The notes below the pieces were generated by a model. The model saw only the letters and a program-made list of their open reading frames with translations, was not told the origin of the DNA and searched no databases. A stretch of DNA of 38,108 nt from Candidatus Obscuribacterales bacterium (lineage in GTDB: Bacteria; Cyanobacteriota; Vampirovibrionia; Obscuribacterales; Obscuribacteraceae): assembly GCA_020050835.1 (NCBI GenBank), contig JAGVKB010000143.1, positions 1 to 38,108 on the forward strand, given 5' to 3'. The translations under genes and the position numbers were made by a program. The first letter of the stretch is position 1; each line of letters begins with the position of its first letter. Shown one piece after another: positions 1-38,108 of the stretch.

Positions 1-1122
1 CGATACCACGGTAAAAAATGCCACCAGCGGCCGCTTGGCAAAAGCCCAGTCTGGCGCCATTCCATAGCGCGGCAGATACTGCGGCACCAGGCTCAATAGC
101 GCCGCCATTCCCGAAGCACCTGCGAACCAAAGAATAAAGACTGTCGACAGGTCATAGAGCGTTCCGAAACCCTCTCCGAGATAGAGATGAGTCAGATAAG
201 CAAGCGCCCGTACATTAGCCGCACCGCCCTCTTAAAAGAGCTCCGCCGGAATGAGCACGGTCGTGCTTATGCTGCCTGCCATCAGAAACAAGCTCATAAT
301 GATCGCCACTGTCATCAGCAAGAGCCGGGTATTACCTACTCGCTCAGTGAGATCTTCCTGGTGCTTCGTTTGGATGTGCGGCATCACCGCCACGCCGGTC
401 TCAAATCCTGACAATCCAAGGGCCAGCTGCGGAAAGACCAACATGGATGTTGCCACCATCGCCAGGGGAGAAGAATACTGCGCATTGAGCTTTGTAAGAC
501 AGTCCGCGACTAACTGTCCGTGCCCGAACAGCTGACCGACAATCACCCACAAAGACACAAAGTTAACTGCCAGGTAAAGCAGCACCAGCCAAAATGAAAA
601 CTTGATCGCTTCCCGAAAGCCGAACAAGAATACCAACCCGAGCAGACTTATGAGGCTCATAGTGAGAATCATCCGATCGTTTGCAAATCGCGGAAACAGC
701 GGATTCTCCACAATATGCGAGGTAGCATCGGCGCTGCACATCGTGATGGTAAATACAAAATCCGTGGCCGCGAAACCAAGCAGAATCAAAACGATTGACT
801 TGCCTTTCCAGCCGCCTAATAGTCGCTCGACTATGGCGAAACTACCCTGTCCATTGGGACTCTCCTTAGCAACCAGCCAGTAGGCAGGAAGAGCGCCGAA
901 CAGCGTGAGCAACACGAGATTGAGCGTAGCGAGCGGCGAGAGCAATCCGGCGGCAAGAAACGAGATGCCCGGCTGGAAGCCCATCGAGGAGAAGTAGTCG
1001 ACGCCGGTCAAACACATGACTTTCCACCAGGGATCTCGATACTCATGCATCGCCTGCTCATTCTTAGGAATACGCATCCCCTCGAAAAACCAGTGTTTGA
1101 ACTTTCTTTGAATTCCGGTCAT
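1..1122 (-). pseudogene. APC-superfamily permease (KimA-like) interrupted by an in-frame TAA; runs off the left edge
   Basis: The frame opens at 1122 (start MTGIQRKFKHWFFEG) and runs 296 codons to a TAA at 234-232. It then stays open in the same frame to base 1. The codons after the stop still read as the same protein: [13 protein letters not shown], then PRYGMAPDW. The intact paralogue at 12439-14334 has LFKDGGAANGRALAYL here, so the TAA replaces a Lys (AAA) codon, explicable by one base change, with no frameshift. The visible part covers the first half or more of the transmembrane core, including GVDYFSSMGFQPG and ESPNGQGSFAIVERLLGG, which resemble APC/KimA-type potassium importers. SD-like GAAGAGG lies just before the start. 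The gene is divergent from kdp, which suggests a potassium link, but the substrate is inferred. It could be a recent nonsense allele, a sequencing error, or a readthrough gene. The 3' end is outside the window. Confidence 0.8.
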
Positions 1123-1191
1123 AGCCTCTTCAATCGCATAGCAAAAATGTAGACAGCGCTTTACATTCTAGCCTGGTCGATCGAAGGAATC

Positions 1192-1332
1192 TTACTGTCT
1201 TGCTATCTTAACTTTCACGCCTCTGCCTTCGAGACAGTGGTCGACAAGGCCATCGAGCCAATCTTGAATGACTTTCAGCGCCGTCAGCGACAGTATTATT
1301 GTCGAGAGCAGAACAAGATATGTTTCGTTCAT
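1192..1332 (-). CDS. Possible 46-aa single-pass membrane protein upstream of the permease
   Basis: This short minus-strand ORF begins MNETYLVLLSTIILSLTALK and ends in a basic tail. Residues 5-20 form one likely membrane helix, followed by a charged amphipathic stretch. It ends 69 bases before the start of the interrupted permease on the same strand, so the two could be co-transcribed. A strong AAAGGAGG lies upstream, but 26 bases from the ATG, which is too far for normal initiation. No recognised family. It could be chance, or a small regulatory subunit of the transporter. Tentative. Confidence 0.35.
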   Translation of the reverse strand: MNETYLVLLSTIILSLTALKVIQDWLDGLVDHCLEGRGVKVKIARQ

Positions 1333-1616
1333 CCTTGTAACATCCGATGGTAGCCCTTTCCTCCTTTATTGAAACCCAGGCAGTGAAAAGAGCGCATCAA
1401 ATGCCTGCCCCTAGACGTCAAGGTTGTGCTAAGATTCTGCCGTGCTGACGAATTGTTGCTTAGCAACCAAATCCACCTTTTAGCGTTTTTTTTGCACACA
1501 ATGCAAAACTATTCACACCGATTTAACGCGATCGGCGGTTAGATGGAGCTGTCGTGTGAGTTGGCCTCAAAGGTCCTGGTTCTACGACCTAGTTTCACCA
1601 GTGAGGAATAAGTGCG
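1333..1616. other. Intergenic control region between the divergent permease and the kdp operon
   Basis: About 280 bases without a convincing gene. It contains a perfect GTTGC-TTA-GCAAC hairpin (1455-1467), the T-rich candidate KdpE box (1479-1497), and a TGCA-N5-TGCA inverted repeat (1493-1505). No ydaO-type cyclic-di-AMP riboswitch was recognised. A clear -35/-10 pair with normal spacing was not found, which is common for activator-dependent promoters. Confidence 0.6.
1479..1497 (+). promoter_or_regulatory. Candidate KdpE operator upstream of kdp
   Basis: The sequence is TTTAGCG, eight T, then GCAC. As recalled, the E. coli KdpE site contains TTTATA and TTTACA half-sites separated by C and four T. 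Here TTTAGC (1479-1484) and TTTGCA (1491-1496) are separated by six bases. The same TTTAGCG-T7-G block recurs upstream of the porin on the minus strand. It sits about 120 bases before the first small ORF of the kdp operon. Function is inferred from this match and from the presence of kdpDE. Confidence 0.55.
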
Positions 1617-1700
1617 ATGGCTGACTTGCTGTACATCGTTCTTACAGTCTTGTTTTTTATCATCAGCGCAACATATGTAGAGGCCTGCCATCGATTGTGA
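1617..1700 (+). CDS. 27-aa small membrane protein leading the kdp operon
   Basis: ATG at 1617, TGA at 1698-1700, with GAGGA 6-10 bases upstream of the ATG. The peptide starts MADLLYIVLTVLFF and ends YVEACHRL: one hydrophobic helix followed by a Cys/His/Arg-Leu tail. Very small ORFs of this shape just before kdpF are, to my recollection, common in kdp operons outside the enterobacteria and are often left unannotated. It lies 36 bases upstream of kdpF. A role as an assembly or stability subunit of the KdpFABC complex is inference. Its codon-sized spacing and SD make it likely to be translated. Confidence 0.6.
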   Translation: MADLLYIVLTVLFFIISATYVEACHRL

Positions 1701-1736
1701 GCCTCCCACTGTGGTGCGGCGCGGAGGCTTGAAGTC

Positions 1737-1826
1737 GTGTCTCTGGAATATGTCGTTGCCGGATTAGTAGCCTTCGGGCTGATTTTTTACCTCTTTTACG
1801 CACTCTTGCTGCCTGAAAGATTCTAG
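1737..1826 (+). CDS. kdpF: KdpF, small subunit of the potassium-transporting ATPase
   Basis: A 29-residue ORF with a GTG start (1737) and an excellent SD (GGAGG at about 1722-1726). The peptide is a single transmembrane helix, GLVAFGLIFYLFYALL, ending in the family-typical PERF (stop 1824-1826). KdpF is the single-pass peptide that stabilises the KdpFABC complex in the inner membrane. It lies 15 bases before kdpA, the expected position. The GTG start and small size make it easy to miss. Confidence 0.88.
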   Translation: MSLEYVVAGLVAFGLIFYLFYALLLPERF

Positions 1827-1841
1827 GAAGGTGGGTGACCG

Positions 1842-3632
1842 ATGACCCTTATGGGCTGCGAACAAATCGCACTCTTCTCAATCATCCTGCTCTTGCTTAC
1901 AAAGCCAATCGGTGCCTACATTGCGGCAGTCATGGAGCAGGAAAAGACGATTCTAGACCCGGTAATCGCTCCGCTCGAGCGAGTTACTTACAAGGCGCTG
2001 GGCGTGAAGTCCGGCGAAGAGATGCATTGGACGGAGTATTCCTTCGCTTTGCTGGCCTTTTCATTGGTTTCGGCTCTCTTCACTTATGCAGTGTTGAGGC
2101 TGCAAGGAGTCCTGCCGTTGAATCCGATGGGATTCTCCACCGGCCTCGCCCCGGCATATGCAACAAACATGACTGCAGATCTGGCGTTCAATACAGCCAT
2201 GTCATTCACGACGAATACCAACTGGCAGAACTACAGCGGCGAGGCTACCCTTTCGTACTTATCTCAAATGCTTGGTCTGGCTTTTCACAACTGGGTCTCA
2301 GCCTCAGTCGGCATGGCGGCATGCATGGCGCTGATTCGCGGCTTCGCCAGGCACTCCACTCAAACGGTGGGGAATTTCTGGCGCGATCTTGTACGCTGCA
2401 CTCTATACATACTGATGCCGATCTGTCTTGTCTACTCACTGCTTCTGGTTTGGCAAGGAGCGATTCAAAATTTCGCACCATATGTGATTGCCAGCACGGT
2501 CGAAGGTGCCAAGCAAACTCTGCCGCAGGGGCCGGTGGCCTCGCAAGAAGCAATTAAGATGCTCGGGATTAACGGCGGAGGCTTCTTCAACGCAAACAGC
2601 GCCCATCCCTATGAGAATCCCACCCCACTTAGCAATCTACTTCAGATGCTGTCCATTTTCATTCTTCCCGCCGGCTTAACCTACACTTTTGGCAAGCTCG
2701 TCAAAGATACCAGGCAGGGCTGGGCTCTTTTGGCAGCAATGTATGCATTCTTCCTGGCTGGTGCTCTTATCTGCTACCACTGCGAAGCGCTGGGCAATCC
2801 CAACATCTCCGGACAGAGCGTCGAAGTATCGACCAAAGCGCTCGGAGACCTGGGCGGCAATATGGAGGGCAAAGAGGTACGTTTCGGTCTGGCTAATTCT
2901 GCTCTGTTTGCAACGATTACAACCGATGCAAGCTGTGGAGCGGTTAACGCCATGCACGACTCGTTTACGCCATTGGGCGGACTGATTCCGCTGCTCAATA
3001 TCCAATTGGGTGAAATTGTATTTGGCGGCGTCGGCTCTGGGCTTTATGGCATGCTGGTTTTTGCCGTTCTGACTGTATTTATTGCCGGCTTGATGGTCGG
3101 AAGAACGCCCGAGTATGTCGGCAAGAAAATCGAGCAGAAGGATGTAAAAATGGCCATGCTCTTCATTCTGGCTGGCTCTCTCTCAATTCTCGTATTCACC
3201 GCTCTCGGCTCCGTTCTTGACCTTCCGGCCAAGGATTGGCTTAATCCACCCGGAGCCACCTACAACAACGTCAACAATGCCGGACCACATGGATTTTCCG
3301 AGATACTTTACGCTTATTCGTCGGCTACCGGCAACAATGGCTCAGCCTTTGCAGGACTGACCGGCAATACGCCCTTCTTCAATACCACGCTCGGGCTGGC
3401 TATGCTGATCGGACGCTTTCTGATGATGATACCGGTATTGGCTCTGGCCGGCAGCCTGGCAGAAAAGAAGTACGTTCCACCTACAAGCGGGACTTTTCCA
3501 ACTCATGGCTGGTTGTTTACCGCACTGCTTATAAGCGTAATTTTGATCGTCGGTGCACTTACATTTTTCCCTTCTCTCACCTTAGGTCCGATCGTGGAGC
3601 ACTGCTTGATGCACGCACAACGGTTGTTCTAG
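1842..3632 (+). CDS. kdpA: KdpA, potassium-binding and translocating subunit of KdpFABC
   Basis: 596 residues, slightly longer than the E. coli protein (557). This is the channel-like inner-membrane subunit that selects potassium. The selectivity-filter loops are visible in order: [43 protein letters not shown] and NNGSAFAGL. About ten hydrophobic segments span the length. The ATG at 1842 is preceded by AGGAAGGTGGG at good spacing and lies 15 bases after kdpF. kdpB follows after 17 bases. High-affinity, ATP-driven potassium uptake under potassium limitation is the known family role. Transcription is predicted to be activated by the kdpDE products encoded downstream. No defects seen. Confidence 0.97.
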
Positions 3633-3649
3633 GTCAAGGAGTAACTCTC

Positions 3650-5770
3650 ATGGACGACAAGCTAAGCTTAGTCCCGGTACACCAGCGAAAAAAATCACCG
3701 CTCTTTCAAGTTGCCATACTAGGGCGCGCAGCCAAGGACAGCGTCATCAAGCTAAATCCAGCGGTAATGGCCAAGAACCCGGTGATGATGGTGGTGGCGG
3801 TGGCAAGCGTCATCACATCCATCTTGTTCGTAAAAGACCTCTTTGTTGGTCTGCCATTCAAGCTTCTCTTGTTTGAAGGACAGATAACGGTGTGGTTATG
3901 GTTTACCGTTTTGTTTGCCAATTTTGCCGAAGCGATTGCCGAAGGACGCGGTAAGGCCCAGGCTGACGCTTTGCGCCGCAACCGTAAAGAGACAATGGCC
4001 GAGCGTGAATCAGGCAAGGGCAAGTACGAAACAGTGCCAGCGACAGCGCTCAAGAAGGGTGACATCGTTCTGGTTAAGGCCGGAGAATACATCCCGAGTG
4101 ACGGAGACGTAATTGAAGGGGTAGCCACTGTCGACGAGAGTGCAATCACCGGGGAATCAGCACCGGTAATCAGGGAAAGTGGTGGCGATCGCAGCGCCGT
4201 CACTGGCGGCACCAAAGTCCTGTCCGACTGGCTGCGCATTCAGATTACGGTGCAGCCGGGCGAAACGTTCATGGATAGAATGATCGCCCTGGTGGAAGGA
4301 GCGCAGAGGCAAAAGACACCCAACGAGATTGCGCTCAATATACTGCTAGCCGGGCTCACCATCATCTTCCTGCTTGCTGTCGCTACCTTGCTGCCCTTCT
4401 CGGTTTATTCCGTCCGGGCGGCGGGCTCTGGTCAGCCATCCGATCTTTTTTCATTGCTTTCCCTTCTTGTCTGCCTGATCCCAACAACAATTGGAGCCTT
4501 GCTTTCAGCGATCGGTATCGCCGGAATGGACCGCGTTTTGCAACACAATATTCTGGCGATGAGTGGAAAGGCGATTGAAGCGGCCGGTGATGTGGACACG
4601 CTACTGCTCGACAAGACCGGCACAATTACCCTCGGCAACCGGCAAGCAGTAGAATTCGTAGCCGCCCCTGGTATTACAAAAGAGGAGCTGGCCAATGCCG
4701 CTCAGCTTTCCTCATTAGCCGATGAAACCCCTGAAGGGCGTTCAATCGTTGCTCTGGCCAAACAATATGGACTGCGGGAGCGAGCGCTTTCAACTGTCGA
4801 AGCAGAATTCATCGCCTTTAGCGCGCAAACCAGAATGAGTGGAGTGGACGTAAACGGCACGCGCATTCGCAAGGGAGCCACTGATTCCATCTACAAGTTT
4901 GTGCGCGAGCAAGGAATGTCCATTCCGCCCGAAATCGAACGCGAAGTGACACGCATCGCTCAAGCAGGCGGTACGCCTCTATTAACAGCGGACAATCAAC
5001 GCGGGCTGCTCGGAGTAATCTATTTGAAGGACGTCGTAAAAGGTGGCATGAAAGAGCGCTTTCAGCAACTGCGCGCAATGGGCATTCGCACCATCATGAT
5101 CACTGGAGACAACCCGCTGACGGCCGCAGCTATCGCCTCTGAAGCAGGCGTGGACGACTTTCTGGCAGAAGCGACTCCTGAGACTAAGATGCAGCTCATT
5201 CGCAAGGAGCAATCAGGCGGAAGATTGGTAGCGATGACCGGCGACGGCACCAACGACGCTCCCGCTCTGGCTGCCGCCGACGTCGGTTTGGCAATGAACA
5301 CTGGTACGCAGGCTGCGAAAGAAGCCGGCAACATGGTGGACCTGGACTCAAATCCGACCAAGTTGATAGAAGTCGTGCAGATCGGCAAGCAACTCCTGAT
5401 GACACGCGGAGCGCTAACAACCTTTTCGATCGCCAATGACGTAGCGAAATACTTCGCGATCATACCGGCGATGTTCGGCGCGCTCTATGCCGCGCAAGGC
5501 TCCACGCACGGGCCGCTGTGGGCACTGAACATAATGGGACTGCATTCTCCGCACTCGGCGATACTGGCCGCGGTGATTTTTAACGCTCTCATTATCATCG
5601 CTCTAATTCCACTGGCGCTGCGTGGTGTTTCCTATCGTCCGATGAGCGCCGAAGCGATGCTCAAGCAAAACCTGCTCATCTACGGCATCGGCGGGTTGGT
5701 AATTCCTTTCCCGGGCATCTGGCTGATCGATCAAGTAATTGTTGCATTGCATCTGGCACCGGTTGGTTAG
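3650..5770 (+). CDS. kdpB: KdpB, P-type ATPase subunit of the potassium pump
   Basis: 706 residues. It hydrolyses ATP to drive potassium through KdpA. P-type ATPase landmarks are intact: the actuator loop TGES (T167-S170; S170 corresponds to the inhibitory phosphorylation serine reported in E. coli KdpB), the phosphorylated Asp D321 in DKTGTIT, the MITGDN segment, and the hinge [20 protein letters not shown]. Family-specific C-terminal segments ([14 protein letters not shown]) are present. The ATG at 3650 has AAGGAG eight bases upstream, and kdpC starts 20 bases after the stop, so the operon is tight. Nothing is truncated or missing. Confidence 0.97.
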
Positions 5771-5790
5771 GTAACGCAAGGAGAACAGAC

Positions 5791-6414
5791 ATGCTGAAAC
5801 AGTTGGTACCCGCACTGCGTGCGACGGTAGTTTTAGCACTACTGACAGGACTGCTGTTCCCGCTGGCAGTAACGGCGCTGGCTCAATTTATGTTTCCCTT
5901 CCAGGCAAACGGCTCACTCCTGCGTAACGAAGCCGGGCAGGTATGCGGCTCCAAGCTGATCGGTCAGCTGTTTAGCAAGCCTGAATACTTTCATCCCCGC
6001 CCTTCGGCTGCCGGCGCTGGCTATGCCGGAGAGGCATCTTCCGGAACCAACCTGGGACCGACGTCGAAAAAGCTAATTCTTGGGCTGCCAGACGACGCCA
6101 GCACTAAGGATGTTGACGAGTCGTACTCCGGAATCAAGCAGCTAGCCGAAACTTATCGCCAGGAAAACCAGCTGAAAGCAGATGAGAAGCCGCCGGTCGA
6201 TGCTGTGACACGCTCTGGCTCGGGACTAGATCCCGATATCTCCTACGCGAATGCTCTTCTTCAGAGCCGTCGCGTAGCACAAGCCAGGAATTTACCGGTA
6301 GAGGCAGTTATCAAACTCGTTGATGAGCAGCGGGAGAACCGCCAATTTGGCATTTTAGGCGAGCAGAGAGTGAATGTCCTTATGCTAAACCTCTCTCTTG
6401 ACAGCAAAAAATAG
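5791..6414 (+). CDS. kdpC: KdpC, accessory subunit of the potassium-transporting ATPase
   Basis: 207 residues: one N-terminal membrane helix (about residues 10-33), then a periplasmic domain. Family motifs seen are GSKLIGQLF, YFHPRPSAAG, SGSGLDPDIS and VNVLMLNLSL. KdpC supports ATP binding and assembly of the KdpFABC complex. The ATG at 5791 is preceded by AAGGAG with ideal spacing. The next gene, kdpD, starts 98 bases later, the longest gap inside the operon. Confidence 0.95.
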   Translation: MLKQLVPALRATVVLALLTGLLFPLAVTALAQFMFPFQANGSLLRNEAGQVCGSKLIGQLFSKPEYFHPRPSAAGAGYAGEASSGTNLGPTSKKLILGLPDDASTKDVDESYSGIKQLAETYRQENQLKADEKPPVDAVTRSGSGLDPDISYANALLQSRRVAQARNLPVEAVIKLVDEQRENRQFGILGEQRVNVLMLNLSLDSKK

Positions 6415-6462
6415 AGAAAGCCTGGAGCCAACAGATGCCAGAAACGAAGCACTGTCCGTGAG

Positions 6463-6516
6463 ATGATCGCAGTGTTCGACAGGCGGGAAGTCATGAGCCA
6501 ACACAGACTGCAATGA
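6463..6516 (+). CDS. Possible 17-codon minicistron overlapping the kdpD start
   Basis: In the kdpC-kdpD gap an ATG at 6463 (or the in-frame ATG at 6493) opens a reading frame ending ...MSQHRLQ with TGA at 6514-6516. This overlaps the kdpD ATG (6513) as ATGA. kdpD itself has no clear SD, so translation could be coupled through this minicistron. The SD for the minicistron is also weak. It could be chance. Confidence 0.25.
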   Translation: MIAVFDRREVMSQHRLQ

Positions 6517-9233
6517 GTGAACCTGGTCGCGATCCCGATGCTTTGCTGTCTCGCCTGAAGAGGGAGGAGCTGGAAAGTCGGCGCGGTAAGCTCAAGGTGT
6601 TTTTCGGAGCGGTTGCCGGAGTCGGCAAAACTTACTCCATGCTGGAAGCGGCCCAGAAGCTCAAAGAACAAAATATTGACGTCGTCGTCGGCTATGTAGA
6701 AACACATTCAAGACGAGAAACCGAAGCGCTGTTAGATGGGTTGCCCACCTTGCCGCCAAGACTGCTCGAGTATCGCGGAGCCAAACTGAAAGAGTTTGAT
6801 ATCGACGCTGCATTAGAGCGCAAACCAGAAGTGATTCTAGTTGACGAGTTAGCTCATACAAACGCGCCTGACTCCCGGCACCCCAAGCGCTGGCAGGATG
6901 TGCTCGAGTTGCTTGAAGCCGGAATCGATGTTTATACCACGCTCAATGTTCAGCACGTGGAGAGCCTGCACGACATCGTGGCGCAGATAACCAAAATATC
7001 GATTCGAGAGCGCGTACCGGATTCTTTGTTGGAGAAGGCTTCTGAAATTGAGCTGGTCGACTTGCCTCCGGAAGAGCTGCTGCAGCGTTTAAAAGATGGC
7101 AAGGTCTATGTGCCCGAACAAGCAAGATCAGCGCTGGCAAACTTCTTCCGGAAAGGCAATCTGATCGCCCTGCGTGAGCTCGCCCTGCGCTATACGGCCG
7201 ATCGCGTCGTGGCGGACATGGAGGAGTACAGGCAGGTCCACGCAATTAAGCATCCGTGGCCGGCGGCCGAAAGGCTTTTGGTTTGCGTCAGCCCCAGTCC
7301 ATTATCGGCTCGCCTGGTTCGCTCCGGTAAACGCATGGCGGAGGCTTTTAACGCAAAATGGACGGTCATCTACGTAGAGGGGCGGAGAGCGGTGCCTCTA
7401 CCACCGGACGAAAAGAACCGAGTGCTCGAGACGCTGCGTCTGGCCGAGCAGTTGGGAGCCGAAACGTTGCAGCTGCCGGCCAGCAACGTCGCCGATGAGA
7501 TAGTAAAGTGCGCCGGGCAATACAATGCCTCCAAGATAATCATTGGAAAGCCACTCCGCCCACGCTGGAAAGAGCTCTTGTTCGGCTCTGTCGTAGACGA
7601 AGTAATCCGCCTGAGCGGCGCCATCGACGTTTATGTCATTTCAGGCGAAGGTGACTCTATAAGATCACGCAGTCCAGAGCGACTGGTCAGATCCAGCAAG
7701 AGCTCGGCATATGCCATGGCAATCGCTGTCGTAGTGCTTTGTACAGGTCTGGCATCCTTGATGCGTTCATATTTTGAAGCGTCTAACATCATAATGTGCT
7801 ATCTGCTGGGAATTGTGCTGGTGGCAACCCGCTGCGGACGTGGACCGTCGATCATGGCATCAGTGCTTGCAGTAGCAGCATTTGACTTCTTTTACGTACC
7901 GCCCTATTTTACCTTTGCGGTTGCGGACACGCAGTACCTGGTTACGTTCACAGTGATGCTTATCGTTGCACTGGTAATTAGCAATTTGACCGTCACAATC
8001 AGGCAGCAAGCCGATGCAGCCAGAATAAGAGAAACTCGAACCGCCGCGCTTTATTCAATGAGCCGCGAACTCTCGAGCACACTCGACATGAACAGCCTGG
8101 TTAAGATCGGATTACGGCACATCAGTGATGTATTTGACAGCCAAGTCGCGTTGTTCGTCACTGCAGCCGATGGACAGCTTGAATCCGCAACCGTCGGCGA
8201 GGGTAAACAGGCACTGACAGACGCCGATCCCGGCATAAGCGGCTGGGTTCACTTAAACAAGCAATCAGCCGGGTTGGGCACGGACACTCTACCCGGAGCC
8301 GAAGTGCTGTATGTACCGCTATTGGGAGCAACCAAAGCGGTTGGAGTGCTGGCAGTTCGTCCGTCCGCAAAAGATCGCTTCTTGCCGCCGGAACAAGTAC
8401 ATCTGCTTGAAACATTTGCCAACCAGATTGCGATCGTTTGCGAGCGAGCACAGTTATCCGACGATAAGGAGCAGGCCCGTTTGCAAGTCAAGACAGAGCA
8501 GATGCGAAGCTCTTTGCTCAGCGCTGTGTCGCACGATCTGCGCACTCCGCTTGCAACCATAACCGGTGCCGCCAGCGGCATTGTAGAGGGCACGGAAGCG
8601 CTGGATCTCGGAAGCTGCAAGGAGATGGCCCGGGAGATTTACCAGGAGTCGATCCGCTTGGACAGGCTGGTAGCCAATTTACTGGATATAACGAAGCTGC
8701 AATCCGGTTCGCTCCAGGTGCTGCGCGAACTGCATCCGGTCGACGAGCTGGTCGGCGCTGCGCTCAACTGCCTCGACAAGCGGACGAGCAGCCGCCCGGT
8801 CAGGACACATGTTCCGGAAGACTTGCCGCTGGTCTCCGTCGACCCGATTCTGATTCAACAGGTGCTGGTCAATTTGATTGAAAACGCCCTCAAGTACACA
8901 CCGGCGGAAAGTGAAATCGAAGTAAGCGCCGAAGACTCTGATGGCACGGTTACTATCGGCGTAGCAGACCGAGGACCTGGTATAGCCGATGACAGGAAAG
9001 GCAAGATTTTCGAAATGTTCTACCGAGAGCACCCGCACTGCTCTGCTGGCGCTGGACTGGGGCTGGCAATTTGTAACGGAATCGTAGAAGCCCATGGTGG
9101 AAAGATTTGGGTGGAAGATCGGCCAGGTGGTGGGGCCCAATTCAAATTCACACTCCAAAGTGGTGGCAATCTTCCGGGCTTTCCCGGCGACGAAGACGCA
9201 GCCAGCGACGAGGTAGATCATGTCCGAGACTGA
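6513..9233 (+). CDS. kdpD: KdpD, potassium/turgor sensor histidine kinase
   Basis: 906 residues, full length for the family. Domain order: N-terminal KdpD domain with Walker A GAVAGVGKT (32-40) and Walker B VDELAHTN (D111); universal-stress-protein domain (about 252-380) with GKPLRPRWKELLFGSVVDE; four transmembrane helices (about 395-495); GAF-like domain (about 510-640); dimerisation domain with SAVSHDLRTP (phospho-acceptor H674); ATPase domain with NLIENALKYT and GAGLGLAI. It senses potassium or turgor at the inner membrane and phosphorylates KdpE. The USP domain has S260, S262, exactly 20 residues, then WTVIY. This resembles the SxS-X20-FTAxY signature linked to cyclic-di-AMP binding in Staphylococcus KdpD. 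The stop overlaps kdpE by 14 bases, so the two are translationally coupled. Confidence 0.96.
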   Translation: MSEPGRDPDALLSRLKREELESRRGKLKVFFGAVAGVGKTYSMLEAAQKLKEQNIDVVVGYVETHSRRETEALLDGLPTLPPRLLEYRGAKLKEFDIDAALERKPEVILVDELAHTNAPDSRHPKRWQDVLELLEAGIDVYTTLNVQHVESLHDIVAQITKISIRERVPDSLLEKASEIELVDLPPEELLQRLKDGKVYVPEQARSALANFFRKGNLIALRELALRYTADRVVADMEEYRQVHAIKHPWPAAERLLVCVSPSPLSARLVRSGKRMAEAFNAKWTVIYVEGRRAVPLPPDEKNRVLETLRLAEQLGAETLQLPASNVADEIVKCAGQYNASKIIIGKPLRPRWKELLFGSVVDEVIRLSGAIDVYVISGEGDSIRSRSPERLVRSSKSSAYAMAIAVVVLCTGLASLMRSYFEASNIIMCYLLGIVLVATRCGRGPSIMASVLAVAAFDFFYVPPYFTFAVADTQYLVTFTVMLIVALVISNLTVTIRQQADAARIRETRTAALYSMSRELSSTLDMNSLVKIGLRHISDVFDSQVALFVTAADGQLESATVGEGKQALTDADPGISGWVHLNKQSAGLGTDTLPGAEVLYVPLLGATKAVGVLAVRPSAKDRFLPPEQVHLLETFANQIAIVCERAQLSDDKEQARLQVKTEQMRSSLLSAVSHDLRTPLATITGAASGIVEGTEALDLGSCKEMAREIYQESIRLDRLVANLLDITKLQSGSLQVLRELHPVDELVGAALNCLDKRTSSRPVRTHVPEDLPLVSVDPILIQQVLVNLIENALKYTPAESEIEVSAEDSDGTVTIGVADRGPGIADDRKGKIFEMFYREHPHCSAGAGLGLAICNGIVEAHGGKIWVEDRPGGGAQFKFTLQSGGNLPGFPGDEDAASDEVDHVRD

Positions 9234-9918
9234 GGCTCTCATACTGGTGATCGAAGACGAGGCTCCGATCAGGCGCTTTCTGAAACTGAGCTTGACCAAT
9301 CATGGCTACGGCTTCGCCGAGGCTGACACCGGAAAACAAGGGTTGATGAAGGTCGCCAGCGAGCGACCGGACCTCGTGATTCTGGATCTGGGATTGCCGG
9401 ACATGGACGGATTGGAAGTCACCCGTCAACTGCGTGAATGGACAACAGTGCCAATCATTGTGCTATCTGCGCGCGGACAAGAGAAAGATAAGGTGGCTGC
9501 ACTCGATGCCGGCGCTGATGACTACCTGACAAAACCTTTTGGAGTGGCGGAGCTGCTTGCCCGGGCTCGAGTAGCTTTGCGCAATGCCGCCAGGTTGGCT
9601 ACAGACCAAGTCGATGCGGACTTTCTATTCGGCAATGTCCGAGCAGACCTGGCGCGGAGACGAGTGTATGTCGATCAAAACGAGATCCACCTGACCCGCA
9701 TTGAGTACAAGCTCCTGGTGGTTCTTATCAAATATGCCGGAAAGGTTGTTACCCAGAGGCAGCTATTGAAAGAGATCTGGGGTCAGGAGTACGGAGAAGA
9801 GAGCAACTATCTGCGCGTTTACATGGCGCACTTACGACGCAAGCTGGAGAGCGATCCCGCTCATCCCAAATTCCTCATAACCGAACCGGGTGTGGGCTAT
9901 CGACTCGATGTCGATTGA
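9220..9918 (+). CDS. kdpE: KdpE, response regulator activating kdp
   Basis: 232 residues, OmpR/PhoB class. The receiver domain has the acidic pair E12-D13, phospho-acceptor D56 in LVILDLGLPD, the switch segment PIIVLSAR and the conserved Lys in YLTKPF. The C-terminal winged-helix DNA-binding domain (about 130-232) includes HLTRIEYKLL and YLRVYMAHLRRKLE. It overlaps the 3' end of kdpD and is the last gene of the operon. Its predicted DNA targets are the shared T-rich boxes at 1479-1497 and 11889-11903. The stop is only three bases from the stop of the convergent porin gene, leaving no room for a separate terminator. Confidence 0.96.
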   Translation: MSETEALILVIEDEAPIRRFLKLSLTNHGYGFAEADTGKQGLMKVASERPDLVILDLGLPDMDGLEVTRQLREWTTVPIIVLSARGQEKDKVAALDAGADDYLTKPFGVAELLARARVALRNAARLATDQVDADFLFGNVRADLARRRVYVDQNEIHLTRIEYKLLVVLIKYAGKVVTQRQLLKEIWGQEYGEESNYLRVYMAHLRRKLESDPAHPKFLITEPGVGYRLDVD

Positions 9919-9921
9919 GCA

Positions 9922-11748
9922 TCAGAAGGTGACGGTCAAGCGCGAGCCCAGAACAAAGATGCCCGGCTGAGGCCCGGTACCACCGGGAGACCAGATGTAC
10001 TGTACATCCGGGGAGATTGACACGTTCTTGTTCATTTGGAAACGATAGTATGCTTCAAAAACCTTTTCGTTTCTTGTGTAAGCACCAGGATTGATCGCCG
10101 ACAAGTTTGCATTGACCTCATCGAGCGTCGTGGCCGGTATCCCATTCAACGAGACAAAGGCTGGCGTAGCCGGCGTGACCGTCCCGCGCGTGTACGGAGC
10201 TATCTGTCCATATGCCACGCCGAGAACATCGTCTGGTCGCCGCTTGGTCAGAGCTTTAATCGGCAGCTCGGCACCGAATGACCAGGAGTTTCGCGAGGAT
10301 AACAGTCCACCGAGATAAACTTCACCAAACTGCTTGTCGTTAAAGGCATAACGCCCCCAGAGCCCGATGTCCTTCCAGATGCGCTGGTCAAAATTGAGAT
10401 AGGCTCCAGTCGGTTGACTGCCGTAGGTCGTGCCACCGGGCAGTAAGGAGAGCACTGATGTACCGGTGATATCACTGGGAGTGATAAACGGAGCCTTGCT
10501 GCCTCCTCTGAAATTGAAGTTCCAATAGCCGGCCCTGATGTTTCCTTCCTTGCTGAAGAACTTATGCCCAAGTTGCACTTCGTAATTGCCACCAAAGCCT
10601 CCAAAGTAATCCCTGTCCGTCAAGCTTATGATGCCTGCTGTTGCCCGCAAGAAAGCCTTTTCACGGAGCAAGGACTTCTCCATCTGCCAGACCGTAGCCG
10701 GACCGACAAAGTTGGGACGCCACGAGATACTGTTTACAAAAGAAGTGTTGGCAAATTGGAGATGCTCCGAATTTGCAAAGTTGTTGTTATCGAACATATT
10801 GCCGAAGTAAATCAGTCCGGCCTTGTAATTGCCTTTTACGCCATGGCGGAAACGCAGATCTTGCGTATAGTAAGCTTGCTCCATGCTAATTGCCGGCCGG
10901 ACATTGTTGCTGTTGTTGTTGTTAATTACCAAGTTGGCGAGCTGAACATCGTTGACGCCTGAGTTGAACGGGCTTGACACTCCATCATTGATGTCGTTAG
11001 TAGGACTCATCAAGTACTTGTTGCGGGGAAAGAATCTACCGGTAGCTGCGGTCAGTCGCATGAAGAGATAACCGTCTCCCAACTTCGACTCGGCAGGCGC
11101 CTCGAATACTTTAGCCGTCACATTTAGCCGTCCCCGCTGGTTAGCCGCCATCGACCCTCTAACTGAGCGGCCAAAATCATTCTGCGGGAAGAATGTGTAG
11201 TCACCTGACAGCCTGACGTTTTCCAAGGCTTTGAATCTATCTGTAAACTCCTGAAGCTTTTGCGGAAGGGCTTGTCTTTCTGGTCCAGCAGCCTGATTTG
11301 ACAAAACCGTCATAGCCAGCTTGCCGTGAATCTCGTTGTACACATCTTCGAATTCCCGGCTCAGCATGCCGATGTCCTGGTAGTCCTGCTTGGACATCTG
11401 GTCAGACGGTAAGAACGATAACTTCTGGGCGAGATCAAGAAAGACTTGCCCAAGCTGAGAGCGGGTCAATGAGCCGAGATTGGGCAGAGCGACACCATGT
11501 CGCTGTGCTAGTCCCTCGATGTACCGCATTAAGAGATCGGAGCTCCGCACGGCTAACGGCTGGAGCGTGGCTGCCTCCGCCGGAGATGGAGCATTAATTG
11601 CTTGTGCACCCGCAGCACCGGTTGATCCCAGGAAGACACCTCCCAGTCCAATCGCTAACGATACGACCAACGAAACGACAGCGCCTTGCACCGACTGACT
11701 CGAAGTAGAGCCCTGGCGACCGAGATTTAACTTTTGAGAAGCCGACAT
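9922..11748 (-). CDS. Outer-membrane porin, OprB/cyanobacterial type
   Basis: 608 residues with an N-terminal signal peptide (basic start, hydrophobic core about 23-40, GAAGAQA near residue 50). Residues about 65-150 form a helical periplasmic segment that includes LTRSQLGQVFLDLA, loosely like the SLH region of cyanobacterial porins. The rest is beta-rich with repeated aromatic-ended strands and ends in LTVTF, the terminal Phe typical of barrels inserted by BamA. Phrases such as QLGHKFF, GLWGRYAFND and SPDVQYIWSPGG fit carbohydrate/iron-uptake porins. It is convergent with kdpE (three-base gap). Upstream it carries the same T-rich element as the kdp promoter, so it probably supplies outer-membrane permeability during potassium limitation. 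The actual solute is unknown. Confidence 0.8.
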   Translation of the reverse strand: MSASQKLNLGRQGSTSSQSVQGAVVSLVVSLAIGLGGVFLGSTGAAGAQAINAPSPAEAATLQPLAVRSSDLLMRYIEGLAQRHGVALPNLGSLTRSQLGQVFLDLAQKLSFLPSDQMSKQDYQDIGMLSREFEDVYNEIHGKLAMTVLSNQAAGPERQALPQKLQEFTDRFKALENVRLSGDYTFFPQNDFGRSVRGSMAANQRGRLNVTAKVFEAPAESKLGDGYLFMRLTAATGRFFPRNKYLMSPTNDINDGVSSPFNSGVNDVQLANLVINNNNSNNVRPAISMEQAYYTQDLRFRHGVKGNYKAGLIYFGNMFDNNNFANSEHLQFANTSFVNSISWRPNFVGPATVWQMEKSLLREKAFLRATAGIISLTDRDYFGGFGGNYEVQLGHKFFSKEGNIRAGYWNFNFRGGSKAPFITPSDITGTSVLSLLPGGTTYGSQPTGAYLNFDQRIWKDIGLWGRYAFNDKQFGEVYLGGLLSSRNSWSFGAELPIKALTKRRPDDVLGVAYGQIAPYTRGTVTPATPAFVSLNGIPATTLDEVNANLSAINPGAYTRNEKVFEAYYRFQMNKNVSISPDVQYIWSPGGTGPQPGIFVLGSRLTVTF

Positions 11749-11888
11749 GGGATTGCCTGGTTTTGCCTGATGAGTTTAGGCGTCGGGGTAACAGCGCGCA
11801 GCTCGTGACTAATCGCTGCGTTGTACAAACTGTGTTATTAACCACCAGAACGACGCCGAAATACCGCAAAAACGAGGATGTTCCGCGT

Positions 11889-11903
11889 CAAAAAAACGCT
11901 AAA
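11889..11903 (-). promoter_or_regulatory. Candidate KdpE operator upstream of the porin
   Basis: Read on the minus strand the site is TTTAGCG, seven T, G, identical to the kdp upstream element apart from one fewer T. Here TTTAGC and TTTGAC are separated by five bases, the spacing I recall for the E. coli KdpE half-sites. It lies about 140 bases upstream of the porin ATG, comparable to the kdp case, and in the same orientation relative to the gene. The regulatory role is inferred. Confidence 0.5.
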
Positions 11904-11945
11904 TTGTTGCGCCTGGTTCCCCAAACGGTCCAACGACCAGGACGG

Positions 11946-12218
11946 TTAAGCCTTCTTGTCCAGACTCTTGATGGTCCAGTGTAGAGCTAGACCCGGTGAA
12001 AGAAGAACAAAAATGCCATAGAACTTGACGGCCGCGAAGAAATACAAGATTGGCGTACCCAGCCCGTCAGCACTTGTGTGAAACCATTGCGCTGTAAGCC
12101 CCGTCCAAAAATCCCAGAGCGCAACTGTGGCAAGGGACATAATCACACTAAACCCAAAGCAAACCACCGCGCACCGTAACAGTACGTTGCGAATCAGCTG
12201 TAACAACTCAAGATTCAT
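11946..12218 (-). CDS. DUF6868-like small membrane protein
   Basis: 90 residues starting MNLELLQLIRNVLLRCAVV. Two hydrophobic segments (about 12-36 and 58-80) surround a short loop with W and F residues, and the C-terminus reads YGIFVLLSPGLALHW. This layout matches, from memory, the DUF6868 family of about 80-residue two-helix proteins of unknown function. The ATG at 12218 is chosen because a near-perfect AAGGAGGT (12227-12234) lies eight bases upstream. The in-frame TTG at 12224 would sit only two bases from it. The gene is upstream of the porin on the same strand, with the candidate KdpE box between them, and divergent from the intact permease. Confidence 0.7.
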   Translation of the reverse strand: MNLELLQLIRNVLLRCAVVCFGFSVIMSLATVALWDFWTGLTAQWFHTSADGLGTPILYFFAAVKFYGIFVLLSPGLALHWTIKSLDKKA

Positions 12219-12246
12219 CGCCAAGTACCTCCTTTTTACCTTTAAG

Positions 12247-12258
12247 CATAGATCTATG
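12247..12258. promoter_or_regulatory. Perfect 12-base palindrome in a divergent promoter region
   Basis: CATAGATCTATG is a perfect palindrome 28 bases upstream of the DUF6868-like start and in the divergent region shared with the APC permease. It could be an operator for a dimeric regulator. No consensus recognised; a chance palindrome is possible. Confidence 0.3.
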
Positions 12259-12438
12259 TCTTACAACATGATCACTTGATGCTTTCTTGATAGTAATGGC
12301 AACTTCGTTGATACCTCCTTGACCGAATGTGCGCTTTAATGCCGGAAGGTATGCCTGACCGGAGACGCTGTTGATTCGGTAACAAGCATCGGAAAGCGAG
12401 TATCAATAGTGATCACAACCGAGCGCAGGTCTTCGACC

Positions 12439-14334
12439 ATGCGGAACCAGCTCCGACGTTGGTTCTTCGAAGGAGTTCGCCGAAATCCGAAATCGGCGCC
12501 ACCACATCAAGATTCGTGGTGGAAAGTCATGTGCCTAACCGGCGTTGATTATTTCTCGACGCTGGGCTACCAGCCTGGTATTGCCTTTTTGGCCGCTGGA
12601 CTGCTCTCACCGCTGGCCACTTTGATAGTGGTAATAGTTACACTGGGCGGGTTAGTCCCACTCTACTCGAGAGTCGCGCGCGAAAGTCCACACGGGCAGG
12701 GCAGTATAGCCATGCTCGAGAATTTGTTGCCTGGCTGGCAAGGCAAGACTTTGATTTTAGTGTTGCTGGGATTTGCCGCAACCGATTTCGTTATAACCAT
12801 CACCTTGTCAGCTGCCGATGCGACTGCGCATATCGTCGAGAATCCGATCGTTCCGCTCTGGTTGGACAACCGGATAGCGGTCACCGTCTTCATGCTGTCA
12901 ATTCTAGGCGCTGTTTTTCTCAAAGGGTTTCGAGAAGCGATCGGGCTTTCTGTCCTAATTGTAGTGTTCTATCTGTTCTGCAATGCGTTTGTTGTATTCA
13001 AGGCAACGATGGACATCATCGACCATCCGAGCCTTCTGTATGCCTGGCAAAACAAACTGTTCATGACGTATCATTCAATCCCTTCAATGATCGGCTTATC
13101 CCTGATTCTGTTTCCCAAACTGGCCCTTGGAATGTCGGGATTTGAAACAGGCGTTGCTGTAATGCCGCTTGTGAAGGGCTCGCCAAACGAGAACCCCGAT
13201 TTACCAGAAGGGCGGATCAAGAACACTCAGAAACTGCTTGCCACAGCAGCCGTAATCATGGCCGTATTGTTGTTAGTCAGCAGCATAATTACCACTCTGC
13301 TAATTCCAGAACCGCTCTTCAAAGACGGTGGAGCAGCAAATGGCCGAGCGCTTGCCTACTTGGCGCACAAGTATTTCGGTGAAGGCTACGGTACCGTATA
13401 CGACATCAGCACTATTTTAATCCTGTGGTTCGCCGGCGCATCGGCGATGGCTGGTCTGCTCAATTTAGTCCCGCGCTATCTGCCGCGCTACGGCATGGCT
13501 CCGGATTGGTCGCTAGCTCAGCGCCCACTAGTCATAATTTTCACGCTAGTTACATTTGCAGTTACATGGATCTTTCGTGCCGACGTCGATGCTCAAGCCG
13601 GAGCCTACGCCACCGGCGTCTTGGTCCTGTTCACCTCGGCGGCACTTGCGGCTGTCCTGGCTACCTGGCGGGAGGGATTGAGAAAGCGTCTTCTATTTGT
13701 TCCAATTCTGCTCGTCTTCATCTACACCTCGACCGCCAACATGATTGAGCGCCCAGAGGGATTGCATATCGCCTCATTCTTCATTGGCGCCATATTGATT
13801 ACCTCCATTGTTTCAAGAGCGTTTCGCTCGATTGAATTGAGAATACTGGGCGTAAGACTTGATGGAAAAGCCAATCAATTCGTGCGCGAAGCATTGGCAC
13901 GAACCGGACAAATCTGCCTTTTGGCTCATAGACCGGGCGGAACAGACTACCAGGTAAAGGAGAGAGAAACTCGCAAACTTCACAAGCTTACACAAGACGA
14001 GGCAACTTTTGTCTTTCTCGAAGTCGAATTGAGCGATCCTTCGGAATTCGGCGACGACTGCCTGGAAGTATCCGGACATGAGATTGACGGATTCCGCGTC
14101 TTGCGTGCTGAAAGCCCCGCAATTCCAAATGCGATCGCCGCTCTGCTGCTGCATCTGCGAGACACTACCGGCACGCTTCCGCACGCTTACTTCGGCTGGA
14201 CCGAAGGGCACCCCTTGAGCTATGTCATCAAGTACATCTTCCTGGGTGAGGGTGAAACCGCACCGGTAACCAGAGAGATACTTCGCGAACGTGAAGTTGA
14301 TCCCGAAAGGCGACCCAAGATCATCGTTGGTTAA
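12439..14334 (+). CDS. APC-superfamily permease, KimA-like; candidate potassium importer
   Basis: 631 residues from the ATG at 12439. An in-frame GTG at 12409 would add ten residues; the ATG is preferred because its N-terminus, MRNQLRRWFFEGV, aligns with the start of the left paralogue. The transmembrane core (about 40-460) includes GVDYFSTLGYQPG, ESPHGQGSIAMLENLLPG, GFAATDFVITITLSAADAT and FPKLALGMSGFETG. These resemble TM1, TM2 and TM3 signatures of KimA/KUP-type APC potassium transporters. A soluble C-terminal domain of about 150 residues follows, with YFGWTEGHPLSYVIKYIFLG near the end. Being one of two copies flanking kdp supports a potassium role, but an amino acid substrate cannot be excluded. 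The next small ORF starts four bases after the stop. Confidence 0.8.
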   Translation: MRNQLRRWFFEGVRRNPKSAPPHQDSWWKVMCLTGVDYFSTLGYQPGIAFLAAGLLSPLATLIVVIVTLGGLVPLYSRVARESPHGQGSIAMLENLLPGWQGKTLILVLLGFAATDFVITITLSAADATAHIVENPIVPLWLDNRIAVTVFMLSILGAVFLKGFREAIGLSVLIVVFYLFCNAFVVFKATMDIIDHPSLLYAWQNKLFMTYHSIPSMIGLSLILFPKLALGMSGFETGVAVMPLVKGSPNENPDLPEGRIKNTQKLLATAAVIMAVLLLVSSIITTLLIPEPLFKDGGAANGRALAYLAHKYFGEGYGTVYDISTILILWFAGASAMAGLLNLVPRYLPRYGMAPDWSLAQRPLVIIFTLVTFAVTWIFRADVDAQAGAYATGVLVLFTSAALAAVLATWREGLRKRLLFVPILLVFIYTSTANMIERPEGLHIASFFIGAILITSIVSRAFRSIELRILGVRLDGKANQFVREALARTGQICLLAHRPGGTDYQVKERETRKLHKLTQDEATFVFLEVELSDPSEFGDDCLEVSGHEIDGFRVLRAESPAIPNAIAALLLHLRDTTGTLPHAYFGWTEGHPLSYVIKYIFLGEGETAPVTREILREREVDPERRPKIIVG

Positions 14335-14338
14335 CTTC

Positions 14339-14551
14339 ATGCTGAAGGACGACAGTGTTAACCAACACAGCCTTCTGGCGTTAGCCGGCGGTTTCATCGC
14401 GGCCACCATCGCGTTTCTCTTGATTTACCAGTTGGGAGCGCTCTTCACGCATGACAAACCGGCAGCGTTTCTCTGCGCACTGGCATTTAGTCTATATTCT
14501 TTATCGACAGCGCGTCATTACCTGGGTCAACATTTGAGGCAGAGAAGATAA
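14339..14551 (+). CDS. 70-aa two-helix membrane protein coupled to the permease
   Basis: ATG at 14339, four bases after the permease stop, suggesting translational coupling; no clear SD. The peptide has two hydrophobic helices: LLALAGGFIAATIAFLLIY, and a second around AAFLCALAFSLYSLS. It ends in a basic tail, HLRQRR. No family recognised. A longer frame from an ATG at 14291 would overlap the permease by 44 bases and is less likely. It may be a small partner of the transporter or an unrelated membrane protein. Confidence 0.5.
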   Translation: MLKDDSVNQHSLLALAGGFIAATIAFLLIYQLGALFTHDKPAAFLCALAFSLYSLSTARHYLGQHLRQRR

Positions 14552-14660
14552 CAAACCGCGATTGCTCTCTGCGTTCAATATCCGCCAAGGGCTAGTTTGG
14601 CATTTAGAACCAATCCAGAATCCGTCCGCAACAAGCACTACCTGGCGTCTTCCGGGAGCG

Positions 14661-14675
14661 CCGGCGGCTCGCCGG
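14661..14675. terminator. GC-rich hairpin between convergent genes
   Basis: CCGGCG-GCT-CGCCGG is a perfect six-base stem with a three-base loop in the 211-base gap between the small membrane gene and the convergent MBOAT gene. No T run follows on either strand, so it is only terminator-like. The rest of the gap shows no convincing gene. Confidence 0.35.
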
Positions 14676-14762
14676 TATTAACGGACAGTTTGGTGAAGCC
14701 AAAGCCGGCTGGCAGCCCTCTCCAGGCGAGGACGCAGGCTTCTTACATGACCGGCATTGCAT

Positions 14763-16214
14763 TTAGAACTGAAAGTAAATAAACGGTCTGGAATCGTCCG
14801 GCAGGAAAGTTATGATTCCCACAATCAGCAGCGCGCAGTAAGCAGCCTTGATTAGAGCAGGCAGACGTTTGAAGAATCCCCTTTCAATCGCTGTGCTTAC
14901 CGGGAAATTGGTGATCATCAGCAAGGCAATTAACGTCATCGACACCGGCACAATCACAGGTAGAAGCGGATTCAGTACCAGGAAATGATCGATCTCGAGC
15001 TTCGAGAAAATCGGATTGAGCAGCACCATTTTCTTGAACATTCCCAGCGACAGCGCCAGGTTTTGCTCCCGGAAGAACACCATACCCAGGCAGATACCAT
15101 GGAAGGTGGCGATTATCGAGAGCACGCCATACAGGCGCGTCTTGCTCAATGCCTTGAGGAAGCCGACCGACTCTTTCCACTTGGCGAACTCGCGATGAAT
15201 TACCAGCAGCAAGCCGTTGTAGAGCCCCCAGATCAAGAAATTCCAGGATGCACCATGCCACAAACCGCCCAGCCCCATCGTAATCAGCATGTTCTTATGA
15301 GTTACCCAGTCGCCGCCCCGCGAGCCTCCCAGTGGAATGAAGAGATAGTCTCTCAACCACGAAGATAAAGAGATGTGCCAGCGATGCCAGAAATCAGAGA
15401 TATTCTTGGCGAAAAACGGCAGATTGAAATTGATCGGGATGTTATAGCCGAACAAGCGCGCTGAGCCGCGAGCGATATCGGTGTAAGCGGAAAAATCGAA
15501 GTAAATCTGGAAGAGAAAGGCGTACATAAACAGCCAAGTCTCCGGCGCGCCGTATGCGGTCGGCTCAGCCAACCCCATTTGAACGAAAACGCCTAGATTG
15601 TCGGCAAGCAGGAGTTTCTTGGCCAGTCCAATTACAATCAGCGGAACTCCGTCGTCAAAGAAGGAGAGCTTCAGCTTCTGGTCGGCGAGCATCTGCGCTT
15701 CGAAATCTGGATAACGTTTAATCGGCCCGGCGATCTGAGTTGGGAAAAAGGCAGCAAATAAGGCAAACAGCACGAATGATTTAATCGGTTTTTGCCCGCG
15801 ATAAATCTCGAAGAGGTAGTGAATGAACTCAAATGTGAAAAACGAAATTCCGAGCGGTAATATCCAGTTGAGCGCCCAGCCCGGATTATGCTTTGTAGCG
15901 ACTCCAACCAGCCAGCCCGCGCTGTGAACAAACAGGTCTGCGTACTTGCAAGTGCCGAGAATTAAAAGATTGACGGTAATACCTACCGTCAATACCAGTT
16001 TTGCCTTCGCGGCCGCCTTACTCAATAATTTGCCCCAGAGCCAGTTGAACAAGGTCATCGGCAAAATAAGAAGTATGAAGACCGGCGACCAACTCATGTA
16101 GAAGTAATAACTAGCTACAAGCAGCATCGGCAGCCGGACCCGCACCGGCAGAACCCAGAAAAGCAACACAATAGTCGGCAGAAAAATCAGGTATTGAATG
16201 CTATTAAAGAGCAT
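14763..16214 (-). CDS. MBOAT-family O-acyltransferase (AlgI/DltB-like), copy 1
   Basis: 483 residues, polytopic. MBOAT landmarks are present: GISFFTFEFIHYLFEIYRG, AAFFPTQIAGPIKRY, DFWHRWHISLSSWLRDYLFIPLGG, and GGLWHGASWNF with putative catalytic H320. These proteins pass acyl groups, usually acetyl, across the inner membrane for O-acylation of surface polymers such as alginate or D-alanylated polymers, together with an SGNH-type partner. It starts MLFNSIQYLIFLPT and ends FIYFQF, like the second copy at 20782. It is divergent from the SGNH-like gene at 16424, its probable partner. All motifs are intact. The substrate polymer is unknown. Confidence 0.93.
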   Translation of the reverse strand: MLFNSIQYLIFLPTIVLLFWVLPVRVRLPMLLVASYYFYMSWSPVFILLILPMTLFNWLWGKLLSKAAAKAKLVLTVGITVNLLILGTCKYADLFVHSAGWLVGVATKHNPGWALNWILPLGISFFTFEFIHYLFEIYRGQKPIKSFVLFALFAAFFPTQIAGPIKRYPDFEAQMLADQKLKLSFFDDGVPLIVIGLAKKLLLADNLGVFVQMGLAEPTAYGAPETWLFMYAFLFQIYFDFSAYTDIARGSARLFGYNIPINFNLPFFAKNISDFWHRWHISLSSWLRDYLFIPLGGSRGGDWVTHKNMLITMGLGGLWHGASWNFLIWGLYNGLLLVIHREFAKWKESVGFLKALSKTRLYGVLSIIATFHGICLGMVFFREQNLALSLGMFKKMVLLNPIFSKLEIDHFLVLNPLLPVIVPVSMTLIALLMITNFPVSTAIERGFFKRLPALIKAAYCALLIVGIITFLPDDSRPFIYFQF

Positions 16215-16332
16215 CTGTGCTTACACTGCCTCAAGAGAGCGGTCGCGTGCTAATCAAGGAGTGTCAGCTTAACATGGACCTTTAATCCCAATAGGCTGTG
16301 ATGCTATCTCCGATTGCTTAGAATGGCCTAAC

Positions 16333-16363
16333 TTGCTCATGGTAGGATCAGCGTCTTTATAAT
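16333..16363 (+). promoter_or_regulatory. Predicted sigma-70-type promoter for the first SGNH-like gene
   Basis: A consensus TATAAT (16358-16363) is preceded by TTGCTC (16333-16338) with a 19-base spacer. Transcription would begin near 16370, downstream of the ATG at 16367. This supports the ATG at 16424 as the real start of the following gene. Confidence 0.45.
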
Positions 16364-16423
16364 CCTATGGTCTGTCGATTGAACCGATCCAAACTAAGAT
16401 CGAATCTGCTCCCGAGCTTGCTG

Positions 16424-17773
16424 ATGGAAACGAACAATCTCGCAACACAATGCAAGAAAGTAGGTAAGCGCTTGCTGAGCAGCACAGCGCTTTGGCTGCT
16501 CGCTCTGTTGTTGCTGGTGGATTTTGGAAGCCGTAACTTCAACCCGCTGAGGTACATCGACTTTCGACAAGTGCACGCCTTTCAATTGACTCAGGCGGCA
16601 CTGACATACAAATTCTCCGAATTGACTGCTCGCAAGCAAGCTCCGGACGTGATGCTCGTAGGAACATCACTTTTGATGTCACCGATTTTCTACCTGGACG
16701 GCAGAGCTCTCAAAACCGAAAGCAAGCCATACATGGACGAGATCACTCGACGCGGCTTAAACGCCTTTCAAAGTTATACCGAAGCACTGTACCTGCGAAA
16801 TCATCTAAACAGCGAAGCCAGTCGGCCGGTTAGCATCTTCAATATGTCGGTCGCAGCGTGCATGGTCTCCGATATGCGGCTGATTCTCTCGAAAGTCATC
16901 CAACATTCCAAACAGCCGAAGCTGCTCGTATTGGGGTTGGCACCGCGAGATTTGGCCGACAACTTGATGCCGCCGGCCGGCAGCACACCGACCTACAAGG
17001 CGCTGGGAGATCTCGCTGACTTAGGCACGCTCGGTCCGGCCTCAGTGCCTCCCGATATTGCGCAGAATCTGTTTACTTACACTCTGTCCAACTACTGCCG
17101 GGTCCGCAATGACTACAAAGTGCTCGGGCTCGAGTTGGCATCCAAGCTGTTCAATCACCCCAGAGATTTGGCCGACGCGCAAAAATGGCAGAAGGAGAAG
17201 GCTTCGGCCAAAGCTGATGCCACCGCCGGCACAGCGACACCGGCGGCAGTAATTGCTTCCTCTCCTTGCCCGGCGGCAGACGCTCCCGAACCGGTGGATG
17301 CTCCCAAACCAGCCGTGAGTCAAGCGCCTGCCCAACAAGGACAGCCGGATAAGAATCTGGCGGATCAATTGGCCGACTATTCAAAACGTTACAATCCGCC
17401 GGACTGGAAGCGATTCGACTACGAACTCAATCAGCTCACCGAGCTTGTAAAGTTATGCAAGCAAAACAACATCGATATTCTTTTCGTTAACATGCCGATC
17501 ACGCAGAAAAATCGCGACCTGTATCCGGATGACTACTACAACCGTTATTTGATTGAAGTCTCTAACTTGGCTAAACGGGAAAAGCTCGGATTTATAAATT
17601 TTCAGGATTCTCTCAAGCTTGTTGACGGTGACTTTCTCGATGCGGTTCATCTCGATTCGACCGGCGGTGCAAAGTTTCAAGACGCTCTTGCGGTTGCTGT
17701 AAACAGTCGCCTGGAGATGATCTCGCAACGAGCGGCGCTGGCAGCCAAGAGTTCTCAAGCGCCGCGCATGTAA
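16424..17773 (+). CDS. SGNH-like acyltransferase partner of MBOAT (AlgX/DltD type), copy 1
   Basis: 449 residues from the ATG at 16424. An in-frame ATG at 16367 exists but lies at or before the predicted transcription start. There is one N-terminal membrane anchor (about 22-38, WLLALLLLVDF); the rest is probably periplasmic. SGNH-like signs are VGTSLL with nucleophile candidate S82, PRDL, FVNMPI, and DAVHL (D406, H409) as the catalytic Asp-His pair. Such proteins complete the transfer of acyl groups delivered by an MBOAT protein. A low-complexity Ala/Pro-rich insert (about residues 255-300) is absent from the second copy. It is divergent from MBOAT copy 1. The general fold call is good; the acyl group and acceptor are unknown. 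Confidence 0.78.
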   Translation: METNNLATQCKKVGKRLLSSTALWLLALLLLVDFGSRNFNPLRYIDFRQVHAFQLTQAALTYKFSELTARKQAPDVMLVGTSLLMSPIFYLDGRALKTESKPYMDEITRRGLNAFQSYTEALYLRNHLNSEASRPVSIFNMSVAACMVSDMRLILSKVIQHSKQPKLLVLGLAPRDLADNLMPPAGSTPTYKALGDLADLGTLGPASVPPDIAQNLFTYTLSNYCRVRNDYKVLGLELASKLFNHPRDLADAQKWQKEKASAKADATAGTATPAAVIASSPCPAADAPEPVDAPKPAVSQAPAQQGQPDKNLADQLADYSKRYNPPDWKRFDYELNQLTELVKLCKQNNIDILFVNMPITQKNRDLYPDDYYNRYLIEVSNLAKREKLGFINFQDSLKLVDGDFLDAVHLDSTGGAKFQDALAVAVNSRLEMISQRAALAAKSSQAPRM

Positions 17774-17903
17774 GCCTGGGCTAATGCAACTTTACTTTCG
17801 TGCTCCAACATTACGCGGATAAAGTTGATCTTGAGGGCTATTTACTAGGACAATCTTTCAAAAGTTGAGAACTCCATTCAGCTTGTCAAGCGAGGAATCA
17901 TCG

Positions 17904-18962
17904 ATGCAACTGCTACTAACTGGTGGTCTGGGCTTCATCGGAAGCAATCTGGTTCGACATCTGCTCCAGCACTATCCTGACTACAGCATCATCAATTTGG
18001 ATGCGGTTACCTACGCCGGTCATCCGGAAAATCTCGAGGACATAGCCAGCAATCCACGCTACAAGTTCGTCAAGGGCAGAATAGAAGACAGCGAGCTGGT
18101 CAATGAGATCGTTTCAGGTCGCAAGTTCGGTCAAATAGACGGCATCATCAATCTCGCAGCCGAGACCCACGTCGACCGCTCGATTCACGACCCACAAGTT
18201 TTCGTTCACACCAATGTGCTCGGAACTCAAGTTTTGCTCGAGGCGGCATACCAATATGGGCGCAAGAAGGACGGCACAGGCTTCTCGATTCGTTTCGTTC
18301 AGGTTTCGACCGATGAGGTTTACGGCTCCTTGGGCGCGACCGGTTTCTTCACGGAAGAGACACCGCTAGCCCCTAACAGCCCATACTCTTCGAGCAAGAC
18401 TGGCGGAGACCTGCTCTGTCGCGCCTACTATCACACCTATGGACTGCCGGTGACAATCACGCGCTGCTCCAACAACTATGGTCCATATCAACATCCCGAA
18501 AAGCTCATTCCGCTCTTCATCAGCAAGGCGTTGAGCAATCAGCAGGTGCCGGTGTATGGAGACGGGCTTAACGTTCGCGACTGGTTGCATGTCGAAGACC
18601 ACTGCAAAGCGATCGACCTGGTGTTTCATAAAGGGACGCCGGGAGAGGTCTATAACATCGGCGGCAATAATGAGAAGAAAAACATCGAGATAACCAGGCT
18701 TGTTCTGTCTGAGCTGGGCAAGGGTGAAGATCTGATCAAATATGTTCAAGACAGGCCAGGACACGATCGGCGTTATGCCATTGATTCAAGCAAAATTCAA
18801 AAGCAACTCGGCTGGGAGCCAGAACATACTTTTGAAACTGGTATGAAGCAAACAGTCAATTGGTACAAAGAAAACCAGAATTGGCTTAACTCGGTTCTGC
18901 GTAATGTAGAATTTACAGCGGTAAATGTTGCAGCTACACCGACTAAAGTGGTGGCTAGATAA
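17904..18962 (+). CDS. rmlB: dTDP-glucose 4,6-dehydratase
   Basis: 352 residues. An extended SDR enzyme converting dTDP-glucose to dTDP-4-keto-6-deoxyglucose, the second step of dTDP-deoxyhexose synthesis. The NAD-binding motif is TGGLGFIGSN, the catalytic TDEVYG and YSSSK are present, and NNYGPYQHPEKLIPLF and DWLHVEDHC are family hallmarks. The ATG at 17904 is chosen because GAGGAAT lies at ideal distance; an upstream TTG at 17865 has no SD. rmlD follows after 34 bases. Confidence 0.96.
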   Translation: MQLLLTGGLGFIGSNLVRHLLQHYPDYSIINLDAVTYAGHPENLEDIASNPRYKFVKGRIEDSELVNEIVSGRKFGQIDGIINLAAETHVDRSIHDPQVFVHTNVLGTQVLLEAAYQYGRKKDGTGFSIRFVQVSTDEVYGSLGATGFFTEETPLAPNSPYSSSKTGGDLLCRAYYHTYGLPVTITRCSNNYGPYQHPEKLIPLFISKALSNQQVPVYGDGLNVRDWLHVEDHCKAIDLVFHKGTPGEVYNIGGNNEKKNIEITRLVLSELGKGEDLIKYVQDRPGHDRRYAIDSSKIQKQLGWEPEHTFETGMKQTVNWYKENQNWLNSVLRNVEFTAVNVAATPTKVVAR

Positions 18963-18996
18963 GGCGCCACGGCTTCGCGAAAGGCCTGACTAAGAG

Positions 18997-19848
18997 ATGA
19001 AAATATTACTTACCGGTGCCGGTGGAATGCTAGGGAAGGCATTGGCTCCCTGCTTAGAGGATCGTGGCCATACGGTCATCGGACTGCCCAGAGAAGAGCT
19101 GGACGTGACCAACTACCAGCAGGTTATGGATATCTTGACCGCCGCCGGTCCCGATCTGGTTATTCACGCTGCCGCCTATACGCGCGTCGATCAAGCTGAG
19201 TCGGAGCCCGATCTGGCTTATTTGATCAACGGTTACGGCACTGAAAACATTGCGCTGGTCTGCGCCAAGCTCGATCGTCCGATGTTGTATGTCTCGACCG
19301 ACTACGTATTCGATGGAGAGCAGAACCGCCCATACACCCCCTGGGAGCGCTGCCGACCATTGTCGATTTACGGCAAGTCCAAGCTGGCAGGCGAGAAGGC
19401 CGTTCAACGGCATCTTAAGAGATTTTTCGTCGTGCGGACAAGCTGGCTCTACGGCCCGCACGGACGCAATTTCGTAAATACTATTCTCGATATTTCCAGG
19501 CAGCGCAAACCAATTCGAGTAGTCTCGGATCAGATCGGAACACCGACCTGCACTCTAAGCCTTTCCGAATGCATCGCCGATCTCATTGCCAGCGAGCGCT
19601 GGGGTGTCTACCATGCCACCGATGGTGGAGTCACCACCTGGTACGAGTTCGCCCGGGAGATTCTGCGCGGCACCAATATCGAAGTTGAGCCGATCGCTAC
19701 CAAAGACTTTCCACGCCCGGCTACACGACCGAAGTATTCCGTGCTTGACAAAACAACATTGATACACACGATCGGGCGTGAAGTAACCCCCTGGGAAGAG
19801 TCTCTCAGAGGCTATCTTGAGTTGATGGCCACCAGCCAACCGGTTTGA
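18997..19848 (+). CDS. rmlD: dTDP-4-dehydrorhamnose reductase
   Basis: 283 residues. An SDR enzyme reducing dTDP-4-keto-L-rhamnose to dTDP-L-rhamnose with NAD(P)H. Motifs: TGAGGMLG at the N-terminus, HAAAYTRVDQAE, VSTDYVFDG, YGKSK with the catalytic Tyr and Lys, and RTSWLYGPHGRNFV. It follows rmlB with a short gap, and with the RmlC-like gene it forms a partial rhamnose-type pathway. The nucleotidyltransferase rmlA is not in this window, so dTDP-glucose must come from elsewhere. Related RmlD-like enzymes make other deoxyhexoses; rhamnose is the most likely product. Confidence 0.93.
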   Translation: MKILLTGAGGMLGKALAPCLEDRGHTVIGLPREELDVTNYQQVMDILTAAGPDLVIHAAAYTRVDQAESEPDLAYLINGYGTENIALVCAKLDRPMLYVSTDYVFDGEQNRPYTPWERCRPLSIYGKSKLAGEKAVQRHLKRFFVVRTSWLYGPHGRNFVNTILDISRQRKPIRVVSDQIGTPTCTLSLSECIADLIASERWGVYHATDGGVTTWYEFAREILRGTNIEVEPIATKDFPRPATRPKYSVLDKTTLIHTIGREVTPWEESLRGYLELMATSQPV

Positions 19849-19881
19849 AAATTCGCTGAAAGGCAGCTCACATCAGCACTA

Positions 19882-19971
19882 ATGGCAGCTCGGCATGCTA
19901 TTCTAGTGGGCGCTTTTGTGATGGGCATCGGCAGCCTAGCCGTTGCAAAGAGTTTTATTGAGGCGCTCTAA
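19882..19971 (+). CDS. Possible 29-aa hydrophobic ORF coupled to the epimerase
   Basis: ATG at 19882, TAA at 19969-19971, overlapping the next ATG as TAATG. The peptide (MAARHAILVGAFVMGIG...) is one hydrophobic helix. No clear SD. It may be a real micropeptide used for translational coupling, or chance. Confidence 0.25.
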   Translation: MAARHAILVGAFVMGIGSLAVAKSFIEAL

Positions 19972-20525
19972 TGTTGAAACCTTTGACTCAGGAAGCAATC
20001 GGCAACGATTATTGCGGCGAGCTTTCCATTCAGGACTATTCCAAGAAACAATCGATCGACGGAGTTCAGTTAATCAACCTGAACCTCTTTCTAGATGATG
20101 GCGGCTCCCTGGCCGAGATCGTTCGATTTGACGATCAGGGTAATCTTCAATTGATTCCGGAATTTAAGGCCAAACAGAGCACCTTCTCTCAAATCATGCC
20201 TGGAGTAATCAAGGCATTTCATCTTCACTATAATCAGGAAGATGTCTGGTTCTGCATGCCTTACGACAGACTATTAATCGGGCTGTTTGACGCCCGCAAG
20301 GATTCACCCACCTACCAGCAGTCGATGCGCTTCGTAATGGGCGCCGGACGAGCACAGATTCTTTATATACCGCGCGGTGTCGCTCACGGCATGGCAAATG
20401 TCTGGCAGAACACTGCCAATATGATTTATTTTGTCAACCAGTGCTTCAATCCGGCCTGCCCAGACGAGCACCGTTTGCCATGGAATATCCTGGGTGATGA
20501 TTTCTGGGAAATTCGCAAGGGTTAA
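19971..20525 (+). CDS. dTDP-4-dehydrorhamnose 3,5-epimerase family protein (RmlC-like)
   Basis: 184 residues, cupin fold. GVIKAFHLHYNQEDVWF (H84, H86) corresponds to the active-site His region, and YIPRGVAHGMANV and PDEHRLPWN match the RmlC core. In canonical RmlC a Lys follows the active-site His region as QxxK; here the segment reads QEDVWF, so that Lys appears absent. This suggests a divergent subfamily, still probably acting on a nucleotide 4-keto sugar. GAGG lies ten bases before the ATG at 19971. It follows rmlD after 122 bases, in the same direction. Substrate specificity is uncertain, so no gene symbol is given. Confidence 0.8.
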   Translation: MLKPLTQEAIGNDYCGELSIQDYSKKQSIDGVQLINLNLFLDDGGSLAEIVRFDDQGNLQLIPEFKAKQSTFSQIMPGVIKAFHLHYNQEDVWFCMPYDRLLIGLFDARKDSPTYQQSMRFVMGAGRAQILYIPRGVAHGMANVWQNTANMIYFVNQCFNPACPDEHRLPWNILGDDFWEIRKG

Positions 20526-20558
20526 GCACCAATCGCATTTGAACCTTCGACAAAACAA

Positions 20559-20575
20559 GCCAGCAATCAACTGGC
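20559..20575 (+). terminator. Weak hairpin after the epimerase
   Basis: GCCAG, seven-base loop, CTGGC, lying 34 bases after the epimerase stop. No T run follows. The rest of the 256-base gap before the second MBOAT gene shows no convincing gene. Confidence 0.25.
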
Positions 20576-20781
20576 CGGTTAAAAGCGATCGTCTGAATGA
20601 GCACGCAGCTAGACCGCAAACAATTAGTCTGGTTTTGGGGAATGCCAAGGCTGATATACGCTTCAGGATCTATGCTTGATTTGCTGTCAGCATGGACTTT
20701 TCATGAGGAATCGGATGAAACTCTGTCCGGACGGTTAGGCACAGTTAAGGGACGAGGTAAGCCGCCTCGAGGAGTCCCGGG

Positions 20782-22242
20782 TTGTTATTCAACAGTCTCC
20801 AGTATCTACTTTTTCTGCCGACGGTATTTATCCTCTTTTGGCTTGCACCGGTACGGCTGCGCGTGCCATTACTGCTGGTGGCAAGCTACATCTTCTACAT
20901 GTCCTGGCGCCCCGAGTACGGTCTGCTCATCTTTGGCTTGACGCTAGGCAACTTCCTTCTGACGCCAATGATTGCCAAAGCCTCGTCGCCCAAGTCCCGA
21001 AGGCTTTGGCTGTCTTTGGTGGTGGCCGGCAATCTGATTACTCTGGGGGTTTTCAAATATTACCTCTTCGCTTTCGACCTTGCAAAAGCGACTGCGCACT
21101 TATTTAAGATCTCCTGGTCGGAGCCGACTCTGAGCATCATTCTTCCCTTAGGAATCTCCTTCTTCGTTTTCGAATTCATCCACTACGCAGTCGACGTGTA
21201 CAGAGGCAAGCCAACCGTGAAATCACTTCCCGATTTCATGCTTTTCGCTTCGTTCTTTCCTACACAGATCGCCGGTCCCATCAAACGCTACATGGATTTC
21301 ATCCCGCAGCTCGGCGTCAATTCGACCCTCAAATGGGATTACATAGACGAGGGCGTTCAGCTGATCTTATTGGGATTGGTTAAGAAAGTGTTGATTGCCG
21401 ACCAACTGGCAACCGTAGCTCAAGCCGGATTCGGCAATGTCCACAATTTCTCGGGACTCGATCTCTGGCTAATCACTTACGCTTTCGCCTTTCAGATCTT
21501 CTACGATTTTTCCGGCTATACCGACATTGCCCGTGGCTCGGCGCTGCTGTTCGGCTACAAAGTTCCAATTAACTTCAATCTACCTTATCTCGCCGCTAAT
21601 GTCTCCGACTTCTGGCACCGCTGGCATATCAGCCTGTCGACCTGGTTGCGCGACTACCTCTACATTCCACTGGGTGGGTCTCGCTGCGGGCGGCTCTTCA
21701 ACTACAAAAATCTCTTTCTTACAATGGCGCTGGGCGGGCTCTGGCACGGCGCTTCTTTGCACTTCCTCGTATGGGGAGCCTATCAGGGGATACTGTTAAT
21801 CCTGCACAAGGAATATCTGCGAGTCCTGGAACTTCTCGGAATCAGCAAACGCGTTCTTGCCTCACGTCTTTATCACGCGGTTTCAATCTTCATCACCTTT
21901 CAGCTAGTTTGCGTGGGTTGGGTGCTTTTCCGCGCAGATGATCTGAGAATCGCCACCAGAATCATTCAAAAGCTTTTCTTGAGAGCGCCGGTAGAGCTGT
22001 TTCATTTGGGCAGCACCAAACTAACTGTGCTGCATATAAGCGATCCGATCATCTTTCCAGCCTTGCTGCTCATTCTGCCAGCGCTGGTAATCGCCCATCT
22101 TACAGTCGGCTGGCTCAACAATAAGTCCTACTATCTTTGCCCGCCTCTGCCGGTCAAAATCGGCTGCATGCTGGCACTACTTTGCCTGATCGTCATTTTC
22201 AGCAGCGACAGCTCACCCAAGTTCATCTACTTTCAGTTCTAG
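20782..22242 (+). CDS. MBOAT-family O-acyltransferase (AlgI/DltB-like), copy 2
   Basis: 486 residues from a TTG start at 20782. That start is supported by GAGGAG (about 20768-20773) and by alignment with copy 1, since both begin MLFNS and continue QYL.FLPT. Core motifs: GISFFVFEFIHYAVDVYRG, ASFFPTQIAGPIKRYMDF, DFWHRWHISLSTWLRDYLYIPLGG, and GGLWHGASLHF with putative catalytic H322. It ends FIYFQF like copy 1. It is a polytopic inner-membrane enzyme moving acyl groups to the periplasm. The SGNH-like partner follows 13 bases later. Each copy having its own partner suggests two acylation sites, two acceptors, or duplication with specialisation. Confidence 0.93.
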   Translation: MLFNSLQYLLFLPTVFILFWLAPVRLRVPLLLVASYIFYMSWRPEYGLLIFGLTLGNFLLTPMIAKASSPKSRRLWLSLVVAGNLITLGVFKYYLFAFDLAKATAHLFKISWSEPTLSIILPLGISFFVFEFIHYAVDVYRGKPTVKSLPDFMLFASFFPTQIAGPIKRYMDFIPQLGVNSTLKWDYIDEGVQLILLGLVKKVLIADQLATVAQAGFGNVHNFSGLDLWLITYAFAFQIFYDFSGYTDIARGSALLFGYKVPINFNLPYLAANVSDFWHRWHISLSTWLRDYLYIPLGGSRCGRLFNYKNLFLTMALGGLWHGASLHFLVWGAYQGILLILHKEYLRVLELLGISKRVLASRLYHAVSIFITFQLVCVGWVLFRADDLRIATRIIQKLFLRAPVELFHLGSTKLTVLHISDPIIFPALLLILPALVIAHLTVGWLNNKSYYLCPPLPVKIGCMLALLCLIVIFSSDSSPKFIYFQF

Positions 22243-22255
22243 TTTCTTCCCGAAC

Positions 22256-23494
22256 ATGCAAACCCCCACACCAACAGCATTCAGATGGTTACAGAGTCCG
22301 GTCTTGTGGACCGCGGCGATCTTCATCTTGCTGAATGCCTCTCTGCCTCACTGCGCAGCCTTGCAATTCGACTCCTACAAATTTCCCTACCGCGGCTGGT
22401 CATGGTGGCTGATGAACGACTTGAAGCGGAGCAGTGGAAACTCAAATACAGCCATAATGGGATCATCGCTAATCGTGACAGCCAACTCGGGCGTGGAAGC
22501 GAATTATCTGGGACAAACTGTCAACCTCACTAGCCACCACAAGGCCACCTACCTCGATCGCCTGCTCAAGGAGAAGTTTGGTGGCAGATTCAACACCTTC
22601 AACTTAGCTGCTCCCGGACTGATGGCGAGCGACGCCTATCTTTCACTCAAAACGATGTTGGAATCAGGCCATCACCCGGACGTCTTGATCTATGGCGTAG
22701 CACCGAGAGACTTCGTCGACAGCTCGGTAAAATGCCCTGCCGATACCGACGTGTTCAAGTATTTAAGAAGACTGACAAAAATAGATGAAATTGCAGACGC
22801 AACGTTTAGAGCACCGCTGGAAAGAATTGACTGGTGGCTGCAGAGAAATATCTACTTCTGCGGAACTGCGCTCGACTATCAAATGCTTGCCGGCGAGCTT
22901 TGCCAACAAGTGCTCGCCAAGGTATTACCGCCAAGGGCTACGCAACCTCCTCTCAGCCTTGCTGAGATGGAAACGATTCTTCCTAAATTCAAGCCGGCGG
23001 CTACTCACCCCGAACGGTCTCGAATCGAGCCCACGGTTGCGGAGACAGTTCGCAATCAATTCTTCGACAACCGTGGAGAATACCTGGAAAGATACCAGTG
23101 GCCGAACAATTACGAGCTCGAGCTGACCTTTCTCGAGCGGATCATCTTACTGTGCAAAGAAAAACAAGTTCAACTGGTCCTGGTAAACATGCCAATTCTA
23201 CCGGCCAACACCACGCTACTTCCGAAAGGATTTTATCGAAGCTACCAAAACCGATTGAAGAGCATTGCCAAGCGCGACAACGTACCCTTCATGGACTCTT
23301 GCGATCCGCTAGTTCTAGAACAGAAGGACTTTCACGATCCAGTCCATCTCAACGCATTCGGTGGGCAAAAATTCTACAGCGCGCTTGTCGATGGACTATC
23401 TAATGATGTGGTCAGCAGAAAGGCACTAGCTGCGGCCGGTCAACGAGGCCAAGCGACCAGAGAGATAGCCGGCAAAGCTCAACCAACAAATTGA
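22256..23494 (+). CDS. SGNH-like acyltransferase partner of MBOAT, copy 2
   Basis: 412 residues. N-terminal membrane anchor (about 15-35), then a probably periplasmic domain. SGNH-like features: IMGSSLI (S70/S71, S71 the likely nucleophile by alignment with GTS in copy 1), VAPRDFVD, LVNMPI, and DPVHLNAFGGQKF (D361, H364). It resembles copy 1 in order and spacing of motifs but lacks the Ala/Pro-rich insert. It lies 13 bases after MBOAT copy 2, in an evident two-gene unit. The ATG at 22256 has no clear SD, so coupling to the upstream gene is likely. Acyl donor and acceptor unknown. Confidence 0.78.
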   Translation: MQTPTPTAFRWLQSPVLWTAAIFILLNASLPHCAALQFDSYKFPYRGWSWWLMNDLKRSSGNSNTAIMGSSLIVTANSGVEANYLGQTVNLTSHHKATYLDRLLKEKFGGRFNTFNLAAPGLMASDAYLSLKTMLESGHHPDVLIYGVAPRDFVDSSVKCPADTDVFKYLRRLTKIDEIADATFRAPLERIDWWLQRNIYFCGTALDYQMLAGELCQQVLAKVLPPRATQPPLSLAEMETILPKFKPAATHPERSRIEPTVAETVRNQFFDNRGEYLERYQWPNNYELELTFLERIILLCKEKQVQLVLVNMPILPANTTLLPKGFYRSYQNRLKSIAKRDNVPFMDSCDPLVLEQKDFHDPVHLNAFGGQKFYSALVDGLSNDVVSRKALAAAGQRGQATREIAGKAQPTN

Positions 23495-23496
23495 TC

Positions 23497-23522
23497 AGTT
23501 GTACCGAAGTAGTACGGCAACT
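23497..23522. terminator. Hairpin between convergent genes
   Basis: AGTTG pairs with CAACT, and inside it CCG with CGG, with a two-base bulge and an eight-base loop. It lies in the 48-base gap between the convergent SGNH-like and glycosyltransferase genes, so it may terminate from both sides. No T run. Confidence 0.4.
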
Positions 23523-23542
23523 AGTACAGCCGCCGCTTCAAA

Positions 23543-25357
23543 TCAAGGTGCGGTCTGCCTGCTCAGGGTCGCATCGCTATCGCCGCCCTTGAGCGTGAGT
23601 ATCTCCCGCCGACCAAGTGTCAACGCGCTCCAATAAGATTGCTTCGACACTTCCTGATACTCCGGAACCGGAGAGAAGCTCACGATGTACTCTTCTCCGG
23701 TAATCGGCCACCACCGCCACTGGTCTCGGGGAGGCTTTCCACGATGTGTGATTGCATAGCTACCATTAGATAATGCCAAGTACTCATTCAATTGCGGATT
23801 GCGCAGGTAATCGAACTCCGAACCGCCGTCAATCGCGCTCGACGGAACTCCTGCCAGCTCCAAACGAGCAAGTTCGGACCATCTTGCCCGGTTCCAGGCC
23901 ATGTAATCTTGTTGGGCAGCGCTGGCGTATGCTCCAAAAATCACTAAGACCGGTACGGCAATCGCCATCAGATGACGAGCTCGCATATAGCTTGCAGCCA
24001 CAGCAACAGCCATGATTGCCGGTGGTAGAGCCATTACGTAATAGCGATCTAGATCCCACACGATTGTCTGCAAAACCACAAATCCAATCGCTACAAGACC
24101 GGCAAGGAAACAGATGCCTCGAGCCAGATCCGTACCTCCGCCCTGCTTTTGCACGAGAACACGCTTCAACCGACGCGATGCGAAAACCGCACCAGCACCA
24201 ATCACCAGTAGAAATGTCCAACCGGCGATTGCCGATACGTCAGTAAGTAATACTCGCCACTTATTGGCCAGCGGCGGAAGATTAACACCCATGATCGTAT
24301 GCGCCCCAAGCTCAGGCAGCCGCAAGAGATTCTGGTTGAACGGCATCAAAGCATGTTTGACATAGACTAGATCTACACAAACAGCAGTGATTGCTGCCGT
24401 AGCTGCAACATACCAAACCGGGCTGATTCGCTGCTTCGACTTAATGCCGGCGAGCGCCGGAAGAAAGGCAGGCAGCAATGGCAGCGTAAAAAGGCCCAGG
24501 TAGAACGAGGTCTTCCCGACTTGAATCATCAGCGCCGGAAGCAGCTTGAGCGGGGCACGGAGAGCGCTCACCAATAACGCTTTGAACTCCGAGCGATACC
24601 AGCCGAAATTGGTGCTGCCCAGATTCATCTGCGTCATCGCTTTGTCGATACATACGAATGAGAGCAGCGGCAAGACGACGGAGAGGAATGCAAGCACAAT
24701 CGCCGGCTTTCCGCGTCGAAGCTGCAAAACAACAGCTACCAGATTCAATCCCACAAATACTACGGCAGTCTGTCTCGTGGCAATTGCGGCGATCAAGCAG
24801 ATTGCGGCTAACGTAGCATTGAGCATGGTGGCATTTTTCAGGCTGCGCACCAAAAAGAGCAGATAAAGATTAACCAATGCAGCAGCCGAAACGTCAGTCA
24901 TGTTGGAGAAACTCAAATTGACCCAAATCGGATTGACAGCCAGCGTCATCGCTGCAACGGAACTCACAGCACGCCTGACTCCCAGCTCCTTAAGAGTAAA
25001 GAAGAGTGCGACAACGGCAGTCAAACTCAGGAGATAATTCTGCGCTCGCAACACTTCGTGTGAAAAGCCAAACAGATAAGTCGTAGCGGCTCCCGCGACC
25101 ACATGTGCGAAACAGGCCGCCGAACAACCGGCCAACCTGAGCTGGCCCGTCTCCATAAAAACCTTGACTGCAGCGCTGTAGAGCCAATCGTCATTGAGCG
25201 GGAAATTGCCGGCTGTCGAAACGAAGCAAAGATTCCAAAGATAGTACGCAAAAATCGGCAGCAATGCCAGCAACGTTAGTACCGGCCGCGCCCTGTTTAC
25301 TCGTGAATCAGGGCGTGCACCGGTCTGCTTGACTGTTAGTCCGATCAGCGTCTGCAT
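23543..25357 (-). CDS. GT-C family membrane glycosyltransferase (PMT/ArnT-like)
   Basis: 604 residues with about ten or more transmembrane helices and a soluble C-terminal part (from about residue 490). The first periplasmic loop contains LNDDWLYSAAVK (D56, D57), the acidic motif expected at the active site of GT-C enzymes that use polyprenyl-phosphate sugars. These act at the periplasmic face of the inner membrane. The helix-rich middle and the LDRYYVMALPPAIMA segment fit the PMT_2/GT39-GT83 group. It is convergent with MBOAT/SGNH unit 2, consistent with a role in the same surface glycan, but the donor and acceptor are unknown. No clear SD at the ATG at 25357, so the start is less certain. 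Confidence 0.75.
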   Translation of the reverse strand: MQTLIGLTVKQTGARPDSRVNRARPVLTLLALLPIFAYYLWNLCFVSTAGNFPLNDDWLYSAAVKVFMETGQLRLAGCSAACFAHVVAGAATTYLFGFSHEVLRAQNYLLSLTAVVALFFTLKELGVRRAVSSVAAMTLAVNPIWVNLSFSNMTDVSAAALVNLYLLFLVRSLKNATMLNATLAAICLIAAIATRQTAVVFVGLNLVAVVLQLRRGKPAIVLAFLSVVLPLLSFVCIDKAMTQMNLGSTNFGWYRSEFKALLVSALRAPLKLLPALMIQVGKTSFYLGLFTLPLLPAFLPALAGIKSKQRISPVWYVAATAAITAVCVDLVYVKHALMPFNQNLLRLPELGAHTIMGVNLPPLANKWRVLLTDVSAIAGWTFLLVIGAGAVFASRRLKRVLVQKQGGGTDLARGICFLAGLVAIGFVVLQTIVWDLDRYYVMALPPAIMAVAVAASYMRARHLMAIAVPVLVIFGAYASAAQQDYMAWNRARWSELARLELAGVPSSAIDGGSEFDYLRNPQLNEYLALSNGSYAITHRGKPPRDQWRWWPITGEEYIVSFSPVPEYQEVSKQSYWSALTLGRREILTLKGGDSDATLSRQTAP

Positions 25358-25499
25358 GTGAAATTCAGTAGCTTCTCATCCTCTGCCATCTCGACTAACG
25401 CGGGATACTTGACAATAACATTTTGGTTATCAAGCACTGTACCAGACCGGAGTAAACTTAACCAGTTGGATCTGCTTACTTAAGCACTGCCAGCGGCAA

Positions 25500-25528
25500 A
25501 GGCGCGCCAGAAGCCGGTCCAGGCGCCT
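25500..25528 (-). terminator. Hairpin at the 3' end of the efflux operon
   Basis: AGGCGC at one arm pairs with GCGCCT at the other, overlapping the adaptor stop codon; read on the minus strand it is followed by TTG. A possible weak terminator for the RND operon. The remaining upstream gap to 25358 shows nothing else recognisable. Confidence 0.3.
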
Positions 25529-26864
25529 ACTTGTAGTCCATTGGTCTCGTCTTGACCGCCTCGCCCTCGCGCAGATCATCAGCCGGACTGACGATTACTT
25601 CATCTCCGTTTTTCAACCCGACTCTGACTTCAATTTCGTCTCCGAAATCTCGACCGACAGTAATTAGCTGAAAATGTACCTTCCCATCCTTCACCTGGGC
25701 AACATAGAGACCATCCGTACGAGTGATGATCGTCGTACCGGGAATTCTTATCCAGGGAGTTTCTCTAAGGCTCGAGAATTTCACCTCCGCATACATGCCG
25801 GGCAGCAGCGCGCGATCCGGATTATCCATTTGGATTTCAGTTTGGCGAGTGCGTGTGTTTGGATCGAGCGCTCCGCTTACATTGGTGACGCGCCCGACGA
25901 ACTTTCTTTCCGGAAACTCCGGCACATCCACCTCCGCCGTCTGCCCGGCATGCAGGTAGCGGGCGATACGCTGCGGTACCCCGACATAAATGCGCAGCTT
26001 GTCAATTTTCGCTAATTGGAACAGCTCGAGATTCGTCGATTGGCTTCCTTGAGTGATCAACGCACCCGGGTCTACCTTGCGAACAGTGATAATCCCTTCA
26101 AATGGCGCAACCACCTTTTGAAATCCCTTTTCTGCCTCGAGTCTCCGCACATCAGCCCGTTGTGCCACCACTTTCGCCTGCGCTACTGCCACTTGTGCTT
26201 GAGCCGCTTTCACCTGAGCCGATGCCGCCTTCTCCGATGCCACCGCAGCCTCCAGGGTAGCTACCTGAGCTTCCTCGAAGCGTACCTTCTCATCTCGACT
26301 CTGCAGACTGACTGCACCTCTGGTAGCAAGGTCTACCCAACGCTTGGCCGTAATGGTGGCATAAGTGAGATTGGCTTTGTCCTTCTGTACTTCGGCTTGA
26401 GCGCTGACATCTTTGGCGACAGCCTCCTTGAGCTGAGCCTGCGACTCCAGAAGCCCGGCGTCTGCCTCCTTTAAATCAGCCTTGCCCTGATTGAGCTTTT
26501 CGTCCACAGTCGGCGTGTCAATTACCGCCAACAACTCACCAGCTTTTACGTGATCGCCGATATCAACCAATCGACTTTTCAGATATCCATCCACGCGAGC
26601 ATAGATGGTCGTGTAAAGGATCGCGTTGATGTTGCCAGGCAACTTAATCGATTCAGTGCCAGCTGCCGGGCGCGCCACGATTGATGTAACCACTCTCACA
26701 GCGCCAACCGTCTCAGCCTCCATCTTCTTAAGCTCTTTCTTCTGTTCGAGCCTTGGAACAACGCCAACTGCAAACAATACTCCGACTACCACAGCCAGAA
26801 CAGTCAGAAAGAGGAAAACCCCTTTCGGTCCACCGCCAGGTTTTTCTGTGGGATAAGCCTGCAT
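25527..26864 (-). CDS. RND efflux periplasmic adaptor (membrane fusion protein)
   Basis: 445 residues, HlyD/AcrA type. One N-terminal membrane helix (about 15-37), then a lipoyl/barrel-sandwich half (YARVDGYLKSRLVDIGDHVKAGELLAVID), an Ala/Gln/Glu-rich coiled-coil hairpin (about 120-255), the second lipoyl half (VVAPFEGIITVRKVDPGALI), and beta-barrel and membrane-proximal domains to the end. It bridges the inner-membrane RND pump to an outer-membrane TolC-type channel. It is the last gene of a three-gene minus-strand operon, six bases after the second permease. One adaptor therefore appears to serve two permeases, as in MdtABC, although the permeases are not MdtB/MdtC-like at TM10. Confidence 0.93.
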   Translation of the reverse strand: MQAYPTEKPGGGPKGVFLFLTVLAVVVGVLFAVGVVPRLEQKKELKKMEAETVGAVRVVTSIVARPAAGTESIKLPGNINAILYTTIYARVDGYLKSRLVDIGDHVKAGELLAVIDTPTVDEKLNQGKADLKEADAGLLESQAQLKEAVAKDVSAQAEVQKDKANLTYATITAKRWVDLATRGAVSLQSRDEKVRFEEAQVATLEAAVASEKAASAQVKAAQAQVAVAQAKVVAQRADVRRLEAEKGFQKVVAPFEGIITVRKVDPGALITQGSQSTNLELFQLAKIDKLRIYVGVPQRIARYLHAGQTAEVDVPEFPERKFVGRVTNVSGALDPNTRTRQTEIQMDNPDRALLPGMYAEVKFSSLRETPWIRIPGTTIITRTDGLYVAQVKDGKVHFQLITVGRDFGDEIEVRVGLKNGDEVIVSPADDLREGEAVKTRPMDYK

Positions 26865-26870
26865 ATCTGT

Positions 26871-29800
26871 CTAAATTGTCCCCGAGGAATCTGCCTTATT
26901 ATCTCGCTTCTCCCGCCCTCTTAATAGGCTGAAAATGAGAGGAACGAAAAGGAGCGTAGAGAAGGTGGCAACAGTCAATCCCCCAATTACCGCTCGGCCG
27001 ATCGGCGCATTCTGCGAACCACCCTGGCCGGCGCCGATCGCCATCGGAATCATCCCGATAATCATCGCGGTAGCAGTCATGACAACCGGACGAAAGCGCT
27101 GATAGCCGGCATTGAGAGCAGCCGTCTTGGCATCATAGCCCTCCGCTCTCTGTTCGTTTGCAAAAGTCACCATCAAAATGCTGTTGGCGGAAGCGACACC
27201 AACTGTCATGATCGTTCCCATCAAAGCTGGAATGCTGAAAGTTGTCTGTGTCACAAACAAACTCCAGATGATGCCCGTAAACGCACCGGGAGTAGCCATC
27301 AAAATAATGAGCGGATCGCTCCAGGATTGGAAGTTGACCACTAGCATGAGATAAACCAGCACCAGCGCAAAAACCAGCCCACCGAGCAGACCGGCAAAGG
27401 CAGTGACCATGCTTTTAACCTGCCCACCCATCTCCAGAAAGCTGCCATGCGGAAGTTTCGGCCTGTACTCATCCAAAATCTTCTTGATGTCGCCGGAGAC
27501 ACCGCCGAGATCTCTGCCTTGACAGGCGGCATAAATATCGAAAACCGGTTGAACGTTCAAATGATTGACCACTGCCGGTGTGCCAATCCGCCTGTAAGTC
27601 GCCAGATTCGTCAACATCTGCGGCTGAAGCTGCAGCACCGGATAAGTGCCTTTGACTACTTCAGTCTTGCTATTTTGCCCGGTAATGGCCGTAATACGCA
27701 GGTTGTCCAGGCAATGAATTCGATACTGCGGAGTCTGAGCGGCCAGGTTGTAATTCACCCCGTTTTGCGTGTTGAGCCAGAAGTTGGGAGCCACCTGAAA
27801 ACTCGAGCTCAGCGAAACAAGCACCGAGTTCGAGACATCTCTTTGCGTAAGTCCCAACTGATTGGCTCTCGTTCTATCCACGTCGAGAACGAACTGCGGA
27901 GCGTCCACGACCTGATGCAGACAAACATCCACCGCGCCCGGTATCAATGAGACTTTGTGTTTGATCTGTTTGGCTAACTCGTAATTTTTCGCCTTCTCGA
28001 TCCCGGTCAATCGAATGTCGATCGGTGCCGGCAGACCAGCATTGAGTATCTGCGTAACGATGTCTGCTGGTTGAAAGTAATAGACGACTTCCGGAAAGTC
28101 GCGCTTAAGCATCGCTCTAATCTCTTTTTGATAATAGAACGTGTCGTGACTTCGCTTCTCAGTTAGCGAAACTAAAATCTCTCCGTCAGCTTCACTGAAC
28201 GTTTGACTGTCCGAGAAAGCATAATTGACACCGCTGACCGCCACTCCGATGTTGTCCGTCATGAGCTCGATTTCGCCGGCTGGAATCAATCGCTCGATTG
28301 CTCGCTCGATTTTCTTGAAGACGCGCTCCGTCTCCTCGACTCTCGTGCCTGGTCGGGCGTTTACATGCAGCCTCAGCTGTCCGGCATCGATCGCCGGGAA
28401 GAAGTCTTCTCCCACTGCCGGAAGCAGGCAAAACGACATCGCGTAGATGCCCAGGAACAAACAGACAGCGATCTTGGGATGGGAAAGCGCCCACTCGAGC
28501 GCATTGCGATAATGCTCTCTAGCTTGTTCGAAGAGGCTGTCAATCGCTTCGTGAACCCGCCCGAACAAAGAAACCGGCTTGTCTTCTCGCTTGCCTCCCT
28601 CGCCCGGTTGCTTGACTTCGCTTGCGAGAAGCGCCTTGGACATGAGCGGAACGACGGTGCGTGAAAGTCCATAAGAGGCGATCATGGCAAACGCTACAGC
28701 CAGCCCGAGCGGAACGAACAGCGAACGCGAAGGCTCCGACAGAAAGAAGACCGGCACGAACACTATACAGATCGAAAGAGTAGATACCATCGCCGGTACG
28801 GCTACTTGCTGAGCCCCATCTAGAATGGCAGTGACGATGTCCTTGCCCATATCCATGTTTCGATGAAGATTCTCGATCTCCACGGTGGCGTCATCGACGA
28901 GCATTCCGACCGCCAGAGCCAGACCGCCCAAGGTCATGGAATTGATAGTCTGCCCGCAGATATGCAAGCCGATGACCGAAGCTAGCATGGCTAGTGGGAT
29001 CGAAGTGGCAACAATCAAAGTGCTTCGCCAGCTCCCCAACAGCATCAACATCATCAGAGCCGTAAGACCGGCTGCAGTAGCTGCTTCCTGCACGACATCG
29101 GCGACGCACTCTTTGACGAATGTGGATTGATCCGTAAGCAAGGTTATCTTGCAGGATGGCGGCACAATCGACTGAATTCTGGGCAACGCGTCCTTGATCC
29201 GGTTAACAACTGCAAGCGTAGAGGCGCTGCCATTTTTCAAGATATTGAATATAACCGCCCGCTGCCCGTTTTGATTGACGATGTTGAGCTGCGGCTGATA
29301 GCCGTCATGAACATTGGCCACGTCTCTGACAAAGACAGTCGCGCCATCTTGTGTTTTAATCGGAATATCGTTCAAGCGATCGATCACTTTGGGCATGTTA
29401 TTCAAAGTGATGATGTACTCATATGGTCCCATCTTGGCCGTACCGCTGGGGGCCGTGATGTTCTGGGTGTTGACAGCCTGAACCACATCATAGGCGGACA
29501 AACCGGTGGACACGAGCGCTTCCGGGTTCAAATCGACCATCACTTCGCGATACTTGCCGCCGTACGGGAAGGGAATCGTGGCGCCTTGAATAGTGGCGAG
29601 CTGAACCCGTACAAAGTTGTTGGCAATGTCGAATAGCTGAGATTCGCTCAATATCTTATTGTCAGGTCCGGGCGGACCGCGGTCGCCGACTTTGTTGCCG
29701 ATGCCCAATTGCAAGACCGGAACATCGGTGGCACTGGATACAGTGACAAAGGGCGGAGTGATACCGGGCGGAAGATAGTTTAAACAAGCGTTGCCGACGG

Positions 29801-30131
29801 AAGCCACCATCGCCACCGCTTCGCCGATATCGCTGCCCTTATGCAAATAGACCTTAATCACGCTCATACCGGACAAGGACATTGACTCCATGTGCTCAAT
29901 GCCATTGACAGTCGATGTCAACCATGTCTCAGTGACAGTGGTAATGAGATTCTCGATGTTGTACGGCGACATGCCCGTGTATGTCCAGACGCAACTGACG
30001 ATCGGCACATCGATCGCCGGGAAGATGTCGACCGCCATCTCCATAATGGACAGAACTCCGAAGAGCGCGATGCAAATGGCCATTACGATGAAAGTGTGCG
30101 GGCGTTTAAGTGCTAGCTCTACTATCCACAT
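26871..30131 (-). CDS. RND efflux permease, second of a tandem pair
   Basis: 1086 residues, full-length RND superfamily: twelve transmembrane helices and two large periplasmic loops. TM4 carries AVGMLVDDATVEIENLHR with the proton-relay pair D413-D414. In TM10 the segment reads VGVASANSILMV, with A982 where AcrB has the relay Lys. The start of the second half includes AVGEDFFPAIDAGQLRLHVN. It is closely similar to the first permease over its whole length. The ATG at 30131 has TAAGGA overlapping the upstream stop, only two bases after the first permease. Substrates are unknown. The pair may form a heterotrimer or two alternative pumps. Confidence 0.93.
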   Translation of the reverse strand: MWIVELALKRPHTFIVMAICIALFGVLSIMEMAVDIFPAIDVPIVSCVWTYTGMSPYNIENLITTVTETWLTSTVNGIEHMESMSLSGMSVIKVYLHKGSDIGEAVAMVASVGNACLNYLPPGITPPFVTVSSATDVPVLQLGIGNKVGDRGPPGPDNKILSESQLFDIANNFVRVQLATIQGATIPFPYGGKYREVMVDLNPEALVSTGLSAYDVVQAVNTQNITAPSGTAKMGPYEYIITLNNMPKVIDRLNDIPIKTQDGATVFVRDVANVHDGYQPQLNIVNQNGQRAVIFNILKNGSASTLAVVNRIKDALPRIQSIVPPSCKITLLTDQSTFVKECVADVVQEAATAAGLTALMMLMLLGSWRSTLIVATSIPLAMLASVIGLHICGQTINSMTLGGLALAVGMLVDDATVEIENLHRNMDMGKDIVTAILDGAQQVAVPAMVSTLSICIVFVPVFFLSEPSRSLFVPLGLAVAFAMIASYGLSRTVVPLMSKALLASEVKQPGEGGKREDKPVSLFGRVHEAIDSLFEQAREHYRNALEWALSHPKIAVCLFLGIYAMSFCLLPAVGEDFFPAIDAGQLRLHVNARPGTRVEETERVFKKIERAIERLIPAGEIELMTDNIGVAVSGVNYAFSDSQTFSEADGEILVSLTEKRSHDTFYYQKEIRAMLKRDFPEVVYYFQPADIVTQILNAGLPAPIDIRLTGIEKAKNYELAKQIKHKVSLIPGAVDVCLHQVVDAPQFVLDVDRTRANQLGLTQRDVSNSVLVSLSSSFQVAPNFWLNTQNGVNYNLAAQTPQYRIHCLDNLRITAITGQNSKTEVVKGTYPVLQLQPQMLTNLATYRRIGTPAVVNHLNVQPVFDIYAACQGRDLGGVSGDIKKILDEYRPKLPHGSFLEMGGQVKSMVTAFAGLLGGLVFALVLVYLMLVVNFQSWSDPLIILMATPGAFTGIIWSLFVTQTTFSIPALMGTIMTVGVASANSILMVTFANEQRAEGYDAKTAALNAGYQRFRPVVMTATAMIIGMIPMAIGAGQGGSQNAPIGRAVIGGLTVATFSTLLFVPLIFSLLRGREKRDNKADSSGTI

Positions 30132-30133
30132 AA

Positions 30134-33100
30134 TTAATCCTTACTTGCCCCCGCCCACTTTGCCTTTACGATACTGAACATAAGCGGGACAAACAGCAGG
30201 GTGGAAAACGTTGCCACCGTCAGCCCCCCGATTACCGCCCGCCCGATCGGCGCATTTTGAGAGCCACCCTGCCCGCCTCCGACAGCCATCGGAATCATAC
30301 CGATGATCATCGCCGTTGCGGTCATCATTACCGGTCGAAATCTTTGATAACCTGCACTCAACGCCGCTTCCTTGGCGGTCTGCCCGGATGACAACTGCTC
30401 GTTGGCAAAAGTTACCATCAAAATACTGTTGGCGGAAGCCACTCCCACCGTCATGATCGCTCCCATCAAGGCCGGAATACTGAAATTAGTCTGCGTGACG
30501 AACAAGCTCCACAGGATGCCCGAAAAGGCACCGGGAATTGCCATCAAGATAATGAGCGGGTCCAGCCATGACTGAAAGTTGACTACCAGCAGCAGATAAA
30601 CCAGCACTACCGCGAACAAAAGCCCGAGCATGAGCGAAGCGTAAGCAAAGAACATGCTTTTCACCTGCCCACCCATGAACATGAACGTTCCCCGCGGCGC
30701 AATCTTCTTGTGCTCGTCCAGTATTTTCTTGATCTCACTGGAAACTCCGCCTAAGTCTCTGTCCTGGCAAGCCGCATAAATGTCGAACGCCGGCTGCACG
30801 TTTAGATGATTTACGACCGCCGGATAACGGCTCCGGCTGGGCACCGCGAGATTGGTCAGCAATTCGGGCTGCGGCTTATCGGTTTTGACGTATTGCGAAG
30901 TGACCGGTAGATTTCTCAGGTCGTCGAGCGACTTCAGCCGATACTGCGGTGCCTGCGCAGACAGGTAATAGTTGATGCCATTGGTTCGATTGAGCCAGAA
31001 ATTCGGTTGCGTTTGAAAACTCGAACTCAGCGGTATCAAAAGAGAGTTTGATATATCTTGCTGCGTCAGCCCAACCTGCTTTGCTCTTACGCGATCCACC
31101 TCGAAACCGAAATGCGGCGCATCGGTGACTTGATGCAAACAGACATCGACCGCGCCAGGAATCAGCTCGATTTGATGCTTGACTTGCTGGGCGATCTTAT
31201 AGTTTTCCGCCCGTTTCATTCCGAGGATTTTTACATCGATTGGAGCCGGAAGCCCGGCATTGATGATCTGAGTCACAATGTCGGCGGGCTGAAAGTAGAA
31301 GGTGCATTCAGGATATTGACTCTTCATCATCTGCCTGACAGTCTTCTGGTAATAGCCAGTCGAATGGCTTCGCTTTTCACTTAAGGTAATTAAAATCTCG
31401 CCGTCGGCCGCACTGATCGTCTGACTGTCGGAATAGGCATAGTTAATGCCGCTTACCGGCATTCCAATGTTATCTGATATAGCGGCCAGCTCACCCTTGG
31501 GAATAATCGAACCGAGAGTCTTCTCGATTCGCTTGAACAGGCGCTCCGTCTCCTCAATCCTGGTGCCGCCATGCGCACAAACATGCAGCCGCAAAAGTCC
31601 AGCGTCAATTGACGGAAAGAAATCTTTGCCGATCATCGGCAGCAGGCAAAATGATACGGCATAGAACCCGACGAAAAGTGCCACCACCAAGCGCCAACGC
31701 TCGAGGGCCCAGGCCAATGAATCACGATAATGGCAGCGAGCGTTCTCGAATTGCCTTTCGATCAAGTCATGAATTTTACCGAAAAATGATGTCGCACTGG
31801 CAGCGGCATGCCCACCGGTAGACAGAAGAGCCTTCGCCATCAACGGCACGACCGTCCGCGAGAGACCATAAGATGAAAGCATCGCAAAAACGACCGACAT
31901 TCCAAGCGGAACGAAAAGAGAATGCGACGGCTCCGGAAGCAACAGCAGTGGAATGAACACTATGCAAATTGACATAGTTGAAACGAGGGCCGGCATTGCA
32001 ACCTGCTCAGACCCTTCGAGAATCGCTTCGCCGATCCGCTTGCCCAGATCGAGGTGGCGATGGATGTTCTCAATCGCTACCGTCGCGTCATCGACCAGCA
32101 TTCCTACTGCCAGCGCCATCCCTCCCAGCGTCATGGAGTTGATGGTCTGACCGCTGACATTGAGCGCGATGATGGCAGACAGTACAGCCAGCGGGATTGA
32201 GGTTGCCACTATCAACGTACTACGCCAACTGCCCAGCAAAGCCAGCATCATAATCGCCGTCAAGCCGGCGGCGGTTACTGCTTCCTGCACAACGTCGGAT
32301 ACGCAATCGCGCACAAAAATGGACTGATCGGTGAGAATTCGAATGTTGCAGTTAGCCGGAACGATCTGCTTGATACGAGGCAGCAGATTCTTTACACCTT
32401 GAGTGACAGAAAGAGTCGAAGCGCTGCCCGCCTTTAAAACATTGAAGAGGACGGCGCGATGCCCATCGAGATTGACAATATTCAATTGTGGTTGGTAGCC
32501 ATCGTGCGCTTGACCGACATCACCAAGAAAGACCACCGCGTTCTTCTGCGTCTTGATCGGAATATTGTTGAGCTCGGAAATTTTTTCCGGGATATCGTTC
32601 AAAACTGCAAAATACTCGTACGGACCCATCTTCACCGAACCGCACGGGTGAAGGATGCTCTGATTGTTGACAGCTTTGACCACATCATTGGCAGACAAAC
32701 CGGTCGATCTCATGGCGAGCGGGTCGAGATCCACCATTACCTGGCGAAATTTGCCACCATATGGAAAAGGAGTAATCGTACCCTGAACAGTGGCCAATTG
32801 ATTGCGCACGATGTTGTTGGCGATGTCGAATAGTTGCGCTTCGGTAAGAGTGTCGCTTTCCAATCCGAGTTGAATCACCGGCACATCGGTTGCGCTGGAC
32901 GCCGTGACAAATGGTGGGTTGATGCCGCGCGGCAACTGTCTCAAAATCGCGCTGCCGACCGATGTCACCATCGCGACCGCTTCGCCCATCGGTGTGCCCT
33001 TCTGGAGATAAACCTTAATAATGCTCATGTTGCTCAAGGACATCGACTCCATGTGATCGATGCCGTTGATGGTCGAAGTCAGCGCCCGCTCGGTGATGGT

Positions 33101-33292
33101 GGTGACCAGGTTTTCCATGTCATAGGCGGACATCCCGGTGTAGGTCCAGACACAACTAACTACCGGTATGTCAATGTTCGGAAAGATATCCGTGGGCATG
33201 CGGAAGATCGAGATAACACCAAATAATGCAATCGTGATTGCCAGGACGACAAACGTGTGGGGTTGGCTCAGCGCCAGCTTGACTATCCACAT
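30134..33292 (-). CDS. RND efflux permease, first of a tandem pair
   Basis: 1052 residues. Same architecture as the downstream copy, with D401-D402 in TM4 (AVGMLVDDATVAIENIHR) and A954 replacing the AcrB TM10 Lys (VGVASANSILMV). Family segments include DIFPNIDIPVVSCVWTYTG near the N-terminus and MIGKDFFPSIDAGLLRLHV in the second half. It is the first gene of the operon, divergent from the TolC-family gene. GGGG lies a short distance before the ATG at 33292. It exports compounds using the proton gradient; the class cannot be told from the sequence. The N- and C-terminal regions are the most similar to its neighbour, suggesting a tandem duplication. Confidence 0.93.
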   Translation of the reverse strand: MWIVKLALSQPHTFVVLAITIALFGVISIFRMPTDIFPNIDIPVVSCVWTYTGMSAYDMENLVTTITERALTSTINGIDHMESMSLSNMSIIKVYLQKGTPMGEAVAMVTSVGSAILRQLPRGINPPFVTASSATDVPVIQLGLESDTLTEAQLFDIANNIVRNQLATVQGTITPFPYGGKFRQVMVDLDPLAMRSTGLSANDVVKAVNNQSILHPCGSVKMGPYEYFAVLNDIPEKISELNNIPIKTQKNAVVFLGDVGQAHDGYQPQLNIVNLDGHRAVLFNVLKAGSASTLSVTQGVKNLLPRIKQIVPANCNIRILTDQSIFVRDCVSDVVQEAVTAAGLTAIMMLALLGSWRSTLIVATSIPLAVLSAIIALNVSGQTINSMTLGGMALAVGMLVDDATVAIENIHRHLDLGKRIGEAILEGSEQVAMPALVSTMSICIVFIPLLLLPEPSHSLFVPLGMSVVFAMLSSYGLSRTVVPLMAKALLSTGGHAAASATSFFGKIHDLIERQFENARCHYRDSLAWALERWRLVVALFVGFYAVSFCLLPMIGKDFFPSIDAGLLRLHVCAHGGTRIEETERLFKRIEKTLGSIIPKGELAAISDNIGMPVSGINYAYSDSQTISAADGEILITLSEKRSHSTGYYQKTVRQMMKSQYPECTFYFQPADIVTQIINAGLPAPIDVKILGMKRAENYKIAQQVKHQIELIPGAVDVCLHQVTDAPHFGFEVDRVRAKQVGLTQQDISNSLLIPLSSSFQTQPNFWLNRTNGINYYLSAQAPQYRLKSLDDLRNLPVTSQYVKTDKPQPELLTNLAVPSRSRYPAVVNHLNVQPAFDIYAACQDRDLGGVSSEIKKILDEHKKIAPRGTFMFMGGQVKSMFFAYASLMLGLLFAVVLVYLLLVVNFQSWLDPLIILMAIPGAFSGILWSLFVTQTNFSIPALMGAIMTVGVASANSILMVTFANEQLSSGQTAKEAALSAGYQRFRPVMMTATAMIIGMIPMAVGGGQGGSQNAPIGRAVIGGLTVATFSTLLFVPLMFSIVKAKWAGASKD

Positions 33293-33449
33293 ATTGACTA
33301 CCCCGCGCCGCTGACGGACATTTCAGTTTGCCCGTCCCGGATTGTCCCAGAAAGTGACTGTGACCGCCACCAGATCACGAGCCAGGAAAATGAATGAATC
33401 TACTTCCGTTTGAGCATCGTTCCACTCATTTATACTTGAAGACCTGAGT

Positions 33450-35222
33450 ATGATGGAACGGAAACTCTTGAAATCCAGCACAACAAAGCACCACGCACTG
33501 CAAATCGCCATTTGTGTTGCGACACTTTGCGCCGGCTTGCTCCCCTGCTTAGCCCAGGACCCGAGTTCCACCAGCCCGCTCCAACTCAATGCGCCACCAC
33601 AACCGGCTCCTGCTCCGGCCTTCAGTACTCAGTCACCACCGGCTTTACGCGGGCTGAATTCGACTGGCGACACCGCCGCCACCGATGCCTTGCAGAAGGT
33701 CGTTACGGAAGCCACCATTAATAGTGGCGCGATCATCGTTGACCCGGAGCAAGTGGTCGTGAAGCCTCCATTGCTGTCCGCGCTGATCAGGCTCGACAAA
33801 AAACTGTCCCCTTTTCAGTTGGATGCCGGCTCGCAAAAGGAGATTGGCCTGCGTGAGGTGCTATCATCGGCGCTTGCCAACAATCTCACGATCAAAATTT
33901 CGCGCGCCGACATGGAGTCCAGCAAATGGACCTATTACGGCGCCCTTGGACAGTTTCTGCCGACCTTGAACAATGACATCAACTATTCAGGCATCAGCGG
34001 CAATTATGTGAGCCCAGCCGGGCTCGTCATACCGATCAAGAATCCGTACTTGACCACCGCGAACAATTTCACGCAGTACCTGTTTAAGGGCGGCAGCATC
34101 TTGTATGGTGCCTTGCAGAACAAGCACCAATATAAAGCGGCGCAGTATCAGCTCAAAGGCACAACCAACGAGATGCTGCTTGAATCCGCCAAGCTGTTCT
34201 ACAACCTTGCTTACAATGACGTGCTGCTGCAGATTCGAGTGAAGGCGGTGGAAGTTTCGCAAGGAGTGGTGATTGTTCAACAAGATCTCTTCGACAACGG
34301 CGTCAACACTCAACTCGACGTTCTGCAAGCCAAGTACGAGCTTTCCAGCGATCGTCAAAAGCTAATCGCTCAACAGGTAGATCGCCGGAAAGCGGCGGTC
34401 GACCTGGCGACCCTTCTCAACGCCGACACCGACACCGACCTGGTGATCAAAGACCGGCAGATTTCCAAAGTTAGGCTGGTGGATAGCAACCTGAGCGCAG
34501 CAGATCTTTTAAAAATCGCCATCGACAATCGGCCCGAACTCAAACACTACGATCAACTCAGGCTAGCCGCCAAGGACGCGGTCAAAGTCGCCCGCGCTAC
34601 GCTTTTGCCGGTCGTCACAGCCACCGGCACGATCATCGGCACCGGCTCTTATGCCCAAACCGAAAATCAACTCGAGCAAGGCTCGCAAAATACGCCTCTG
34701 AGCAGCTCCGGCTCAGGCATCGGAGCGATCGCCTCGGCGCAAGGACTGCCTCTTTCCAATTCCGGTGGCGGTAATAAACCCTGGCGAATGAGGCCGTTGT
34801 TCGAAATAGGGGTGGATTTCAGCTACAACCTGGGCGGGATGGGAGTTCCTGAGATGGCTCAGGTGCAAACCGCCCGCTGGCAAGCCCGCAAAGCACAGTT
34901 GGAATTCAATCGAAATCTATCGCACATTTATGCCGACGTGCGCGACTCTTATCTATCCTCCATGAGCGCGGAGAATCTGATCGCCGAAACCACCGACGCC
35001 GTTAAATTTGCCGAAGAGGGCCTGCGGGTAGCGATCATACGATTGAAAGACGGGGTTGGAACATATCTCGAACTCACGCAGGCCCAGCGCAACTACACCG
35101 ACGCTCTGATTAATAAGGCCAACGCGATTATCAAATTCAACCTGTCACAGGCCCAGCTGCTTCGAGCGCTGGGCCGGATAACGGTCGACACCATGACCGC
35201 CAATGTCCCGCTCCGACAGTAA
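33450..35222 (+). CDS. TolC-family outer-membrane efflux channel
   Basis: 590 residues. Signal peptide (about 1-37, cleavage near CLAQ), then a Pro/Ala/Ser-rich linker (about 38-75). The two repeated OEP domains follow (IGLREVLSSALANNLTIKIS onward), with coiled-coil helices such as DLFDNGVNTQLDVLQAKYELS and LKDGVGTYLELTQAQRNY in the two halves. It forms the trimeric exit duct of a tripartite pump and is divergent from the RND operon at 158 bases, so it is the natural partner of those permeases. ATGATG at 33450 gives two nearly equivalent starts. A Ser/Gly/Gln-rich loop (about 405-445) is unusual and probably extracellular. Confidence 0.92.
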   Translation: MMERKLLKSSTTKHHALQIAICVATLCAGLLPCLAQDPSSTSPLQLNAPPQPAPAPAFSTQSPPALRGLNSTGDTAATDALQKVVTEATINSGAIIVDPEQVVVKPPLLSALIRLDKKLSPFQLDAGSQKEIGLREVLSSALANNLTIKISRADMESSKWTYYGALGQFLPTLNNDINYSGISGNYVSPAGLVIPIKNPYLTTANNFTQYLFKGGSILYGALQNKHQYKAAQYQLKGTTNEMLLESAKLFYNLAYNDVLLQIRVKAVEVSQGVVIVQQDLFDNGVNTQLDVLQAKYELSSDRQKLIAQQVDRRKAAVDLATLLNADTDTDLVIKDRQISKVRLVDSNLSAADLLKIAIDNRPELKHYDQLRLAAKDAVKVARATLLPVVTATGTIIGTGSYAQTENQLEQGSQNTPLSSSGSGIGAIASAQGLPLSNSGGGNKPWRMRPLFEIGVDFSYNLGGMGVPEMAQVQTARWQARKAQLEFNRNLSHIYADVRDSYLSSMSAENLIAETTDAVKFAEEGLRVAIIRLKDGVGTYLELTQAQRNYTDALINKANAIIKFNLSQAQLLRALGRITVDTMTANVPLRQ

Positions 35223-35295
35223 ATACAGCGCGAAGCCCGGAAATTCATTTTGACGGCATTGAACTTTCCCACTGCCACCGACGTTATCTTAACTA

Positions 35296-35338
35296 AGGAG
35301 CGGCAATCGAGGCCAGTCGCAAGCGTCGATTGCCTCCT
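35296..35338. terminator. Strong hairpin between the convergent TolC and PP-loop genes
   Basis: GGCAATCGA (35302-35310) pairs perfectly with TCGATTGCC (35326-35334). Outside a two-base bulge, AGGA (35296-35299) pairs with TCCT (35335-35338). It sits alone in the 131-base convergent gap, so a bidirectional terminator is likely. No T run follows on either strand. Confidence 0.5.
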
Positions 35339-35353
35339 GTCATATGCAGAAAT

Positions 35354-36526
35354 TTACTTTCGCCAAAGAAATCGGCGCAACATTTCGGCGATCGGCCGCT
35401 GCCCGCTCAGCTTTTGCTTGAGGACGGCTTCCCGAATTTTAACTTGCTCAGATAAAAGGTCGACCCAGGTGTCCTCGATGCCATGTCTCTTAGCTGATTG
35501 CACGACTTTCTTGTATCCTTCGAGATTGGCATCAAGCACTTCGCCGAGTGTGGCAATGACATCATCGGTGAGATGCGGAAAACTCGGCGGAACGGCAATT
35601 CTCATGTTGCGCAGTAAGAAAATCAGAAAAGTGCACTTGAGACACCGTCCACAGTTCTCGTCTCCCGATTGTGCGCTATAGCAAACTCTCAGCTTGTCAA
35701 ACCCTTCAGCCCAGCCGGCAATCGCCTCTACCTTCTGCCAACGTTTGAAGGCTGCGCCATCATGGACGATGCGGAAACTTGAGCCCGACAGAAGATGGTC
35801 GGTAACTGGATTTGAGCCCCACGGAATGGTGAGCTGGTCGTAGGTATGACTGCTACCGATTAGCCCCTCGCCGTATCTTTCCTTGAGCAAATGCAAGCAA
35901 GATGCAATGCCGGCGATGTGGGTGTCATTCCACTCGATGTTAAGCGCCTTGAGATTAGTGGACATCGTGATCAGTCTTACACCCACGCTATCTAAGGTCT
36001 TGCGAATGCGTTCGGCAGCACGATTAAACGCATCGCTCTGCTCCAGGGAGATATCGAAGCCATGCACAAATAGCCCAGAAACAATGTTTCTTCTGGCAAT
36101 TCGCTCGCAATCTCCCCGTCTGTGCCGAAACATGGTAAAGCAACTGTCTACACCGCCTGTAAACGCAGCTACAGACATATCACTCGGCTGCGCTTGAATC
36201 GCCTCCACCTCCGAATCAGCACTTAGGCCAATCTGCTTGTACTTGCCAGGACGCCAACTTTGCCATGCTGCCTGAAATTCGTGCAGATTCTTCAAGAGCG
36301 ACGGAGAGACCGGCGCGTGAACCGAGGTATCGACGCCATCCGACATGAGCAGAAAGATATTGCCGATTACAAAGGCATCAGCGGACTGGCATTGCGGCGC
36401 GACTTCCGATGGCATCTGATACCAAAGCTTCAATCGACCGCGGGAAGGGCTTTCCACCACAGCGCTCAATCTGGTAGTAACGCCGTCGCTTTGCGGTTCT
36501 TCAATCCAAATATGTGACTTCTGCAT
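35354..36526 (-). CDS. PP-loop ATPase of unknown function with a CxxCxxC motif
   Basis: 390 residues from the ATG at 36526; a TTG further upstream (36568) is less likely. The N-terminal part (about 1-115) is beta-rich and unassigned. Then comes AAFTGGVDSCFTMF (T123-S128), the ATP pyrophosphatase loop of the QueC/asparagine synthetase/ExsB superfamily. Next are HGFDISLEQSDAF, GSSHTYDQLTIPWGSNP and VHDGAAFKRWQKVEAIA, and finally NCGRCLKC (C292, C295, C298), a probable metal or thiol site. Such enzymes adenylate a carboxylate or carbonyl and add N or S. It is divergent (183 bases) from the FxsB-like radical SAM gene, which hints at a shared maturation pathway. Exact chemistry unknown; QueC itself is much shorter. 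Confidence 0.7.
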   Translation of the reverse strand: MQKSHIWIEEPQSDGVTTRLSAVVESPSRGRLKLWYQMPSEVAPQCQSADAFVIGNIFLLMSDGVDTSVHAPVSPSLLKNLHEFQAAWQSWRPGKYKQIGLSADSEVEAIQAQPSDMSVAAFTGGVDSCFTMFRHRRGDCERIARRNIVSGLFVHGFDISLEQSDAFNRAAERIRKTLDSVGVRLITMSTNLKALNIEWNDTHIAGIASCLHLLKERYGEGLIGSSHTYDQLTIPWGSNPVTDHLLSGSSFRIVHDGAAFKRWQKVEAIAGWAEGFDKLRVCYSAQSGDENCGRCLKCTFLIFLLRNMRIAVPPSFPHLTDDVIATLGEVLDANLEGYKKVVQSAKRHGIEDTWVDLLSEQVKIREAVLKQKLSGQRPIAEMLRRFLWRK

Positions 36527-36665
36527 GCGGATTAATCGTCCCCAGCGACTTTGTGAGCACCGGGGCAAACTCGTCGCTACTGTCGATGAACCTTAGTTTA
36601 TGATGCGATACTGTGTAATCTGGCTGAGATTAATCAATTGGCAAGATCCAGCTAATCTTCGAACT

Positions 36666-36671
36666 TATAAT
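36666..36671 (+). promoter_or_regulatory. Candidate -10 element for the radical SAM gene
   Basis: A consensus TATAAT 38 bases before the TTG start. TTGGCA at 36638-36643 is the nearest -35-like hexamer, but the 22-base spacer is too long, so only the -10 is credible. Confidence 0.35.
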
Positions 36672-36709
36672 GCTAATTCGGTTTCCAATGGCTGTCTGGA
36701 GAATCTCGC

Positions 36710-37924
36710 TTGGAATTTCGACCAATCTCATCGTATGTCTTGAAAGTTGCCAGCCGCTGCAATCTTAATTGCAGCTATTGCTACATGTACAACTTGGCAG
36801 ATAAGAGCTACCAGCAGCAACCTGCAATCATGTCCGAAGAAATTGTACACGCCACCTTGACAAGGGTTCGAGAGCACGCCATCAAAAAGAATCTGAAAAC
36901 AGTTCGCCTGATCTTTCACGGCGGCGAACCGCTTTTGGCCAGCCCTGACTTTTACAGAAAGTTTGTCCGAGCAGCTCGGCAGATACTCGCTCCCGAGGCG
37001 TCAGCCCTCTTTTCTATGCAGACCAACGCCACCTTGATCTCTCCTGAATGGCTGGAGCTGTTCTTGGAATTGAACATCGCGTTCGGCATCAGCTTGGATG
37101 GACCGGCTGAGATCAATGATTTGAATCGAGTAGATCATCAAGGTAACGGCTCCTACCTAAGAGTCGTCGAAGCGATCCGAATGGTCAGGTCCGATCAGAG
37201 ATTCGACTCGCTGGGCAGAAAGGCTCTCACTGTCATCAATCTGCAATCGGATCCGCTGCTCGTTTATGAGCATTTCCGCAGCCTGGGTTTCCGTGAGATT
37301 GACTTTCTCTTCCCAGACGGCACGTATGATGCACCGCCGCCCGCGGTGACAGTCGGCGGCACAGACGCGCCCTATGCTGACTGGCTAATACCTATCTTCG
37401 ACCAGTGGTTCGAGAAGTCCGACTCAACCTTTTCGATTCGCACCTTCAAAAACATAATCCGCCTGATATTAGGCTCAGAACGCTCGACCGAAAATATCGG
37501 CGGACGCAAAGGCCGGGTCGTCGTAATCGAAACGGACGGCGGAATCGAGCCGGTGAGCGCACTTAAGGCATGCGGCGAAGGCTTTACCAAAGCCGGGCTG
37601 AACGTGCTAAACAGTGCAATCGATGACGTGTATGACGCTCCCCTCTTCAAGGAGTATCTGGCCGGTCCCGAATGCCTCAGTCAGGAATGCGCCAGCTGCC
37701 CGATTGTCACGGTGTGTGGTGGTGGCTACCTGCCGCATCGTTACAAGTCAGAGAATGGGTTTGATAACCCTTCAATATTTTGCAGAGATCTTACGAAGCT
37801 TATACGCCATATCCAGGCGAAAGTAATGGAGGCTCTTCCAATCGGCTTCCGTTCACAATTGGGGTCAAGCAAGCAAACCGGACCAACCAGGGAGATGCAA
37901 CCCGCTCTCTCGGGTAAACTCTGA
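36710..37924 (+). CDS. FxsB-like radical SAM/SPASM peptide maturase
   Basis: 404 residues from a TTG start at 36710, with GGAGA seven bases upstream. The radical SAM cluster motif is CNLNCSYC (C17, C21, C24), followed by IFHGGEPLL (the GGE motif) and GISLDGPAEIND. The C-terminal SPASM-type domain supplies C288, C322, C327, C330, C336 and C358. The closing HRYKSENGFDNPSIFC resembles, from memory, the FxsB group of cyclophane-forming maturases. These enzymes crosslink side chains of ribosomally made peptides. A small ORF with a strong SD begins 71 bases downstream and may be the substrate. An anaerobic sulfatase-maturase role is less likely because no sulfatase is present. Confidence 0.82.
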   Translation: MEFRPISSYVLKVASRCNLNCSYCYMYNLADKSYQQQPAIMSEEIVHATLTRVREHAIKKNLKTVRLIFHGGEPLLASPDFYRKFVRAARQILAPEASALFSMQTNATLISPEWLELFLELNIAFGISLDGPAEINDLNRVDHQGNGSYLRVVEAIRMVRSDQRFDSLGRKALTVINLQSDPLLVYEHFRSLGFREIDFLFPDGTYDAPPPAVTVGGTDAPYADWLIPIFDQWFEKSDSTFSIRTFKNIIRLILGSERSTENIGGRKGRVVVIETDGGIEPVSALKACGEGFTKAGLNVLNSAIDDVYDAPLFKEYLAGPECLSQECASCPIVTVCGGGYLPHRYKSENGFDNPSIFCRDLTKLIRHIQAKVMEALPIGFRSQLGSSKQTGPTREMQPALSGKL

Positions 37925-37995
37925 GACCTTCTTAATTCTCGAGATATTGCTTCACCGGATAAAATGCTAATTTCATATAGCTAGGAGACTTATAA

Positions 37996-38108
37996 ATGTT
38001 TGAAGTAGGTTCTACTCAGTTTTCAATGTCTGCAAGCGAATTATCTACCAGTCTACTTGAGCAGATAGAAAATCCCATTCTCGGCAAGATAATGAAAGAG
38101 ATTATTGC
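37996..38108 (+). CDS. Candidate precursor peptide (5' part), cut by the window edge
   Basis: ATG at 37996 with AGGAG eight bases upstream. The frame is open for 37 codons to the edge. It starts MFEVGSTQFSMSASELSTSL and continues with a helical, leader-like segment ending IMKEII. Its position directly after the radical SAM/SPASM gene fits a RiPP precursor. The total length and any core motif are outside the window, so it could equally be the start of a longer protein. Confidence 0.45.
   Translation, partial: MFEVGSTQFSMSASELSTSLLEQIENPILGKIMKEII

Follow-up and report, generated by a model that had tools for sequence, protein, structure and literature searches.

Which product is made by the genes at the end of this contig, and what does a PP-loop enzyme contribute beside a radical SAM maturase there? 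The window, i.e., the whole stretch of DNA analysed, is one whole contig of 38,108 bases, with the candidate RiPP genes at its right end. A PP-loop gene on the reverse strand and a maturase gene on the forward strand lie divergently, separated by an intergenic region at 36527–36709 (no strand), and a small ORF follows the maturase gene and runs to the end of the contig. With high confidence, this end of the contig is a RiPP locus; its full reading as a cyclophane-type (triceptide-like) RiPP locus with a dedicated PP-loop tailoring enzyme would appear likely.

The maturase ORF (36710–37924, forward strand) starts with TTG and encodes 404 amino acids. Both the radical SAM motif CxxxCxxC, here CNLNCSYC (C17/C21/C24), and SPASM-type C-terminal cysteines are present, as are HGGEP and GFDNPSIFC, and the FxsB-type signature which had been named in the original prediction (CxxxCxxC, GGE, SPASM cysteines, FDNPSIFC) was thus recovered in full. 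In an alignment, cysteines 17, 21, 24, 288, 327, 330, 336 and 358 were invariant in five homologues. The best NCBIfam model was FxsB (TIGR04269; 361 bits, E 6.6e-108, whole length), the second was YhhB (345.7 bits), and Pfam PF04055 was matched as well. Maturases of the relatives scored 351–363 bits with TIGR04269; the window maturase was 53–55% identical to those of loci L034–L037 in an alignment, and its close homologues showed 54–57% identity in a genome search. Since the curated cut-off of TIGR04269 is 370 bits, i.e., 9 bits above the score of the window maturase, the enzyme is called FxsB-like and not FxsB.

The small ORF begins with ATG at 37996, 71 bases past the TGA of the maturase gene, and is open for 37 codons up to the contig end (37996–38108, forward strand). 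A Shine-Dalgarno sequence AGGAGA (37983–37988, forward strand) is located 7 bases before the ATG, in agreement with the short, strongly initiated ORF described before. Its translation begins with MFEVGSTQFSMSASELSTSLLEQIENPILGKIMKEII and aligns with the leaders of the precursors in relatives, among them that of locus L035, which share the pattern FSxD...QLxxVxHPxLKKIIxxVL. When a leader profile was built from the six precursors of relatives, excluding the window ORF, and run against every window ORF with 25 or more amino acids, this ORF ranked first with an E value of 1.2e-5, the next one having 1.6; the suggestion that it reads like a leader peptide was therefore borne out. The core must be sought beyond the contig end, and no other contig of the same genome extends the end at 38108.

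In the relatives, a small family of precursors with conserved leader and core adjoins the peptide-modifying enzyme. Single-core precursors of 52–60 codons are situated between the PP-loop and the maturase genes, in the orientation of the latter: two each in L034 and L036 and one in L037. They end at or close to FGEGG (GSSFGEGGG, GSSFGEGGN, GSSFGEGGP, GSSFGEGGGG, GSAFGEGGGAG). The precursor of L035 is of another build; it has 163 amino acids, is encoded downstream of the maturase gene, and contains FG(E/Q) eight times, at residues 51, 66, 79, 92, 105, 118, 131 and 146, with five successive steps of exactly 13 residues. The corresponding DNA consists of a repeat unit of 39 bases in tandem (Tandem Repeats Finder). 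Altogether, F-G-(E/Q) was found in 13/13 cores of the six precursors, with Phe, Gly and Glu/Gln constant in every one. Substitutions among three precursor copies were mostly in the third codon position (4/2/16, 7/3/25 and 4/2/15 for positions 1/2/3), an excess that is expected for coding sequence under purifying selection. A profile of the single-core precursors, searched over 50 genomes of the family, gave matches only beside the pair of PP-loop and maturase genes. The original prediction had been staked on a conserved small peptide beside homologues of the maturase, and such a peptide was found, as one family with FGEGG cores. Its list of possible core motifs fared less uniformly: repeated cores exist (L035), FxS or aromatic-x-Asn/Arg cores do not, and F-G-(E/Q) stands in their place in the relatives.

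No precursor gene was found in the window between the PP-loop and the maturase genes (36527–36709), the place which in three relatives holds one or two of them. Since the window ORF shares with the L035 precursor both the leader and the position downstream of the maturase, a multi-core precursor is expected; it would resemble that of L035, with its own cores predicted to lie beyond the contig end. A degenerate DNA pattern for FGEGG, applied to the same genome as a possible source of cores, gave 3 places versus 5 in the reversed control; one of the three was in frame, within an ORF of 154 amino acids, and none was precursor-like beside a maturase.

What the maturase does to such a core may be judged from its characterised counterparts. 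Enzymes which form three-residue cyclophanes join an aromatic residue to C-beta of the residue at i+2, and in the case of the FxsB-type MscB, C4 of Phe is bonded to C-beta of Ser in Phe-x-Ser (PMC11002830). In the cores of the relatives, too, an aromatic residue has a constant partner at i+2; together with the i+2 link made by cyclophane enzymes, the constant Phe-Gly-(Glu/Gln) makes a Phe-to-Glu/Gln cyclophane the most economical reading. By this analogy, a crosslink from Phe to the i+2 residue is fairly probable. The likeness to the FxsB/MscB triceptide maturases thus comprises the best full-length family match, the radical SAM and SPASM-type cysteines and the spacing of the core. The differences are also clear: FxsB substrates have an FxSxx-COOH core, whereas no precursor ending in FxSxx-COOH was found beside the maturases of the relatives, where the ends are FGEGG(x) or FG(E/Q) repeats; one precursor family has both single and eight-fold cores; and the window maturase, 9 bits below the cut-off, is paired with a PP-loop enzyme. 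Glu or Gln in the third position is unusual, not being among the pairs in the review, which has no Phe-Glu example, and peptide-modifying radical SAM relatives vary in core motif and outcome (PMC11002830). Both points would fit some other radical change at Phe-Gly-Glu, such as a Glu-centred crosslink, an epimerisation or a decarboxylation. Such an outcome is considered unlikely, since Phe is present in all cores at the i to i+2 spacing of cyclophanes and the closest family models, FxsB and YhhB, are cyclophane-forming.

The second question concerns the PP-loop enzyme, in the first place whether it belongs to the pathway at all. Among 146 genomes around that of the window, close homologues of the maturase occurred only in the window's own genome and in four more, from related non-photosynthetic cyanobacteria of its family. 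The arrangement of a PP-loop gene (reverse strand) and a maturase gene (forward strand) was found again in G045, G047 (two loci) and G048, i.e., the PP-loop gene is divergent beside the maturase gene in L034, L035, L036 and L037. In G049 the PP-loop gene and the maturase gene each run into a contig end (L038 and L048), which would fit a pair that was divided in assembly. According to neighbour names read from sequence, the pair occurs in three genomic contexts, with RND/TolC genes in the window, rsmI/uppP-like genes in L034, L036 and L037, and gcvT/gcvH-like genes in L035 and L048. That the two genes stay together in three contexts points to a functional link, and membership of the PP-loop enzyme in the pathway of maturase and peptide is quite likely. 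Conservation of the three-gene neighbourhood, proposed at the outset as a check, was seen in that the pair and short peptide genes with a shared leader recur together. Against the favoured reading, no peptidase or exporter gene was found to be conserved next to the PP-loop and maturase genes, and the window's own genome yielded no peptidase C39 domain.

The PP-loop ORF (35354–36568, reverse strand) has 404 amino acids as listed and contains TGGVDS, confirming the divergent PP-loop ATPase. When the homologues are aligned, their start corresponds to an in-frame ATG at 36526, which is therefore probably the true start; the same position is the left edge of the interval given in the original prediction. 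The protein consists of an N-terminal domain, a core with TGGVDS, a cysteine motif C-x9-CxxCxxC and a helical C-terminal extension. In 13 aligned members (the window protein and 12 homologues), (S/T)GGxDS and C-x9-CxxCxxC were each present in 13/13. Pfam gave no match for the window protein and NCBIfam a row at chance level only; Pfam QueC was matched weakly by 8/13 members (best E 0.008) and PADLOC QatC weakly by 1/13 (E 0.027), and an Asn_synthase match was obtained neither with the window protein nor with the 12 aligned homologues. With motif definitions for QueC and QatC as in PMC13329287, C(x)8CxxCxxC, YxQxHxxE, VPxRN and YPDC of QueC scored 0/13 each, and C(x)19CGxC of QatC also 0/13. 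The catalytic motifs of QueC, QatC and Cap9 being absent or nearly so, the reaction of this enzyme is not readable from its sequence.

An AlphaFold2 model of the protein (pLDDT 86) matched best the QatC of qatABCD (9y01; Z 15.3, rmsd 4.9, 304 residues, VIA-align), with model residues 14–378 on chain residues 2–457, including both the N- and C-terminal extensions, at 11% identity; QueC (Z 12.1), Cap9 (Z 11.8) and then other PP-loop enzymes followed. Plain Foldseek, run on the full model, gave a weak ranking in which most top rows were not meaningful, and the PP-loop profile gave no credible match with sequences of solved structures, the best row being a repeat protein whose score came from many weak repeat matches. 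The N-terminal domain alone was modelled with pLDDT 92; a fold search listed no RRE for it, only matches with Z under 6 and an RNase-H-like arrangement. Judged from the model and the motifs, the protein represents a branch within the QueC superfamily whose architecture is QatC-like and whose signature is its own, and the designation PP-loop ATPase can be narrowed accordingly to a QueC-superfamily enzyme with a fold closest to that of QatC. QatC differs, however, in its cysteine pattern, C(x)19CGxC versus C-x9-CxxCxxC, and in its partners, which for the window gene are a RiPP maturase and a peptide; qatA, qatB or qatD were not recognised among the neighbours in the window and the relatives, as read by eye. 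With QueC and Cap9 the protein has in common the PP-loop core, a CxxCxxC site, a fold similarity of Z about 12 and, in 8/13 members, the weak Pfam QueC match, whereas YxQxHxxE, VPxRN and YPDC are absent from the 13 members. Matches of the core fold to YcfA, LarE, MnmA and TtuA (Z about 8–10) would also allow a sulfur-inserting enzyme, like LarE, YcfA or MnmA, which would introduce a thioamide or thio-acid. This is very improbable, as QueC and Cap9 matched with higher Z, the four cysteines in C-x9-CxxCxxC are close to the arrangement of the QueC zinc site, and the neighbours of the PP-loop gene included no recognised sulfur donor gene.

In QueC enzymes, a carboxylate is adenylated and converted first to an amide and from there to a nitrile. 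Cap9 of type IV CBASS attaches a carboxylate to the N-terminus of a protein, its CD-NTase; QatC was proposed to act on QatB, although its reaction could not be reconstituted (PMC13279940). One could think that a nucleobase, or some other small acid, is conjugated to an exposed N-terminal amine of the peptide, in the manner of Cap9 or QatC, given that QatC is the closest fold with both extensions matching and that GSS/GSA before FGEGG in the single-core precursors recalls the N-termini MGTS of QatB and MGGS of CD-NTases (PMC13279940). Against this, no QueD/PTPS was detected in six genomes (that of the window and five relatives), two of which are at least 93% complete; the window's genome is 95.7% complete, and 9/14 control genomes were positive in the QueD search. 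A full canonical QueC was not found in the QueC search either. Without a detected QueD, 7-carboxy-7-deazaguanine is unlikely to be produced, which speaks against Cap9-type conjugation; deazaguanylation by the PP-loop enzyme is disfavoured on these grounds. Moreover, the substrate motif of QueC and Cap9, YPDC, is absent, and the Gly of GSS/GSA is missing from the repeated cores of L035. N-terminal conjugation is thus rated as quite unlikely.

A wider view of the PP-loop family (80 loci kept) showed that homologues are widespread and mostly outside RiPP loci. Glycan loci are a frequent setting, as in Proteobacteria, and some homologues adjoin polysaccharide pyruvyl transferase genes. The maturase alone could then make the product, and the PP-loop enzyme would modify a sugar, a carrier, the target of the peptide or a self-protection factor, being linked by co-regulation only. 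This possibility is given a low probability, since all three contexts preserve the pair with no glycan gene seen adjoining it, and sister PP-loop genes adjoin YcaO genes and Cys-rich peptides. In the tree, 12 PP-loop proteins from Obscuribacterales form one clade (98/97), and 12/12 of their genes adjoin RiPP-type genes: five, a subclade (100/98), are beside an FxsB-like maturase and five beside YcaO, nitroreductase and Cys-rich peptides, while the other two have glycosyltransferases and an AGPC peptide as neighbours. The YcaO loci contain two gene sets that face one another, and a PP-loop gene belongs to each. That different ring-forming machineries share a dedicated PP-loop enzyme suggests a tailoring step common to the radical SAM and the YcaO types.

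For the favoured cyclophane reading with a dedicated tailoring enzyme, the course of events might be as follows. The FxsB-like maturase would recognise the precursor with its conserved leader and F-G-(E/Q) core or cores, generate the 5'-deoxyadenosyl radical, and close a three-residue ring between the ring of Phe and the beta carbon of Glu or Gln at i+2, with a loss of 2 Da per core. The QatC-like PP-loop enzyme, as a dedicated second tailoring enzyme, may activate a carboxylate with ATP and form an amide-type bond on the peptide, i.e., by amidation, ligation or as a nitrile. Carboxylate activation and an amide-type bond are favoured by the chemistry of QueC, Cap9 and PesC, together with the probable absence of a deazaguanine donor; the role is put forward tentatively, with the chances leaning somewhat against it. 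PesC makes the C-terminal nitriles of nitrilobacillins (PMC13060819) and would be comparable as an ATP-dependent RiPP tailoring enzyme that activates a peptide carboxylate, as the window protein may do; however, PesC is asparagine-synthetase-like, whereas the window protein is of the QueC/QatC branch and is encoded beside a radical SAM maturase.

The maturase, the logic of the precursors and the fold are of kinds already known. The FG(E/Q) core and an FxsB-like maturase with a QatC-like PP-loop partner were not found in the searched literature; as its coverage was partial, their absence is weak evidence, and to this extent it agrees with the earlier statement that no described pathway is known to combine an FxsB-like maturase with a CxxCxxC PP-loop protein. 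A full-text literature search yielded no recognised RiPP study in this lineage. If true, the F-G-E/Q motif and possibly a new second modification would be added to the cyclophane RiPPs. More generally, the QatC-like branch of QueC could perhaps serve for ATP-dependent tailoring in at least two RiPP classes (radical SAM cyclophane and YcaO azole) of non-photosynthetic cyanobacteria, with an undescribed modification and a new Phe-Gly-Glu crosslink motif, a proposal with a little less than an even chance. Reconstitution of the QatC reaction, which matters for anti-phage immunity, did not succeed (PMC13279940), and if the partner of the stand-alone QatC-like PP-loop enzyme is a 52-residue peptide, this would be an easier system in which to learn the reaction of this branch.

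A common docking site, F-x-x-(D/S) near the N-terminus of both the FGEGG and the Cys-rich precursors, was considered for the shared PP-loop enzyme and not supported (profile-profile P 0.15, shuffles unsupportive). The nearest FxsB-like maturases elsewhere are those of Spirosoma, Calothrix, G440 and G422, and beside those inspected no FGEGG peptide was found; the one in G440 is accompanied by another candidate core, SYSSYTKHSKGAW.

In other genomes the PP-loop family of the window was also present in glycan surroundings. At loci L055–L058, L064, L145 and L146 it adjoins polysaccharide pyruvyl transferase or glycosyltransferase genes, the former being annotated as such at L145 (5877–8200) and L146 (5872–8257); the sole annotation of the PP-loop protein at these loci is hypothetical protein. 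Such neighbours suggest a glycan-related role for the family outside RiPP loci. At two further loci, L043 (8081–11467) and L047 (3176–6490), a PP-loop gene adjoins glycosyltransferases and no YcaO gene was seen; L043 contains a candidate precursor with repeated AGPC segments. The product of these two loci is possibly a glycosylated peptide.

Separate QatC-like PP-loop genes also occur in YcaO-type RiPP loci. In L039, L040 (4644–17986) and L041, two RiPP sets face each other with glycosyltransferases in between, each set comprising YcaO, a nitroreductase and a PP-loop gene of its own; in L042 a single such set was visible. Precursor cores in L039–L042 are SGPCACDNC or the highly cysteine-rich AGPCSCACTCPCAC. 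Further PP-loop proteins, only distantly related (identity about 26–32%), make up a second group in L044 (9640–10932), L046 (9758–12356) and L050 (11555–14153), with tandem pairs in two genomes.

Neither QueD/PTPS nor a full-length canonical QueC was found in the genome of the window (G000) and five relatives, which therefore probably lack de novo 7-deazaguanine synthesis.

At 25527–35222 of the window, adjoining the locus, two RND permease-like ORFs (about 1050–1090 aa) lie in tandem, together with an ORF that resembles an adaptor and a divergent one that is TolC-like; in the relatives, these were not seen adjoining the pair of PP-loop and maturase genes.

A more distant FxsB-like maturase in L140 (9159–10668), with no QatC-like gene recognised adjoining it, is accompanied by a candidate precursor of 71 aa with the C-terminal end SSYSSYTKHSKGAW. 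The FxsB-like maturase ORF in L141 (6921–9089), at 722 aa, exceeds the usual length and is perhaps a fusion.
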